A DNA stretch of 64,000 nucleotides, from NCBI GenBank assembly GCA_945889445.1, contig CAMDBX010000014.1, positions 1 to 64,000 of the forward strand. The letters are read 5' to 3'. This stretch comes from Rhizobium sp. Q54 (GTDB lineage Bacteria > Pseudomonadota > Alphaproteobacteria > Rhizobiales > Aestuariivirgaceae). How positions within the stretch are numbered: the first letter of the stretch is position 1; each line of letters opens with the position of its first letter. The notes under the pieces are model-generated. The model made no database searches, was not told where the DNA came from, and saw only the letters and a program-made list of their open reading frames with translations. This document shows, piece by piece, positions 1-64,000 of this stretch. Made by a program: the position numbers and the translations under genes.

Positions 1-207
1 TCGCAGCTGAAGCGGGTGTGCGAGACGGTGAAGGACGTGCCGGTCTTTGCCAACACCGGCGTCAACATCGACAATGTGAAGGATACCCTCGCCCTGGCGA
101 GCGGCGTGATCATCGGCACGCATTTCAAGGTCGACGGCATCACCTGGAATGCGGTGGACGGAGCGCGGGTCAAGCGCTTCATGGACAAGGTCGAAACCCT
201 GCGCTGA
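1..207 (+). CDS. BtpA/SgcQ-family protein, C-terminal fragment (5' truncated by window)
   Basis: Frame 1 open from base 1; 'VFANTGVNIDNVKDTLALASGVIIGTHFKVDGITWNAVDGARVKRFM' resembles BtpA/SgcQ C-termini. Confidence 0.75.
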   Translation, partial: SQLKRVCETVKDVPVFANTGVNIDNVKDTLALASGVIIGTHFKVDGITWNAVDGARVKRFMDKVETLR

Positions 208-211
208 GGCG

Positions 212-1825
212 CTAGGCCCGGCCGAGATAGCGGTTCAGCACGTTGCGGGTGACCTGCGCCACGATCTCATCCTTGCGGGTGAGGCCAACGATCCAGTCAC
301 TGGAGCCGGCGTGGAATACCTCGCCGCTGCCCTTTGTGAAGTTGACGATCATGCCGCAACCGCGCTTGGTGGCCGCGATGGCCTCTGCATCCTTGCGGCC
401 GGTGAGCACCGAGGCGACGTATTCGCCATCCTCGATCCCAAGGAAGCTGCGGCCGGGGCGGATGGTGGAGCCCTCCTCGACGGTGGCGGCCAGCCCCAGC
501 GCGAGGATCTGGATGCCGTCCGGCGCCAGCGACGGGTCCGCCACATAGGGCAAGCCGCCGCGAATTTCATAAGGCAGGCCGTCCACCTCATACCCGAAGA
601 TGCGCGAGCTGCCGCCGAGAATGTCGCCATAGTAGAGGCCGGTGCTGGCGAAGGCCCAATGCTCCGGCCGGTACACGGGAAAGCCCTTGGCACCGCGTGG
701 GGAACAGCCGGACCAACTGGCATAGAGGCCATGCGTGGCGTTGAGGCCAAAGCTCGCGGCACCAGGCCTGCCGATCTCGGGGGCTTCCCACGACTCGGTC
801 ACACGCTCACGCGGGCCGGTCTTCATGAAGGGGTCCTCGTCACGCGCGATGTACTTGTAGCAGGTCTGGGTGCGGCCTTCGTCTGAGAGCCTGATCTGCC
901 ACATGAAGTTGCCGGCGAAGCGGGCGATACGCCCACCCCTCTCAACCCAGGAATCGACCGCGTCACGCATCTCCCACGACCAGTATTCGTCATGGCCGAC
1001 GAGCGCGATGCAGGTGTAGCCTTCGATGAGTTCCGGACGATCGTGCAGGTCGGTCTGGCTGATGATGTCGAGCGCGTAGCCCTCGGCCTCGGCCCAGGTG
1101 ACGAAGTGGCGCTCGAAGCTGGCCCAGCCGGAGGACATGTATTTCTTGGAATAGCCATTGGCATAGGCCCATTCCATGTGCGGATAGCGTGGTTCGCTGT
1201 TGATCGGCGGATCGTCCAGCAGCACGGCGCGCGGCGCATCAGGCGGCAGGCTGACGAAGCCCCTGGCCAGCGGCCGCATCGTGCTCAAAATTGGCGAGAA
1301 GCGGTCGCCGTTGGGACCGCAATAGCCCTGGTAATGGTTTGAACCACCCCAATCGTTATAGGCTGTCCACGTCGCGGTGGCGGCGATGAGCAGCAGGCGG
1401 CCGCGCTTGTTCACGTCATGGCGCGGGCGAACGATGAAGAAATGCTCGTGAACGTCACCGCCCGCACGGGTGCGGAGGATGTATCCGCCAGAGGGCCAGT
1501 CTGGCGCGACAGGGATCTCGAAGGACACGGGCCAACCGCAGCCGGCGATCGAACAATCGTCAGGCGTGTCATGCCATGCACCGGCGAGCCGACTGCGCGC
1601 GAAGACCGTCACGGGCTTCAACCCATCACGGTTCACCTCGACGTCATAGTCCTTCGCATTGGTGCAGACGCTGACCTGCACCGTCTCGCGCGGTGCATAG
1701 GAGAGCTTGTCGCAATAGCTCCAGATGCGCGTGGCCTTGGGCGGGGCGTGAAGGGGCCGTTCGGCATAAAGGCCGAGAACGGCCTCGCGCCGCCAGGCGT
1801 CGGTCCTGTGAGCGCCGGCGCTCAT
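212..1825 (-). CDS. N,N-dimethylformamidase beta-subunit-like protein
   Basis: 537-aa ORF; 'LLIAATATWTAYNDWGGSNHYQG', 'GHDEYWSWEMRDAVDSWVERGGRIARFAGNFMWQIR' typical of DMFase beta-like C-terminal domain. Confidence 0.75.
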   Translation of the reverse strand: MSAGAHRTDAWRREAVLGLYAERPLHAPPKATRIWSYCDKLSYAPRETVQVSVCTNAKDYDVEVNRDGLKPVTVFARSRLAGAWHDTPDDCSIAGCGWPVSFEIPVAPDWPSGGYILRTRAGGDVHEHFFIVRPRHDVNKRGRLLLIAATATWTAYNDWGGSNHYQGYCGPNGDRFSPILSTMRPLARGFVSLPPDAPRAVLLDDPPINSEPRYPHMEWAYANGYSKKYMSSGWASFERHFVTWAEAEGYALDIISQTDLHDRPELIEGYTCIALVGHDEYWSWEMRDAVDSWVERGGRIARFAGNFMWQIRLSDEGRTQTCYKYIARDEDPFMKTGPRERVTESWEAPEIGRPGAASFGLNATHGLYASWSGCSPRGAKGFPVYRPEHWAFASTGLYYGDILGGSSRIFGYEVDGLPYEIRGGLPYVADPSLAPDGIQILALGLAATVEEGSTIRPGRSFLGIEDGEYVASVLTGRKDAEAIAATKRGCGMIVNFTKGSGEVFHAGSSDWIVGLTRKDEIVAQVTRNVLNRYLGRA

Positions 1826-2991
1826 CTGAGTTCGTCGGCTATGGCCTGGAACATGGCGTAGGTGAGATTGTCCAGCGCCTCGTCGTCCGGAACGGGCTGC
1901 GAGGACTGCTTCACCGCCACCATGCCGGCGTCATAGTCGATATAGATCCACTGGCCATGGATGCCGATGGCGCAAAGCACACTGGAGGACGGGTCCGGTA
2001 CATACCATTTCGAGCGGTAGCGGCCATCGGGGAAGAGGTTCACCATCTCGCCACGCGACCAGGCTGTGGCATCGCCATTGCGGAGGATGTCGTTCACCCA
2101 CTCCTCCGGCACGATGCGCTGGCCGTTGAAGCGGCCCTTGTTGCGCATCATCTCGCCAAAGCGCGCGAGGTCGCCAAGGCTGACACAAAGGCCGCCTGCG
2201 GTGCGCGGTGCGCCGTGGCGGTCTACGGTGATGCAGGCATCATGCGCCATGCCCATCGGCTTCCAGACAAGGCGCGAGAGCAGCCCGGCGAAGCTCTCGC
2301 CCGCGGCGCGCTCGATGATCCAGCCGAGCAGGTCGGAGTTGGGCGAGACATAGTGGAAGCGGCGACCGTGCGGATGATCCGCCTTGGGCAGGCTGGTGAC
2401 GAAGGCGTTGATGCCGTCGGCACCCTGGATTGCGCCCGGCGGGTTCCATCCCATTGCGGCGCGGTAGCGCGCGACGTCGCCCTGCGGGTCGAGATAGTCT
2501 TCCACGAAGCGGATGCTCACCGCCATGTCGAGGACATGGCGCACCGTGGCATCGGCATAGGCAGAGCCCTCGACCTCAGGCACATAGCGCGAGACCAGCG
2601 CCTCCGGATCGAGCTTGCCGTCCTTGACCAGAATGCCGGCCAGCGCGGCGGTGATCGACTTGCTGACGGAGAAGACGATGTGGCGGGAATCTGCCGTCTG
2701 GTTGATAAGCCGTTCGGCCACCACCTCGCCGTCCTTCAGGACGAGGAAGCCATCGGTGTAGGTTTCCTCCAGTGCCGCCTCGGCACTGCGGCGGCCTCCG
2801 GCCCAGACGATCGCAAGGCGGGCGAGATCCAAAGGCTTGCCCTGACGCAGGGGAGAGAGAGGCGGCGCGGTGGGAACGGCAACGACGGGAATCAGGCTGT
2901 CGACATGGGTGAAACCCCAGACGCTGTATGGGTGCTCGCGCCAATTCTCCAGCGTGGCCGTCTGTGGTGCGCTCCCCATCGAATCCCCCAA
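1822..2991 (-). CDS. Serine hydrolase (class C beta-lactamase-like)
   Basis: 389-aa ORF with SVSKS (SxxK) motif and YVSPNSD; overlaps the next gene by 4 bp. Confidence 0.85.
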   Translation of the reverse strand: MGDSMGSAPQTATLENWREHPYSVWGFTHVDSLIPVVAVPTAPPLSPLRQGKPLDLARLAIVWAGGRRSAEAALEETYTDGFLVLKDGEVVAERLINQTADSRHIVFSVSKSITAALAGILVKDGKLDPEALVSRYVPEVEGSAYADATVRHVLDMAVSIRFVEDYLDPQGDVARYRAAMGWNPPGAIQGADGINAFVTSLPKADHPHGRRFHYVSPNSDLLGWIIERAAGESFAGLLSRLVWKPMGMAHDACITVDRHGAPRTAGGLCVSLGDLARFGEMMRNKGRFNGQRIVPEEWVNDILRNGDATAWSRGEMVNLFPDGRYRSKWYVPDPSSSVLCAIGIHGQWIYIDYDAGMVAVKQSSQPVPDDEALDNLTYAMFQAIADELR

Positions 2992-3105
2992 AAACTTTGG
3001 CTGACACTAGCATGGGATCGGTTGCCGTCTGCCCCCGGCGAGTCATTTTCGCCGCGCAGGGGCGGGAGCCGCAAGGAGCATGGGAAAACGGCTGGCGTCT
3101 CCACC

Positions 3106-3135
3106 AACATTTGCGTATGTTCACACGCAATTGTT
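3106..3135. promoter_or_regulatory. Interrupted dyad, candidate operator of the E1/lipoyl/hydrolase/SorC operon
   Basis: AACATTTGCGTAT-GTTC-ACACGCAATTGTT; 11 of 13 arm positions pair; about 19 bp upstream of the E1 ATG. Confidence 0.5.
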
Positions 3136-3153
3136 TCAGGGAGGCCGGAGACC

Positions 3154-5610
3154 ATGCCGAAATCAATCCCCGTCGAGCCGCAGACATTCCAGCGGGCTGG
3201 CGAACTGGCCTTTCCCCGCATTCCGCTGCACGCCTATGCCCAGCCTTTTGGAGCGGAGCTGGCGGCAAGGGGGCGGACGCAGATGGTGGACATCCTTCGC
3301 CACATGATGCTGGTGCGCGAGTTCGAGACCATGCTCGGCTCCTTCAAGGCCAAGGGCGCCTACGCCGACATTTCCGACGTCTACAAGGGCCCGGCACACC
3401 TTTCGCTCGGCCAGGAGGGGGCTGCAGTGGGTGCGGCGCTGGCGCTGGAGCCTGCTGACCACATCTTCGGCAGCCACAGGAGCCATGGCGAGTTCATCGC
3501 CAAGGGCCTGTCGGCCATCGCCCAGCTGCCGGAGGCCGCGTTGCAGCGGATCATGGAAAGCCATCGCGGCGGCACGCTGCTGCGCATGGTCGAAGCGCAG
3601 CTTCCCGCAACCGCTGTGACGAGCACGGCCGAGAATTTCCTGCTGCTGGGCCTGCTGGCCGAGATCTTCATGAAGGCCGATGGTTTCAACGGCGGCATGG
3701 GCGGATCGATGCACGCCTTCTTCACGCCCTTTGGCGCCTACCCCAACAACGCCATCGTCGGGGCATCAGCCGGCATCGCGACGGGCGCGGCACTGCGCAA
3801 GAAACTGGCGAATGAAGCCTCAATCACAGTGTCGATGAGCGGCGATGGTTCGACCGGCTGCGGCCCGGTGTTCGAGGCGATGAACTTCGCCGCCATGGCG
3901 CAGTATGACACGCTGTGGACGGACGCCCGTAAGGGCGGACTGCCGGTGCTGTTCTTCTTCTCCAACAATTTCTATGCCATGGGCGGCCAGACCATCGGCG
4001 AGACCATGGGCTGGGACAGGCTGTCGCGCATCGGCGCCGCCGTCAACGCAGAAGCCCTTCATGCCGAGACGGTTGATGGGACCAACCCGCTCGCTGTGGC
4101 GGACGCCGTGACGCGCAAGCGTGCCGTGTTGCTCGATGGCAAGGGTCCCGCACTCCTCGACGTCGAATGCTATCGCTCCGGCGGACATTCGACCACTGAT
4201 GCCAATGCCTATCGCACGCGGGAGGAACTGGCGTTGTGGGAGGCACAAGACCCGATCGCCAAGTTCGCCGCCCAGCTCATCGCAGCAGGCGTCATGGACC
4301 AGTTGGCCGTCGACACGATGAAGGCTGGCGTTGCCGACAGCATCGCCGCGGTGACGCGTGCTGCCGTCGCGGCCGCACCGGTGGACGTTCCCACCGACCC
4401 GACGTTGATCGGGCGGCTGATGTTCTCGCATGAGGAGATCGCCGTGCCGGCGGGCGAGGTGCGGCTGCTGGCGCCGCCCGAAACCGCGGCGCGCATCCGG
4501 CAGGATGCGAAAAAGTCGCGCTCGGGGCTCGGTCCCGACGGGCAGAAGCTTTCGCCCATGCGCGCCATCACCTATCGCGATGGGCTGTTCGAGGCGATCC
4601 TCCATCACATGCTCCACGATGAACGCCTGATCGCCTATGGCGAGGAATGCCGCGAATGGGGCGGGGCGTTTGGCGTCTATCGCGGGCTATCCGACATTCT
4701 CCCATACGAGCGGCTGTTCAATTCGCCGATCTCGGAGGCGGCCATCGTTGCCACCGCCGTGGGCCATGCGATGGAGGGCGGGCGCAGCCTGATCGAGCTG
4801 ATGTATGGCGACTTCATCGGGCGGGCCGGAGACGAGATCTTCAACCAGATGGCCAAGTGGCAGGCGATGTCCGCCGGTATCCTCAAGCTCCCCGTGGTGC
4901 TGCGCTGCTCAGTGGGCAGCAAGTATGGCGCACAGCACTCACAGGACTGGACAGCCCTGGTGGCCCACATGCCGGGCCTCAAGGTCCTCTATCCGGCAAC
5001 ACCCCATGACGCGAAGGGGTTGATGGCATCGGCGCTGGCGAGCGAAGACCCGGTGGTGTTCTTCGAAAGCCAGAGGCTGTACGACACGGTGGAGACATTC
5101 CAGCCGGACGGCGTGCCGCAAGATTACTACCGCATCCCGATGGGCGAGCCCGACGTGAAGCGTGAAGGCAGGCATGCAACGGTGCTGACCATCGGCCCCT
5201 CGCTCTACCCGGCACTTGCCGCGGCGCAGGAACTGGAGGAGGCGAATGGGCTGTCGCTCGAAGTGATCGACGCACGTTCGCTGGTGCCCTTCAACTATGA
5301 CCCGGTGGTCCGATCCATCGCCAAGACCGGCCACCTGCTGGTGGTGACGGAAGCCTCCGAGCGCGGTTCCTTCGCCATGACGCTGGCCGCCAACCTGACG
5401 CGCTTTGCCTTCGGGCAGTTGAAGTCAGCACCGCGCGTGCTGGGTTCACCCAACTGGATCGTGCCCGGCGCGGAGATGGAGACGACCTACTTCCCGCAAG
5501 CTCACGACATCATCGAGATCGTCACGTCGCAGTTCTATCCTGACACGCAATCCAACCGTCGCGGCATCCGCAACTGGGATGACCGCGAGCTTGCACGCAA
5601 CGGTCTTTGA
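3154..5610 (+). CDS. Fused alpha+beta thiamine-diphosphate-dependent dehydrogenase E1 (2-oxoacid/acetoin dehydrogenase type)
   Basis: ORF track entry starts at 1693; ATG 3154 with upstream GGAG is the plausible start. E1 alpha motifs (MLVREFE, GGMGGSMH, GDG...NN) followed by E1 beta motifs (EECREWGGAFGVYRGL, ALVAHMPGLKVLYPATP). Confidence 0.88.
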   Translation: MPKSIPVEPQTFQRAGELAFPRIPLHAYAQPFGAELAARGRTQMVDILRHMMLVREFETMLGSFKAKGAYADISDVYKGPAHLSLGQEGAAVGAALALEPADHIFGSHRSHGEFIAKGLSAIAQLPEAALQRIMESHRGGTLLRMVEAQLPATAVTSTAENFLLLGLLAEIFMKADGFNGGMGGSMHAFFTPFGAYPNNAIVGASAGIATGAALRKKLANEASITVSMSGDGSTGCGPVFEAMNFAAMAQYDTLWTDARKGGLPVLFFFSNNFYAMGGQTIGETMGWDRLSRIGAAVNAEALHAETVDGTNPLAVADAVTRKRAVLLDGKGPALLDVECYRSGGHSTTDANAYRTREELALWEAQDPIAKFAAQLIAAGVMDQLAVDTMKAGVADSIAAVTRAAVAAAPVDVPTDPTLIGRLMFSHEEIAVPAGEVRLLAPPETAARIRQDAKKSRSGLGPDGQKLSPMRAITYRDGLFEAILHHMLHDERLIAYGEECREWGGAFGVYRGLSDILPYERLFNSPISEAAIVATAVGHAMEGGRSLIELMYGDFIGRAGDEIFNQMAKWQAMSAGILKLPVVLRCSVGSKYGAQHSQDWTALVAHMPGLKVLYPATPHDAKGLMASALASEDPVVFFESQRLYDTVETFQPDGVPQDYYRIPMGEPDVKREGRHATVLTIGPSLYPALAAAQELEEANGLSLEVIDARSLVPFNYDPVVRSIAKTGHLLVVTEASERGSFAMTLAANLTRFAFGQLKSAPRVLGSPNWIVPGAEMETTYFPQAHDIIEIVTSQFYPDTQSNRRGIRNWDDRELARNGL

Positions 5611-5623
5611 GAGGATACCAGAC

Positions 5624-5863
5624 ATGAGCACAGACGTCGTCATGCCGCAGCTCGGCAACGAGATCACCGAAGCCCAGATCGACTACTGGTCAAAGCGCCC
5701 GGGTGACAAGGTGGAGAAGGGCGAGATGCTGCTGACCATCACCACACCCAAGCTCACCATGGAGATCGAGGCGCCCGCATCGGGCACGCTGAAGGAAATC
5801 CGCGTGCCCGCCGACGAGATCGCCAGCGTGGGCGAGGTGCTCGCAGTCATCGACGAGGCGTGA
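5624..5863 (+). CDS. Stand-alone biotin/lipoyl-domain protein (79 aa)
   Basis: ATG 5624; 'VVMPQLGNEITEAQIDYWSKRPGDKVEKGEMLLTITTPKLTMEIEAPASGTL' lipoyl domain with central Lys. Confidence 0.85.
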   Translation: MSTDVVMPQLGNEITEAQIDYWSKRPGDKVEKGEMLLTITTPKLTMEIEAPASGTLKEIRVPADEIASVGEVLAVIDEA

Positions 5864-6633
5864 TGAGCGACATCACCTTCAAGACGCTGGGCGGCGAGGG
5901 GCCGGATCTCGTACTGATCCACGGCTTCGGCTCTGACCGCCTGTCGTGGGCGGGCAATTCCCCGGCGCTGATGGAGGTGGCACGCGTCCACAGCCTCGAC
6001 CTGCCGGGGCATGGCGACTCGCTGGCCGCCGAAGCGGGCGACGGCAGCCCGCTGGCACTGGCCGAACTGGTGGCCGACGCGCTGGATGCCAACGGCATCA
6101 AGCAGGCGCATCTGCTCGGCCACTCCCTTGGGGGCAGCATCGCCATCGTGCTGGCTCTGGCGGAACCGGCGCGTGTGCTGTCTCTGTCTCTTCTTGCCCC
6201 AGCCGGGCTGGGGCGTGGCATCGACCGTGAGTTCCTGGCGGCCTTCCCCGAACTGGCCAGCAAGGAAAGCGCAGAGGCGCTGCTGCAGCGCCTGGTTTCC
6301 AAGCCGTTGCTCATCAACCGCTTCACCATTGCGCGCGTGCTGGAGCAACTGGACAGGCCCGGCGCGCGCGAGGCGCTGCGTGCCATTGCCGAGGGCGTGC
6401 TGGCGCAGGAAGCACAGCTTGGTGACTGGGCAAGCAAGATCGCCGCCACGGGCATTCCCAGGCTGGTCATCTTCGGCGGCGCGGACCAGATCAACCCGCC
6501 CGATGCCAATGCGCTGGTCGGCTTTGCCGGACGCACACTGGTCATCCCCGAGGCGGGACACCTGCCGCATGTGGAGGCGGCCCGGCAGGTGAACGAGGCG
6601 CTGACGGACTTCATCAAGGGCGTAGGAGTCTGA
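5863..6633 (+). CDS. Alpha/beta hydrolase (AcoC C-terminal-domain-like)
   Basis: GHSLGG nucleophile elbow, HGFGSDR oxyanion region, EAGHLPHVE; start overlaps upstream stop (TGATG). Confidence 0.85.
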   Translation: MSDITFKTLGGEGPDLVLIHGFGSDRLSWAGNSPALMEVARVHSLDLPGHGDSLAAEAGDGSPLALAELVADALDANGIKQAHLLGHSLGGSIAIVLALAEPARVLSLSLLAPAGLGRGIDREFLAAFPELASKESAEALLQRLVSKPLLINRFTIARVLEQLDRPGAREALRAIAEGVLAQEAQLGDWASKIAATGIPRLVIFGGADQINPPDANALVGFAGRTLVIPEAGHLPHVEAARQVNEALTDFIKGVGV

Positions 6634-6636
6634 GCC

Positions 6637-7605
6637 ATGGCGAAGCTACGGCGCAATGCAGGGACGGCACTGGCGGACGACGCGTCACTGCGCCTGCGCG
6701 CGGCCTGGCTCTACCATGGCTTCAGCCTGACCCAGACGGAGGTGGCCGAGCAACTGGGTATCGGCCGCTCGACCGTGATCCGCCTTCTCGAGGAAGCCCG
6801 CCAGCGCGGCGAGGTGAAGATCTCGATCGAGGACCGCCTGCCGGATCTCGCCGAACTCTCGATCCGCCTCGAGCGGGCGCTGAACCTTGATGAGGCCATC
6901 GTGGTGCCTGCGCCGGAGACGCCTGGCGCCGTCTCACGTGCCGTGGGCCTGGCGCTGGGACGCCTTCTGTCGGAGGCCATCACCGACGGCATGACAATCG
7001 GTGTCGGCTGGGGCCGCACCCTGAGTGCGGCGCTCGAGAGCTTCAGCCCGCCGCGACGCAGCGGCGTGAAAGTGATGTCGCTGATGGGTGGGGCAGTGGA
7101 AGCACAGGCCACCAACCCTTTCGAGTTCGCCTGGCGCCTTGCATCAGCGCTGCAGGCCGAATGCTTCCTCTTCCCCGCGCCTCTGGTGGTGGATAGTGCG
7201 GAGATGCGCGACCTGCTGCTGGCGGACCGCAGCATCGCCCGGCTCGGCCACCTCGCGGCATCCCTCGACCTTGCCGTGGTGAGCGCCGGGGGCTTGGCGG
7301 AAAGCTCGGGTTCGCTGGTGCGGCAGCTGATCACCGAGGCCGAGGCGGCGGATCTTCTGGCGTGCGGCTGCGTTGCCGACATCATGTGCAACTTCATCGA
7401 TGCACAGGGGCAGCCGCTCGACCACCCCCTCAACGCCCGCGTCATGTCGGTTGGCGCCGAAAACCTGAGAGCCGCCCGCCACAAGGTTCTGGCGAGCGGC
7501 GGGCACGAGCGTGCCGCGGCCATTCTGGCGGTCATCCGCAGCATCGGCGTCAATACGCTGGTCACCGACGAGCAGGCGGCGCGCGCCATCCTGGCCCTGG
7601 CCTGA
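6637..7605 (+). CDS. SorC/DeoR-type sugar-binding transcriptional regulator
   Basis: N-terminal HTH 'LTQTEVAEQLGIGRSTVIRLLEEARQRGEVKI' plus SorC effector domain 'GMTIGVGWGRTL'. Confidence 0.85.
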   Translation: MAKLRRNAGTALADDASLRLRAAWLYHGFSLTQTEVAEQLGIGRSTVIRLLEEARQRGEVKISIEDRLPDLAELSIRLERALNLDEAIVVPAPETPGAVSRAVGLALGRLLSEAITDGMTIGVGWGRTLSAALESFSPPRRSGVKVMSLMGGAVEAQATNPFEFAWRLASALQAECFLFPAPLVVDSAEMRDLLLADRSIARLGHLAASLDLAVVSAGGLAESSGSLVRQLITEAEAADLLACGCVADIMCNFIDAQGQPLDHPLNARVMSVGAENLRAARHKVLASGGHERAAAILAVIRSIGVNTLVTDEQAARAILALA

Positions 7606-7611
7606 CTTGAG

Positions 7612-9591
7612 TTAGGCGGCGGCGCGCCCGTCGCGATGCGACGGGGCAACCGGCCGCAGGCGGCCATCCTCTGGCAATGGCTCATGCGCGGCCCAGCTCT
7701 CGAGCGCGGCGGCATAGAGATCAGCAGCAATGCTCTCACCCTCGCGACCCTCGACAAGACCCAGGCCGACCTCCTCATAGACCGGAAGATTGGTGAGATC
7801 GGGAACGGGAAGATCGCCCGTGCGGAACTCGTCCCACATCCGGTCGTAGAGGCCTTCGAGACTCTTCACCAGCAGCGGCACGTCGAACAGCACGCAGTGG
7901 TCCCGCCCGGCGCGTAGTCGACGGCGCAACTCCGCCGCGGCACTCGGCACGGCGGCGATGGCGATGGCGCGCGCGACATAGTCATCAAGATTGGTGCAGA
8001 CGAGGTCCGGCAGGCCGGCATTCTTTACCAGTCCGGCGCAGACGCGCGCCGCGAAGCCCTGGCCTTCCAGCGTCAGCACCGGCGTTCCCATCGACATTGC
8101 GTCAGAAGCAGTGGTGTGTGCGCCATAGGGGAAGGTATCGAGGAACAGGTCAGCCAGAGCATAACGCGCCAGGTGCTGTGGATTGGGCCGCTTCGGCGCG
8201 AAGCAGATTCGCTCCGGCGCAACTCCGGCGGCCGCGGCCAGCAGGCGCAGCCGCTGGTTGGTCTCGGGTCCGGCATCGAGAAGCCACAACACGCTGCCCT
8301 CGGTTGTGGCGAGAATCTTCATCCAGGCGCCAAACAGCTGTGGCGTGAGTTTCTGCGCACCGTTGAGGCAGCAGAAGACGAAACCCTTTTCGGGCAGGCC
8401 TTCGGCATTGCGTTGCGGCGGCTCCGGCGCGATCACACGCTTGCGGTCATTGGGCTGGTAGCAGGGAAGCCGAAGCACGCGCTCGGTGAAGAGGCGCTCA
8501 TGGCCTTCCGGTACCACATGAGGGTCGGCAATGACATAGTGATGATAGGGCGTTCCCATGGTGCCCGGAAAGCCAAACCAGTTGGCGGCGATGGGGGCGG
8601 GGCGGCGGGCGAAGACCGCCGTGCGGGCATCACGCGTGTAGCCATTCACGTCCACCAGAATGTCGATCCCGTCGGCGGCAATGCGCGCTGCCGCGGCATC
8701 GTCCGAAAGGCCCGTGATGTCAGTCCAGTGATCGACGGCGGAGCGGATGCGCTCACGCGTACCGTCATCGCGCGGGATGCCGCAGTAATAGGCGTGGATA
8801 TCGAAGCGGCCGCGGTCATGGAGTTCCATCACCTCACAGAGTCCGAAGCCAACCGCATGTTCGCGCAGGTCGGAGGAAACGTAGCCAATCCTGAGGCGTT
8901 TGGGGCGTTCGACCCGGCGTGCTGCGTGGTCGCGCACATGCGCAGGCCGCGCGATCAACTGCCGCGCATAGCTTGCATTGCGCGCAAGCTGGAACACCGG
9001 ATCGTCGAACATCACCGCCGCGGACAGCGGCGAAACATGGGCGAGAAGCTGGCGCGCCTCCACCCCGTCCCAGCCCTGCACCACCGGCCACTTGCATTGC
9101 CGCTGGCGCAGCGCGATCCAGTGCTGGATGGCCTGCGACTGGCCCGGCGAGAGATCGATGGCCTGGCGCAGCGCATCCTCGGCCGGCGCGTCGGCATGGT
9201 TGAATTCCAGCACCCGCCCCAGCTGGTGCAGCGCCATCACCTTGTGGCGCAATGCCGGACCATTGAGGGCGGGAAGCCGATTGACGAGGGCGAGCCACTG
9301 GCTCACCGCCGCCCCGGTCTGACCGAGATCCTCCAGCGCGCGACCGAGATTGATATAGGAGGGGTGGAACTCCGGATCTATCCGCAGCGCGTCGCGCAAG
9401 GCGTTGATGGCGGCAAAGGCATCACCGCTGCGCTGGGCCACCACCGCCATGTTGAAGTGGGCAGCCGCGAGTTGCGGGTCATCCGGATTGAGCGCGATCC
9501 AGCGCTTGTAGAGCGCTGCGGCAGACGCCGCTCCTTCGGTTTTCTCAAGGCTTTCGGCGTCACGAAACAGCGCGGCGATGGCGGATGACAA
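7612..9591 (-). CDS. TPR-containing O-linked N-acetylglucosamine transferase-like protein (GT41/SPINDLY-type)
   Basis: TPR N-terminus; 'RIGYVSSDLREHAVGFGL', 'FCCLNGAQKLTPQLFGAWMKIL', 'FLDTFPYGAHTTASDAMSMGTPVLTLEGQGFAARV' match GT41 catalytic blocks. Confidence 0.88.
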   Translation of the reverse strand: MSSAIAALFRDAESLEKTEGAASAAALYKRWIALNPDDPQLAAAHFNMAVVAQRSGDAFAAINALRDALRIDPEFHPSYINLGRALEDLGQTGAAVSQWLALVNRLPALNGPALRHKVMALHQLGRVLEFNHADAPAEDALRQAIDLSPGQSQAIQHWIALRQRQCKWPVVQGWDGVEARQLLAHVSPLSAAVMFDDPVFQLARNASYARQLIARPAHVRDHAARRVERPKRLRIGYVSSDLREHAVGFGLCEVMELHDRGRFDIHAYYCGIPRDDGTRERIRSAVDHWTDITGLSDDAAAARIAADGIDILVDVNGYTRDARTAVFARRPAPIAANWFGFPGTMGTPYHHYVIADPHVVPEGHERLFTERVLRLPCYQPNDRKRVIAPEPPQRNAEGLPEKGFVFCCLNGAQKLTPQLFGAWMKILATTEGSVLWLLDAGPETNQRLRLLAAAAGVAPERICFAPKRPNPQHLARYALADLFLDTFPYGAHTTASDAMSMGTPVLTLEGQGFAARVCAGLVKNAGLPDLVCTNLDDYVARAIAIAAVPSAAAELRRRLRAGRDHCVLFDVPLLVKSLEGLYDRMWDEFRTGDLPVPDLTNLPVYEEVGLGLVEGREGESIAADLYAAALESWAAHEPLPEDGRLRPVAPSHRDGRAAA

Positions 9592-9609
9592 GGCTCGTGG
9601 TACTCCGGC

Positions 9610-12471
9610 TTAGGCGTTGGAGGCGATGATGAGGGCGGTGAGCTGATCGGAGTTCATCAGCCCGATCTGCGAGGTGGTAAAGGCATTGGCCTGAGTGCTC
9701 GAGAGAGCGGCGATCTGGTCGGTCGTGATGCCGGCGATGGCCGAGACCGCGAGCGACGGCAAGCCGGTGGTTTCGTTGAGCGCCGCGAAGTTGGTGGTGC
9801 TGAGGGCCGCCACCTGGGCAGAGGTGAGGGCGCCAGCCTGCGTGGCGTTCAGGCCGGAGAAGATCGTGGTGTCGAGACTGTCCAGCGCCAAGGGCGTGAT
9901 GGCGCGGAACTGGGCGGCGTCGAGCGTGCCGATCTGCGTGGTGGTGAAGTTGTTCAGCGCCGTGGAACCGAGGCCGCCGATCTGCGCAGTCGACAGCGAT
10001 GCGGCGGTGAGGAGGTTCAGCTGCGAGGTGTCCATCGCGTTGAGCTGGCTCGTGGTGAAGCCGCGCAGCTGGGTGGAGTTCAGCAGGCCGATCTGCGTAT
10101 CGGAGAAATCCGATATCTCGGTGGTGGTGAGGCCAGCAAGCTGGGTGGCCGTCACCGCGCCGAGTTGCGTGGTGCTCCAGGCCTGGATATCGGTGGAGCC
10201 AAGGGCCGACAGGCTGCCCGCCGAAAGCGCGCCGATCTGGCCGGCCGAGAGCGCCTGCACCTGCGTGCTGGACAGGTTGCCCGCCGCCGTGGTGTCGAGG
10301 CCCGCCACCTGCTGGGTGGAGAGCGAGGCGACATCGAGCGCCTGCAGGTAGCTGGTCGACAGGGCGCTCAGCTGCGTGGCGTTCAGGCCGCGCAACTGGG
10401 TGGAGCTGAAGTCGGCAAGCTGCTCGGTGGCGAAATCCTCGATTTCGGTGGCGGCGAGTCCCACGAACTGCTGCGAGGTGATGGCGCCCAGCTGCGTCGT
10501 GGACCAACCCTGGAGTTCGGTCGAGGACAGCGCCGCAAGGGTGGTGGCCGAGAGCACGGCGATCTGCGCGGTGGTCAAACCCTGCGCCTGGGTGGTGGAG
10601 AGCGCGTCGATTGCCGTGGCGTTCATGGCACGGACCTGGGCGGTGGCGAGATCAGCGACGTTCAACGCATTGAGCTGCGTCGTACCCAGCGCGTTGAGCT
10701 GGCTGGAGGTGAAGCCACGAACCTGCGTCGACGTCAGCTGGCCCAGCTGCGTGTCCGAGAAGTTGGCAATCGCCGTGGTGGTGAGCTGCGACAGCTGGCG
10801 GGTGGTGATGGCGCCAAGCTGGGTGGTGCTCCAGGCCTGCAGATCGGCGCTGTCAATGGCGGCAAGCCCCGTCGCCGTCATGGCCGTGACCTGGGTGACG
10901 GTGAACGCCCGGGCCTGCGTCGATGTGAGGTTGTCGACTGCGGTGGAGCTGAGACCTGCAACCTGCGTGCCGGACAGGCTGGTGACGTCAAGCGCATTCA
11001 ACTGGCTGGTGGCGAGGCCGTTGAGCTGGGTGGAGGTGAGGCCGCGCAGCTGCGAGGAGGTCATCTGGCCCAGCTGCGTGTCGGAGAAGTCGGCAAGGCC
11101 GGTGGTGGTGAGGCCGGCCAGCTGCTGGGAGGTGACGGCGCCGAGCTGTGTCGTCGACCAGCCCTGGACATCGGTCGAGGACAAGGCTTCGAGGCCGGCC
11201 GCCGAGAGGGCGCCGATCTGCAGCGTGCCCAGCGCCTGCGCCTGGGTGTCCGACAGCGCATCAATGGCGGTCGAGCTCATGTTGCGGATCTGCGAAACCG
11301 AGAGGTCAGTGACGTTCAATGCGTTGAGCTGTGTGGTGGCGAGGTTGTTGAGCTGGGTGGAGGTGAGGCCCTTCACCTGGGTGCCGGAGAACTGGCCCAG
11401 CTGGGTGTCCGAGAAGTCAGCCAGCCCCGTGGTGGTGAGGCCGGCCAGCTGCTGGGAGGTGATGGCACCCAGCTGCGTCGTCGACCAGCCCTGCACCTCG
11501 GTGGAGGACAGCGCGTCGAGGCCGGTTGCCGACATGGCGGCGATCTGGGCAGTGGTCAATGCCTGCGCCTGGGTGTCGGTCAGCGCGTCGATAGCCGTTG
11601 CGTTCATGCCGCGGACCTGCGCAGCCGACAGGCTGGCGACGTCGATGGCATTGAGTTGCGTAGTGGCCAGGCTGTTGAGCTGCAGCGTGGTCAGGCCACG
11701 CAGCTGCGTCGAGCTGAGCTGGCCCAGCTGCGTGTCCGAGAAGTCGGCGAGTGCGGTGGTGGTCAGCCCACCCAGCTGCTGGGCGGTGATGGCGCCGAGC
11801 TGGGTCGTCGACCAGCCCTGCACTTCCGTCGAGCTCAGGGCCTCGAGGCCGCCAGCCGAGAGGACCGCGATCTGCGACACGGTGAGGGCCTGCGCCTGTG
11901 TGGTCGACAGCGCGTCAACCGCCGTCGCGTTCATGCCGCGAAGCTGCGTGGCGGAAAGATCGGCAATGTTCAGGGCATTGAGCTGCGTGGTTGCGAGAAC
12001 GTTGAGCTGGCTCGTGGTGAGACCCCGCACCTGCGTGGAGGTAAGCTGGCCCAGCTGCGTGTCCGAGAAGTCGGCGAGTGCTGTGGTTGTCAGCCCCGCA
12101 AGCTGGCGCGAGGTGATTGCGCCCAGCTGGGTGGTGTTCCAGGCCTGGATATCGGTCGACTCGAGGGCCTCCACCGCATAGGCCTGGAGCAGGCCGATCT
12201 GACCGGTGGTGAGAGCGGCGGCCTGCGTGTCCGCGAGATTGGTGATGGTCGCCGCGATCAGCGACTTGATGGCTGTGGAGGAGATCGCCTGTACCTGATT
12301 GGTGTCGAGGGTTGTCAGGTCGGTTGTTTCCATCGCATTGATCTGCGAGGCGGTGAGGGCTGAGACCTGCGTGGTGCTGAGTGCTGCGACATCGGTCGTC
12401 GACAGGGCCCTGATGGCCGTGGTGCTCAGGGTGGCAATCTGCCGGTTGGTCAGCGACGAAACGATCGACAT
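9610..12471 (-). CDS. Ser/Thr/Gln-rich octapeptide-repeat protein (953 aa), unknown function
   Basis: Repeating [hydrophobic]-[ST]-x-T-Q-[LIV]-x-[AG]; no obvious N-terminal signal peptide; no Cys seen; stop lies 18 bp before the GT41 gene. Confidence 0.9.
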   Translation of the reverse strand: MSIVSSLTNRQIATLSTTAIRALSTTDVAALSTTQVSALTASQINAMETTDLTTLDTNQVQAISSTAIKSLIAATITNLADTQAAALTTGQIGLLQAYAVEALESTDIQAWNTTQLGAITSRQLAGLTTTALADFSDTQLGQLTSTQVRGLTTSQLNVLATTQLNALNIADLSATQLRGMNATAVDALSTTQAQALTVSQIAVLSAGGLEALSSTEVQGWSTTQLGAITAQQLGGLTTTALADFSDTQLGQLSSTQLRGLTTLQLNSLATTQLNAIDVASLSAAQVRGMNATAIDALTDTQAQALTTAQIAAMSATGLDALSSTEVQGWSTTQLGAITSQQLAGLTTTGLADFSDTQLGQFSGTQVKGLTSTQLNNLATTQLNALNVTDLSVSQIRNMSSTAIDALSDTQAQALGTLQIGALSAAGLEALSSTDVQGWSTTQLGAVTSQQLAGLTTTGLADFSDTQLGQMTSSQLRGLTSTQLNGLATSQLNALDVTSLSGTQVAGLSSTAVDNLTSTQARAFTVTQVTAMTATGLAAIDSADLQAWSTTQLGAITTRQLSQLTTTAIANFSDTQLGQLTSTQVRGFTSSQLNALGTTQLNALNVADLATAQVRAMNATAIDALSTTQAQGLTTAQIAVLSATTLAALSSTELQGWSTTQLGAITSQQFVGLAATEIEDFATEQLADFSSTQLRGLNATQLSALSTSYLQALDVASLSTQQVAGLDTTAAGNLSSTQVQALSAGQIGALSAGSLSALGSTDIQAWSTTQLGAVTATQLAGLTTTEISDFSDTQIGLLNSTQLRGFTTSQLNAMDTSQLNLLTAASLSTAQIGGLGSTALNNFTTTQIGTLDAAQFRAITPLALDSLDTTIFSGLNATQAGALTSAQVAALSTTNFAALNETTGLPSLAVSAIAGITTDQIAALSSTQANAFTTSQIGLMNSDQLTALIIASNA
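9850..12180 (-). repeat. In-frame 327-bp (109-aa) tandem super-repeat, about 7 copies, made of 8-aa units
   Basis: Trp codons (CCA on +) at 12139, 11812, 11485, 11158, 10831, 10504, 10177, each 327 bp apart; a second anchor (DTQLGQ codons) at 12052, 11725, 11398, 11071, 10744, 10417, 10090, also 327 bp apart. Array ends approximate. Confidence 0.92.
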
Positions 12472-12692
12472 AGATGGGCTCCCGCTGGGCGGTGCGGTTC
12501 CGCACGCCCAATCAACCTCACGATCCGCATGGATGACATTGCCGCCGCAACCCTGCGCGAGACTTGCACAGTGCTCAGATGGTCAGGGACAGGACGGGAT
12601 TGGCGGGGGCGTCATGCCCAGGAGCCGTGATAGCTCACCTTCCGCGGCGCTGAGACTAGCGGCGGAATCCTAACAGGGGCTTAAGCGCACAT

Positions 12693-16282
<3,590 letters not shown>

Positions 16283-16291
16283 AAAGGAGGC

Positions 16292-17404
16292 TTACACCCG
16301 CATGGGCATGAGCACATAGAGGGCCTGTTCGTCAGTCGGGTCGCGCACGATGGTGGGCGATCCGGCATCCGCCAACAGCAGTTCCATACCATCGGACTTC
16401 ATCTGCCCGGCCACGTCGAGGAGGTAGCGCGAGTTGAAGCCGATCTCCATCGGCTCGGCCTCGTAGGCGCAGGCGACTTCCTCCTCGGCCGAACCTGAGT
16501 CCGGATTGTTGACGGTGAGGATCACCTTGTTGCCGCCGATCGCCAGCTTCACGGCGCGGCCCTTTTCCTGCGAGATGGTGGACACGCGGTCCACCGCGGC
16601 GGCAAAGCTCTTGGTGTCGAGTTCCAGCTTCCTGTCGTTGTTGCGCGGGATGACCCGCTCATAATCGGGGAAGGTGCCGTCAATGAGCTTCGATGTCAGC
16701 ACCAGATCACCCGCCGAAAACCGGATCTTGGCGCCAGAAAGCGAGACCTCGACGGCGCCATCCACGCCCTCGAACAGCTTCACCACCTCCAGCACGGTCT
16801 TGCGCGGCACGATGATGCCGGGCATGCCCTTGGCGCCATCGGGACGCGCGATCTGGGCCTGGGCCAGGCGGTGGCCGTCGGTGGCCACCGCGCGCAGCAG
16901 GCCACCCGCCGCGACGTCGTGGAAATAGATGCCGTTGAGATAGTAGCGCGTCTCCTCGGTCGAGATCGCGAAGCGCGTCTTCTCGATCAGGGCCCGCAGA
17001 TCGGCACCGGCGATGGCGAAGGTGTTGGGGAAATCGCCGGCTGCAAGGTCGGGGAAGTCCTCGTGCGGAAGGGCCTGCAGCGCGAAGCGCGACCGGCCGG
17101 CGAAGATCGACACGCGCTGCCCGTCCCCCGCCTGCTCGAGTTCGAGCTGGGCGCCGTCGGGAAGCTTCCTGACGATGTCATAGAGCATGTGGGCCGGCAC
17201 CGTGGTGGCGCCGGACTTGGACACCTCGGCCGGCACGCTCTCAACGATCTCGATGTCGAGGTCGGTGGCCGTCAGCTTCAGCTGGCCGTCGCCTGCCTGA
17301 AGCAGCACGTTGGACAGGATCGGAATGGTATTCCGGCGCTCGACGACGCTCTGCACGTGGGTGAGCGCCTTGAGGAAAGCTGACCTTTCGATCGTGACAC
17401 GCAT
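16292..17404 (-). CDS. dnaN: DNA polymerase III beta clamp
   Basis: 'MRVTIERSAFLKALTHVQSVVERRNTIPILSNVLL'; C-terminal 'YVLMPMRV'; internal Met at 17404 preferred over ORF start 17440. Confidence 0.96.
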   Translation of the reverse strand: MRVTIERSAFLKALTHVQSVVERRNTIPILSNVLLQAGDGQLKLTATDLDIEIVESVPAEVSKSGATTVPAHMLYDIVRKLPDGAQLELEQAGDGQRVSIFAGRSRFALQALPHEDFPDLAAGDFPNTFAIAGADLRALIEKTRFAISTEETRYYLNGIYFHDVAAGGLLRAVATDGHRLAQAQIARPDGAKGMPGIIVPRKTVLEVVKLFEGVDGAVEVSLSGAKIRFSAGDLVLTSKLIDGTFPDYERVIPRNNDRKLELDTKSFAAAVDRVSTISQEKGRAVKLAIGGNKVILTVNNPDSGSAEEEVACAYEAEPMEIGFNSRYLLDVAGQMKSDGMELLLADAGSPTIVRDPTDEQALYVLMPMRV

Positions 17405-17500
17405 GAGCCGGTAATCCCTCGTCCTGTGGTTTCCGGCCATTCGCCGGGCCGGAAACTTTGGCGCGGAAACCGCACCAATTCAAGGGTTATCGGGGGTTTT

Positions 17501-18937
17501 TCAGCCCTGTTCGACGAGGCGGATGAGCAAAGCCACCTCGCGGGCAAGCTTGTCGTCCGTCTTGATCTGGTCCTCGATCTTGCGCACGGCGTGCAGCACC
17601 GTCGAATGATCCCTTCCACCGAAGCGGCGGCCGATCTCAGGCAATGACCGGGCGGTCATCTTCTTGGCCAGATACATGCCGATCTGGCGCGGAACGACCA
17701 CACTGCGCGCCCTGCGGGGCGACAGGAGGTCGGTGCGGCCAACATTGAAATGGCGGCCGACGATCTTCAGGATGTCGTCGATCTTGATACGCGAGCCGTC
17801 GGGGTTGGCCTGCATGTCGCGCAGCACCAGGGACGCCAGGTCAAGCGTCACGGCGGAATGGTTGAACTGCTGGTAGGCGGTGATGCGGTTCAGTGCCCCT
17901 TCCAGCTCGCGGCCCGTGCCGTTGACACGGTTGGCGATGAACTCCAGCACCTCGTCGGGGATCAGCACCGAGGGGTCGCGCTTCTGCATGGTTTCGTAGC
18001 GGCTCTGTAGGATGCGGCGGCGGGTGTCGAGGTCCGGCATCTCGATGTCGACGACGAGGCCGCCCATCAGCCGCGAGCGCATGCGCTGGTCGATCGAGTC
18101 AAGCTGTGAGGGCGGCACGTCGGCCGCCACGATCACCTGGCGGCGAGAGTCGACCAGGCCGTTGAAGGCATTGCAGAACTCTTGCTGCATGGTCTTGCCC
18201 TGCAGAAACTGGAAGTCGTCGATCAGCAGAACGTCCACCGCGGCGAACTGGTCCTTGAAGGCCAGCGTGTCACGCTGGCGCAACGCCATCACGAAATTGA
18301 TCATGAAGCGCTCGGCGGTGAGGAACATCACCTTGCGGTCCGGTCGCCGCTCCTTCACGCGGTGCGTCACTGCCGACAGAAGATGCGTCTTGCCCAGCCC
18401 CGAGCCGGCATGGATGAACAGCGGGTTGAAGCTGACGACGGCGCCCGGTGCCGCATCGGCGACGCGGCACATGGCGGCGTGGGCGAGCTGGTTCGAGGAT
18501 CCGATGACGAAGGTCTCGAATGTCTGGTACGGGTCCAGCTGCGGCCCGCGATCTGCGGCGGCAGCCTGGGCCGCGGCCATCACCGCGGGGGTGGGCTGCG
18601 GGGACATCGCGGGCTGCGGCGCATGCGCGGCATGATTGTCAGCGGCGGCGCGCTGCGGAACGCCAGCCCGCATGCGAACGCGCACGTGGATGGTGTCGAA
18701 GCGGCCGAGTTCGGCCTCGCTGATCTTGTGCAGCTTCGAGACGTAATGGGTCTCGATCCATGACTTCAGGAAGCGGGTCGGAACGGAAACGATGAGGCGG
18801 CCCTGCTCGAACTCCTCGATCTCCATGCGCGCGAACCACGAAGTGTAGAGATCTTCACCAAGTTCAGCCCGAAGCCGAAGCGCAACACGATCCCACCTCG
18901 TTTTCACGTCCGTCAAAACAGTCATTCTCTTCCGCAT
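17501..18937 (-). CDS. dnaA: Chromosomal replication initiator DnaA
   Basis: 'FNPLFIHAGSGLGKTHLLSAV', 'GGRDHSTVLHAVRKIE' DnaA-box-binding signature; start 18937 or 18925. Confidence 0.97.
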   Translation of the reverse strand: MRKRMTVLTDVKTRWDRVALRLRAELGEDLYTSWFARMEIEEFEQGRLIVSVPTRFLKSWIETHYVSKLHKISEAELGRFDTIHVRVRMRAGVPQRAAADNHAAHAPQPAMSPQPTPAVMAAAQAAAADRGPQLDPYQTFETFVIGSSNQLAHAAMCRVADAAPGAVVSFNPLFIHAGSGLGKTHLLSAVTHRVKERRPDRKVMFLTAERFMINFVMALRQRDTLAFKDQFAAVDVLLIDDFQFLQGKTMQQEFCNAFNGLVDSRRQVIVAADVPPSQLDSIDQRMRSRLMGGLVVDIEMPDLDTRRRILQSRYETMQKRDPSVLIPDEVLEFIANRVNGTGRELEGALNRITAYQQFNHSAVTLDLASLVLRDMQANPDGSRIKIDDILKIVGRHFNVGRTDLLSPRRARSVVVPRQIGMYLAKKMTARSLPEIGRRFGGRDHSTVLHAVRKIEDQIKTDDKLAREVALLIRLVEQG

Positions 18938-19628
18938 CCCTTCGCGCGCATTCTGCGGCGCGCATCATCATTGCGACTGGGCCGATGGCCCAACCGTCTT
19001 TCAACCCCGGTGACCGCCGCCGACTAGATGTCAGCGCGCGCCGGGACGAAGGCCGAAGTTTCCGAAGTGATCATCACATGCCCCTGCCGTAGCATTTATC
19101 CTGAGCCGGTGTGGTCATCCTGGGTTCGTCATGCGCCCTATGCCTCACTTACAAGAGCGCCGCTCACAAGGCCCCCACCTACACACAACAAGCTTCCGCT
19201 TGGACGAACGATGTCCAGCAAACGCCATCACTGACCGACTTTCAGAGCCGATGGGCGCAACAGTCCCTGGCTCTGCACTACAGGCGAATGGCCGTCCGGC
19301 CTGCCCACGAGGCGGAACTTACAAAAGCGCTCACCGCCCAAGCAACCTGATTCAGGAAACGCTCCGTACACGGAAGTGACCTGACACGATCGGGCGCTGG
19401 AATGCGTCCGCGGAGTCAAACCTAAGACACTGAGACTCTTCCATTTTCGAGAGGATGCCTCGGTGCATGTCGGCACCCGTGCCGAGGCGGTCATTATAGC
19501 ATGGATCGAACCATGTTACCCGTGTTGCGCGCAGTTTGCGGAGCCGTCCGGAAGGTAGAGAGATAAACCGTTGATTCAGTGGTGGTAATTCTGCGCGAGA
19601 CGTTCCGTCCCCGGACAAATGTGGCGGC

Positions 19629-19637
19629 TGTGGAAAA
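19629..19637 (-). promoter_or_regulatory. Candidate DnaA box TTTTCCACA
   Basis: tgtggaaaa on + strand in the dnaA-rpsT gap; fits TTWTNCACA; only one convincing copy found. Confidence 0.3.
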
Positions 19638-19655
19638 GCCTAAAAGGCCGGGCCC

Positions 19656-19690
19656 AAAACGAAAAACGCCGGACAGAAACTGTCCGGCGT
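19656..19690 (-). terminator. Intrinsic terminator of rpsT
   Basis: Perfect 11-bp stem ACGCCGGACAG-AAA-CTGTCCGGCGT (19666-19690) followed on minus strand by TTTTCGTTTTG, 40 bp after the rpsT stop. Confidence 0.9.
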
Positions 19691-19730
19691 GCGGCAGAAT
19701 AGTGCTCCTGCTGGGCAGGATCGAAAGACT

Positions 19731-19997
19731 TCAGGCCTTGAGAGACTTCACCCGCGCGGCGAGGCGCGAAACCTTGCGCGAGGCGGTGTTCTTGTGCAGC
19801 ACGCCCTTCTGGGCGCCGCGCATCAGCTCGGGCTGGGCGGCCTGGAGGGCAGCTGCGGCTTCGGCCTGGTTGCCGGAGGCAATCGCCTCTTCGACCTTGC
19901 GCACGAAGGTGCGCATGCGGCTGACGCGGTTCTTGTTGATCTCGGTGCGGCGGGCGGAGACGCGGGTGGCCTTCTTCGCCGATTTCGTATTGGCCAT
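19731..19997 (-). CDS. rpsT: 30S ribosomal protein S20
   Basis: [39 protein letters not shown]. Confidence 0.96.
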
Positions 19998-20157
19998 TTA
20001 GATTTAGTCCTGCTTCTGAAATTCGTTTGATGGATCTTCCAAGTCGTAAGACCGCCATGCCCTGTGGCAGACGGCCCGCCTTCCCGACCCATCGGGATGG
20101 CGGGCTTATAGAGAGGCCGGGAGGCCTCGTCAATGGCCTCTAAAGGACTCTGATGAT

Positions 20158-21144
20158 TCAGGGTTTTTCCCATTTTCCTGTCTTTTCGGACCGGAACAGG
20201 GCGTCGAGGATCTTCATGTTCTGAATGGCGTCCTCCACCCCCCAGAAGGGCTTCTGCTTCTTGCGGATCACCCGGCCGAAGGCCTCGGCCTGCAGCTGGT
20301 ATTGGTCGGAGACGGGAAGCGCGGTCCAGGTCCCCTCGTTCATCTCCATGCCTTGCACGAAAAAGCGGTTGGGCTGATCGGGGGGTGCGTTGAACGGGAT
20401 CTCGATCTCGATCCGCCCCTTGGTGCCCATGATGTTGACCCGCTGGTAGGGGGCGAGCTGGGTCGAGACGGTGAAGGACAGGTGACGTCCCTGCCCGAAG
20501 TCGGCGAGGCCGCCGGCTATGCGGTCGGTGCCGAACTTGGGGTCGCGGTCGAAGGTGCCGGTGACCCGCGTGGGTTCGCCATCGAAGATGAAGCGCGACA
20601 CGGTGATCGGGTAGCAGCCGATGTCGAGCAGGCCGCCACCGCCGATGTCGGCCTTGTTGCGCACGTTCTTCGGGTCGCGGTTGAAATAGGAGAACAGCAC
20701 CTGGATGGCGCGCACGTCACCAATCTTCTTCTTCTTCACCAGATCGCGCACCGCCAGCCACTGCGTGGCATGGCGGACCATGAAGGCTTCGGCCACGAAA
20801 ACATTCTTGATCTTGCGCAGCTGTGCGGCTTCTTTGGCCGTGATGGCAATCGGCTTCTCGCACAGCACGTGCTTGCCGGCCTTCGCTGCAGCGAGCGTGA
20901 GCGGCACATGGAGATGATTGGGCAGAGGATTGTAGACGGCCTCGATCTCGGGGTCGGCCAGCATCTCTTCATAGGAGCCATAGGCCTTGGGAATACCCAG
21001 TTTTCCGGCCCATTCCTCGGCGGTCTTCTTGCGGCGCGATGAGATCGCCACGATCTCGATGTCCTTGCTCTTCAGCATGCCCGGCAAGACCTTGGCCACG
21101 CCGATGTTCGCCGTCGAGATGATGCCCCACTTCACTGGCTTCAT
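20158..21144 (-). CDS. Gfo/Idh/MocA family oxidoreductase
   Basis: N-terminal Rossmann 'WGIISTANIGVAKVLPGM' and 'GKHVLCEKPIAIT'. Confidence 0.9.
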   Translation of the reverse strand: MKPVKWGIISTANIGVAKVLPGMLKSKDIEIVAISSRRKKTAEEWAGKLGIPKAYGSYEEMLADPEIEAVYNPLPNHLHVPLTLAAAKAGKHVLCEKPIAITAKEAAQLRKIKNVFVAEAFMVRHATQWLAVRDLVKKKKIGDVRAIQVLFSYFNRDPKNVRNKADIGGGGLLDIGCYPITVSRFIFDGEPTRVTGTFDRDPKFGTDRIAGGLADFGQGRHLSFTVSTQLAPYQRVNIMGTKGRIEIEIPFNAPPDQPNRFFVQGMEMNEGTWTALPVSDQYQLQAEAFGRVIRKKQKPFWGVEDAIQNMKILDALFRSEKTGKWEKP

Positions 21145-21162
21145 GTGTTCGCCCTTCCCTGT

Positions 21163-21780
21163 TCAGGCGAGCATCTTTAGTCCGGCGCGATCCAGGTTGG
21201 AAGTGCGCGCGAGCGCTGCGGCGAGATAATCGCGTGTGAGCGCCCGTGGCGTCTCGGGATTGGCGGGCTTGCCGGTCAGCGCATAGCGCAGCCACAACCC
21301 GTCGATCATCGCGGCGATGCCATCCGCGAGGCGAAGTGCCTCCGCCTCTGGCACCAGGCGGCGGAGGTCGTGCAGCAGGCTGCTCCGCAGGCGGCGGTGG
21401 TAGAGCGAGAGGATATTCATCAACCGCGGCGAATGACGGGCATTGCCATAAAGCGCCAGCCAGGCACTGAACACTTGCTCATCGAACTGCGCGTCGCCGA
21501 AACAGGCGTCGATGATGGCCCGGATGCGCCCTGTGGCATCGGCGGTGCGCGACAGCCGCTCCACGGCATCGGCGCGCAGCTCTGCCAGAAGGTGGCGCAT
21601 GGTGGCGAAGAGCAGCTCGTCCTTGTCCTTGAAATAGTGATGTACCATGCCGGCGGAGATCCCCGCTTGGGCAGCAATGCGCGCCACGGTGGCATTGGCG
21701 AAGCCGTGCTCATGGATGGCGACAATCGCCGCCTCCACCAGCTGCCTTCGCCTGATTTGCGCCATTCCGAGCTTCGGCAT
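21163..21780 (-). CDS. betI: TetR-family repressor BetI
   Basis: TetR HTH 'TVARIAAQAGISAGMVHHYFKDKDELL'; BetI-like C-terminal half; divergent from choXWV. Confidence 0.85.
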   Translation of the reverse strand: MPKLGMAQIRRRQLVEAAIVAIHEHGFANATVARIAAQAGISAGMVHHYFKDKDELLFATMRHLLAELRADAVERLSRTADATGRIRAIIDACFGDAQFDEQVFSAWLALYGNARHSPRLMNILSLYHRRLRSSLLHDLRRLVPEAEALRLADGIAAMIDGLWLRYALTGKPANPETPRALTRDYLAAALARTSNLDRAGLKMLA

Positions 21781-21813
21781 CCGGACCCCTTCCGGTCAGA
21801 ACTGTCGTTTTTT

Positions 21814-21831
21814 ATTGGTCAGCTGTCCAAT
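21814..21831. promoter_or_regulatory. Candidate BetI operator
   Basis: ATTGGTCAGCTGTCCAAT, 16 of 18 positions palindromic, in the betI-choX divergent gap. Confidence 0.6.
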
Positions 21832-21848
21832 GAAAACTTGCCGAGCGC

Positions 21849-22859
21849 GTGAAACCTGAATTACTCTCAAAGCAAGCCGCGGGGCCGCCAAGAAGGCTCC
21901 GGGCGAACAGGGAGCAGATTAGGAAGTCATTTATCAAGAGTGTGGCGGCAGCTGCCGTCGTGGGTGTGGCCATGGCCTCCTCGGCCTTCGCGGCCGACCC
22001 GGCCAGCTGCAAGGCCGTGCGCTTTGCCGACGTGGGCTGGACCGACATCCAGGTCACCACCGGTGCCGCCTCGGTCATCCTTGAGGCGCTGGGCTATGAG
22101 CCGGCCGTCTCCACCCTCTCCGTGCCGGTCACCATGGCATCGCTGAAGAACAAGGACATCGATGTGTTCCTCGGCAACTGGATGCCGTCCATGACCGCCG
22201 ACATCCAGGCCTATCTCGACGACAAGTCGATCGAGCAGGTTGCCGCCAACCTCGAGGGCGCGGGCTATGGTCTCGTCGTTCCGCAGTATGTCGCCGATGC
22301 CGGCGTCAAGTCGCTGGCCGATCTCGGCGCCAACAAGGACAAGTTCAGCGGCAAGATCTTCGGCATCGAGGCCGGCAATGACGGCAACCGCATCATCCAG
22401 ACGATGATCGACGACCCCAAGAACAACATGAAGGACTTCCAGCTCGTCGAAAGCTCTGAAGCGGGCATGCTGACCGAGGCCGAAAAGGCCATGAAGAACA
22501 ATGAATGGATCATCTTCCTCGGCTGGACGCCGCACCCGATCATGGGCGAGATGAAGATCGCCTATCTCGACGGCATGGGTGACTCCGGCTTCGGTGCCGC
22601 CACCGTCTACACCATCGCCCGTGCGGGCTATTCCACCGAATGCCCGAACGTCGGGGCTCTTCTCAAGAACCTGAAGTTCGACCTCGCCATGGAAGGCGCC
22701 ATGATGGACCCGGTGCTGAAGAACGGCGCCGATCCGAAGGAAACCGCCAAGGCCTGGCTCAAGGCCAACCCCGATGTGGTGAAGCCCTGGCTGCAGGGCG
22801 TGACCACGCTGGATGGCGGTGACGCCGCCGCCGCGGTCGACGCCGCGCTGAATGGCTAA
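21849..22859 (+). CDS. choX: Choline ABC transporter substrate-binding protein (start uncertain)
   Basis: 'KAVRFADVGWTDIQVTTGAASVILEALGY', 'DVFLGNWMPSM', 'GWTPHPIMGEMKIAYL'; upstream of choW and choV; start could instead be the ATT at 21918. Confidence 0.9.
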   Translation: MKPELLSKQAAGPPRRLRANREQIRKSFIKSVAAAAVVGVAMASSAFAADPASCKAVRFADVGWTDIQVTTGAASVILEALGYEPAVSTLSVPVTMASLKNKDIDVFLGNWMPSMTADIQAYLDDKSIEQVAANLEGAGYGLVVPQYVADAGVKSLADLGANKDKFSGKIFGIEAGNDGNRIIQTMIDDPKNNMKDFQLVESSEAGMLTEAEKAMKNNEWIIFLGWTPHPIMGEMKIAYLDGMGDSGFGAATVYTIARAGYSTECPNVGALLKNLKFDLAMEGAMMDPVLKNGADPKETAKAWLKANPDVVKPWLQGVTTLDGGDAAAAVDAALNG

Positions 22860-22871
22860 GAAACGCCGAGC

Positions 22872-22910
22872 AAGCCCGGGAGACACCTCCCGGGCTTCTT
22901 CTTTTCCTTT
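22872..22910 (+). terminator. Intrinsic terminator/attenuator between choX and choW
   Basis: Perfect 11-bp stem AAGCCCGGGAG-ACAC-CTCCCGGGCTT then TCTTCTTTTCC. Confidence 0.8.
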
Positions 22911-22978
22911 TCGTCCAAGACATGCCAGACTGAACGCGGCGGCATAGGCAGTGTAGGTCACTCTCGGGGGAGGGGCAG

Positions 22979-23833
22979 ATGGATCCGGTCACAGCGTTCA
23001 TCCGGTCATGGAAATTGCCGGTGGGGCCATGGGGCAAGAGCTTCATGGATTTCATCGTCAACTATTTCCAGTGGCTGTTCGACGCGCTCAAGGTGTCGCT
23101 CAACTTCGTGGTGGACTGGACCACGGCAGGCCTTCTCGCCATCCCGCCGGTGCTGCTTGCCGTTCTGATTGCCGCCTTCGCCTATTGGCTGCAGAAATCC
23201 TGGAAGCTGGCGCTGGGCGTGTTCATCGGCCTCCTGTTCATCATCAACCAGGGCCTGTGGAAGGAAACGGTGCAGACGCTGGTGCTCGTCGTCGGTGCCA
23301 CCGCGCTGTCCATGGCGATGGGCGTTCCGCTCGGCATCTGGGCCGCCCACAAGCGGCAGGTCTGGCGCGTCACCCAACCGGTGCTCGACCTGATGCAGAC
23401 CATGCCGACCTTCGTCTACCTGATCCCCATCCTCATCCTGTTCGGGCTCGGTGCGGCCCCTGCCCTCATCGTAACCATCATTTTTGCCATGCCGGCGCCG
23501 GTCCGCATGACATACCTCGGCATCACATCCATTCCGACGCCGATGATCGAGGCGGGGGAGGCCTTCGGTGCCACCAAGCGGCAATTGCTGTGGAAGGTGG
23601 AACTGCCCGCCGCCATGCCCTCGATCATGGCCGGGCTCACGCAATGCATCATGCTATCGCTGTCCATGGTGGTGTTCGCCACGCTGATCGGCGCTCCCAG
23701 CCTCGGCAATCCGGTGTTCAAGGCGCTGTCCAACCGCAACATTCCACTTGGCATCGAGGCGGGCCTCGCCATCGTGGTGCTGGCCATCATCCTTGACCGC
23801 ATGCTTGCGGTAAAGTCAGGAGGCAAGAAATGA
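22979..23833 (+). CDS. choW: Choline ABC transporter permease
   Basis: ProW-like permease, 'MQTMPTFVYLIPILILFGLG', 'EAGEAFGATKRQLLWKVELPAAMPSIMAGLTQ'. Confidence 0.92.
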   Translation: MDPVTAFIRSWKLPVGPWGKSFMDFIVNYFQWLFDALKVSLNFVVDWTTAGLLAIPPVLLAVLIAAFAYWLQKSWKLALGVFIGLLFIINQGLWKETVQTLVLVVGATALSMAMGVPLGIWAAHKRQVWRVTQPVLDLMQTMPTFVYLIPILILFGLGAAPALIVTIIFAMPAPVRMTYLGITSIPTPMIEAGEAFGATKRQLLWKVELPAAMPSIMAGLTQCIMLSLSMVVFATLIGAPSLGNPVFKALSNRNIPLGIEAGLAIVVLAIILDRMLAVKSGGKK

Positions 23834-25020
23834 CCGCCTCCATCGAGTTCAGGAACGTCGACATCATCTTCGGCGAAAAGACCGAGGAAGCGCTGAAGCT
23901 TGCACACTCCGGCGTGGACCGCTCCGAAATCCTCAAGCGCACCGGCGCCGTGCTCGGCGCAACGCAGGCCAGCCTCACCGTCAACGAAGGGGAAATCAGC
24001 GTGCTGATGGGCCTCTCGGGCTCCGGCAAGTCGACGCTGCTGCGTGCCGTCAACGGCCTCAACAAGGTGACGGGCGGCGAAGTGCTGGTCAAGGACGGCG
24101 ACCGCATGGTCGATGTCGCCTCCTGTGACGCGGCCACACTCAGGCACATCCGCCAGAAGCAGGTGGCCATGGTGTTCCAGCAGTTCGCGCTGCTGCCATG
24201 GCGCACGGTGCGCGAGAACGCCGGCTTCGGCCTCGAGCTTGCCGGCATGCCGGAGGCTGAGCGCAACGCCAAGGTCGACAAGCAACTCGAACTCGTGGGC
24301 CTCAAGCAATGGGCCAACAAATACGTGCATGAGCTGTCAGGCGGCATGCAGCAGCGCGTTGGCCTTGCCCGCGCCTTCGCGACGGAAGCGCCCATCCTGC
24401 TGATGGACGAGCCGTTCTCAGCCCTCGATCCCCTCATCCGCACCAAGCTGCAGGACGAGCTTCTGCAGTTGCAGAAGCAGATCAAGAAAACCATCCTCTT
24501 CGTCAGCCACGACCTCGAGGAAGCGCTCAAGATCGGCAACCGCATCACCATCATGGAGGGTGGCCGCATCGTGCAGTCGGGCACGCCCGAAGACATCGTA
24601 CTGAAGCCCGCCAACGACTATGTGCGCGACTTCATCGCCAATGTGAACCCGCTCTCGGTGCTGACCGCATGGAACGTGATGCGGGCGCTGCCCGAGCTGG
24701 AACGCGGCGACGACGGCTGGGTGTGGCTCGACAAGCACAAGACCACCCGCTTCAAGCTGGGGTCGGACGGCAAGGTGGTGGCCGCCGAACGTGACGGCCA
24801 TCCCGCCACCTGGGTGTCATGCGATCACGTCGAAACGCCGGTTCAGGAAGGCCACCGCCCGGTGTTCTGGGCAAGGCCCGGCACCTCGCTGAAGGTGGTG
24901 ATGCTGGCGATCCACAACACCGACGTGGCGCCGGTGGCAATTTTCGACGAGAACGACAGGTTCCTCGGCTCGATCAGCGTCAGGCACGTGCTGCAGGCGG
25001 TGCTCAAGCGGCAGGACTAG
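23830..25020 (+). CDS. choV: Choline ABC transporter ATP-binding protein
   Basis: Walker A '[17 protein letters not shown]', '[17 protein letters not shown]'; ProV-like. Confidence 0.93.
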
Positions 25021-26194
25021 CCACGTCCCACGCCGTGCCCGCAGCGAGCGGCCCGACATCAAGCTGCCGCGCGATGGTTTGTCCGATGTCGGCGAAGCTT
25101 GTCCGCAGGCCGAAGCTGCCGGGGATCATGCCGGGCATGAAGCTCATCACCGGAATCTGCTCGCGGGTGTGGTCGGTGCCGGTCCATGTGGGATCGTTTC
25201 CATGATCGGCGGTGAGGATGAGGAGGTCGCCCTTGCGGAGTTTGTGCATGATGCGCGGCAGTTCGGCGTCGAAGGCCTCGAGCAGCCTGCCGTAGCCGAT
25301 CGGATCGCGGCGGTGGCCGAACTCCGAGTCGAAGTCGACGAAATTGGTCATCAGGAAGCCGCCCTCGCCCAGTGCGTCCATGTTGGCGAGTGTCGCCTCG
25401 AGGAAGGCGGGGTTGCCCGCCACCTTGATCTCGCGACCCGTGCCGACATGGGCATAGATGTCACCGATCTTGCCGACGGAGACCACATCACGCCCGGCAT
25501 CGGCAAGAACCTTGAGCAGCGTCGGCCTGGGCGGCGTCACGGCGAAATCCTTGCGGTGGCCGGTGCGGCGGAATTCGCCTGGCGTCTCGCCGAGGAAAGG
25601 CCGGGCGATGATACGGCCAATGTTCATGGGGTAAGTGAGCTCACGCGCCACGCGGCAGACATCGTAAAGACGCTCCAGCCCGAAGTGCTCTTCATGTGCC
25701 GCGATCTGCAGCACGCTGTCGGCACTGGTGTAGGCGATGGGCTTGCCCGAACGGATGTGCTCCGTGCCGAAGTCCTCGATGACCTCGGTGCCGGAGGCAT
25801 GGCACATGGCGAGCAGCCCGGGCAACTTGCAACGGGTCACGATGCCGTCGATCAGGTCCTGCGGAAAGGCGGGAACGGTGTGCGGGAAGTAGCCCCAGTC
25901 AAAGGCCAGCGGCACGCCGGCGATTTCCCAGTGGCCGGTGATCGTGTCCTTGCCGCGCGAGACTTCACGGGCGACGCCGTACTGGCCGATGAGCTCTGCA
26001 TCAGCCAGCGGGTTGCGTCCCGTCGACAGAGCGGCTGCACGGCCCAGCCCCAGCGAGCCCATGTGCGGCACGTCGAGCGTCATGCGATCACAGATATGGC
26101 CCAGCGTATTGGATCCTTCATCACCGAAGCTCGCGGCATCGGGCGCACCGCCGATGCCGAAGGAATCGAGGATCAGGAGAAAGGCTCGTGCCAT
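25004..26194 (-). CDS. deoB: Phosphopentomutase
   Basis: '[34 protein letters not shown]', '[24 protein letters not shown]'. Confidence 0.96.
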
Positions 26195-26206
26195 TGCGTC
26201 TCCGCG

Positions 26207-27514
26207 TCAACCCGTGATGCGCGCCAGCACCGTTGCCGACTCACCCGGACGCTCGCCTGGAATGTAAGCACTTTTTATCAAGGTTGCAGCCCTCTCGAAT
26301 GAGGCCTCGTCGGCCGCATGGACGAGGCAGAGGGGTGTCGCCCGGTCCGCCCTCGCGCCCTTGCCGAGAAGCTGCGAGAGGCCAACACGATGATCAATGG
26401 CGTCGGAGGCCACCCGGCGCCCGCCACCCAGTTCGATCACCGCAAGGCCAAGCTCGCGCGTGCGGATGGAGGAGACGAAACCGTCCTCATCCGCATGGAC
26501 CGGTCGGATGATCGGCGCCGGCGCGAGATAGGATCGATAGTTCGACAGGAAATCCGCAGGCCCGCCCAGCGCCCGCACCATGCGCTCGAAATGTTCGGCC
26601 GCCCTGCCGCCTGTAATTGTGGTGGCCAGCCGCGCACGGGCCGTCGCGGCATCGCTGTCAATTCCTGCACTCAGCAGCAATTCCGTGCCGAGCGCCAGGG
26701 TGATGTCCATGACGCGGGGATCATCGCGGCGGCAAAGCAGGAATTCGCAGGCATGTGCCACTTCGAGTGCATTGCCGGCGCAGGGGGCGAGCGGCTCGCT
26801 CATGTCGGTGACGAGTGCCGTGGTCGGAAGACCCGCGCCATTGGCGACGTCGACGAGGCTCTCGGCCAGGGCCTCGGCATCGGCCATGCGCGTCATGAAG
26901 GCGCCGGAGCCCATCTTCACGTCGAGCACGAGATGGCCCAGCCCCGCTGCGAGCTTCTTCGACAGAATGGAGGCGGTGATGAGCGGCACGGATTCGACCG
27001 TCGCGGTCACGTCGCGGATGCCATAAAGGCGCTTGTCGGCGGGTGCGAGGTCGGCTGTCTGCCCGATGATGGCACAGCCCGCCTCGCGCGTCGCTTTGCG
27101 GAAAAGCGCGAGGCCGGGCTGGGTGGCGTAACCCGGAATGGAATCGAGCTTGTCCAGCGTGCCGCCGGTGTGGCCGAGGCCACGGCCCGATATCATCGGA
27201 ACATAAGCACCGCAGGCGGCGAGCATGGGGGCGAGCATGAGCGAGAGATTGTCGCCAATGCCGCCGGAGGAATGCTTGTCCACCACGGGCCCGGGCAGGT
27301 CCCAAGTCAGCACGGTGCCGGAATCGCGCATGGCCAGCGTGAGGCCCACCGCCTCCTCGCGGCTCATGCCGCGGAAGAACACCGCCATGGCGAAGGCCGC
27401 GACCTGGCCTTCTGACACGCTGCCAGACGTCAGACCGGCAATGAACTCTTTCACGTCCTCGCGCTTGAGCGGCGCGCCGTCACGCTTCCGGCGGATCAGT
27501 TCCTGGGGCAGCAT
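26207..27514 (-). CDS. deoA: Thymidine phosphorylase
   Basis: 'MLPQELIRRKRDGAPL', 'DKHSSGGIGDNLSLMLAPM', 'KMGSGAFMTRMADAEALA'. Confidence 0.96.
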   Translation of the reverse strand: MLPQELIRRKRDGAPLKREDVKEFIAGLTSGSVSEGQVAAFAMAVFFRGMSREEAVGLTLAMRDSGTVLTWDLPGPVVDKHSSGGIGDNLSLMLAPMLAACGAYVPMISGRGLGHTGGTLDKLDSIPGYATQPGLALFRKATREAGCAIIGQTADLAPADKRLYGIRDVTATVESVPLITASILSKKLAAGLGHLVLDVKMGSGAFMTRMADAEALAESLVDVANGAGLPTTALVTDMSEPLAPCAGNALEVAHACEFLLCRRDDPRVMDITLALGTELLLSAGIDSDAATARARLATTITGGRAAEHFERMVRALGGPADFLSNYRSYLAPAPIIRPVHADEDGFVSSIRTRELGLAVIELGGGRRVASDAIDHRVGLSQLLGKGARADRATPLCLVHAADEASFERAATLIKSAYIPGERPGESATVLARITG

Positions 27515-27515
27515 A

Positions 27516-28298
27516 TCATGCGTCCTTCAGGAAACGGGTGACCAGCGCCTTCATGTTCATGGCCGCCTTGGCGCCTTCGCGCTTGGTTTCCTCGTGCGAG
27601 GGCGATGCGCCCTCGATGCCCGCTGCAAGGTTGGTGATGACGGAGAGGCCCGCAACCTTCAGCCCGAAGCGCCGCGCGAGGATGGTCTCGGGCGCGGTGG
27701 ACATGCCCACCGCTGTGCCCCCGATGATCTGGAACATGCGAATCTCGGCGGGTGTCTCGAAGGAAGGGCCGGAGTACCAGCAGTAGACACCCTCATGGAG
27801 CGCGATGCCCTCGGCCTTCGCGGCGGCAAGGAAGCGCTGGCGCAGCGCCGGGTCATAGGCATCGGTCATCGGCACAAAGTTCTCATCACCATGCTGGCCG
27901 ATGAGCGGGTTCATGCCGGAATAGTTGATGTGGTCGGCGATCAGCATGATCGAGCCGGGGCGCATCTCGGGCTTCAGGCTTCCGGCGGCGTTGGTGAGGA
28001 TCAGCGTTTCGATGCCTGCACCCTTCAGCATCTCGATGGCCGGGCGCATGACGGCGGCGTTGCCGGACTCATAAGGGTGGGCGCGGCCCGCCAGAACGGC
28101 AACTTGCTTTCCGCCAAGATGGCCGACGAACAGCTTTCCGGCATGGCCGGAAATCTTCGGAACGGGAAAGCCGTGAAGCTCGGCGTAGGGGATGACCAAC
28201 GCATCCTCCACCGCTTCAGCCAGCGCGCCGAGGCTGGAGCCGAGGATGATGGCGGTCTTCGGAGCACGGCCTTGAAGCTTCTCCACAAGCGCATTCAT
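27516..28298 (-). CDS. Purine-nucleoside phosphorylase
   Basis: 'MNALVEKLQGRAPKTAIILGSSLG', 'AGRAHPYESGN', 'TNAAGSL'; ORF extension to 28538 runs through cdd and is rejected. Confidence 0.93.
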   Translation of the reverse strand: MNALVEKLQGRAPKTAIILGSSLGALAEAVEDALVIPYAELHGFPVPKISGHAGKLFVGHLGGKQVAVLAGRAHPYESGNAAVMRPAIEMLKGAGIETLILTNAAGSLKPEMRPGSIMLIADHINYSGMNPLIGQHGDENFVPMTDAYDPALRQRFLAAAKAEGIALHEGVYCWYSGPSFETPAEIRMFQIIGGTAVGMSTAPETILARRFGLKVAGLSVITNLAAGIEGASPSHEETKREGAKAAMNMKALVTRFLKDA

Positions 28299-28687
28299 GC
28301 GAGGTTCTCCGGCCCGAAGGAGAAGGGCAGCAGTTCCGCCAGGGTGAAGGTCTGGATCAATTCGCCGGTTTCCGTGCAGCAGTGGATCTTCACTTCGGGG
28401 CTGGCGAATTCGCGAATCTTCTGGCGGCAACCGCCGCAGGGCGTGCACAGCGTGGAACCATTGCCCATCACCGCGATCTCGGTGATCCTGCGACCGCCCG
28501 CCATGACGAGGGCGGAAATGGCGGAGGGCTCGGCGCACCAGCCCTGCGGGTATGAGGCGTTCTCGATGTTGCAGCCACCGTGCACGCGGCCATACTCGTC
28601 ACGCATCGCAGCCCCGACGAGAAATTTCGAATAGGGCGCATGGGCGCGCAGGCGGGCGGCCTTTGCCTCTTCGATCAAGTCGCGCAT
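28295..28687 (-). CDS. cdd: Cytidine deaminase
   Basis: 'GGCNIENASYPQGWCAEPSAI', 'PCGGCRQKIREFA' zinc-binding motifs. Confidence 0.95.
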   Translation of the reverse strand: MRDLIEEAKAARLRAHAPYSKFLVGAAMRDEYGRVHGGCNIENASYPQGWCAEPSAISALVMAGGRRITEIAVMGNGSTLCTPCGGCRQKIREFASPEVKIHCCTETGELIQTFTLAELLPFSFGPENLA

Positions 28688-28688
28688 G

Positions 28689-29636
28689 TCAGCGGTCCTT
28701 CACATAGGGGATGCCGGAGGCCTTGGGCGGCACCGACTTGCCGATGAAGCCCGCAAGCAGCACCACGGTGAGCACATAGGGCAGCATGTTGATGAACTGA
28801 ACCGGAATCTGGAAGCCGCCGATCGAGACGCCTTGCGCGAAATTGCCCACCGCCTGCAGGAAGCCGAAGAGCAGGCAGGCACCAAGTGCCGGCCAGGCGC
28901 GCCAGTTGGCGAAGATGAGTGCTGCAAGCGCCATGAAGCCGGAGCCCGCCGTCATGTCGCGCACGAAGCTGGAGGACAACGAGGTGGAGATGAAGGCGCC
29001 TGCCACGCCGCACAGCACGCCGGCAATGATCACGGCGCGGTAGCGAAGCCCCGCGACGGAGATGCCTGCCGTATCGACCGCCGCCGGGTTCTCACCCACG
29101 GCGCGCAGCCTCAGGCCGAAGCGGGTGCGCGACAGCGCCCAGGCGGTGAGCGGCACCAGCGCGAAGGCGGCATAGGCGAGGATCGAGTGTTCGAGAAAGA
29201 CCTTCACCAGCGGGCCGATCACGGGCATCTCCTCAAGCACCGGAAACTGGAAGGGCAGGAAGCGGCCCTCGGGCGGCAGCGCCGGGGTGCGGCCGCCTTC
29301 GCGGAACCACTCATTGCCAAGCACCACGGCGAGCCCCGCTGCAAGCATGTTGATGGCCACACCCGAGACCACCTGGTTGCCGCGCTGGTTGATCGAGGCA
29401 TAGCCATGGACCAGCGCGAAGCCGACCGACACGAGGATGGCGCATGCGAGCCCGATCCACGCCGAACCGAAGACGGCGGAGGCGGAGGCCGCCATGAAGG
29501 ACGCGATCAGCATCTTGCCTTCGAGGCCGATGTCGACGATGCCGGCCCGTTCAGACCACAGGCCCGCGATGCAGGCGAGGATCAGCGGCACACTCATGCG
29601 GATGGTGGAGGCGAGAAGCTCGACGTAGAGGTCCAT
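28689..29636 (-). CDS. Nucleoside ABC transporter permease (BMP-type)
   Basis: Multi-TM; 'GLWSERAGIVDIGLEGKMLI', 'GENPAAVDTAGI'. Confidence 0.9.
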   Translation of the reverse strand: MDLYVELLASTIRMSVPLILACIAGLWSERAGIVDIGLEGKMLIASFMAASASAVFGSAWIGLACAILVSVGFALVHGYASINQRGNQVVSGVAINMLAAGLAVVLGNEWFREGGRTPALPPEGRFLPFQFPVLEEMPVIGPLVKVFLEHSILAYAAFALVPLTAWALSRTRFGLRLRAVGENPAAVDTAGISVAGLRYRAVIIAGVLCGVAGAFISTSLSSSFVRDMTAGSGFMALAALIFANWRAWPALGACLLFGFLQAVGNFAQGVSIGGFQIPVQFINMLPYVLTVVLLAGFIGKSVPPKASGIPYVKDR

Positions 29637-30740
29637 CTACTTGCCCTCCACCTTGAAGAACAGGGCGGCCACCCAGGGGCGGAAGGCATATTCGAGGGCA
29701 CCCATGAACAGGATGACGAGGCCCTGGATGACCACCACCATGTCGCGGTTGATCTCGGGCTTGGCGAAGGACAGCTCGGAGCCGCCCTGATAGAGCAGGC
29801 CGAAGAGCATGGCGGCGAGCAGGATGCCCACGGGGTGCGACCGGCCCATGAGCGCGACAGCAATCCCGACGAAGCCCGCACCGCCCACATAGCCCAGCAC
29901 CAGCCGGTGCTGCACGCCGAGGATCTCGTTCACCGGCACGAGGCCGGCAAGCGCGCCCGAGATGACCATGGCGATGATGATGATGCGGTCCGGCCGGATG
30001 CCGGCATAGACGGCGGCAGCGGGGTTGGCGCCAAGCGCGCGGATCTCGTAGCCGAGCTTGGTGCGCCACAGCAGGTACCACACCGCCCAGGCCGCAATGA
30101 GTGCGAGGAACACCGAGAAGTTCAGCGGCGAGGAGGCGATCCTGACGCCGAAGAACTCACGCGCCACCTCGCGCGCGCTCATGATGTAGGCGCCGGTGAT
30201 CTCGCGGCTTTCCACCGCCATCTTGCCCACCGGGCGGAACCAGTAGTTGATCAGGTAGCCCACCAGGCTCGCGGCGATGAAGTTGAACATGATCGTGGTG
30301 ATCACGATGTGGCTGCCCCGCTTGGCCTGCAGCACGCCCGGGATCCAGGCCCAGAAGGCGCCCATCGCCATGGAGGCGAGGATGGCAAGCGGGATGAGGA
30401 TGGGCCAGGGCAGGAACTCGAGGCCGAGGCCCACGGTGGCCGCACCCACGCCCGCCATATAGGCCTGACCCTCGCCGCCGATGTTGAACAGCCCGGCGTG
30501 GAAGGCCACCGCCACCGCGAGGCCGGTGAAGACGAAGGTGGTGGCATAGTAGAGAAGGTATCCCCAGCCCTTGAGCGAGCCGACCGCACCCTTGAGCATG
30601 ATCCACATCGCCTCGACCGGATTTTCGCCGATGATGATGACGATGAGCCCCGACACCGCAAGCGCCACGGTGAGGTTGATGAGCGGAATCAGGCCGACAT
30701 CGACCCAGTGCGGAAGCTCTCCCCTTGACTGCATCATCAC
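29637..30740 (-). CDS. Nucleoside ABC transporter permease (BMP-type)
   Basis: Multi-TM; 'AFHAGLFNIGGEGQAYMAG', 'RALGANPAAAVYAGI'. Confidence 0.9.
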   Translation of the reverse strand: MMMQSRGELPHWVDVGLIPLINLTVALAVSGLIVIIIGENPVEAMWIMLKGAVGSLKGWGYLLYYATTFVFTGLAVAVAFHAGLFNIGGEGQAYMAGVGAATVGLGLEFLPWPILIPLAILASMAMGAFWAWIPGVLQAKRGSHIVITTIMFNFIAASLVGYLINYWFRPVGKMAVESREITGAYIMSAREVAREFFGVRIASSPLNFSVFLALIAAWAVWYLLWRTKLGYEIRALGANPAAAVYAGIRPDRIIIIAMVISGALAGLVPVNEILGVQHRLVLGYVGGAGFVGIAVALMGRSHPVGILLAAMLFGLLYQGGSELSFAKPEINRDMVVVIQGLVILFMGALEYAFRPWVAALFFKVEGK

Positions 30741-32254
30741 GCGGCGTCCTGCCCGACGCCGGCCATGAGCAGGCCCAGTTCGCGTTCGCTGGCGCCCGGC
30801 CCGCGCTCACCCATCACGCGGCCCGCGAACATGACGAGGATGCGATCCGACATGGAGCGTATCTCGTCGAGTTCGACGGAGACGAGCAGCACGGCCTTGC
30901 CCTCGTCCCGCAGCTGGATGATGCGCTTGTGGATGTATTCGATGGCCCCGATGTCCACCCCGCGCGTCGGCTGGCCGACGATGAGCAGATCCGGGTTGGA
31001 CCTGATCTCGCGCGCGATGATCAGCTTCTGCTGGTTGCCTCCGGAGAATTTGGACGACTTGAGCAAGGGGTCCGGCGGGCGGACGTCGAATTCATCCATC
31101 TCCGTCCGGGCCCGTGCGATCACCTTGTCGCGGTCGAGCCGGAAGCCCTTGCCGAGCGACTCGAGGTGGTGCCAGCCAAGGATGGCGCTTTCGGCGGCAT
31201 CGAAGGAGCCGATGAGGCCGCGGTGCTGGCGGTCCTCCGGCACGTGCGCAAGACCTTCGGCGCGCACGTGGCGCGGGTCGCCGAGGATGCCGATGTCCTT
31301 GCCCTCGAAGATCACCTGGCCCGAGGTGGGCCGCGTGATCCCGGCGATCACGTCAAGCAATTCCGACTGGCCATTGCCCGAGACACCGGCGATGCCGACG
31401 ATCTCGCCCTTCCTGACCGAGAAGGAGACATTGTCAACGCGCGCAATGCCCTTCCTGTCCTTCCAGGTGAGGTTCTTCACCTCGAGTACGGTTTCACCCG
31501 GCGTTGAAGGGCCCTTCTCGACACGCATCAGGACGTGGCGGCCGACCATCAGCTCGGCGAGTTCCATTACGTCCGTTTGCATGGTCTCGCGGGTTGCCAC
31601 GACTTCGCCGCGGCGCATGACCGAGACGTGATCGGTGATTGCGATGATCTCGCGCAGCTTGTGGGTGATGAGGATGACGGTCTTGCCCTGGTCGCGCAGT
31701 GTGCCGAGGATGCGGAAGAGATGGTCGGCCTCGTCCGGCGTCAGCACGCCCGTGGGCTCGTCGAGGATCAGCGTCTCCGCGCCGCGAAACAGCGCCTTCA
31801 GGATTTCGACGCGCTGCTGGAGTCCCACGGGAAGTTCGCCGACGATGGCGTCCGGATCGACCTCAAGTTCATAGTCATTGGCCAGCCGCACGAGTTCGGC
31901 GCGGGCCTTGGCAAGGGCCGGGCCAATCAATGCGCCGCCCTCCGACCCGAGGACGACGTTTTCGAGCACGGTGAAGGGTTCGACCAGCATGAAGTGCTGG
32001 TGGACCATGCCGATGCCGAGGGCAATGGCGTCGGACGAGGAGCGGATCCTGACCGGCTTGCCCTTGATGCGGATCTCGCCCGAGTCGGCGTGGTAGAATC
32101 CGAAGAGGATCGACATGAGGGTCGACTTCCCCGCGCCGTTCTCGCCGATGATGCCGTGGATGGAGCCGGGCGCGATGGCCAGCGACACGTCCTTGTTGGC
32201 GTGGACGGAGCCGAAGCGCTTGTCGATGCCGATCAGTTCGATGGCGGGAGTCAT
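30737..32254 (-). CDS. Nucleoside/sugar ABC transporter ATPase with two NBDs
   Basis: 'GIIGENGAGKSTLMSILFG', second NBD 'VSGNGQSELLDVIAGI', 'FSGGNQQKLIIARE'. Confidence 0.93.
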   Translation of the reverse strand: MTPAIELIGIDKRFGSVHANKDVSLAIAPGSIHGIIGENGAGKSTLMSILFGFYHADSGEIRIKGKPVRIRSSSDAIALGIGMVHQHFMLVEPFTVLENVVLGSEGGALIGPALAKARAELVRLANDYELEVDPDAIVGELPVGLQQRVEILKALFRGAETLILDEPTGVLTPDEADHLFRILGTLRDQGKTVILITHKLREIIAITDHVSVMRRGEVVATRETMQTDVMELAELMVGRHVLMRVEKGPSTPGETVLEVKNLTWKDRKGIARVDNVSFSVRKGEIVGIAGVSGNGQSELLDVIAGITRPTSGQVIFEGKDIGILGDPRHVRAEGLAHVPEDRQHRGLIGSFDAAESAILGWHHLESLGKGFRLDRDKVIARARTEMDEFDVRPPDPLLKSSKFSGGNQQKLIIAREIRSNPDLLIVGQPTRGVDIGAIEYIHKRIIQLRDEGKAVLLVSVELDEIRSMSDRILVMFAGRVMGERGPGASERELGLLMAGVGQDAA

Positions 32255-32277
32255 GCCGTTCCCGTTTCAGCAGGCAG

Positions 32278-32311
32278 AAAAAGAGCCGCCCCCCGGATGG
32301 GAGGGCGGCTC
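32278..32311 (-). terminator. Intrinsic terminator/attenuator after the BMP binding-protein gene
   Basis: 9-bp stem GAGCCGCCC/GGGCGGCTC plus extra pairs, followed on minus strand by TTTTT. Confidence 0.8.
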
Positions 32312-32320
32312 ACGCGAGGC

Positions 32321-33316
32321 TTACTGCACGGGGCAGGTGTTGTCGGCGGTGTAGTCGTGGACCTTGATCGTGCCGGCGATGATGTCGGCCTTGGCCTTCT
32401 CCACCGCGGCCAGCATGTCGGCGCTCACCAGGGGCTTGTTGTTGTCGTCCATGGCATAGCCCACGCCGTCCTCGGCGAGGCCGAGGACCTGGATGCCCGG
32501 CTTGAAGTTGGCGTTGCCGCCCTTCATGACGTTGAAGACCGCCACGTCAACGCGCTTCAGCATGGATGTGAGGACCTTGCCGGGGTGGAGGTAGTTCTGG
32601 TTGGCGTCGACGCCGATCGACAGCGCGCCACCATCGGCGGCGGCCTGCAGCACGCCGAGGCCCGTGGCACCGGCAGCGGCATAGACGACATCCGCACCCT
32701 GGGCCATCTGGCCCTTGGTGATCTCGCCGCCCTTGACGGGGTCGTTCCAGGCGGCACCGGTGTCGCCCGTCATGTTCTGGATCACGGTGGCATCGGCCTT
32801 GGCGGCCTTCACCCCTTGCGCATAGCCGCAGCCGAACTTGCGGATCAGCGGAATGTCCATGCCGCCCACGAAGCCGACCTTGCCGGACTTCGATGCCATG
32901 CCGGCCATGAGGCCGACGAGGTAGGACCCTTCATGCTCCTTGAACACGATGGACTGGACGTTGGGCAGGTCCACCACCATGTCGACGATGGCGAACTTGA
33001 GGTCCGGATATTCCTTGGCGACCTTTTCGACCGCGGCGGCCTGGGCGAAGCCCGCGGCGATGATGGGCGAGTAGCCCTGGTCGGCGAAGTTGCGGATGGC
33101 CTGCTCGCGCTGGGCCTCGTTGGCGATTTCGAACTCGCCATAGGCGACCCCGGTCTCGGCCTTGAACTTCTCCGCGCCGTTGAACATGCTTTCGTTGAAC
33201 GACTTGTCGAACTTGCCGCCGATGTCGAAGACGATGGCCGGCTTGTCCTCGGCCAGTGCGGCCGTGCCGGAGATGGCAAGGGCCGCAGCGGCGGCCAGAA
33301 GTGTACGTCTGAGCAT
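32321..33316 (-). CDS. BMP-family ABC transporter substrate-binding protein
   Basis: Signal peptide 'MLRRTLLAAAAALAISGTAALAE', 'IVFDIGGKFDKSFNESMFNGAEKF'; Met at 33316 preferred over ORF start. Confidence 0.93.
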   Translation of the reverse strand: MLRRTLLAAAAALAISGTAALAEDKPAIVFDIGGKFDKSFNESMFNGAEKFKAETGVAYGEFEIANEAQREQAIRNFADQGYSPIIAAGFAQAAAVEKVAKEYPDLKFAIVDMVVDLPNVQSIVFKEHEGSYLVGLMAGMASKSGKVGFVGGMDIPLIRKFGCGYAQGVKAAKADATVIQNMTGDTGAAWNDPVKGGEITKGQMAQGADVVYAAAGATGLGVLQAAADGGALSIGVDANQNYLHPGKVLTSMLKRVDVAVFNVMKGGNANFKPGIQVLGLAEDGVGYAMDDNNKPLVSADMLAAVEKAKADIIAGTIKVHDYTADNTCPVQ

Positions 33317-33524
33317 GTTCGTCTCCCTGTTGTTGTCTTTTGTCGATCTAATCACAACCCCGCCGGGGTGGCGATTCCAATCTCGTCGGCCGATCACATC
33401 ACCGGCCCTGCCCCATGGTCAAGCGGGCGTCTTGAAAGCCGGGGGGAGGTTTCACATATGATGGATGTTGCCGAGGATGCCGGTTCCGGGTTCCGGCGCC
33501 TGCTGCTTGACGAGGGCAAACCGA

Positions 33525-33947
33525 ATGACACGCCTGTCTGTTTTCTCATCGCCCCTCCTGCTCGGCTTCGACGAGCTGGAGCGAATGCTCGACCGGGCCT
33601 CCAAGGCTGCGGGCGATGGCTATCCACCCTACAACATCGAGCGGCTTGCCAAGGCCGACGGCGAGGCCGAGCGGCTGCGCATCACGCTGGCCGTGGCGGG
33701 CTTCTCGCGCGACGAGATCGACGTGACGGTCGAGGAGAACCAGCTGGTGATCCGCGGCCGCCAGAAGGAGGAGGACGGCAAGGCCTACCTGCACCGCGGC
33801 ATCGCGGCGCGCCAGTTCCAGCGGGCCTTCGTGCTGGCGGACGGCATGGAGGTAACCGGCGCCCGGCTGGACAACGGCCTCCTGGAACTGCACCTCGAAC
33901 GGCCCGAACCCCGGCGGGTGGTCCGCCGCATTCAGATTGGAGGGTAA
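33525..33947 (+). CDS. Small heat-shock protein, Hsp20 family
   Basis: Alpha-crystallin domain 'YPPYNIERLAKADGEAERLRITLAVAGFSRDEIDVTVEENQLVIRG'. Confidence 0.93.
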   Translation: MTRLSVFSSPLLLGFDELERMLDRASKAAGDGYPPYNIERLAKADGEAERLRITLAVAGFSRDEIDVTVEENQLVIRGRQKEEDGKAYLHRGIAARQFQRAFVLADGMEVTGARLDNGLLELHLERPEPRRVVRRIQIGG

Positions 33948-33951
33948 TCAC

Positions 33952-34206
33952 ATGGAATTGAAGACAACCGTCGATCTCACGCCGCAGGACCTGGCGCTGC
34001 TGGGCGAAGGCGACCTGGGCTACATCCGCGAGATCGAGATCAACGAGGCCAAGCGGCTGCTGGGCGGACAGGCACGCGTTGCCACCGACTCGAAGCTGTT
34101 CTGCCTGTACAATGCCGACGGCACTCCGGTGTCGATCTCAGGCTCCAGGGAGGCGGCGCTGGGCAGCGCCTTCGAGCATGAGCTGATGGCGATGAGCGTG
34201 CACTGA
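33952..34206 (+). CDS. DUF1150-family protein
   Basis: 'DLGYIREIEINEAKRLLGGQA...KLFCLYNADGTPVSISGSREAAL'; typical hsp20 partner in alphaproteobacteria. Confidence 0.8.
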   Translation: MELKTTVDLTPQDLALLGEGDLGYIREIEINEAKRLLGGQARVATDSKLFCLYNADGTPVSISGSREAALGSAFEHELMAMSVH

Positions 34207-34211
34207 GCACC

Positions 34212-34255
34212 ACCGTCACCCCGGAAAAGCCGGGGTGACGGTATTCTTATTTCTT
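34212..34255 (+). terminator. Terminator after DUF1150 gene
   Basis: Perfect 13-bp stem ACCGTCACCCCGG-AAAAG-CCGGGGTGACGGT then ATTCTTATTTCTT. Confidence 0.85.
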
Positions 34256-34450
34256 GACTTTAATCCTATTATGTGCTAGATGTCAGTCAGACTTTGCTGC
34301 TGATTGACATTGTGAATAATTTCTCGGGACGGCGAGCCAAAGCCCATCCCGGATGCTCCCCTCCCCCGGCAAGGGCCGGCGCGCGTGCGGGGGACCCCCT
34401 TCCGGCGAGGAGGGGGTGGTCTCACCTTCAGCACGGAGGCCGTGGACACA

Positions 34451-34574
34451 GCCCTCATCCGCCATGTCGGCCACCTTCTCCCATTGCTGCGCAACGGGAG
34501 AAGGGATTCGTGATGCGGGTTCCTTTCTCCCGTCCGAAGGATGGGAGAAGGTGGCCGACAGGCCGGATGAGGGC
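34451..34574. repeat. RIME-like intergenic palindromic element, copy A
   Basis: Nested inverted repeats GCCCTCATCCG/CGGATGAGGGC and TCGGCCACCTTCTCCCAT/ATGGGAGAAGGTGGCCGA; related to copy at 49059. Confidence 0.8.
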
Positions 34575-34607
34575 TCTGGCAGCGCGGCAGGGCGCTGCGA
34601 CAGTGTC

Positions 34608-35084
34608 TCACGCCGCCGAGGCAGACTTCGGGCTGGCGGTGGGTTCGGTGAGGATGGCGTAGAGGCCCTGCGCATCATCCGTGCCGCGCAGCTTGGCGAC
34701 CATGGCGGGGTCGCGCAGCAGGCGGGAGATCTTGGCCAGTGCCTTGAGGTGGTCAGCACCGGCATCCTCGGGCGCCAGCAGCACGAAGACCAGGTCAACC
34801 GGCTGGCCGTCCACCGAGTCGAAATCGACCGGCTGGGCGAGCCGGGCGAACAGCCCGTAGACGCGGGAGATGGACGGCAGCTTGCCATGCGGGATGGCGA
34901 TGCCCTGGCCGATGCCGGTGGAACCCAGCTTTTCGCGCTTCAGCAGGGTCTCGAAGATCACCCGATGGTCGATCGCCACCTGGGTGGCGAGCGCCTGGGA
35001 CAGCTCCTGCAACAGCTGCTTCTTGTTCGGCGCCTTGAGGCTGGCCAGAACGGACTGCTTGTCGATCAGGGAATCGAGGGTCAT
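34608..35084 (-). CDS. ptsN: PTS IIA-like nitrogen regulatory protein
   Basis: 'LLKREKLGSTGIGQGIAIPHGKLPSI' with phospho-His site; downstream of hpf-rpoN. Confidence 0.94.
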   Translation of the reverse strand: MTLDSLIDKQSVLASLKAPNKKQLLQELSQALATQVAIDHRVIFETLLKREKLGSTGIGQGIAIPHGKLPSISRVYGLFARLAQPVDFDSVDGQPVDLVFVLLAPEDAGADHLKALAKISRLLRDPAMVAKLRGTDDAQGLYAILTEPTASPKSASAA

Positions 35085-35113
35085 TCGGGTCAGGTCCCCG
35101 TGGATGTCGCGCG

Positions 35114-35692
35114 TCAGGCCGTCGGCTTGGGATCGACCCAGCCGATGTTGCCGTCAGGACGCCTGTAGACCAGGTTGAGGCCGCCGTGGCCGCCGTTGCG
35201 GAACAGCAGGAAGGGCTGGGTGGAGATGTCGAGCTGCATGACCGCCTCGCCCACCGAGAGCTCCGGCAGCTTGAGGCCGGTTTCGGCGATGACGACCGGG
35301 TTGTCGCCCTGGTCGGCCTGGCCATCCTGCTCGTCGGACTGCGGCTCGATGACGTAGCTCTGGGCCTCGAAGTGGCGCACCGGCTCGCGGCGGTCGCGGT
35401 GGTGATCCTTGAGGCGCTGCTTGTAGCGGCGAAGCTGCTTCTCGAGATGGGCGGCGGCCTCGTCGAAGCTGGGGTGGGCTTCCGCCCCCTTGCCTTCGGC
35501 CTGCAGCACCAGGCCAGTGGCCAGGTGCAGCGCGCAGTCGGTCAGGAAGAAGCCACGCTGCTTCTCGACCGTCACGTTGGCGTGCACGGTGGCATCGAAA
35601 TACTTCTGCTGGAGAAGGCTCAGGCGGGTCTGGATGTGCTCACGCAATGCGCCGCCGACATCGAGGTTCTTACCGGTGACTTTGATCTGCAT
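35114..35692 (-). CDS. hpf: Ribosome hibernation promoting factor (long form)
   Basis: 'MQIKVTGKNLDVGGALREHIQTRL' N-domain; C-terminal 'FLLFRNGGHGGLNLVYRRPDGNIGWVDP'. Confidence 0.93.
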   Translation of the reverse strand: MQIKVTGKNLDVGGALREHIQTRLSLLQQKYFDATVHANVTVEKQRGFFLTDCALHLATGLVLQAEGKGAEAHPSFDEAAAHLEKQLRRYKQRLKDHHRDRREPVRHFEAQSYVIEPQSDEQDGQADQGDNPVVIAETGLKLPELSVGEAVMQLDISTQPFLLFRNGGHGGLNLVYRRPDGNIGWVDPKPTA

Positions 35693-35889
35693 GGTCGTCG
35701 CAAATATCCCTGCTTCGCCCTGCCTCTACACATGGGCGCGTTTGCCTGACACGTCAACTGGCCTGTCCTGCTGGCCGGAGAAACGCGGTTGCGCTGCTTC
35801 GCGCGTCTTCCCTGGGCAAGGGCCCTCGGTTCAGGGCCGGCTTCGCGAAGCGGGCGGAACCTAGTCGAGGGCGGGGGCCCCGTCAAACC

Positions 35890-37404
35890 CTATCGGGCGG
35901 CCTGGACGCGGGCCTCGCGGCGGCGCTGGACGGAGGATGGAATACCCATGCTTTCCCGGTACTTGGCCACGGTACGGCGGGCGATCTCGATGCCCGATTC
36001 CTTGAGCCTGTCGACGATCGTGTCGTCCGACAGGACCGCCTCGCCCTCAGCTGCGATCAACTCCCGGATGCGGTGGCGGACGGCCTCGGCGGAATGGGCG
36101 TCGCCATCCAGATCGGAGGAGGCGATGGCGGTGGTGAAGAAGTACTTCAGCTCGAAGATGCCGCGCGGCGTGGCCATGTACTTGTTCGACGTGACGCGAC
36201 TTACCGTCGATTCGTGCATCTCGATCGCATCGGCCACGGTGCGCAGGTTGAGGGGGCGCAGGTGCTGGACGCCGAGCAGCAGGAAGGCGTCCTGCTGGCG
36301 GACGATCTCGCGCGCCACCTTGAGGATGGTCTTGGCCCGTTGGTCGAGGCTTTTCACCAGCCAGGTGGCATTGGCCTGGCAGTCCGACAGATAGACCTTG
36401 TCCTCGCTCCTCTGGGCGGTGGCGTTGACGCGGGCGAGGTACTGGTTGTTGATGAGCACGCGCGGCAGCGTCTCGGTGTTGAGTTCGACGATCCAGGCGC
36501 CCTCGGGCGAGGGGCGCACGATGACGTCCGGGATCACCGGCTGGACGGGTTCCGCCCCGAAGGCGTGGCCGGGCTTGGGATCAAGCGCGCGGAGCTCGGC
36601 CAGCATGTCCTTCAGGTCCTCGATGTCGACCCGGCAGAGGCTCTTCAGCGCCACGTAGTCGCGCCTGGCCACCAGGTCGAGGTGGGCGACGAGGGTGGCC
36701 ATGGCTGGATCGAAGCGGTCACGCTCCTTGAGCTGCAGCGCCAGGCATTCCTTGAGGTCGCGGGCGAAGACGCCGGGCGGATCGCAGGTTTGCAGCTTGG
36801 CGAGAACATCCTCGACATGGGCGGTGGTGGTTCCCAGCGTCTCGGCCATGGAGGCGGTGTCGGCGGTGAGGTAGCCCGCCTCGTTCAGCATGCCGACGAG
36901 ATGCTGGCCGATCAGCTGGTCGGCGGCCGCGGTGAGGGCGAGATGCATCTGGTCGGTCAGGTGTTCGGCGAGCGTCGGCTTGCGGGTGAGGGTGGCATCG
37001 AAGTCGAGGCCTTCGGCATCGAGCGACAGGGCGCCCTGCGGCCGCAACGAGGCCCAGCCCGATTCGGGCGGCGGTGCCATGGCTTCGCGGTTTGCCGCAT
37101 CGGCGCGCGACTCGTGGGTGTAGACATTCTCGAGTTCGGTATCCAGCGTGCGCAGGCGCTCCTCGGCGCCGGCATCGGCGGCCAGGGCCGACACCATGTC
37201 GGTCTGCTCGCCGCCCTCGGTCACCTGCTTCTGCACGTCACCACACTCATCGCGCTCGAGCAGCGGATTGCGCTCGAGTTCCTGGTCGACGAAGGCCTGC
37301 AGTTCCATGTTGGACATCTGCAGCAGCTTGATGGCCTGCTGCAGTTGCGGCGTCATGACCAGGGACTGGCCCTGGCGAAGATCGAGCCGCTGGTTCAGCG
37401 CCAT
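35890..37404 (-). CDS. rpoN: RNA polymerase sigma-54 factor
   Basis: 'LRQGQSLVMTPQLQQAIKLLQMSNMELQAFV' region I; RpoN box 'ARRTVAKYRE'. Confidence 0.97.
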   Translation of the reverse strand: MALNQRLDLRQGQSLVMTPQLQQAIKLLQMSNMELQAFVDQELERNPLLERDECGDVQKQVTEGGEQTDMVSALAADAGAEERLRTLDTELENVYTHESRADAANREAMAPPPESGWASLRPQGALSLDAEGLDFDATLTRKPTLAEHLTDQMHLALTAAADQLIGQHLVGMLNEAGYLTADTASMAETLGTTTAHVEDVLAKLQTCDPPGVFARDLKECLALQLKERDRFDPAMATLVAHLDLVARRDYVALKSLCRVDIEDLKDMLAELRALDPKPGHAFGAEPVQPVIPDVIVRPSPEGAWIVELNTETLPRVLINNQYLARVNATAQRSEDKVYLSDCQANATWLVKSLDQRAKTILKVAREIVRQQDAFLLLGVQHLRPLNLRTVADAIEMHESTVSRVTSNKYMATPRGIFELKYFFTTAIASSDLDGDAHSAEAVRHRIRELIAAEGEAVLSDDTIVDRLKESGIEIARRTVAKYRESMGIPSSVQRRREARVQAAR

Positions 37405-37420
37405 GGGCTAGCGCTCCCCC

Positions 37421-38260
37421 TTACAGGGTGAAATCGGCGCCAAGGTAATAGCGCCGGACGTCCGGATGGGAGACGATTTCCTGCGGCGTGCCCTCGGTCA
37501 GGACCTGGCCCTCATGGATGATGAGGGCCTTGTCGATGAGTTCGAGCGTTTCGCGGACGTTGTGATCCGTAACAAGCACCCCGATTCCCCGAGAGGTGAG
37601 CTGTCGCACCAGGCGGCGAATATCACCGATCGCAATCGGGTCAATTCCGGCAAAGGGCTCGTCGAGGAGCATGAATTCGGGGTCGGCGGCGAGGGCGCGG
37701 GCGATTTCCACGCGGCGACGCTCTCCGCCAGAGAGCGCAACAGCCGGCGAATTCCGGATGTGGGTGATGGAGAACTCATCGAGCAACTCACGCAGCTTGG
37801 CTTCGCGCTTCTGCTTCGAGCCCTCGGTCAGCTCCAGCACGGCGCGAATGTTTTCCTCGACCGTGAGGCCGCGGAAGATCGAGCTTTCCTGCGCCAGATA
37901 CCCGATGCCCAGCCTGGCCCTGCGATACATGGGCAGGTGGGTGATATCCGCGCCGTCAAGGCTGATCCGGCCGCTGTCGGCGGCAATGAGCCCGGTGATC
38001 ATGTAGAACACCGTGGTCTTGCCGGCGCCATTGGGTCCCAGAAGTCCCACAGCTTCACCGCGCTTGACGGAGAGCGAGACATCACGCACCACGGGCCGGC
38101 GCTTGTAGGACTTGCGCAGTCCTTCAACCACAAGGCCCGGACGCTCGAGGCCGGTGGCGGCACCTGCACCCGTCTGCGGAATCTGTGCCCGCCGGGGCGC
38201 CATTGCCTGAACCTGCCTGTCTGCCACTACGTCTTCGTCACGCGCCAAATGATTGTCCAC
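37421..38260 (-). CDS. lptB: LPS export ABC transporter ATP-binding protein
   Basis: 'GLLGPNGAGKTTVFYMITGLIAADSGRISLDG', 'ALSGGERRRVEIARALA'; next to lptA and lptC. Confidence 0.95.
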   Translation of the reverse strand: MDNHLARDEDVVADRQVQAMAPRRAQIPQTGAGAATGLERPGLVVEGLRKSYKRRPVVRDVSLSVKRGEAVGLLGPNGAGKTTVFYMITGLIAADSGRISLDGADITHLPMYRRARLGIGYLAQESSIFRGLTVEENIRAVLELTEGSKQKREAKLRELLDEFSITHIRNSPAVALSGGERRRVEIARALAADPEFMLLDEPFAGIDPIAIGDIRRLVRQLTSRGIGVLVTDHNVRETLELIDKALIIHEGQVLTEGTPQEIVSHPDVRRYYLGADFTL

Positions 38261-38287
38261 CCAATAGGTTAATATTCGATAAGGCGC

Positions 38288-38818
38288 TCACTTCGGAAGG
38301 AAGCTGCCCTTGACGCGGCCGCCCTTCATCTGGGTGCGGTCGGTCTTGAGGTCAGAGACGAGTTCGTTGCCAAGCAGCACGGTGGTGCCCTGCACCAGCT
38401 TGACGTTGCCGCCCACTTTCAGCTTCTCGGTCTGCGGGTCATACTTGGCCCAGTCGCCGGTGATGACCTCCTTGGGCGTGGTGATGGTGACGTTACCCTG
38501 GGCGTCGATGTCAGTGGCATCGGTCTTGGTGGAGCCGTCCGGCTGCTTCACGTCGGCATAGGTGACGGTCAGCGTGTCGGACTTGATGTTGGTGTCGCCA
38601 CGTGTGGCATCCACCGCGCCGCGGAAGATCGCCTTCTTCTCCTTGTCGAGAATTTCCATCTCGTTCGACACGATGTCCACCGGAGTGGACGGCTTGGCCG
38701 CCTTGCCGTTGGTCTTGCCATCGGTCTTGGCAGCCGGGGCTTCCGCCTCCTGCGCAAGGGCCGGCCCAGCGGCCAGCAGAAACAGTGCCGCAGCACAGGC
38801 GGCGAACCTCAAAGTCAT
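38288..38818 (-). CDS. lptA: LPS transport periplasmic protein LptA
   Basis: Signal peptide; OstA-like 'PVDIVSNEMEILDKEKKAIFRGAVDATRGDTNIKSDTL'. Confidence 0.9.
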   Translation of the reverse strand: MTLRFAACAAALFLLAAGPALAQEAEAPAAKTDGKTNGKAAKPSTPVDIVSNEMEILDKEKKAIFRGAVDATRGDTNIKSDTLTVTYADVKQPDGSTKTDATDIDAQGNVTITTPKEVITGDWAKYDPQTEKLKVGGNVKLVQGTTVLLGNELVSDLKTDRTQMKGGRVKGSFLPK

Positions 38819-39447
38819 GGATTGGTGTCTCCCTTGCCCTCGCGCGCGGTGAACCGCGCCTTGACGCCATTCAAGAACAGAATCCGGTTACCGTCATCGG
38901 TTATTTGCATGCCGTTGGCATCGACGGTTCCGGAGGCGAAACTTGCCGTGACGGCGGTATCCGAGGTGAGCGTCTTGTCCTTCACCACGATGTGGGCCTT
39001 GTCCATGCGCGCGGTAAAGCGGTCCTGCTGCTGCACGATCACGTTGCCATCAAGATCCAAGGTCTTGGCTTCGGTATCGTAGAGGCCGGTGGTGCCGGTG
39101 ATCGAGTACTTGGCGCCGCCAGCGCGCTGGAAATTGCCGACCGGGTCCTCGAGGTGGACGAGGTTGGGCGTCTTGCCGTCCTGCCAGCCGCGCTTGGCGG
39201 TGACCTGGTAGGGCTGCTTCTCGGCATCGATGCCGGTGACGGTGGAGGACCCGGCGGTGATGCGATCAGGTTCCACCACTGGCGCGGGGGGCGCCGCCTG
39301 CTGCGGCATGAGCGCGCGGAACAGCCCGGCCTGGTGGAGGAAGGTGACGACGAAGCCAATGCCGATCGCTGCAGCCAGCCAGCTCAGCAGGCGGGACAGC
39401 GTGGCGGCCCTGACGGCCTTGCGCGCCTGGCTAGTGGGCGAAGACAT
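38815..39447 (-). CDS. lptC: LPS export protein LptC
   Basis: Single N-terminal TM, LptC-like body, overlaps lptA start. Confidence 0.85.
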   Translation of the reverse strand: MSSPTSQARKAVRAATLSRLLSWLAAAIGIGFVVTFLHQAGLFRALMPQQAAPPAPVVEPDRITAGSSTVTGIDAEKQPYQVTAKRGWQDGKTPNLVHLEDPVGNFQRAGGAKYSITGTTGLYDTEAKTLDLDGNVIVQQQDRFTARMDKAHIVVKDKTLTSDTAVTASFASGTVDANGMQITDDGNRILFLNGVKARFTAREGKGDTNP

Positions 39448-40042
39448 CTTCCTCGGTCCAGCCCGAGAGATCGAGCGCGGCGCGCGTCGGGATGAAGTCG
39501 AAGCAGGCCCTTGCCACCGCCTCGCGGCCCTCGCGCGAGAGCATCTGGTCGAGACGGGCCTTCAGTTCGTGGAGGTAGACCACGTCCTGGGCGGCATATT
39601 GCTTCTGGGAATCGGAGAGCATGTGGGCACCCCAGTCCGAGCTTTGCTGCTGCTTGTTGAGCTCGATGCCGAGCAACTCCTTCACCAGGTCCTTGAGGCC
39701 GTGGCGGTCGGTGTAGGTGCGGGTGAGCTTGGAGGCGATCTTGGTGCAGTAGAGCGGTGCGGTATCGACGCCCAGGTAATATTTGATCACCGCCACGTCG
39801 AAGCGGGCATAATGGAAGATCTTGGTGACGTCCGGATTGGTGAACAGCGCCTTGAGGTTCGGCGCGTCGTAGCTCGAGCGGTCAACCTGCACCAGGTGGG
39901 CGTTGCCGTCACCGGAGGAGAGCTGCACGAGGCAGAGCTTGTCGCGGCGCGGCACCAGGCCCAGCGTTTCGGTGTCAACCGCGACCGACGTTCCGAAGTC
40001 GAGGCCCGGGGGCAGGTCGCCCTTATAAAGCTTGATTGCCAT
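39431..40042 (-). CDS. rnd: Ribonuclease D (short, exonuclease domain only)
   Basis: 'VAVDTETLGLVPRRDKLCLVQLSSGDG', 'IFHYARFDVAVI', 'YAAQDVVYLHEL'; 203 aa. Confidence 0.92.
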   Translation of the reverse strand: MAIKLYKGDLPPGLDFGTSVAVDTETLGLVPRRDKLCLVQLSSGDGNAHLVQVDRSSYDAPNLKALFTNPDVTKIFHYARFDVAVIKYYLGVDTAPLYCTKIASKLTRTYTDRHGLKDLVKELLGIELNKQQQSSDWGAHMLSDSQKQYAAQDVVYLHELKARLDQMLSREGREAVARACFDFIPTRAALDLSGWTEEDVFAH

Positions 40043-40074
40043 CGGAGGGTCCCGCCGTTCTGCCGTCTAAAAAG

Positions 40075-40159
<85 letters not shown>

Positions 40160-40282
40160 AGGCGAGGCGTCTCTTAGAGAGGCGGGGAGCGGCTGTCAAC
40201 CGCAGTCCTGCGGACGCCGTTCTTGGCCTTTGCATCCTTGCGGGTGCGGCGTTAAAAGGCCCGCCACAACCGAAATTCAGGG

Positions 40283-41272
40283 GTGACCTTCGTGCTCGTT
40301 CAGCCATCCGACAGACTCATCACCATCATCGGCGGATCGGGCTTCGTGGGGAGGCACATCGTCAGGGCGCTGGCCCGGCGCGGCTACCGCATCCGCGTGG
40401 CCTGCCGCCGGCCCGACCTGGCCGGCCACCTGCAACCGCTGGGCAACACCGGGCAGATCATGCCGGTGCAGGCCAATGTGCGCTACCCCGCCTCGCTCGC
40501 CGCAGCCTGCGAGGGCGCCTATGCGGTGATCAACCTGACGGGCGTTCTGCACTCGTCGGGCGCGCAGAGCTTCGATGCGGTGCACAGCTTCGGCGCCGAG
40601 GCCTGCGCGAGGGCCGCCAAGGAGGCCCGCGCGCGGGTGTTCATCCAGATGTCGGCGATCGGGGCCGATGCCGGCTCCAGCGCCGCCTATGCCCGCAGCA
40701 AGGCCGAGGGCGAGGCCAGGGCGCGCGCCAACTTCCCCGGCGCCATCGTGCTCCGGCCCTCCATCGTGTTCGGGCCGGAGGATTCGTTTTTCAACCGCTT
40801 CGCGGAGCTTGCCCGGTTCTCGCCCTTCCTGCCGCTGATCGGCGGCGGGCAGACGCTGTTCCAGCCGGTGTTCGCGGGCGACGTGGGCGAGGCGGTGGCC
40901 CGCCTCGTCGATGCCGGCGTGGCCGACGGCAAGACCTATGAGCTGGGCGGACCCGAGGCGCTGTCGTTCAAGGCGCTGATGCAGTTCACCCTCGACACCA
41001 TCGGCCGCAAGCGCCTGCTGCTGCCCTTGCCCTGGGGCCTCGCCAAGCTGCAGGCGGCGGTGATGGGCCTGATGCCCAACCCGATGCTGACCACAGACCA
41101 GGTGGAGATGCTGCGCCACGACAACGTGGTGAGCGAGGAGGCGCTGCGCGAGCAACGCACGCTGCAGGGCCTCGGCGTGGTGCCGCAGGGGATCGAGGGA
41201 ATCGTTCCGGGCTATCTCTACCGCTATCGCAAGGCCGGTCAGTTCACCGCGCCCAAGGGCATGCCCGAGTAA
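40283..41272 (+). CDS. NDUFA9-like NAD(P)-binding protein (complex I-associated family)
   Basis: 'ITIIGGSGFVGRHIVRALARRGYRIRVACRRPDLAGHLQPLGNTGQI'; atypical extended SDR. Confidence 0.88.
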   Translation: MTFVLVQPSDRLITIIGGSGFVGRHIVRALARRGYRIRVACRRPDLAGHLQPLGNTGQIMPVQANVRYPASLAAACEGAYAVINLTGVLHSSGAQSFDAVHSFGAEACARAAKEARARVFIQMSAIGADAGSSAAYARSKAEGEARARANFPGAIVLRPSIVFGPEDSFFNRFAELARFSPFLPLIGGGQTLFQPVFAGDVGEAVARLVDAGVADGKTYELGGPEALSFKALMQFTLDTIGRKRLLLPLPWGLAKLQAAVMGLMPNPMLTTDQVEMLRHDNVVSEEALREQRTLQGLGVVPQGIEGIVPGYLYRYRKAGQFTAPKGMPE

Positions 41273-42063
41273 ATCATTGCCAGCAGCACGACGCCCAGCG
41301 CCACGCGATAGATGGCGAAGGGCAGGAAGCTGACGTGGCGGACCAGCTTCATCAGCACCGTGATGGTGCCGAGCGCCACGAAGAAGGTGAGCACCATCGT
41401 CAGGATCATCGGAATGGTGATGGTGACGCCGGTGGCCGCCGCCTCGCCCAGATGCAGGACGCCCGCGCCGGCAATGGCCGGAATGCCGAGCAGGAAGGCG
41501 AAGCGCGCCGCCTCCGGCCGCTCGAAGCCAAGCGCGCGGGCCGCCGTCATGGTGATGCCGGAGCGGCTGACGCCCGGGATGATGGCCACCGCCTGGGCGA
41601 CACCGATGATAAGGGCGGGGGTCCATGTCATGTCGGCCATGCGGCGTATCGACAGTCCGAAGCGATCACACACATAAAGCAGGATGCCGAAGATGATGGC
41701 GTTCCACGCCACGATCACCGGCATGTGGCGAACCATGTCCATGAAGCCGATCTTGTCGAGGATGATGCCGACCACCACGGCAGGGATGGTGCCAACGACG
41801 ATCAGCAGCGCCAGACGGCCCCAGGCATTGGTACGGCCGCGGAGCATGTCGATGAAGCCCATCGTCAGGTTGATGCAGTCCTTCCAGAAATAGACGACCA
41901 CGGCGAGGAAGGAGCCCATGTGCACCATGACGTCGGTGAGCACGCCCTGGTCTTTCCAGCCGGTGAGGGCCGGCACCAGCAGCAGGTGGCCGGAGGAGGA
42001 GATGGGCAGGAATTCGGTGATGCCCTGGATGAGCGCCAGCACGACAATCTGGAGGATAAGCAT
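41239..42063 (-). CDS. uppP: Undecaprenyl-diphosphatase
   Basis: 'ALIQGITEFLPISSSGHLLL', 'IIPGVSRSGITM'; Met at 42063 (ORF N-extension to 42738 rejected). Confidence 0.95.
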   Translation of the reverse strand: MLILQIVVLALIQGITEFLPISSSGHLLLVPALTGWKDQGVLTDVMVHMGSFLAVVVYFWKDCINLTMGFIDMLRGRTNAWGRLALLIVVGTIPAVVVGIILDKIGFMDMVRHMPVIVAWNAIIFGILLYVCDRFGLSIRRMADMTWTPALIIGVAQAVAIIPGVSRSGITMTAARALGFERPEAARFAFLLGIPAIAGAGVLHLGEAAATGVTITIPMILTMVLTFFVALGTITVLMKLVRHVSFLPFAIYRVALGVVLLAMIYSGMPLGAVN

Positions 42064-42216
42064 GGGTAGGCTACTCTGGGCTCTTGCGGTCGGGACCGGA
42101 TTTTCTTGCCGCGCAGGCCACGCGCGTCTTATACGCGCGCAACATCCGGGGCAAATGCGGCTTTGTTTCGCTTGGTCCCCATGAGTTGCCAAGAACAGGG
42201 TTAAAATCGTCCTAAC

Positions 42217-42900
42217 ATGCCGACGCTGGTTCACTTTACGCTCGATCCCCTCAGCCGCAGGTTGCGCCTGGCGCTGGCCGAATATGGCGTGCCGGTGGAC
42301 CTGATCGACGAGGAGCCGTGGAAGCCCAGCCCCGACATCTTCGAACTGAACCCGGCGGGCACCCTGCCGGTCTACCTCGAGGACGCCGCCACGCCCCTGT
42401 CGGGGATCGAGGCGATCACCGAATATCTCGAGGAGACCAAGGCCACCCGCATCTCGCTCATTCCGGGTGACGCCCTGGCGCGCGCCGAGGTGCGGCGCCT
42501 CGTGGGCTGGTTCGATGGCAAGTTCTATGCCGAGGTGTCCGAGCCGCTGCTGACCGAGAAGGTGATCCGCCGCTTCCTGCAGCGCGGCAGGGGCGGCGGC
42601 GGGCCGGACACCGGCCGCATGCGCCAGGCGATGGCCGCACTCAGGGACCACCTCGACTACATCGCGCACCTCGTCGACCACCGGGTGTGGCTGGCCGGGG
42701 ACGAACTGTCGATCGCCGACCTCGCGGCGGCGGGGCACATTTCGGCGGTGGACTATTTCGGCGATATTCCGTGGGCGGACTACCCGGTGGCCAAGTCATG
42801 GTACCAGCGCGTGAAGTCGCGCCCGTCCTTCCGGCCGCTGCTGGCCGACACCATCCGCGGCATGGCGCCCGGCGCGCATTACGCGGACCTCGATTTCTGA
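42217..42900 (+). CDS. Glutathione S-transferase family protein
   Basis: 'DPLSRRLRLALAEYGVPVDLIDEEPWKPSPDIFELNPAGTLPVYLED'. Confidence 0.88.
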   Translation: MPTLVHFTLDPLSRRLRLALAEYGVPVDLIDEEPWKPSPDIFELNPAGTLPVYLEDAATPLSGIEAITEYLEETKATRISLIPGDALARAEVRRLVGWFDGKFYAEVSEPLLTEKVIRRFLQRGRGGGGPDTGRMRQAMAALRDHLDYIAHLVDHRVWLAGDELSIADLAAAGHISAVDYFGDIPWADYPVAKSWYQRVKSRPSFRPLLADTIRGMAPGAHYADLDF

Positions 42901-42901
42901 C

Positions 42902-44014
42902 GTGGACGCGCTGCGCCAGGAGCTTGAAGCCAGGGCCACGCGCGAGGGCTTCAGCGGGCTGCGCATCACGCGCCTTGCAGCCGACCCGCAGCAGGCGGCA
43001 CGCCTGCACCAGTTCATTGCCGAGGGCCGCCACGGCAGCATGGACTGGCTGGCCGAGACCGAGGCCCGGCGCGCCAGCCCGCTGGCGCTGTGGCCCGAGG
43101 CCCGCACGGCAATCGTGCTGGCGCAGAACTATGGGCAGGACCTCGACCCGCTCGAGCGGCTGAAGGACAAGGCCTCGGGCGTCATCTCGCTCTATGCGCT
43201 CAACCGCGACTACCATGACCTGGTGAAGGGCAAGCTGAAGCGCGTTGCGCAGTGGCTGAAGCACCGCACCAAGCGAGAGATCAAGGTGTTCATCGACACT
43301 GCGCCCCTGATGGAAAAGCCGCTGGCACAGGCGGCTGGCCTGGGCTGGCAGGGCAAGCACACCAACCTCGTGTCACGCGACATCGGCTCATGGTTCTTCA
43401 TCGGCACGATCTTCACCGAGGCCGAGATCGAACCCGATGCACCGGAGGTTGACCATTGCGGCAGCTGCCGCGCCTGCCTCGACATCTGCCCGACCGATGC
43501 CTTTCCCGCCCCCTACCAGCTCGATGCGCGGCGCTGCATCTCCTATCTCACCATCGAGCACGAGGGGCATATCGACAGCGCATTCCGGCAGGCGATGGGC
43601 AACCGCATCTATGGCTGCGATGATTGCCTTGCGGCCTGCCCGTGGAACAAGTTCGCCGAGGCCTCGCACGAGATGAAGCTGATGGCGCGCGATGAGCTGA
43701 AAGCGCCGCGGCTGGCGGAACTGCTGGCGCTTGACGACGCATCCTTCCGCGCGCTGTTCACCGCCTCGGCAATCAAGCGCATCGGGCGCGACCGCTTCAT
43801 CCGCAATGTGCTGATCGCCACGGGCAACAGCGGCGACGCCGCGCTGGTACCGCAGGTGTTGGCGCTGCTCGATGACCCTGCAGACATCGTGCGGGCGATG
43901 GCGGTGTGGGCGCTGTCGCGGCTGATGGGCGAACCGGCCTTCGCAACCTTGCGTAACCAGCGCATCAACAGCGAGACGGACGCGGGCGTTCGCCACGAGT
44001 GGGAGACGGCATGA
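42902..44014 (+). CDS. queG: Epoxyqueuosine reductase
   Basis: GTG start; 'CGSCRACLDICPTDAF', 'GCDDCLAACPWNKFA' ferredoxin motifs; C-terminal HEAT-like segment. Confidence 0.95.
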   Translation: MDALRQELEARATREGFSGLRITRLAADPQQAARLHQFIAEGRHGSMDWLAETEARRASPLALWPEARTAIVLAQNYGQDLDPLERLKDKASGVISLYALNRDYHDLVKGKLKRVAQWLKHRTKREIKVFIDTAPLMEKPLAQAAGLGWQGKHTNLVSRDIGSWFFIGTIFTEAEIEPDAPEVDHCGSCRACLDICPTDAFPAPYQLDARRCISYLTIEHEGHIDSAFRQAMGNRIYGCDDCLAACPWNKFAEASHEMKLMARDELKAPRLAELLALDDASFRALFTASAIKRIGRDRFIRNVLIATGNSGDAALVPQVLALLDDPADIVRAMAVWALSRLMGEPAFATLRNQRINSETDAGVRHEWETA

Positions 44015-44880
44015 ACCACATACTCTTCTTCGGGTTGGGATTTTCCGCCAGGGCACTGGCGCGACGGCTGGCGGAGCGCGGTTGGGCGGTGAGCGCCACC
44101 AGCCGCAGTGCCAGCGGTGCCGAGGCCATCGAGGCGCGGGGCTATCGCGGCCTGGTGTTCGACGGGTCAGCACCCTTGCCGCAGCAGGCCTTCGACGGCG
44201 TGACCCACGTCGTCAACTCGGCACCGCCGGGCGATGACGGCGACCCGGTGCTGCGCCAGCACGCGACGGACTTCGCGGCGCGCGCGAAGCAATTCCAGTG
44301 GGTGGCCTATCTCTCCACCACCGGGGTCTATGGCGACCACGCAGGTGGGCTTGTCACCGAAGAGACGCCACTCACCCCCAACACCGAGCGCGGCCACAAG
44401 CGGCTGATGGCGGAGAACCAGTGGCTGGAGCTGTGGCGTGACCATGGCCTGCCGGTGATGATCTTCCGCCTTGCCGGAATCTATGGCCCGGGGCGCAGCC
44501 AGTTGCTGTCACTGCGCGATGGCACGGCGAAGCGGGTGATCAAGCCGGGCCAGATCTTCAGCCGCATCCATGTCGAGGACATCGCCAACACGCTGGACGC
44601 CTCGATCGCGCATCCGCACCCGGGGCGCGCCTACAATGTGTGTGACGACGAGGCCTGCCCGCCGCAGGACGTGGTGGAGTACGGCGCGCGACTGCTGGGG
44701 CTTCCGGTGCCGCCGGACGTGCCCTTCGAGGAAGCCACGCTGTCGCCGATGGCGAAGAGCTTCTATGCCGACTCGAAGCGTGTTTCGAATGAGCGCATCG
44801 TGAAGGAGCTGGGCTTGAGGCTGAGCTATCCCACATACCGCGAAGGGCTTGCGGCGATTGCCAAGGAACTCGGACAGTAG
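44011..44880 (+). CDS. NAD-dependent epimerase/dehydratase-like SDR
   Basis: 'ILFFGLGFSARALARRLAERGW', 'YLSTTGVYGDHAGGLVTEETP'; overlaps queG stop (ATGA). Confidence 0.88.
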   Translation: MNHILFFGLGFSARALARRLAERGWAVSATSRSASGAEAIEARGYRGLVFDGSAPLPQQAFDGVTHVVNSAPPGDDGDPVLRQHATDFAARAKQFQWVAYLSTTGVYGDHAGGLVTEETPLTPNTERGHKRLMAENQWLELWRDHGLPVMIFRLAGIYGPGRSQLLSLRDGTAKRVIKPGQIFSRIHVEDIANTLDASIAHPHPGRAYNVCDDEACPPQDVVEYGARLLGLPVPPDVPFEEATLSPMAKSFYADSKRVSNERIVKELGLRLSYPTYREGLAAIAKELGQ

Positions 44881-44970
44881 ATCCTTTCGATCTGCGCCGT
44901 GACGCCACTCACGCCTTCCTTCGCCGGGATGACGGCGGGAAGAGACCCGTGCCGCGAGAACAACGAGAGA

Positions 44971-45765
44971 CTAAACGCTGACCCCCTCCGAGCGTTCCGC
45001 CAGGCGCAGCACGGTCTCGCGCAGGAGTGCCAGGTTGCCCGGCGTCGACAGGCGGTGGTCGCCGCCCTTGATGAGGGTGAGCGTCACGTCCGGCCCGCTC
45101 ACGGCGGCGAACACCTTCACCGCATGGGCGGCCGGCACGTCCGGATCCACGTCGCCCTGCAGGATGCGCACCGGGCAATGGACCTCGAGCCCCTCCTCCA
45201 GCAGCAGATGCCGGCGTCCGTCCTCAATCAGCCGGCGGGTGATGGCATAGGGCTCGCCATAGGCAGACGGGCGCATCCACACGCCCTTGTGGTTCATCTC
45301 GTCACGCACCTCGTCAGGGAAGACGTCCCACATCAGGTCGGCCGTCATGTCAGCGGCAGGCGCCAGCAGGACCAGCCCCATGATGCGCCGGGCCGCCTGC
45401 GGGTTCGACCGCTGCAGGTGGCGGTAGAGCAGCAGGGCGAGCCAGCCGCCCATGGAGGAGCCCACCAGGATGCGCGGCCCCCCGGCCTGGGAGAGCAGCA
45501 TGTGGGCGGACTGCGCCAGCCACAGCGAGATCGTGCCGTCAACGAACAGGCCGCCGGACGCACCGTGGCCGGAATAGTCGAAGCGCAGGGACGACCGGCG
45601 GGTTTCCCGCGCCAGGGCGGCGAGAGCCTCGGCCTTGGAGCCCTCCATGTCGGATTTGTAACCTCCCAGCCAGACGAAGCCGCAGCGGCCGAGATCGTCG
45701 CGCCCGTCAGTGCGATAGGCTATCGTGGTGCCGTCAGGGGCCGTTTCGAACTTGATATCGGTCAT
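44971..45765 (-). CDS. Alpha/beta hydrolase
   Basis: 'VGSSMGGWLALLLYRHL' nucleophile motif; 'RFDYSGHGASGG'. Confidence 0.87.
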   Translation of the reverse strand: MTDIKFETAPDGTTIAYRTDGRDDLGRCGFVWLGGYKSDMEGSKAEALAALARETRRSSLRFDYSGHGASGGLFVDGTISLWLAQSAHMLLSQAGGPRILVGSSMGGWLALLLYRHLQRSNPQAARRIMGLVLLAPAADMTADLMWDVFPDEVRDEMNHKGVWMRPSAYGEPYAITRRLIEDGRRHLLLEEGLEVHCPVRILQGDVDPDVPAAHAVKVFAAVSGPDVTLTLIKGGDHRLSTPGNLALLRETVLRLAERSEGVSV

Positions 45766-45860
45766 GGCGTGGTCATATCAGGCGTTGCACCCGTTGAAAA
45801 TCAGGCTGCGCCGGATTTGCGCCGTCATTCACGTCTAGCCTTCAGACCCCGGACAGAGCA

Positions 45861-47140
45861 TTGGACCAGATGAACATTCAGACACCCCCCGGCCCCGCCG
45901 AGATCGAAGCCATTCTCGGGCTCGACGCCGGGAGCCGCCGCAAGGCCTGGCGCCGCCGCCTGATGTGGCTTGGCCTGCTGGCGCTGGCCATCGGCGGCAT
46001 CGCCTGGTGGGTGATGACCAGCCCGTCCGGCGGCAAAGCCGTGACCTATGACACCGCCCCGGTGGAGACCAAGCCCATCATCGTGCGGGTGCAGGCCACC
46101 GGCAACATCCAGCCCACCACCGAGGTCGAAGTCTCGAGCGAGCGGTCCGGCGTGATCCGCAATGTGAACGTCAAGGCCAACAGCGTGGTGAAGAAGGGCG
46201 ACGTTCTGGCCGAACTCGACACCGAGCGCCTGCAGGCCGAACGGGCCCGTGGCAAGGCAGCGGTGGCCGCCACCGAGGCCCGGCTGGCCGATGCCCGCGC
46301 CACGCTGCTGGAAAAGCAGCTGCTGTTCAACCGCGCCGAGAAGCTGAGCAGCCGCGGTGTTTCCTCCACCCAGGACGTCGACACCGCGCGTGCCGCGCAA
46401 TCGCGCGCCGAGGCGGGCGTGGTGGCGGCGGAGGCCGACATCGCGGTGGCCAAGGCCGACATGGCGATGACCGAGACGGACCTCACCAAGACGCGCATCC
46501 TGTCGCCCGTTGACGGCATCGTGCTGAAGCGCACCGCAGAGCCCGGGCAGACGGTGGCCTCCTCCTTCCAGGCGCCAGTGCTGTTCACCCTGGCCGAAGA
46601 CCTGGCGCGCATGCAGCTCGAGGCCGACGTGGACGAGGCCGACATCGGCGCCGTCAAGGAAGGCCAGACGGCGAGCTTCACCGTCGACGCCTATCCGGGC
46701 AAAAGCTTCCCGGCGGTGATCGACACCATCGAATACTCCCCCGAGGTGACCGAGAACGTGGTGACCTACAAGGCGGTGCTGACGGTAGACAACCGCGAAC
46801 TGCTGCTGCGGCCGGGCATGACCGCCACGGCGCAGATCGTGGTGCAGGAAGTGCCCAATGCGCTGGCCGTGCCCAACGCCGCACTGCGCTACACGCCCCC
46901 CAAGGAACAGAAATCGCAGGGCTTCAGCGTGATGAACATGTTCATCCCGCGCATGCCGCCCGCCAGCAAGAACACCGCGCCCGCCGCCGACGGCACCCGC
47001 ACGCTCTATGTGCTGAAGGACGGCGTGCCGAAGGACGTGACGGTGCATGTGGGCGTCTCCGACGGCAAGGACACCGAGATCGTGTCGGGCGAGTTGAAGG
47101 CAGGGGACGAAGTGATCATCTCGTCCAAGGCCTCCGGCTC

Positions 47141-47144
<4 letters not shown>
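45861..47144 (+). CDS. Periplasmic adaptor, MacA/HlyD type
   Basis: N-terminal TM, 'VQATGNIQPTTEVEVSSERSGVIRNVNVKANSVVKKGDVLAELD', coiled-coil, followed by ABC genes. Confidence 0.9.
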
Positions 47145-47844
<700 letters not shown>

Positions 47845-47845
<1 letters not shown>

Positions 47846-49053
47846 TGCTGTGGGAGACGGTGAAGCTCGCCATGTCGTCGATCCGGCGCAATGTGCTGCG
47901 CTCGGTGCTGACCCTGCTCGGCATCGTGATCGGCGTGGGCGCGGTGATCGCCATGGTGACGCTGGGCAATGGTGCCTCCACCAAGGTGCAGGAGAACCTC
48001 GCCAAGCTTGGTTCCAACATGCTGATCGTCAGGCCCGGGCAGTCGACCTTCGGCCCTGGCGGCACCTCCGACGCGCGCGCCTTCGACGAGCGTGACGTGG
48101 CGGCGCTGAAGAACAACCTCACCGGCATCAAGGGCGTTGCCCCCACCGCGCAGAAGCAGGCGAAGACGGTGTACGGCTCGCTCAACTACGACACCTCGGT
48201 GACCGGCACCAATTCCGACTGGTTCGCGGTGCAGGACTGGACGCTGGCGGACGGGCGGGTGTTTTCCGACAGCGAGATGCGCGCCGGGGCTTCCGTCTGC
48301 GTGATCGGCGCCACCATCACGCGCGAACTGTTCGGCGCCCAGGACCCGATCGGCGAGCGGTTGCGCATCGGCAACTTTTCCTGCGAGGTGATCGGGCACA
48401 TGGCGGCCAAGGGCCAGTCGGCCTTCGGCTCCGACCAGGACTCGATCGTGGTGCTGCCGCTTCGCACCTACCATCGCCGCATTGCCGGCAACACGCGGGT
48501 GGGCACCATCTCGATCTCGGTGATCGATGCCAACGACATTTCGCGCGTGCAGCGCGACGCCGAGGACGTGCTGCGCGAGCGCCGCCGCATCGTGCCGGGC
48601 GAGGAAGACGACTTCACCATCCGCGACCTGACGCAGATCCTCGCCACCATGGCCTCGACGACGACCATCCTGACGGGGCTTTTGGGCGCGGTGGCTGCCG
48701 TGTCGCTGCTGGTTGGCGGCATCGGCATCATGAACATCATGCTGGTGTCGGTGACCGAGCGCACGCGCGAGATCGGCATCAGGCTGGCCATCGGCGCGCT
48801 GGAGCGACAGGTGCTGACGCAGTTCTTGGTGGAGGCGGTGGTGCTCGCCCTGTTCGGCGGCGTGCTGGGCATCGCCATCGGGCTGGGGCTGGCGGCGGCG
48901 GGCTCTGCGGTGATGGACGTGCCCTTCAACGCCGACCTGCGCGTCATCGCACTGGCGTTTGCCGTGTCGGCCCTGATCGGCGTGATCTTCGGCTATTTCC
49001 CGGCGAGGCGTGCAGCACGCCTCGACCCCATCGAGGCGCTGCGGCGGGAGTAG
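47845..49053 (+). CDS. MacB-type ABC transporter permease
   Basis: 'RRNVLRSVLTLLGIVIGVGAVIAMVTLGNGA', C-terminal FtsX-like 'GIMNIMLVSVTERTREIGIRLAIGA'. Confidence 0.93.
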
Positions 49054-49058
49054 AACGA

Positions 49059-49179
49059 GCCCTCATCAGCACCGTCGGACACACTCTTCCAGTGCTGCGC
49101 AATAGAAGAACGGTTTGTGGCACGGCCACCTTCTCTCGTCTGGAGGATGGGAGAAGGTGGCCGAAGACCGGATGAGCGC
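49059..49179. repeat. RIME-like intergenic palindromic element, copy B (degenerate left arm)
   Basis: GCCCTCATC...GCTGCGCAA...GGATGGGAGAAGGTGGCCG...CCGGATGAG; aligns with copy A at 34451. Confidence 0.75.
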
Positions 49180-49189
49180 CTCTTGGTGA

Positions 49190-50392
49190 TCAGCCGCCGA
49201 GCTTCTGGAGGAACTGCACGGTGGGATAGGAATCCGCCGGCCAGCCCATCTTGATCTGCTCCTGCTTCACGGCCTCGCGCGTGGCGCGGCCGAGCTTGCC
49301 GTCAACCTCGCCGACGTCATAGCCCTTGGAGACGAGGATCTTCTGCAGCTCGCTGATCTGCTCATAGGACAGCGGATCGACCTGGCCGCGGCCGGGATCG
49401 AGCGGGCCGGCGCCCGAGATGCGGCTGGCGAGATAGGCGGCGGTCGTCGAATAGACGAGGGACTCGTTCCACTTCAGATAGGCCGAGGTGAAGTTCTCGT
49501 AGACGAGGAAGGCCGGGCCGTCCTTGCCCATGGGCAGCAGCAGCGAGGCCGGGAACTTGTCGGCCTTGAGCTTGCCGTGAGCACCCTTGACGCCCCACTT
49601 CACCCACTGGCTGCGCGGCAGCTGGACAGCGATGTCCGCCTGCTCCCACGGCAGTTCTGCCGGAACGATGACTTCGTCCATCCACGGCTGGTTGGCCTGC
49701 CAGCCATGCTTGACCAGGAGCGCCGCGCCCGAGGCCATGGCGTCGGGGATCGACTTCTTGAGGTTGCGGTGGCCGTCGCCGTCGAAGTCGATGGCGGTCT
49801 CGAAATATTCCTTGGGCAGGAACTGGGTGTGGCCGATCTCGCCGGCCCAGGCGCCGCGCATGTCCGCGAGTTCGAGGTCGCCGTTCTCATAGAGCTTGAG
49901 GGCGCCGATCAGCTGCTCGCGGAACTTCTCGGGACGGCGGCAGTCCCAGGACAGGGTGGCGAGCGAAGGGATGGTTTCGAAATCGCCCATGTTCTTGCCG
50001 AAGTCGGTCTCGAAGGCCCAGAAGGCGATGAGCACCTCGCCCGGCACGCCATACTGCTTCTGGATGGCATCGAACATCTTGGCATTGCGCTCAAGGATCG
50101 CCTTGCCTTCCTTGATCCGGTAGGCCGAGACCATGCGCTTCTGGAAGTCCATGAAGTTCATGGAGAAGACGCTTTGTGCGCGATCCTTCTTGATGATCGC
50201 CGGCTGGTACTCAACGCCGTCCAGCGCCGACAGGCCGCGCGCGCCGACGCCGGCTGCCGCGGCTTCCGCCCGGAACTGCTTGATGAAGCCGTCGAAGCCC
50301 TTGGCCGAGTTGCCGCAGCTGGCCGCATGGGCCGCGCCGCCAAAGCCGATGAAGGCCGCAAGGGCCGCCGCCGCGATCTTGAAGTTCCGCAT
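49190..50392 (-). CDS. Lytic murein transglycosylase, MltB family with C-terminal peptidoglycan-binding domain
   Basis: Signal peptide, 'ETDFGKNMGDF', 'GEIGHTQFLPKEYFETAIDFDGDGHRNL'. Confidence 0.92.
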   Translation of the reverse strand: MRNFKIAAAALAAFIGFGGAAHAASCGNSAKGFDGFIKQFRAEAAAAGVGARGLSALDGVEYQPAIIKKDRAQSVFSMNFMDFQKRMVSAYRIKEGKAILERNAKMFDAIQKQYGVPGEVLIAFWAFETDFGKNMGDFETIPSLATLSWDCRRPEKFREQLIGALKLYENGDLELADMRGAWAGEIGHTQFLPKEYFETAIDFDGDGHRNLKKSIPDAMASGAALLVKHGWQANQPWMDEVIVPAELPWEQADIAVQLPRSQWVKWGVKGAHGKLKADKFPASLLLPMGKDGPAFLVYENFTSAYLKWNESLVYSTTAAYLASRISGAGPLDPGRGQVDPLSYEQISELQKILVSKGYDVGEVDGKLGRATREAVKQEQIKMGWPADSYPTVQFLQKLGG

Positions 50393-50474
50393 TCCTGTCT
50401 CCCGATTCGGTGCCGTTGTGATGACCATTGGCGCTAAGTCCCCTCTTGGTCAAATTCAAGGCCGGGGCGGGTCA

Positions 50475-50515
50475 TGAAAGAACCCCTCCCGCGGGGACAC
50501 GCGGAAGGGGCGATG
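50475..50515 (-). terminator. Terminator after the small secreted-protein gene
   Basis: cccctcccgcg/cgcggaagggg stem (one wobble), followed on minus strand by TTCTTTC. Confidence 0.65.
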
Positions 50516-50539
50516 GAACCGGCCGACTTGGGGGAAGGC

Positions 50540-50791
50540 TCAGTTCGTGAGGTAGACCGTCTTGCCATGTGCGCAGCCGCCGCTGCCCTTGGCCACGCTC
50601 GGCTCCGCCGGAAGCGTCATCATGTCGGACTCGCCTTCGGCCTGTGACTGCGGCGCGGCGGCGGGGACGATCTCTTCCGTCGACGGTGCGGTGGACTGCT
50701 GGACGGGTGGCGGCGGGGTGGCGGCTTCCTCCGCCAAGGCGGGAACCGAAAGGCTCGCCAGAAGGGCTGCAACCGCGAGGATGGACTTCAT
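50540..50791 (-). CDS. Small secreted Pro-rich hypothetical protein (83 aa)
   Basis: Signal peptide 'MKSILAVAALLASLSVPALAEEA'; low-complexity middle; own terminator. Confidence 0.65.
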   Translation of the reverse strand: MKSILAVAALLASLSVPALAEEAATPPPPVQQSTAPSTEEIVPAAAPQSQAEGESDMMTLPAEPSVAKGSGGCAHGKTVYLTN

Positions 50792-50857
50792 CTGCGTTCT
50801 CCCTGATCAACCGTTCCGACGAAGATAACGCGGAACGCGAAAAATGCCACAACACAT

Positions 50858-51547
50858 TCAAGTGATGGCGGACAGAACCTCGATCAGCCGCCGGGCGCGC
50901 GGATCGTCCAGCCTCTCGGAGCGTCCTGCAAGCACCGCGCAGGACCTGAGGATCACGCCATCATCGAGGATTTTCAAGCTGTTGGCAGCCAGTGTCGAGC
51001 CCGTGGTGGTGATGTCCACGATGATCTCGGCGATGCCTGCGGCGGGTGCCCCCTCGGTGGCGCCCAGGCTTTCGACGATCCGGTAGCCCGTCACGCCCTT
51101 CCCGGCGAAGAAGCGACGGGTGAGGTTGTGGTACTTGGTGGCAACCCTGAGGCGCCGCCCGTGGCGCTCGTAGAAGCTCTCGGCGATCTCGTCCAAGTCC
51201 GCCATGGTGGCAACGTCGAGCCAACACTCCGGCACGGCCACCACCACGTCGGCCGGGCCGAAGCCGAGGCGCACCAGAAGCTGGACGGCCTTGTCATCGG
51301 GCGGGATCTTCTCGGTGAGCAGGTCCTGGCCGGTGACGCCCAAGTCCACCTTCCCGTCGCGCAGGTTCTGGGCGATCTCGGAAGCGGAAAGGAAGGCGAT
51401 CTCCACGCCGTCGAGCCCGCGCAACAGCCCGCGATAGCCGCGGTCGGCGCCCAGCCTGTCGATGGTGAAGCCGGCCTTGGCCAGCAATTCGGCAGTCGCC
51501 TCCATCAGGCGGCCCTTGGAGGGGATGGCGAGGGTGACGACGCTCAT
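50858..51547 (-). CDS. hisG: ATP phosphoribosyltransferase, short form
   Basis: '[22 protein letters not shown]', '[20 protein letters not shown]'; adjacent to hisZ. Confidence 0.94.
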
Positions 51548-52683
51548 GCCAGCACCGCCTTCAGGCGATCGGTGTGGATGGCGCAGCCAACGGCGGGCAC
51601 GGCCACGGGCGACCCCATGTCGGAGAGCAGGTTGTCATAGCGCCCACCACCCGCCACGGCGACGGGGCCGTGCGGCGTGTCAGCCTCGATCTGGAAGGTG
51701 AAGCCCGTGTAGTACTCGAGTTCGCGCCCGAAGCCCGCCGCGAAGTGGAAGCGGCGCGGATTGAGGCCGAGCTCCTCCATTTCGTAGAGGCGCCGGGCAT
51801 AATAGTCGCGCGCACCCATGAAGCGCTGGCCTCCGGCGATGGCAGCGAACTGCGCATCGATGGATGAGGCCTCGCCCGCGATGGCGAGATAGGCATTGAG
51901 CGCATCGGCCTTGGCACGCTCCAGTGGCGTCTCCTGCCGATCAGCGGCCTTGTTGGCGAGACGCGCGGCGATCTCCGGCAGTTCGCGGCCACCAACCAAC
52001 GGCAGCCTGCGGCTTTCGATCTCGGCTTCGACAATGGCGAGCGCATCGCCCGCCGCCGCGCGATCGACGAGCGGCGAGACGGAGGTGCGCTTCGCGCCGC
52101 GTCCGGCGCAGAAAGAATCAAGCAGCTCGCGGAAGGCATGCGGGCGCCAGAAATGATGGCGCAGGCGCTGGCGCCAGCGCTCTGGCATCTCGGTGTCTTC
52201 CAGCAGTGCGGAGAACAGCCCCAGATCGCCAAAGCTGACGCGATAGCGCGACAGCCCTGCGGCCTCGAGCGCCGAAATGGTGAGCTTGAGGACACGCGCT
52301 TCCGCGGCGATGGCTTCAGGTGCGCCGAACCATTCGAGGCCCGCTTGCGTGAATTCCTGCGGGCTCAAGAGCTCGTCGGGGAAGCGGAAGGCGGGACCCA
52401 GATAGCAATAGCGGCGCTCGGCGGCGGGATTTTCCGCGTGGCTCAAATGATAGCGGCAGGCGGGCACGGTGAGGTCGGGGCGCAGGCACATTTCCGCACC
52501 GGACGGATCGGTGAACACGAATGTCCGTGCACGGATGTCCTCGCCGGACCGCTCAAGGAAGATGTCGGCGGGCTGGATGATGTCGGGCGCCACGTGGTCG
52601 AAGCCGGCGCGCTCGAACACTGCCATCAGGGCGGCGTTCTGGTGCTCCAGCGAGGAGCGTTCCGCGCTCGACTTCCCGGCCAT
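51544..52683 (-). CDS. hisZ: ATP phosphoribosyltransferase regulatory subunit
   Basis: HisRS-like paralogue between hisG and hisS; '[14 protein letters not shown]'. Confidence 0.93.
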
Positions 52684-54119
52684 TACTCCGCCAGCGCCTT
52701 TTTCACCGCAGCGACGAGATCAGCCTCGGGCACCGAGAACTGTGCGAGGCGCTGCGATGCATATTCCTCACGGCTTGCGATGTTGCTGGCGAGTTCGGAG
52801 CCCAAGCGCAGGTCCTTGATCTGGACCTGCGCATTGGCCTTCTCGTCACCGCCCTGGATGACGACGAGGGGCGCGCCACGCTTGTCGGCATATTTCATCT
52901 GCGCCTTCATGCCGGCGGTGCCGGCATACATCTCGGCGCGGATGCCACCGGCGCGGAGATGCTGAACCATGCGCCAGTAATCGCCCTGCCGGTCCTTGTC
53001 CATGACGAGCACGACGACGGGTGCGAGTGTCGCAGACTCCTGCGCGAGGCCCGCCAGCTTCAGCGCTGAGTAGAGGCGCGACACGCCGATCGAGAAGCCG
53101 GTTGCAGGCACCTGCTGGCCGGTGAAGCGCGCCACGAGATCATCATAGCGGCCACCACCGCCCACCGAGCCGAAGCGCACGGTGCGGCCGTCCTCGTCCT
53201 TCGTCTCCATGAGGAGTTCGCATTCGAAGACGGGGCCGGTGTAGTATTCGAGGCCACGGACGATGGAACTGTCATAGCGGATGCGGTCCGCGCCATAGCC
53301 AGCGGCGGTGAACAGCGACTGCATGGCCTCGAGGTCGCGAAGCCCCTCCTCGCCGTTCTTGCTGCCACTGACGAAGGCGGCATCGAGCGTGGTTGCGGTG
53401 GCGAAGTTCAGGCTGGCCTCGATCTGCTTGTCCGTCAGGCCCGCACCCTTGGTGAAGTCGCCCGATTCATCCTTGCGGCCGGCACCGAGCAGAAGGGCAA
53501 CGCCCTCCCTGCCCAACCGGTCCAGCTTGTCGAGCGCGCGGAGCCAGGTGAGCTTCACCTCCTCGCCGATGGCGAAGGTTTCGGTGAAGCCATCGAGCAG
53601 CTTGCGGCTGTTGAACTTCATCACATACTGGCCGCGAGCGAGGCCCAGCGCCTCCATGGTGTCCGCCGCCATCATGCAGACTTCGGCGTCAGCGACGGGC
53701 GAGGCGGAGCCCACCGTGTCGGCGTCGAACTGCATGAACTGGCGGAAGCGGCCGGGGCCCGGCTTCTCGTTCCTGAACACCCAGCCCTGGCGATAGCTGC
53801 GGTAGGGGGTGGGGATCTTCTGGCTGTTCTCAGCCACGTAGCGGGCGAGCGGGGCCGTCAGGTCATAGCGCAGGCTCAGCCACTGCTCGTCATCGTCCTG
53901 GAAGGAGAAGACGCCGGCGTTGGGGCGGTCCTGGTCGGGCAGGAACTTGCCCAGCGCCTCGGTGTATTCGATGAAGGGCTGCTCCACCGGCTCAAAGCCA
54001 TAGGCCTCGTAGACCTGCTGGATGGTGGCCAGCATCTGGCGGGTGCCGCGGATCTCGTCGGCTGAAATGTCACGAAAACCCTTGGCGACGCGCGCCTTGG
54101 GGCGGAGTTCCTTGTTCAT
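52683..54119 (-). CDS. hisS: Histidyl-tRNA synthetase
   Basis: '[52 protein letters not shown]', '[14 protein letters not shown]'. Confidence 0.96.
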
Positions 54120-54186
54120 TCTGGCAACCCGGTTTGAATGGCGGGTTATCTAGAGGAACGGGGGGCGGGGGGCAACCTCGCAAAAC

Positions 54187-54264
54187 CCGTCACCCCGGCG
54201 AAAGCCGGGGCCCAGCTCTGCTAGCCACGAGGAAGCTGGGTCCCGGCTTTCGCCGGGATGACGG
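54187..54264. repeat. Long intergenic inverted repeat (31-bp arms)
   Basis: CCGTCACCCCGGCGAAAGCCGGGGCCCAGCT ... AGCTGGGTCCCGGCTTTCGCCGGGATGACGG; 29 of 31 match, both mismatches C/T. Confidence 0.9.
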
Positions 54265-54295
54265 AAAAAGGGGCAACGATGGCTGCGGTCGAGGA

Positions 54296-55141
54296 CTATT
54301 TGTCCCGGACCACCTTCTGGCCCTGTTCGCCGAGGCCCTCGATGCCAAGACGCATGGTGTCGCCGGGCTTGAGGAAGCGCTGCGGCTTCATGCCCATGCC
54401 GACGCCGGGGGGCGTGCCGGTGGTGATGATGTCGCCCGGCATGAGGGTGAAGAACTGCGAGAGATAGGCCACGATGTGGGCGACGCCGAACACCATGGTG
54501 GAGGTGGAGCCGTCCTGCACGCGCTTGCCGTTGAGATCGAGCCACATGTGCAGCTTCTGCGGGTCCTTGACCTCGTCAGAGGTCACCAGCCACGGGCCGA
54601 TCGGACCGAAGGTGTCGTAGGACTTGCCCTTGGTCCACTGGCCGGAGCGTTCCGCCTGGAACTCGCGCTCAGAGAGGTCGTTGATCGTGCAGTAGCCCGC
54701 CACGTATTTCAGCGCATCGGCCTTCTTGATGTTCTTGGCCTTCGTACCGATGATGACGCCCAGTTCCACCTCCCAGTCCGATTTCTTGGACTTGGGCGGA
54801 ATGGTCACATCGTCGAAGGGACCTGACACGCAGCTCACCTGCTTGGTGAAGACGACGGGTTCCTTCGGCACAGCCAAGCCCGACTCGGCGGCGTGGTCGG
54901 AATAGTTGAGGCCAATGGCGATGAACTTCTGCGGATTGGCGATGCAGGCACCGATGCGCGGCTTGCCACGGACCAGCGGCAGCGATTCCGGCTTGATCTT
55001 CTTGAGACGCGCAAGGCTCTTCGGCGAGATCGTCTCACCCGAAATGTCCGGGATCACCGCAGAGAGATCGCGCAGCTTCCCGTCCTTGTCGAGAATGCCC
55101 GGCTTTTCCTTGCCTATCGCACCGTAACGCACCAGCTTCAT
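54296..55141 (-). CDS. Fumarylacetoacetate hydrolase family protein (FAH superfamily; possible ureidoglycolate lyase)
   Basis: 'IGLNYSDHAAESG', 'WEVELGVIIGTKAKNIKKADAL', 'PGDIITTGTPPGVGMGMKP'; start 55141 or 55153. Confidence 0.88.
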   Translation of the reverse strand: MKLVRYGAIGKEKPGILDKDGKLRDLSAVIPDISGETISPKSLARLKKIKPESLPLVRGKPRIGACIANPQKFIAIGLNYSDHAAESGLAVPKEPVVFTKQVSCVSGPFDDVTIPPKSKKSDWEVELGVIIGTKAKNIKKADALKYVAGYCTINDLSEREFQAERSGQWTKGKSYDTFGPIGPWLVTSDEVKDPQKLHMWLDLNGKRVQDGSTSTMVFGVAHIVAYLSQFFTLMPGDIITTGTPPGVGMGMKPQRFLKPGDTMRLGIEGLGEQGQKVVRDK

Positions 55142-55209
55142 CTGACGTCCCATCCCATTTGTATGACGATGAGCGCAAAATGCCGTTGAATGGCGCTCAA
55201 GTCAAAAGC

Positions 55210-55728
55210 TCACTTGCGCTGCGGGGGAACCTCGGTGCAGCCGTCCTTGCCGAAGGGGTTGTCGAGATCGCAGCCCGCCGCCTTCCGGATGTCCGCCGCC
55301 ATGGCATAGGGGCGCTCGCCGCACATCACCTGCGCCAGCCGCTTCTTCTTGCGCCAGACCTCGACGCCGGCATCATCGCCCATGCCGAAGAGCCGGTAGG
55401 TGTAGCCCTTGTTGGCAAAGCGCAGCGACCAGACATAAGCGTTCCCGTCGACGGCATGGGCAAAAGACATGGCCGCCCTGCCCTCGCCACGGTTCTCGGG
55501 GAACACCAGTTCCGCCTTCTCCGCCGTGCCATAGCGATATTGCAGCGACTGGAAGCCGCCCGCCGCATCGTCCCTGACCGCACAGAGTTCGATGGTGTGG
55601 GCCTGGTCCCTGGCGAGGCAGGAAAACAGCGTCGCCTCGTCATCGGCGCAGGCCAGAGCCGCACCGGACGAGAACAGGAGGAAGACCAGGCTAGCGAACG
55701 ATGATGACGTGCATGTTCTTCGGGCCAT
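55210..55728 (-). CDS. Hypothetical secreted Cys-containing protein
   Basis: N-terminal signal-like 'SFASLVFLLFSSGAALACADD'; several Cys; overlaps lutC 3' end by 38 bp. Confidence 0.65.
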   Translation of the reverse strand: MARRTCTSSSFASLVFLLFSSGAALACADDEATLFSCLARDQAHTIELCAVRDDAAGGFQSLQYRYGTAEKAELVFPENRGEGRAAMSFAHAVDGNAYVWSLRFANKGYTYRLFGMGDDAGVEVWRKKKRLAQVMCGERPYAMAADIRKAAGCDLDNPFGKDGCTEVPPQRK

Positions 55729-56359
55729 GGGCGGGCCTCACGATGGTTTGTTCGATGTCGGCGGTGCGGGACGGACCCGAGATCATGTTCACCGTGCGCG
55801 GCATGTTGCCCTCGCCCATGGAGTTGCGCAACTTGCTCCACGCCTCCTCATAGCTGGCGAAAAGGGCTGCGGATTCGAGCACCACGATATGCGCTTCCGG
55901 CAGGAAGTTGAGCGTTGTGGGGTTTTCCGGCCCGGAAATCTGCACGATGGTGCCGGACTCGGCCACACCCGCAAAGGCGTGGGAAATCGAGGCGCGATCG
56001 GCGTCCACCGCCGGGCCTTCCGTCACCTCCAGCGTGCCGCCGCGATGCCATGGCAGCTTCGCCAGCAGCGGATCACTTCCGCGCCGCACCACGGCGGGCA
56101 GGTTGCCGTCACGGAGATAGACCGCCACGTGGTGTGGCACCTCGTTGATATCGTCGATGATCTCCACCGTGCCGCCCACGGCGAGCATCATCTCGGTGAA
56201 GACGCGGATGCGGTGGTCGATGTCTCCCTGCCCGCGCGCCGGGATGAGGTTGCGCGGGTGCTGGGCCATGTGCAGTTCCACCGCCTCGCGGCGTGCGCCT
56301 TCCGGCCCCTTGGGCAGCTTGGCGCGAACGCGGCCGAGGATGGTTTCCCGCGCGCTCAT
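55691..56359 (-). CDS. lutC: LUD-domain lactate utilization protein C
   Basis: 'MSARETILGRVRAKLPKG', 'ISGPSRTADIEQTIVRPAHGPKNMHVII'. Confidence 0.9.
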   Translation of the reverse strand: MSARETILGRVRAKLPKGPEGARREAVELHMAQHPRNLIPARGQGDIDHRIRVFTEMMLAVGGTVEIIDDINEVPHHVAVYLRDGNLPAVVRRGSDPLLAKLPWHRGGTLEVTEGPAVDADRASISHAFAGVAESGTIVQISGPENPTTLNFLPEAHIVVLESAALFASYEEAWSKLRNSMGEGNMPRTVNMISGPSRTADIEQTIVRPAHGPKNMHVIIVR

Positions 56360-57771
56360 GAGCGGCGCTCCTTCCACAGCTGGTGGAAGGTCTTGCCCTG
56401 CGGCGCGGGCATGTCACGGAACTCCGTCCAGCCCGAGGCGAGCGGCACCTTCTTCAGGCGCCCCTTGCCAAAGGCCTGGTTGGCGAGAACACGCGCCGCA
56501 AGGGCCGTGGCCTTGCGGTAAAGCTTGGGGCGCTTCGCCATCCAGGCCCAGAGGCCCAGGCCCCAGCGCATCGAGGTGGGCTGCAGGTGGCGTTCGAACT
56601 CCTTCTCGCGCCAGTGCCGCAGCATCTTCGGGATCGGGATGCGCATCGGGCAGACTTCCTCGCAGCGGCCGCAGAAGGTGGACGCGTTGGGAAGGTGCTT
56701 GGCGTTCTCGATGCCGATCAGTGCAGGTGTCACGACGGAGCCGATGGGGCCGGGATAGACCCAGCCATAGGCGTGGCCGCCCACGGCGTTATAGACCGGG
56801 CAGTGGTTGAGGCAGGCGCCGCAGCGGATGCAGCGCAGCATGTCCTGGAACTCGGTGCCGAGCACGTTGGTTCGGCCATTGTCGAGCAGGATGACGTGAT
56901 ATTCGACGGGACCATCCGGATCGCCCGGACGGCGGCCGCCGGTGGAGAAGGTGGTGTAGTTCGAGAAGTCCTGGCCGGTGGCGGAGCGCGCCAGCACGCG
57001 CAGGATGGTGGTCGCGTCCTCCAGCGTGGGCACCAGCTTCTCGATCGACGCCAGCACGATGTGGACTTTCGGCAATGTCTGCGTCAGGTCGCCATTGCCC
57101 TCGTTGGTGACGATGATCGAGGTGCCGGTCTCGGCGATGAGGAAGTTGGCGCCGGTGATGCCGACATCCGCGGTCAAATACTTCTGCCGCAGCACGGCAC
57201 GCGCCTCTTCGACCAGCGCCGGGATCTCGGTGAGATCGCGCTTGGGGTCGAGGTGGGTGTGGACGCGGCGGAAGTCCGCTTCCACCTGGTCGCGCGTCAA
57301 ATGCACGGCGGGCGCGATGATGTGGCTGGGCCGCTCATTGCGCAGCTGGATGATGTATTCGCCGAGGTCGGTTTCGACCGGCGTGATGCCATTGGCTTCG
57401 AGGTGCTGGTTGAGGTCGATCTCTTCCGAGATCATCGACTTGCCCTTGGTGACCATGCGGGCATTGGCCTTGCGGCAGATGTCCAGCACCGCGGCGCGGG
57501 CATCATCCGGCGTTTCCGCCCAGTGCACGTAGCCGCCCGTTGCCTTCACCTTCGCCTCGTATGTTTCGAGGTAGATGTCGAGGTGGTCGAGCACGTGGTC
57601 CTTGATGTCGCGCGCCTGGTCGCGAAGCTGGTCGAACTCCGGCAGCGCCTCGCGGGCCTTGGTGCGCTTGTAGATGAAGCGCGGGCCCGTCTCGGTCATG
57701 GCATTCTGCAGCTTGTCGTCAGCCAGCGCCTTGCCGACGTTGTCCTTGAAGTTGGCGGCACCCAGATCCAT
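56356..57771 (-). CDS. lutB: Lactate utilization iron-sulfur protein B
   Basis: 'CIRCGACLNHCPVYNAVGGHAYGWVYPGPIG', 'CGRCEEVCPMRIPIP'; Met at 57771 preferred. Confidence 0.93.
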   Translation of the reverse strand: MDLGAANFKDNVGKALADDKLQNAMTETGPRFIYKRTKAREALPEFDQLRDQARDIKDHVLDHLDIYLETYEAKVKATGGYVHWAETPDDARAAVLDICRKANARMVTKGKSMISEEIDLNQHLEANGITPVETDLGEYIIQLRNERPSHIIAPAVHLTRDQVEADFRRVHTHLDPKRDLTEIPALVEEARAVLRQKYLTADVGITGANFLIAETGTSIIVTNEGNGDLTQTLPKVHIVLASIEKLVPTLEDATTILRVLARSATGQDFSNYTTFSTGGRRPGDPDGPVEYHVILLDNGRTNVLGTEFQDMLRCIRCGACLNHCPVYNAVGGHAYGWVYPGPIGSVVTPALIGIENAKHLPNASTFCGRCEEVCPMRIPIPKMLRHWREKEFERHLQPTSMRWGLGLWAWMAKRPKLYRKATALAARVLANQAFGKGRLKKVPLASGWTEFRDMPAPQGKTFHQLWKERRS

Positions 57772-58535
57772 CACTCGGCCTCCGCAATGGGGGGTGTTCC
57801 ATAATCGCCCGCAAGCACCTCCGCCACGTGGCGCACCTTGATGGCCGAGCCCACGCGCTTCAGCTTGCCCGCCATGTTCATCAGGCAGCCCAAGTCGCCG
57901 GCAATCAGCGTGTCTGCCCCCGTCGCCTCGATGTGGCGCAGTTTCTTCTCCAGCATCTTGTCGGAGATGCCGGGATATTTCACGCAGAAGGTGCCGCCGA
58001 AGCCGCAGCACACCTCTGAGTCCGTCATCTCGCGCAGCGACACGCCCTCGACCGAGGCCAGCAGCTTGCGCGGCTCATTGCGGATGCCGAGCTCGCGAAG
58101 GCCGGAGCAGGAGTCGTGATAGGTGGCGCGCGCCGGGAACTGGGCTACGACCTTTTCCACCTTCAGCACGCGGGTGAGGAATGACGTGAGCTCATGGGTG
58201 CGGCGGCTCAGGTCCAGCGCCTCTTCGTGGTCGGTCGAGCCGGGCTCGAAGAGTTCCGGGTAGTGCTTCACCATCATGCCGCCGCAGGAGCCGGATGGCG
58301 CCACCACGTAATCATAGCCCTTGAAGGCGGCGATGACGTTCAGGGCAATGGCGCGGGCGCTGGCCGTATCGCCGGAGTTGTAGGCCGGCTGGCCGCAGCA
58401 GGTCTGGGCCTCGGGCACTTCCACCGTGCAGCCGGCATCCTCCAGCAGCTTCACTGCGGCAAAGCCGACGGAGGGCCGGAACATGTCGACGAGGCAGGTG
58501 ACGAACAGGCCGACGCGCGGGGAATTCTCAGGCAT
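57771..58535 (-). CDS. lutA: Lactate utilization protein A (CCG-domain (Fe-S) oxidoreductase)
   Basis: 'VGLFVTCLVDMFRPSVGFAAVKLLEDAGCTVEVPEAQTCCGQPAYNSG', 'CCGFGGTFCVKYPGIS'. Confidence 0.92.
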   Translation of the reverse strand: MPENSPRVGLFVTCLVDMFRPSVGFAAVKLLEDAGCTVEVPEAQTCCGQPAYNSGDTASARAIALNVIAAFKGYDYVVAPSGSCGGMMVKHYPELFEPGSTDHEEALDLSRRTHELTSFLTRVLKVEKVVAQFPARATYHDSCSGLRELGIRNEPRKLLASVEGVSLREMTDSEVCCGFGGTFCVKYPGISDKMLEKKLRHIEATGADTLIAGDLGCLMNMAGKLKRVGSAIKVRHVAEVLAGDYGTPPIAEAE

Positions 58536-58639
58536 GGAACCTCGGGGCAAAGTTGGGACAGGGGTTTTGCCAGCATGGGCGGTACCCCGCAAGGCGATCT
58601 TTCATTGCATTGGCCGGAGAGCAAGGCATTATCCCACTC

Positions 58640-60130
58640 ATGCTTACCATGCCCATCCCCGACCAGGAGGTCATCAGCCGCCGCGCCGCCATTGCGGCGG
58701 CACTTCGCCACATCGTGCCCGGCGAGGGCGTGGTCGAGGCGCCCATCGAGATGCGCGCCTTCGAGACGGATGGCCTCACCGCCTACCGCCAGATGCCGCT
58801 CGTCGTGGTGCTGCCGGAGACCGCGGCCCAGGTTTCAGCCGTTCTGAAATACGCCCATGAGAACGAGATCAAGGTGGTGCCGCGGGGGGCCGGCACGTCG
58901 CTCTCCGGCGGTGCGCTGCCGCTGGCTGATGGCATTCTGCTGGGTATGGCGAAGTTCAACCGGGTGTTGGAAATCGACTATGCCAACCGCTGCGCCGTGG
59001 TGCAGCCGGGCGTGACCAACCTCGCCATCACCAGGGCGGTCGAACACAAGGGCTTCTATTACGCACCCGACCCCTCGTCCCAGATCGCCTGCACCATCGG
59101 CGGCAACGTGGCGGAGAATTCGGGCGGCGTGCACTGCCTGAAATACGGCCTCACCGCCAACAACGTGCTGGGGATCGAGATGGTGCTGGTGACCGGAGAA
59201 GTGCTCCGGCTGGGCGGCAAGCACCTCGACTCGGAAGGCTATGACCTCCTTGGCATCATGACCGGCTCAGAGGGCCTGCTCGGCGTCGTCACCGAGGTGA
59301 CCGTGCGCATATTGCAGAAGCCGGAGACGGCGCGCGCCGTGCTGGTGGGCTTCCCCTCGAGCGAGGATGCGGGGCAATGCGTGGCCGATGTCATTTCGGC
59401 CGGCATCATTCCCGGCGGCATGGAGATGATGGACCGCCCGGCGATCCATGCGGCGGAGGATTTCGTCCATGCCCACTATCCGCTCGACGTCGAGGCGCTG
59501 CTGATCGTCGAGCTCGACGGGCCGCAGGTCGAGGTCGACCACCTGATCGAGCGCGTCTCGGAGATTGCGCGGGCCAACAAATCCACCACCTTGCGCATCT
59601 CGACCTCGGAGGAGGAGCGCATGCTGTTCTGGGCCGGCCGCAAGGCGGCCTTCCCGGCCGTGGGGCGCATCTCGCCCGACTATCTCTGCATGGACGGCAC
59701 CATTCCGAGGAAGCGCCTGCCGGAAGTGCTGCAGGGCATGGCGGAGCTCTCGAAGCTGCATCGGCTGCGCGTCGCCAATGTCTTCCACGCAGGCGACGGC
59801 AACCTGCATCCGCTGATCCTCTATGATGCCAACAATGCAGACGAGCTCGACCGCGCGGAGAAATTCGGCGCCGACATCCTGAAGCTCTGTGTCAAGGTCG
59901 GCGGCGTGCTGACGGGCGAGCATGGCGTGGGCATCGAGAAACGCGACCTGATGCCGGAGATGTTCTCGGAAGGTGACCTCGCCCAGCAGATGCGCGTGAA
60001 GTGCGCCTTTGACAACAAGGGCCTGCTGAACCCCGGCAAGGTGTTCCCGACACTGCATCGCTGCGCCGAGCTGGGCCGCATGCATGTGAAGGGCGGGGCA
60101 CTGCCCTTCCCGGAGATTCCGAGATTCTGA
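58640..60130 (+). CDS. glcD: Glycolate oxidase subunit GlcD (FAD-linked)
   Basis: 'VPRGAGTSLSGGALPLADGILLGM', 'GDGNLHPLILYD', 'GEHGVGIEKRDLM'; followed by glcE and glcF. Confidence 0.93.
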   Translation: MLTMPIPDQEVISRRAAIAAALRHIVPGEGVVEAPIEMRAFETDGLTAYRQMPLVVVLPETAAQVSAVLKYAHENEIKVVPRGAGTSLSGGALPLADGILLGMAKFNRVLEIDYANRCAVVQPGVTNLAITRAVEHKGFYYAPDPSSQIACTIGGNVAENSGGVHCLKYGLTANNVLGIEMVLVTGEVLRLGGKHLDSEGYDLLGIMTGSEGLLGVVTEVTVRILQKPETARAVLVGFPSSEDAGQCVADVISAGIIPGGMEMMDRPAIHAAEDFVHAHYPLDVEALLIVELDGPQVEVDHLIERVSEIARANKSTTLRISTSEEERMLFWAGRKAAFPAVGRISPDYLCMDGTIPRKRLPEVLQGMAELSKLHRLRVANVFHAGDGNLHPLILYDANNADELDRAEKFGADILKLCVKVGGVLTGEHGVGIEKRDLMPEMFSEGDLAQQMRVKCAFDNKGLLNPGKVFPTLHRCAELGRMHVKGGALPFPEIPRF

Positions 60131-61281
60131 TGAGCGCCGTGCTGAAGCCTGCAACCGAAACCGAACTCTCCGAGATGATTGCCGCCGCGCCCGCGCCGCT
60201 GGAGGTGATCGGCAGCGGCACCAAACGCCACCTGGGCCACCCGGCGCAGGCGGCGGCGACGCTCGACATGTCTGCCTTCTCCGGCGTCATCGCCTATGAG
60301 CCGGAGGAGCTGATCCTGGACGTTGGCGCCGCAACGCCGCTGGCCGAGATCGAGCGCATGCTTGGCCAGCGCGGCCAGCAGCTGGCCTTCGAGCCACCGG
60401 ACTGGTCGGCGCTGCTGGGCGCCCACGGCAGCGGCACGGTGGGCGGCCTCGTGGCCTGCAATCTCTCCGGCCCGCGCCGCCTCAAGGCCGGTGCCGTGCG
60501 TGACCACATTCTCGGCATTCATGGCGTCACGGGCGCCGGCAATGTCTTCAAGGCGGGTGCGCGCGTGGTGAAGAACGTGACAGGCTATGACATGCCGAAG
60601 CTGCTCACCGGCTCCTACGGCACGCTGGCAGCACTCACCTCGGTGATCCTCAAGGTGCTGCCAGCACCCGAGACGGAAGAGACGGTGGTGCTGACAGGCC
60701 TCGACGACGCGCAGGCCGTGGAGGCGATGAGCCTCGCCATGCAGTCGGCCTGCGAGGTGTCCGCAGCGGCTTACGTGCCAGGCGAGGCGGTTTACCTCCG
60801 CCTCGAAGGCATCGCGCCTTCGGTGGCCTATCGCCGCGACCAGCTGGGCAAGGTTCTGAAGCGCGGCATCGAGGTGATGGCGGCGAAGAGTTCCATCGCC
60901 AAGTGGCGGGATATTCGCGACGGTGCGATGTTCGCTGATAATTCGCGCCACCCGCTGTGGCGCATCTCGGTGGCGCCATCTGATGCGCCGGGCATGATCC
61001 GTGTACTGAAGGACAAGCTAGACATCCGCTATCTCTTCGACTGGGCGGGCGGCCTCGTCTGGCTGGAGGTGCCACCGTCTGATGATGCCGCGGCGGCACT
61101 GGTGCGCTCCAGCTTCGCCTCGGGCCACGCAACGCTGATCCGCGCGCCGGAAGCAACCCGCGCGGCGGTTGAGGTGTTCCAGCCGCAGGCGCCAGCGCTC
61201 GCAGCTCTCTCAGGCCGGGTGAAGGATGCCTTCGACCCGCGCCACATCCTCAACCCCGGCCGCATGTATCGGGGCATCTGA
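60130..61281 (+). CDS. glcE: Glycolate oxidase subunit GlcE
   Basis: 'PLEVIGSGTKRHLGHPAQ', 'GTVGGLVACNLSGPRRLKAGAVRDHILG'. Confidence 0.92.
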   Translation: MSAVLKPATETELSEMIAAAPAPLEVIGSGTKRHLGHPAQAAATLDMSAFSGVIAYEPEELILDVGAATPLAEIERMLGQRGQQLAFEPPDWSALLGAHGSGTVGGLVACNLSGPRRLKAGAVRDHILGIHGVTGAGNVFKAGARVVKNVTGYDMPKLLTGSYGTLAALTSVILKVLPAPETEETVVLTGLDDAQAVEAMSLAMQSACEVSAAAYVPGEAVYLRLEGIAPSVAYRRDQLGKVLKRGIEVMAAKSSIAKWRDIRDGAMFADNSRHPLWRISVAPSDAPGMIRVLKDKLDIRYLFDWAGGLVWLEVPPSDDAAAALVRSSFASGHATLIRAPEATRAAVEVFQPQAPALAALSGRVKDAFDPRHILNPGRMYRGI

Positions 61282-62561
61282 TGCAGACCAATTTTACCGC
61301 AGAACAGCTGGCGACCCCGCGCATCGACGCGGCCAACAACATCCTGCGCAAATGCGTGCATTGCGGCTTCTGCACCGCCACCTGCCCCACCTATGTGCTG
61401 CTGGGCGATGAGCTCGACTCGCCCCGGGGCCGCATCTACCTGATCAAGAACATGCTGGAATCCGGCGAGCCAGCGACGGCGGAGACGGTGAAGCACCTCG
61501 ACCGCTGCCTCTCGTGCCTGTCCTGCATGACCACCTGCCCCTCGGGCGTCAATTACATGCACCTCGTGGACGAGGCGCGCGCCCATGTGGAGGAAACCTA
61601 CAACAGGCCGTTGTTCGAGCGCCTTCTCAGGAACGTGCTGGCCTACACCATGCCGCGACCGACGCTGTTCCGTCTTTCACTGATCGGCGCGAAGCTCGCC
61701 TCGCCGCTGGCCCCCGTGGCGAAATCCTTCGGCGCCACGCGCATCGCCGCACTTCTCGGCCTCGTGCCGAAGCGCATGCCCACGCCGGAGCGCATCGGCC
61801 AGCCCGGCTCCTATCCGGCAACGGGAGAGAAAAAGGGTCGCGTGGCACTGCTCATGGGCTGCGTGCAGAGCGTGCTGGACCCCGGCATCAATGCCGCAAC
61901 GATAAGACTGCTCAACCGGCTGGGCTTCGAGGTCGTCGTCTCGGGCGAGGAGGCCTGCTGCGGCTCGCTCACCCACCACATGGGCAAGGAACAGGATGCG
62001 CTGGCCCGCGCCCGGCGCTCGGTGGACCAGTGGACCAAGGCCGACGTCGATGCGGTGATCGTCACGGCATCGGGCTGCGGCACCACCATCAAGGACTATG
62101 GCCACATGCTGCGCCTTGACCCGGCCTACGCGGAGAAGGCGAAGGCCATCAGCGCCAAGGCGAGGGACGTCACCGAATTCCTCATCGCGCAGGAACTGCC
62201 GGAGGCGACGGGCGGCCTGCGCCTTGCCTATCACTCCGCCTGCTCGATGCAGCATGGCCAGAAGATCAGGACCGAACCGCAAAGGCTGCTGCGCCGCGCC
62301 GGCTTCACGGTGATGGAGGTGCCCGAGGGCCACCTGTGCTGCGGCTCGGCCGGCACCTACAACATCCTGCAGCCGGAACTCGCCACGAAACTGCGCGACC
62401 GCAAGGTGGCGAACATCGAGTCTCTCGAGCCTCAGGCGATCGCCACCGGCAACATCGGCTGCATCACCCAGATCGGGCTCGGCACAAGGATTCCCATCGT
62501 CCACACGGTGGAACTGCTGGACTGGGCCTATGGCGGGCCGAAGCCCGAAGCCCTGCCATGA
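61281..62561 (+). CDS. glcF: Glycolate oxidase iron-sulfur subunit GlcF
   Basis: 'CVHCGFCTATCPTYVLLGDELDSPRGRIYLIKNML', 'CLSCLSCMTTCPSGVNYM'. Confidence 0.94.
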   Translation: MQTNFTAEQLATPRIDAANNILRKCVHCGFCTATCPTYVLLGDELDSPRGRIYLIKNMLESGEPATAETVKHLDRCLSCLSCMTTCPSGVNYMHLVDEARAHVEETYNRPLFERLLRNVLAYTMPRPTLFRLSLIGAKLASPLAPVAKSFGATRIAALLGLVPKRMPTPERIGQPGSYPATGEKKGRVALLMGCVQSVLDPGINAATIRLLNRLGFEVVVSGEEACCGSLTHHMGKEQDALARARRSVDQWTKADVDAVIVTASGCGTTIKDYGHMLRLDPAYAEKAKAISAKARDVTEFLIAQELPEATGGLRLAYHSACSMQHGQKIRTEPQRLLRRAGFTVMEVPEGHLCCGSAGTYNILQPELATKLRDRKVANIESLEPQAIATGNIGCITQIGLGTRIPIVHTVELLDWAYGGPKPEALP

Positions 62562-63340
62562 CGGCAGAGCCCGTCCGCCACCAGCGCTCGGAAGGGTCGA
62601 TCCACCTGAGCATGGGGCCGAGGGGCATCGTGAGATTGCGCGAGGCGCATGCAGCGAAGGTGCGCATTCCCTTCGGCGTTCCGGAAGCCATCCTCATCAA
62701 CACCGGCGGTGGCCTGGCGGGGGGCGACCGCTTCAGCTTCGACATCACGGCGGACGCGGACACGACCCTCACCGTCACCTCGCAGACCGCAGAGCGCGTG
62801 TACCGCTCGCTTGGACCTTCGGCGCAGGTCGACGTCACGCTCAGCGCCCGCGACGGTGCCCGCCTGATGTGGCTGCCGCAGGAGACGATCCTGTTCGACG
62901 GCGCGGCCCTCTCCCGCAAGATCTCGGCCGATCTCGCCGTCTCGGCGCGCTTCCTTGCGGTCGAATCGGTGATCCTCGGGCGCGAGGCGATGGGAGAAAG
63001 CGTGCAGGAGGCGCAGCTGACCGACCACTGGCGCATCCGGCAGGGCGGAAAGCTCATCTTCGCCGATGACCTGGCCTTCGCTGGCGCGCCGCCCGCCACC
63101 CCGGCGACGCTGGGAACGAAGCGCGCCTTTGCCACCGTGGTGCTGGTGGCGCCGGAAGCCGAGGACCTGCTCGACGGCGTTCGCGCCGCCATCGGCGAGC
63201 GGGGTGCGGCCAGTGCGTGGTCTGGCAAGCTCGTTGCAAGGCTCATCGCAACAGACGGGTTCGGCCTTCGCAAATCCCTGATTCCGGCCCTCACGGCGCT
63301 GGCGGGAGGGGGCGACCTGCCTAAAACCTGGTCGTTCTGA
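62558..63340 (+). CDS. ureD: Urease accessory protein UreD
   Basis: 'INTGGGLAGGDRFSFDI', 'TSQTAERVYRS', 'LPQETILFDGA'; ATG overlaps glcF stop. Confidence 0.94.
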   Translation: MTAEPVRHQRSEGSIHLSMGPRGIVRLREAHAAKVRIPFGVPEAILINTGGGLAGGDRFSFDITADADTTLTVTSQTAERVYRSLGPSAQVDVTLSARDGARLMWLPQETILFDGAALSRKISADLAVSARFLAVESVILGREAMGESVQEAQLTDHWRIRQGGKLIFADDLAFAGAPPATPATLGTKRAFATVVLVAPEAEDLLDGVRAAIGERGAASAWSGKLVARLIATDGFGLRKSLIPALTALAGGGDLPKTWSF

Positions 63341-63349
63341 GGAATAATT

Positions 63350-63652
63350 ATGCAACTGACGCCGCGCGAGAAGGACAAGCTGCTCGTCAGCATGGCCGCA
63401 ATGGTGGCGCGCCGCAGGCTTGAGCGGGGCGTGAAGCTGAACCACCCGGAGGCCATCGCGCTCATCACCGATTATGTGGTGGAGGGCGCGCGTGACGGCC
63501 GTTCCGTCGCCGACCTGATGGAGGCCGCCGCCCATGTCGTCACCCGCGACCAGGTGATGGAGGGGGTGGCCGAGATGATCCACGAGGTGCAGGCGGAGGC
63601 CACCTTCCCGGATGGCACCAAGCTCGTCACCGTCCACCAGCCGATCCGCTAG
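63350..63652 (+). CDS. ureA: Urease gamma subunit
   Basis: '[57 protein letters not shown]'. Confidence 0.97.
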
Positions 63653-63661
63653 GAGCACCCC

Positions 63662-63967
63662 ATGATTCCCGGTGAAATCATCACGCTTGCGGGCGACATC
63701 GACCTGAACGTCGGCGCGCCCACGATGACGCTCGTGGTCGCCAACACCGGCGACCGGCCGATCCAGGTGGGCTCGCACTACCACTTCTTCGAGACCAACG
63801 CCGCGCTGCGCTTCGATCGTGACAAGGCGCGCGGGTTTCGCCTCGACATCGCGGCGGGCACGGCCGTCCGCTTCGAGCCGGGCCAGCGCCGCGAGGTGAC
63901 GCTGGTGCCTCTCGGCGGCGCGCGCAAGGTCTACGGGTTCCGGCAGAAGATCATGGGAGCGCTCTGA
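63662..63967 (+). CDS. ureB: Urease beta subunit
   Basis: '[53 protein letters not shown]'. Confidence 0.97.
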
Positions 63968-63968
63968 C

Positions 63969-64000
63969 ATGGCCCGCATTTCCCGCGCCACCTATGCCGC
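63969..64000 (+). CDS. ureC: Urease alpha subunit, start only (3' truncated by window)
   Basis: ATG 63969, MARISRATYA..., expected position after ureB. Confidence 0.8.
   Translation, partial: MARISRATYA

Follow-up and report, generated by a model that had tools for sequence, protein, structure and literature searches.

A GT41 glycosyltransferase and a long, Ser/Thr-rich solenoid protein of the ALTTAQ family are co-inherited and co-localized across Pseudomonadota. The pair described here lies in a 64,000-nucleotide stretch of a contig (CAMDBX010000014.1) from the genome of Rhizobium sp. Q54, a member of the Aestuariivirgaceae; we refer to this whole stretch as the window. We postulate that the two genes form a dedicated protein O-glycosylation module in which the repeat protein is the acceptor. 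We regard this reading as likely, with the caveat that the acceptor, the glycosylation, the sugar, and export are all inferred and that there is no biochemical evidence for them.

The gene pair and its two proteins

Both genes are on the reverse strand, the repeat gene first, and are separated by an operon-like gap of 18 bp (positions 9592 to 9609). The repeat gene (9610 to 12471) has an ATG start and is read from 12471 to 9610 without an internal stop, encoding a 953-aa protein (P0001) identified by ORF calling, Pfam, and AlphaFold2. The glycosyltransferase gene (7612 to 9591) has a TTG start and encodes a 659-aa protein (P0002) identified by ORF calling, Pfam, and structure alignment. Co-transcription is likely because of the 18-bp spacing, on which the inference rests; a consensus scan of the gene pair detected no promoter or terminator. 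A gyrB-like gene (12693 to 15128, reverse strand) lies beside the pair, and the same locus is present in Aestuariivirga litoralis and related MAGs. A genome-wide search of the source genome (4.9 Mb in 262 contigs) found one ALTTAQ gene, one GT41 gene, and no further copies of either. An HlyB exporter of the linked type was not found in the source genome, and UDP-glucuronate decarboxylase (UXS) was present only as a fragment at a contig edge. We interpret the source locus as a module reduced to its two core genes, with donor and exporter not identified there.

P0001 matched the Pfam family PF20080 (ALTTAQ_rpt) at an E value of 2.5e-119 (389 bits against a cut-off of 26.4) in 26 stretches and is built almost wholly of octads that follow the pattern L-[ST]-[ST]-[ST]-Q-[ILV]-x-A. 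The hydrophobic residues show an eight-residue period (correlation at lag 8, r = 0.80). When the sequence is compared with itself, 28% of residues are identical at a shift of 8 aa and 53% at a shift of 109 aa, compared to 11% in shuffled sequences (1000 shuffles, maximum 14%). The peak at 109 aa agrees with a higher-order tandem array revealed by repeat analysis (10468 to 12171, reverse strand), which comprises 5.2 copies of a 327-bp unit; each 109-aa unit consists of 13 octads plus one 5-residue unit. Ser and Thr account for 270 of the 953 residues, occupying position 3 in 63% of the octads and position 4 in 71%, while Cys is absent and Pro occurs only twice. RTX nonapeptides (GGxGxDxUx) were not detected, there being no GG.G.D in P0001 or in ten relatives.

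AlphaFold2, run on four orthologues (mean pLDDT, 90.3; pTM, 0.50), placed a short helix in nearly every octad; the global curvature predicted for a solenoid of this length should not be trusted. In the octad L15-S16-T17-T18-A19-I20-R21-A22, for example, the helix spans residues 17 to 22. Octad position 2 is the N-cap in the model and positions 3 and 4 begin the helix; from this secondary structure, positions 3 and 4 are predicted to be exposed to solvent. Foldseek searches with the whole model returned loose matches to alpha-solenoids with low TM-scores, mesothelin entries being highest in probability. A solved octad protein, HeliScrew4 (PDB 9zem), was absent from the Foldseek matches listed for the whole model and matched the sequence of P0001 at an E value of 1.3e-7. 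The predicted fold, a chain of mini-helices, is well supported.

Some ALTTAQ proteins differ in their ends or integrity. Those of rhizobia and Shinella (L119, L121, L122, L124, L125, L128, and L129) share a short C-terminal motif resembling SYLAV or SYLTV, which could possibly be an export signal, unlike the proteins of the Aestuariivirga group, which end in IASNA/S. In Pseudoroseomonas cervicalis, the ALTTAQ region (L130:14364-19451) is split into several short, overlapping or abutting ORFs, possibly through frameshift decay or through sequencing error in the repeats. Genome G632, which lacks GT41, encodes a 4,039-aa frame (L069, G632:C37) in which ALTTAQ-like octads, 15 by motif count, are confined to a short stretch.

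P0002 combines TPRs, matched by Pfam at approximately residues 1 to 160 (9111 to 9591, reverse strand), with a catalytic part at residues 222 to 596 (7804 to 8928, reverse strand) that was delimited by Pfam and structure alignment. A role of the TPRs in holding the solenoid is inferred. The match to PF13844 falls in two stretches (E value, 3e-65; 220.9 bits against a cut-off of 25), and the closest solved structures are human OGT (E value, 1.7e-83) and XcOGT (3.5e-80). His245 in REHAVGF (codon at 8857 to 8859, reverse strand) aligns with the conserved OGT His of GNHPTSH, and Lys414 in AQKLTP (codon at 8350 to 8352, reverse strand) aligns with the conserved OGT Lys of LYKIDP. Both residues are invariant across six relatives. 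HMW1C structures matched far more weakly than OGT (E value, 1e-9), and the NCBIfam NGT profile scored 38.7 bits, short of its cut-off of 1000. The assignment of P0002 to the OGT-type GT41 class is well supported by sequence; sugar transfer to Ser/Thr is inferred.

The initial annotation, made from the sequence alone, had described a Ser/Thr-rich octad repeat protein of about 950 aa, encoded first and 18 bp from a same-strand gene for a protein with TPRs and GT41 blocks, and had aligned the His and Lys noted above with residues of human OGT. All of these claims held. Its statement that co-transcription was very likely held in the weaker form given above.

GT41 domains were also observed fused in series. 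In family f239, a 3,781-aa open frame with several GT41 modules adjoins ALTTAQ genes (L085, G760:C92:27095-35212), and a 2,108-aa frame with three modules occurs in G594 (L107, G594:C1:4682113-4689281). Genome-wide, GT41 stretches numbered 49 in G712 and 45 in G757.

Linkage across genomes and plasmids

We ran the genome-wide co-occurrence test that the initial annotation had proposed on 298 Hyphomicrobiales genomes, and the association passed it. ALTTAQ was found in 20 of these genomes and close relatives of P0002 (at least 550 bits, the next best scoring 380) in 13. All 13 genomes with a close GT41 encoded ALTTAQ, compared to 7 of the 285 others (Fisher p 4e-18); GT41s outside this clade showed no association with ALTTAQ in the same draw (p 0.31). 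The two genes were directly adjacent in 12 genomes (G000, G454, G519, G570, G592, G398, G587, G451, G521, G594, G650, and G666) spanning four families of the order, and adjacency also occurs in other orders and classes. In the thirteenth (G681), the clade GT41 is alone on its own 3-kb contig. Where ALTTAQ occurred without adjacency, five genomes had few repeats and no GT41 (G505, G534, G582, G632, and G649), and one had a single weak ALTTAQ match with its GT41 located elsewhere (G641). G647 is an exception, with a long array at a contig end and no clade GT41. The initial annotation would have been refuted had homologous repeat genes usually lacked a linked GT41; this was not the case, since most genomes of the order with long ALTTAQ arrays have an adjacent clade GT41.

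The draw across the class gave the same picture. Homologues of P0002 scored at least 622 bits in three genomes (G203, G270, and G175) and then 382, so that over both draws the scores are bimodal (at least 550 bits versus at most 382). Every genome in the upper mode carries ALTTAQ, and no clade GT41 was found in an ALTTAQ-free genome in either draw. Of nine congeners of the window genome, five species carry the complete pair and the other four lack both genes (p 0.008). A GT41 homologue of some kind (E value of 1e-30 or better) is present in 123 of 386 alphaproteobacterial genomes, and a GT41 within 10 kb would be expected in 0.4 to 2.6% of genomes; the observed frequency was 12 of 15 strong cases (binomial <1e-16, ignoring shared ancestry). 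Some ALTTAQ genes have no GT41 nearby (L043, L046, L075, L077, and L119 to L129), so the repeat can in some cases do without the enzyme. A control genome, that of Caulobacter vibrioides, scored for both ALTTAQ and GT41, a result that carries no information on whether the two genes adjoin.

In a maximum likelihood tree of 44 GT41 sequences, 22 linked enzymes and the contig-end copy formed one clade (support, 100/100) with no unlinked member, within which L042:1812, L044:2334, and L079 make up a branch apart from the main one. A separate linked clade, also supported at 100/100, was found in family f239, where most of the proteins have about 1,200 to 1,270 aa. On the tree, the linked label required 3 changes, compared to 13.7 for shuffled labels. 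The association is thus either ancient or of multiple origin, and both alternatives argue for function.

Searches of plasmid records by tblastn detected GT41 in 92 and ALTTAQ in 58. Near full-length GT41s with 47 to 51% identity lie near ALTTAQ genes on named plasmids of Rhizobium, Pseudorhizobium, Shinella, Niveispirillum, and Pseudoroseomonas, and more distant pairs occur on plasmid A of Cereibacter sphaeroides 2.4.1, in Rhodovastum, and on two Pseudomonas plasmids. On plasmid A of C. sphaeroides, the ALTTAQ gene is DQL45_RS23715 and the GT41 gene is DQL45_RS20570. The repeat genes on plasmids are annotated as hypothetical, “ICE nucleation,” or “heme utilization” proteins.

Type I secretion genes adjoin the pair in six lineages. 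An ABC exporter and adaptor were found in Niveispirillum (L042), family f239 (L044 and L080 to L084), Cereibacter (L116), and Pseudoroseomonas (L130), and were accompanied by TolC in G980 (L079) and Pseudomonas (L117 and L133). Nucleotide-sugar genes, either UGD/UXS or glf, lie beside GT41 in twelve loci. UXS, assigned by its match to the human enzyme 2b69 (E value, 2e-124), occurs with or without UDP-glucose dehydrogenase (UGD; assigned by its match to 4a7p) in L041, L061, L064, L068, L073, and L130; L061 (G570) belongs to the window's own genus. The UDP-galactopyranose mutase gene (glf) is found just after GT41 in L037, L115, L132, L134, L137, and L138, and in three of these six loci an unnamed protein of about 417 aa is encoded between the two. 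Both kinds of neighboring gene in sister loci are consistent with a protein that is glycosylated and exported.

Linked and unlinked repeat proteins tend to differ at the octad positions predicted to be exposed. At positions 3/4, the percentages of Ser/Thr are 63/71 in the window protein and 96/82, 76/88, and 86/91 in the linked L042, L064, and L080, compared to 28/32, 28/33, 27/23, and 23/54 in the unlinked L043, L046, L075, and L077; in unlinked proteins, these positions tend to be filled by Ala, Pro, or charged residues. The linked L042 and the unlinked L043 come from one genome (G175). In the closest orthologues (82 to 86% identity), 97% of the window protein's Ser/Thr at positions 3 and 4 are kept as Ser/Thr. 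Retention at position 4 was lower, 67%, in an unlinked pair with equal overall identity (p 9e-7); at position 3, the difference in retention between the window orthologues and the unlinked pair was not significant. Over all proteins, median Ser/Thr at position 3 was 75% in linked and 49% in unlinked proteins (p 6e-4, uncorrected for shared ancestry). Rhizobial octads mostly have Ala or Asp at position 4, which would leave position 3 as the only site in that group.

As a simple predictor of a linked GT41, the Ser/Thr content of the repeats held only in part: L121 to L125 (75 to 79% at position 3) and L040 (63/63) are rich yet unlinked, and L138 is linked yet poor (12%). On a Rhizobium rhizoryzae plasmid (L135), three ALTTAQ ORFs lie near one GT41; the adjacent ORF has 83% Ser/Thr at position 3, and the farther two have 49% and 66%.

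Proposed mechanism and rival explanations

We propose that the repeat protein would be made in the cytoplasm, where the GT41 would hold the solenoid through its TPRs and add sugar to many Ser/Thr at the starts of the mini-helices, at octad positions 3 and 4 and perhaps at the N-cap position 2. The decorated rod would then be exported, in many relatives through the linked type I secretion system, and may serve extracellularly as an adhesin or coat covered with sugar. The last step is a guess, made by analogy with HMW1/HMW1C and EtpA/EtpC (PMC3983070) and with FlmG and flagellin (PMC7591256). The initial annotation had named the repeat protein as the dedicated acceptor, which the clade-specific linkage and the neighboring genes support; sugar attachment is still an inference, as is the dense, sugar-decorated filament or surface layer that it envisaged.

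Candidate donors are inferred from neighboring genes only. Where UGD and/or UXS adjoin the pair, as they do in one congener of the window genome, the donor may be UDP-xylose; in rhizobia, where glf adjoins it, the product may be a glycan that contains galactofuranose. A bolder reading is that the system is a bacterial counterpart of a proteoglycan core, in which the GT41 would O-xylosylate many Ser/Thr of an exported helical-screw rod or, in rhizobia, build a galactofuranose-containing glycan on them. GT41 protein O-glycosylation is not known to use a donor of the UDP-xylose or galactofuranose type, and we hold this reading only tentatively, judging it less likely than not.

Under an alternative hypothesis, the GT41 would have a different substrate, for instance flagellin or a set of surface proteins, and adjacency would reflect a common surface role or regulation. 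Flagellar or flagellin genes do lie near the pair in Rhodovastum and Pseudorhizobium, and Caulobacter has a cytoplasmic O-glycosyltransferase, FlmG, that acts on flagellins (PMC7591256). However, flagellar genes are near few loci, whereas ALTTAQ is the constant partner; the clade GT41 was never found without ALTTAQ in two large draws, and the Ser/Thr positions of that partner are constrained. We consider this alternative unlikely. We give even less weight to the possibility that the GT41 merely chaperones or binds the solenoid, which is aggregation-prone and would be held by the TPRs, with catalysis secondary or lost. The TPRs and the genetic tie between the two genes are consistent with such a role, but relatives show no variation at His245, at Lys414, or over much of the donor site, and many GT41 copies are adjoined by nucleotide-sugar genes, making it very unlikely.

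HMW1C-like N-glycosylation, in which the enzyme would glucosylate Asn in the repeats, is suggested by the fact that HMW1C enzymes are GT41s that often adjoin their adhesin (PMC3983070). P0002, however, bears TPRs and is far nearer OGT (1.7e-83) than HMW1C structures (1e-9), and the repeated, conserved residues are Ser/Thr rather than Asn. We judge this explanation highly improbable and rejected it on the NGT profile score (38.7 bits against 1000). Finally, the pairing could reflect chance or a general clustering of common alphaproteobacterial GT41 genes near large low-complexity genes, given that GT41 homologues occur in 123 of 386 genomes. The frequency of strong linkage (12 of 15 against 0.4 to 2.6% expected, kinship ignored), the lack of association for GT41s outside the clade (p 0.31), and the repetition of linkage across several orders, in another class, and in another GT41 clade leave almost no room for it.

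Relation to known systems

The repeat family (PF20080) and the enzyme family (PF13844) are each already cataloged, and a GT41 that serves one adjoining exported protein is known from HMW1C, which modifies Asn. Substrates are known for few of the abundant bacterial OGT homologues. The initial annotation knew of no described system of this form, and none was found in the open-access literature searched, which leaves out most subscription journals: a clade of OGT-like, TPR-bearing GT41s tied to an alpha-helical octad solenoid and accompanied by UGD/UXS or glf and by type I secretion genes is undescribed there. That literature yielded nothing relevant on ALTTAQ, HeliScrew, GT41 combined with type I secretion, or short-helix repeats of octapeptides, and we found no record of a function or of glycosylation for the PF20080 family.

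The association described here ties a whole GT41 clade to one acceptor family, proposed on the evidence above, and gene context offers candidate donors. A regular acceptor whose every octad presents a defined site would be useful for studies of OGT specificity and for engineering. The module would also be the first function offered for the ALTTAQ family, and the version of the locus on plasmid A of Cereibacter (Rhodobacter) sphaeroides 2.4.1 makes it directly testable.

Among GT41 enzymes, human OGT, XcOGT, and the OGT of Thermobaculum terrenum (PMC4683255) share with P0002 the fold family, the layout of TPRs and catalytic part, and the conserved His and Lys. OGT and its bacterial homologues have many intracellular targets or unknown substrates, whereas the linked clade is tied to one repeat protein. 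HMW1/HMW1C and EtpA/EtpC resemble the pair in that a cytoplasmic GT41 gene adjoins that of the large exported protein it modifies with simple sugars (PMC3983070). HMW1C, however, is TPR-free and transfers hexose onto Asn of a two-partner-secreted, beta-helical adhesin; the window pair has a TPR-bearing, OGT-like enzyme and an alpha-helical octad solenoid as partner, with type I export genes where these are linked. FlmG is likewise alphaproteobacterial and cytoplasmic, acts before export, and gains specificity from an N-terminal substrate-binding part (PMC7591256), but its substrate is flagellin and its sugar pseudaminic acid, in contrast, judged from gene neighborhoods alone, to the ALTTAQ partner and the UGD/UXS or glf sugar genes of the linked loci examined. 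On the acceptor side, HeliScrew4 (9zem) belongs to the same PF20080 octad family, and mesothelin-like superhelices of short helices also resemble the model. HeliScrew4 has mostly Pro and Glu/Asp at octad positions 3 and 4, where the GT41-linked proteins have Ser/Thr.

Follow-up and report, generated by a model that had tools for sequence, protein, structure and literature searches.

The window analysed in this work (the whole stretch of DNA, 64,000 nucleotides long) carries a gene coding for a 953-aa ALTTAQ-repeat protein whose octads are grouped into super-repeats of exactly 109 residues with one Trp each, and this gene lies next to one for a GT41 protein glycosyltransferase. The explanation that we favour, and that we regard, taken as a whole, as rather probable, is that the protein is O-glycosylated in the cytoplasm, probably exported, and forms a rigid rod of mini-helices assembled in blocks of four turns. 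According to this model, the gene product would be an elongated alpha-solenoid whose octads, L-[S/T]-x-x-Q-[LIV]-x-[A/G], would fold into one mini-helix apiece, begun by a capping box together with a hydrophobic staple formed by Leu at N' and N4. One turn (~27.3 aa) would take about 3.4 mini-helices; positions 4, 5, and 8 would face inwards, and the Ser/Thr found at positions 1-3 would point outwards. In the clade sharing the 109-aa form, the gene would gain or lose whole 109-aa blocks of four turns, and the slip, an octad minus three residues, would trim 112 residues to 109 and bring each block and its Trp back on the same face. The adjacent GT41 would add sugar to the outward-facing Ser/Thr while the protein is still in the cytoplasm; the rod might then be displayed on the cell exterior or released, an outcome suggested by the type I secretion genes that accompany several relatives. 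The repeat architecture, the quantised length, and the linkage to GT41 are computational results and the fold is a prediction, whereas the turn register, the glycosylation, the export, and a role as a surface or matrix rod are inferred.

If this were true, the protein would represent a natural, length-quantised, sugar-coated rod and a new class of substrates for bacterial GT41 enzymes. The ALTTAQ family gains a predicted fold, a numerical rule that ties the length of the super-repeat to the turn of the solenoid, and candidates for an enzyme partner and an export route. Judged by its sequence, the 109-aa form is a variant of an ALTTAQ repeat that is already known. As far as we searched the literature, neither the four-turn block with its slip correction, nor the turn rule, nor the association with GT41 and type I secretion is described, and nothing was found on ALTTAQ, PF20080, or HeliScrew.

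Architecture of the repeat protein

The features of the gene are as follows.

9610..12471 (-): ALTTAQ-repeat protein gene, 953 aa, ATG start, 28% Ser+Thr, without Cys or His
12142..12471 (-): N-terminal octads, residues 1-110, ahead of the first Trp and without a slip (segmentation)
11815..12141 (-): super-repeat 1, 109 aa, beginning at Trp111 (Trp spacing and segmentation, as for all super-repeats below)
11488..11814 (-): super-repeat 2, 109 aa
11161..11487 (-): super-repeat 3, 109 aa
10834..11160 (-): super-repeat 4, 109 aa
10507..10833 (-): super-repeat 5, 109 aa
10180..10506 (-): super-repeat 6, 109 aa
9853..10179 (-): super-repeat 7, 109 aa
11956..11970 (-): slip NIADL of super-repeat 1 (segmentation; a 3-residue helix turn in the prediction)
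11629-11643, 11302-11316, 10975-10989, 10648-10662, 10321-10335, 9994-10008 (-): slips of super-repeats 2-7 (segmentation)
9610..9852 (-): C-terminal octads (residues 874-953) and stop (segmentation)

The protein consists mainly of Thr, Ala, Leu, Ser, and Gln. Its Trp residues are found at positions 111, 220, 329, 438, 547, 656, and 765, every gap being of 109 residues; there is no eighth Trp, in agreement with the preliminary description, which had reported seven Trp codons 327 bp apart and apparently no others, locating each by the lowest base of its codon (that is, of 12139-12141 for the first). A dynamic segmentation of the protein yielded 113 octads and seven 5-residue slips, one per block (in order NIADL, DVASL, NVTDL, DVTSL, NVADL, DVASL, and TAASL), and the block is made up as 13 x 8 + 5 = 109 aa; all the numbers given earlier for 8-aa units nested in a 109-aa super-repeat hold. 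The register itself stands for the seven blocks but does not embrace the whole chain, residues 1-110 and 874-953 being octads outside it, and the last slip reads TAASL. A self-comparison of the sequence gave a lag-109 autocorrelation of 0.53, whereas 200 shuffles never exceeded 0.17 at any lag, and Tandem Repeats Finder (TRF) detected the 327-bp array independently. The 109-aa copies of the window protein share 47-79% identity. A similar C-terminal ending (QANAFT..Q) occurs in some distant relatives.

Family membership and conservation of the 109-aa register

The protein matches the Pfam family PF20080 (ALTTAQ_rpt) in 23 stretches, with E=2.5e-119 and 389.1 bits vs. a gathering cut-off of 26.4; side matches to DUF4351, LRR_EndoS, Gp5_trimer_C, and CAAP1 were taken as repeat cross-matches and set aside. 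The octads of the family, [ST]-x-x-Q-[LIV]-x-[AG]-L, are found in the window protein too, which differs in adding the one-Trp super-repeat of 109 aa with its 5-residue slip, whereas the distant PF20080 members examined have super-repeats that are multiples of 8 and nearly free of slips. Judged by its named relatives, the window falls close to Aestuariivirga.

Nine homologues having the 109-aa form were aligned with the window protein, to which they are 46-86% identical across the part of the alignment seen (ten sequences, 84 copies). The ten lengths (953 aa in six, 1171, 1280 in two, and 1625 aa) all obey 190+109n, with n = 7 in six sequences and 9, 10, 10, and 13 in the others, the last value holding for the 1625-aa sequence after removal of an 18-aa N-terminal extension that precedes the conserved MSIVSS start. 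In each of them the Trp count equals n, with a spacing of 109 aa, and the slip is kept in 84/84 copies. The mean identity is 80% between orthologous copies and 59% between non-orthologous ones; thus, the blocks are old and are not undergoing homogenisation. The dN/dS values of 0.12-0.24 obtained by comparing the repeat gene with four homologues show that it is under purifying selection. The suggestion that copies diverging in sequence but not in length imply selection on the register is borne out by the length rule, the single Trp per copy, and these dN/dS values, and the copy number varies among these sequences, which have 7, 9, 10, or 13 blocks.

Predicted fold

AlphaFold2 predicted the full-length protein with a mean pLDDT of 91.2 and a pTM of 0.57 (ten sequences), and two super-repeats with a pLDDT of 96.5 and a pTM of 0.88 (thirteen sequences). 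At this pLDDT range (91-97) the model is an alpha-solenoid of capped mini-helices, with a helix of 4-6 residues in nearly every octad and a 3-residue helix turn at the slip; a Ser/Thr sits directly before each octad helix, at the N-cap position. The octad conforms to the classical capping box combined with a hydrophobic staple, with Ser/Thr at the N-cap, Gln at N3, and hydrophobic residues at N' and N4. Across the 84 copies, the Gln of position 4 and the Leu of position 8 vary least as judged by entropy, the last slip residue aside. The preliminary description had left helix N-caps and a solenoid as alternatives; the model supports both, since the capped helices of the octads stack into the predicted solenoid and the caps would build it. 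The outcome named beforehand as refuting, disorder together with no 109-aa register in homologues, was not obtained.

The fold is a prediction from one method, alpha and not beta. AlphaFold2 has been found to predict confident beta-solenoids too readily from repeat sequences (PMC11795689), and this, together with the dominance of a few residues in the composition, might favour the idea that the octads are disordered or of low complexity, that the periodicity reflects recent duplication only, and that the model is a repeat artefact. We consider this very improbable: the prediction is alpha-helical, the copies are old and under purifying selection, a modulation of ~27.3 aa (see below) recurs under different super-repeats, and one octad protein has a solved structure. 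The latter, HeliScrew4 (PDB 9ZEM), is the best solved sequence relative of the repeat protein (E=1.3e-7 over 102 aligned residues, both sequences being composition-biased); compared by sequence only, it is likewise a chain of octads, of the type ALTPEQIA, but these are Pro/Glu-rich, the protein has 120 aa, and there is no super-repeat within the aligned part. Its name suggests a designed protein.

A whole-length Foldseek search retrieved mostly generic alpha-solenoids, and the top match of the two-super-repeat model was mesothelin (PDB 8CX3; E=7e-5, probability 1.0). Mesothelin resembles the model in being a solenoid, right-handed and of 24 short helices, but the TM score of only 0.37-0.40 is below the 0.5 expected for the same global fold, the identity is 12%, and mesothelin, a human GPI-anchored protein, has irregular helices and disulfides of its own. 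On the Foldseek evidence, the two proteins would not be homologues.

The probable solenoid turn and the length of the block

The distant relatives have octads without the 109-aa block, in super-repeats of 136, 192, 216, 248, 272, 352, and 488 aa, all multiples of 8 with almost no slips. A Fourier analysis with a fixed 8-residue carrier is unsuited to the 109-aa proteins, whose slips interrupt the phase, and it was redone by octad position. In this form it revealed, in every one of the eight distant relatives first tested, a modulation of 27.0-27.6 aa (3.37-3.45 octads), as the top peak in six and, in two, as the second one behind a peak at 16 aa. The modulation exceeded all 300 octad-order shuffles in seven of the eight, the case of L071 being marginal (11.4 vs. 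a null maximum of 11.5); such shuffles destroy the super-repeat too, so the tests are less strict for super-repeated proteins. It is also present in proteins with a weak or no super-repeat (L069:1-3999, Thioclava, and Shinella). Nine further named relatives gave 27.05-27.39 aa in eight cases; the ninth, Rhizobium CCGE532, peaks most strongly at 19.44 aa, the value to which the second harmonic of ~27.2 aa would be aliased. This modulation of ~27.3 aa, or ~3.4 octads, probably corresponds to the solenoid turn.

An ideal-torsion backbone scan, assuming six helical and two extended residues per octad and taking the most compact clash-free solutions, gave a median of 3.22 octads per turn (interquartile 3.15-3.32; 5-95% range 2.8-3.8) and a rise of ~8.3 A per turn, positions 4, 5, and 8 being nearest the axis, in agreement with the sequence. 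These solutions are left-handed screws, and we make no claim on the handedness of the real protein. The rod would have ~35 turns and a length of about 30 nm.

At 27.25 aa per turn, 109 aa correspond to 4.00 turns, 136 to 4.99, 192 to 7.05, 216 to 7.93, and 248 to 9.10. Since 14 octads (112 aa) would make 4.11 turns, and the loss of three residues brings them to 4.00, the 5-residue slip is probably a correction that restores the register, and blocks of four turns might keep the Trp residues on the same face. According to a different reading, the number 109 would be unrelated to the turn, a duplication accident that was frozen together with a neutral slip. When only the 109-aa clade is considered, the fourth harmonic outranks the other six, yet at p=0.03 only, and the relatives manage without a slip; both facts suit an accident, which we hold to be a real possibility, although not the probable one. 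Against it, 109, 136, 192, 216, and 248 aa all lie no more than 0.1 turn away from a whole number of turns of ~27.25 aa, no multiple of 8 comes as close to four turns as 109 does, and not one of the 84 copies has lost the slip.

The GT41 gene

The neighbour of the repeat gene is the following.

7612..9591 (-): GT41 (OGT/SPINDLY-type) protein glycosyltransferase with N-terminal TPRs, 659 aa, TTG start (Pfam and alignments)

Its Glyco_transf_41 domain (E=3.2e-65) is related to human OGT and XcOGT, with which it shares the His after GYVSSD, the Lys of the CxxN...K segment, and HTT...D, all positions of the OGT active site. The TTG start lies 18 bp downstream of the stop of the repeat gene, and the two genes are probably co-transcribed in the same operon; in most Aestuariivirga-type loci the gap is 16-19 bp. 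Among the 69 genomes of the family searched, 11 have the repeat, and a close GT41 (≥60% identity) is found in exactly the same 11, an overlap whose nominal chance of 5e-13 ignores kinship and is made too small by it.

The pair adjoins gyrB in the window and in several relatives and is elsewhere in G002, G008, and G010. It is also found together in SZAS-4, RBC088, G271, G243, G339, and G785, and in annotated records of Pseudoroseomonas, Rhizobium CCGE532 and ACO-34A, Pseudorhizobium, Rhodovastum, Cereibacter sphaeroides 2.4.1, and a Pseudomonas plasmid. No GT41 was present in the stretch examined in the f197 genomes, Shinella HZN7, Thioclava, and G209, nor in that of the second repeat copies of G243 and G271. 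Because the GT41 stays with the repeat while the surroundings change, its distribution argues for a functional pair. As to its place on the chromosome, in the window (region 7612-18937) the pair comes directly after dnaA-dnaN-recF-gyrB, as in several close relatives; this site is a conserved chromosomal position, and in other members of the genus the pair is located elsewhere.

The GT41 might instead be a flagellin-type or general glycosyltransferase, incidentally adjacent to a repeat protein associated with the flagellum. The repeat gene is found beside flagellar genes in Pseudorhizobium flavum and Rhodovastum, and the modular glycosyltransferase FlmG of Caulobacter acts on flagellins (PMC7591256). 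However, no flagellar gene was seen near the repeat in the window or in the other Aestuariivirga-type loci, nor in Cereibacter and Pseudoroseomonas, and the GT41 accompanies the repeat gene whatever the surroundings, which makes this explanation very improbable. FlmG resembles the proposed pair as a cytoplasmic protein O-glycosyltransferase with an exported structural protein as substrate, and differs in that its substrate is flagellin and not a solenoid repeat protein.

A further comparison is that with HMW1A/HMW1C of Haemophilus, an adhesin and a GT41 N-glucosyltransferase, where a large protein is likewise encoded with a cytoplasmic GT41, which modifies HMW1A before export. The window GT41 is OGT-like (E 1e-83) and not NGT-like (E 1e-9) as HMW1C is; moreover, the repeat protein has no two-partner secretion domain (no Pfam match) and no enrichment in sequons, and the export route differs. 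N-glycosylation was rejected on the sequon count, with 14 N-X-S/T sequons vs. 10.5 +/- 2.6 in shuffles and no consistent excess in homologues. Ser/Thr at outward positions are more frequent in GT41-linked repeats, a weak trend (p=0.006) among kin-related sequences with one clear exception.

The possible sugar donor

A UDP-glucuronate decarboxylase (a relative of PDB 4GLL, E=2e-111) adjoins the GT41 in G008, G010, G243, and Pseudoroseomonas, is separated from it by one gene, that of a UDP-glucose dehydrogenase, in G002, and is close to the GT41 in G271. Several Aestuariivirga relatives are among the genomes with such a decarboxylase near the pair. A UDP-galactopyranose mutase is near the GT41 in Rhizobium CCGE532 and Pseudorhizobium. 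In these two loci (L129, L130) the GT41 is followed by a protein with a Methyltransf_FA domain and the UDP-galactopyranose mutase, an accessory set differing from that of the UDP-glucuronate decarboxylase loci. The sugar donor may, hence, differ by lineage. In the genome of the window no UDP-glucuronate decarboxylase was detected at E 1e-70, and for this reason the donor there would be a different one. UDP-xylose synthase was rejected as an obligate partner, being present in 9/11 carriers vs. 17/58 other genomes (p=0.0017, ignoring kinship) and absent from the genome of the window. The most specific version of our model, in which the GT41 O-xylosylates (in rhizobia, O-galactofuranosylates) a mini-helix solenoid exported by type I secretion, with a length in whole four-turn blocks and a row of Trp in register, is a tentative one, which we would not expect to be correct in all its parts.

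Probable export

Type I secretion genes are found near the repeat and GT41 genes in Niveispirillum (G243), G339 (assigned because its two ORFs closely resemble those of G243), G785, Pseudoroseomonas, a Pseudomonas plasmid, and Cereibacter sphaeroides 2.4.1, where the repeat gene, the GT41, and the exporter are side by side. In this laboratory strain, WP_011836189.1 is the repeat protein, WP_011836188.1 the GT41, and WP_011836187.1 the ABC exporter. By analogy, the repeat protein is probably exported, and the rod would be located at or outside the cell surface, with a possible surface or matrix role.

A structural or scaffold solenoid that remains in the cytoplasm, glycosylated or not, seems to us unlikely, if well worth considering. 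In its favour, no N-terminal signal peptide is recognisable in the 953-aa sequence, no exporter gene was seen near the repeat gene in the window or the other Aestuariivirga-type loci, and no complete type I exporter scored above the cut-offs in the genome of the window. Type I substrates lack N-terminal signals anyway, however, exporter genes are near the repeat in at least six relatives, which belong to several families, and the genome of the window does have an HlyD fragment cut by contig ends, its only type I trace at these cut-offs. This C-terminal piece of HlyD, the type I secretion adaptor, is an identical 330-bp stretch at two contig ends (L124, at the end of G000:C24, and L125, at the start of G000:C46); as these ends indicate, a type I secretion locus of this genome is split by the assembly, and it may be duplicated. 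An HlyB-type exporter was rejected as an obligate partner within the genus, being found in no carrier of the genus (16 candidates per genome scored), and neither RTX nonapeptides (GGxGxDxUx) nor an RTX Pfam match were visible in the repeat protein.

Other carriers and annotations

The pA plasmid of C. sphaeroides 2.4.1 harbours, at L132:12855-17540, an 'ICE nucleation protein' that is an ALTTAQ repeat beside GT41 and exporter genes, and other ALTTAQ relatives are annotated as 'heme utilization protein'. Neither Pfam nor NCBIfam gave a match to ice-nucleation or heme-utilization families, and both labels are probably mis-annotations. The f197 genomes (L111, L114; G506, G551) encode ALTTAQ proteins of >4000-5000 residues.

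Residues 502-608 of the repeat protein are matched by phrog_15773 (a PHROG with no assigned function; E=1.4e-16), which indicates that some phage protein has similar octads; a phage origin of the repeat was discarded, as tblastn retrieved no match in phage records despite this one PHROG match. Finally, a protein encoded by a plasmid of a Spiroplasma endosymbiont (CP117533.1:13948-15333), far outside Pseudomonadota, matches the repeat over the whole query with 23% identity.
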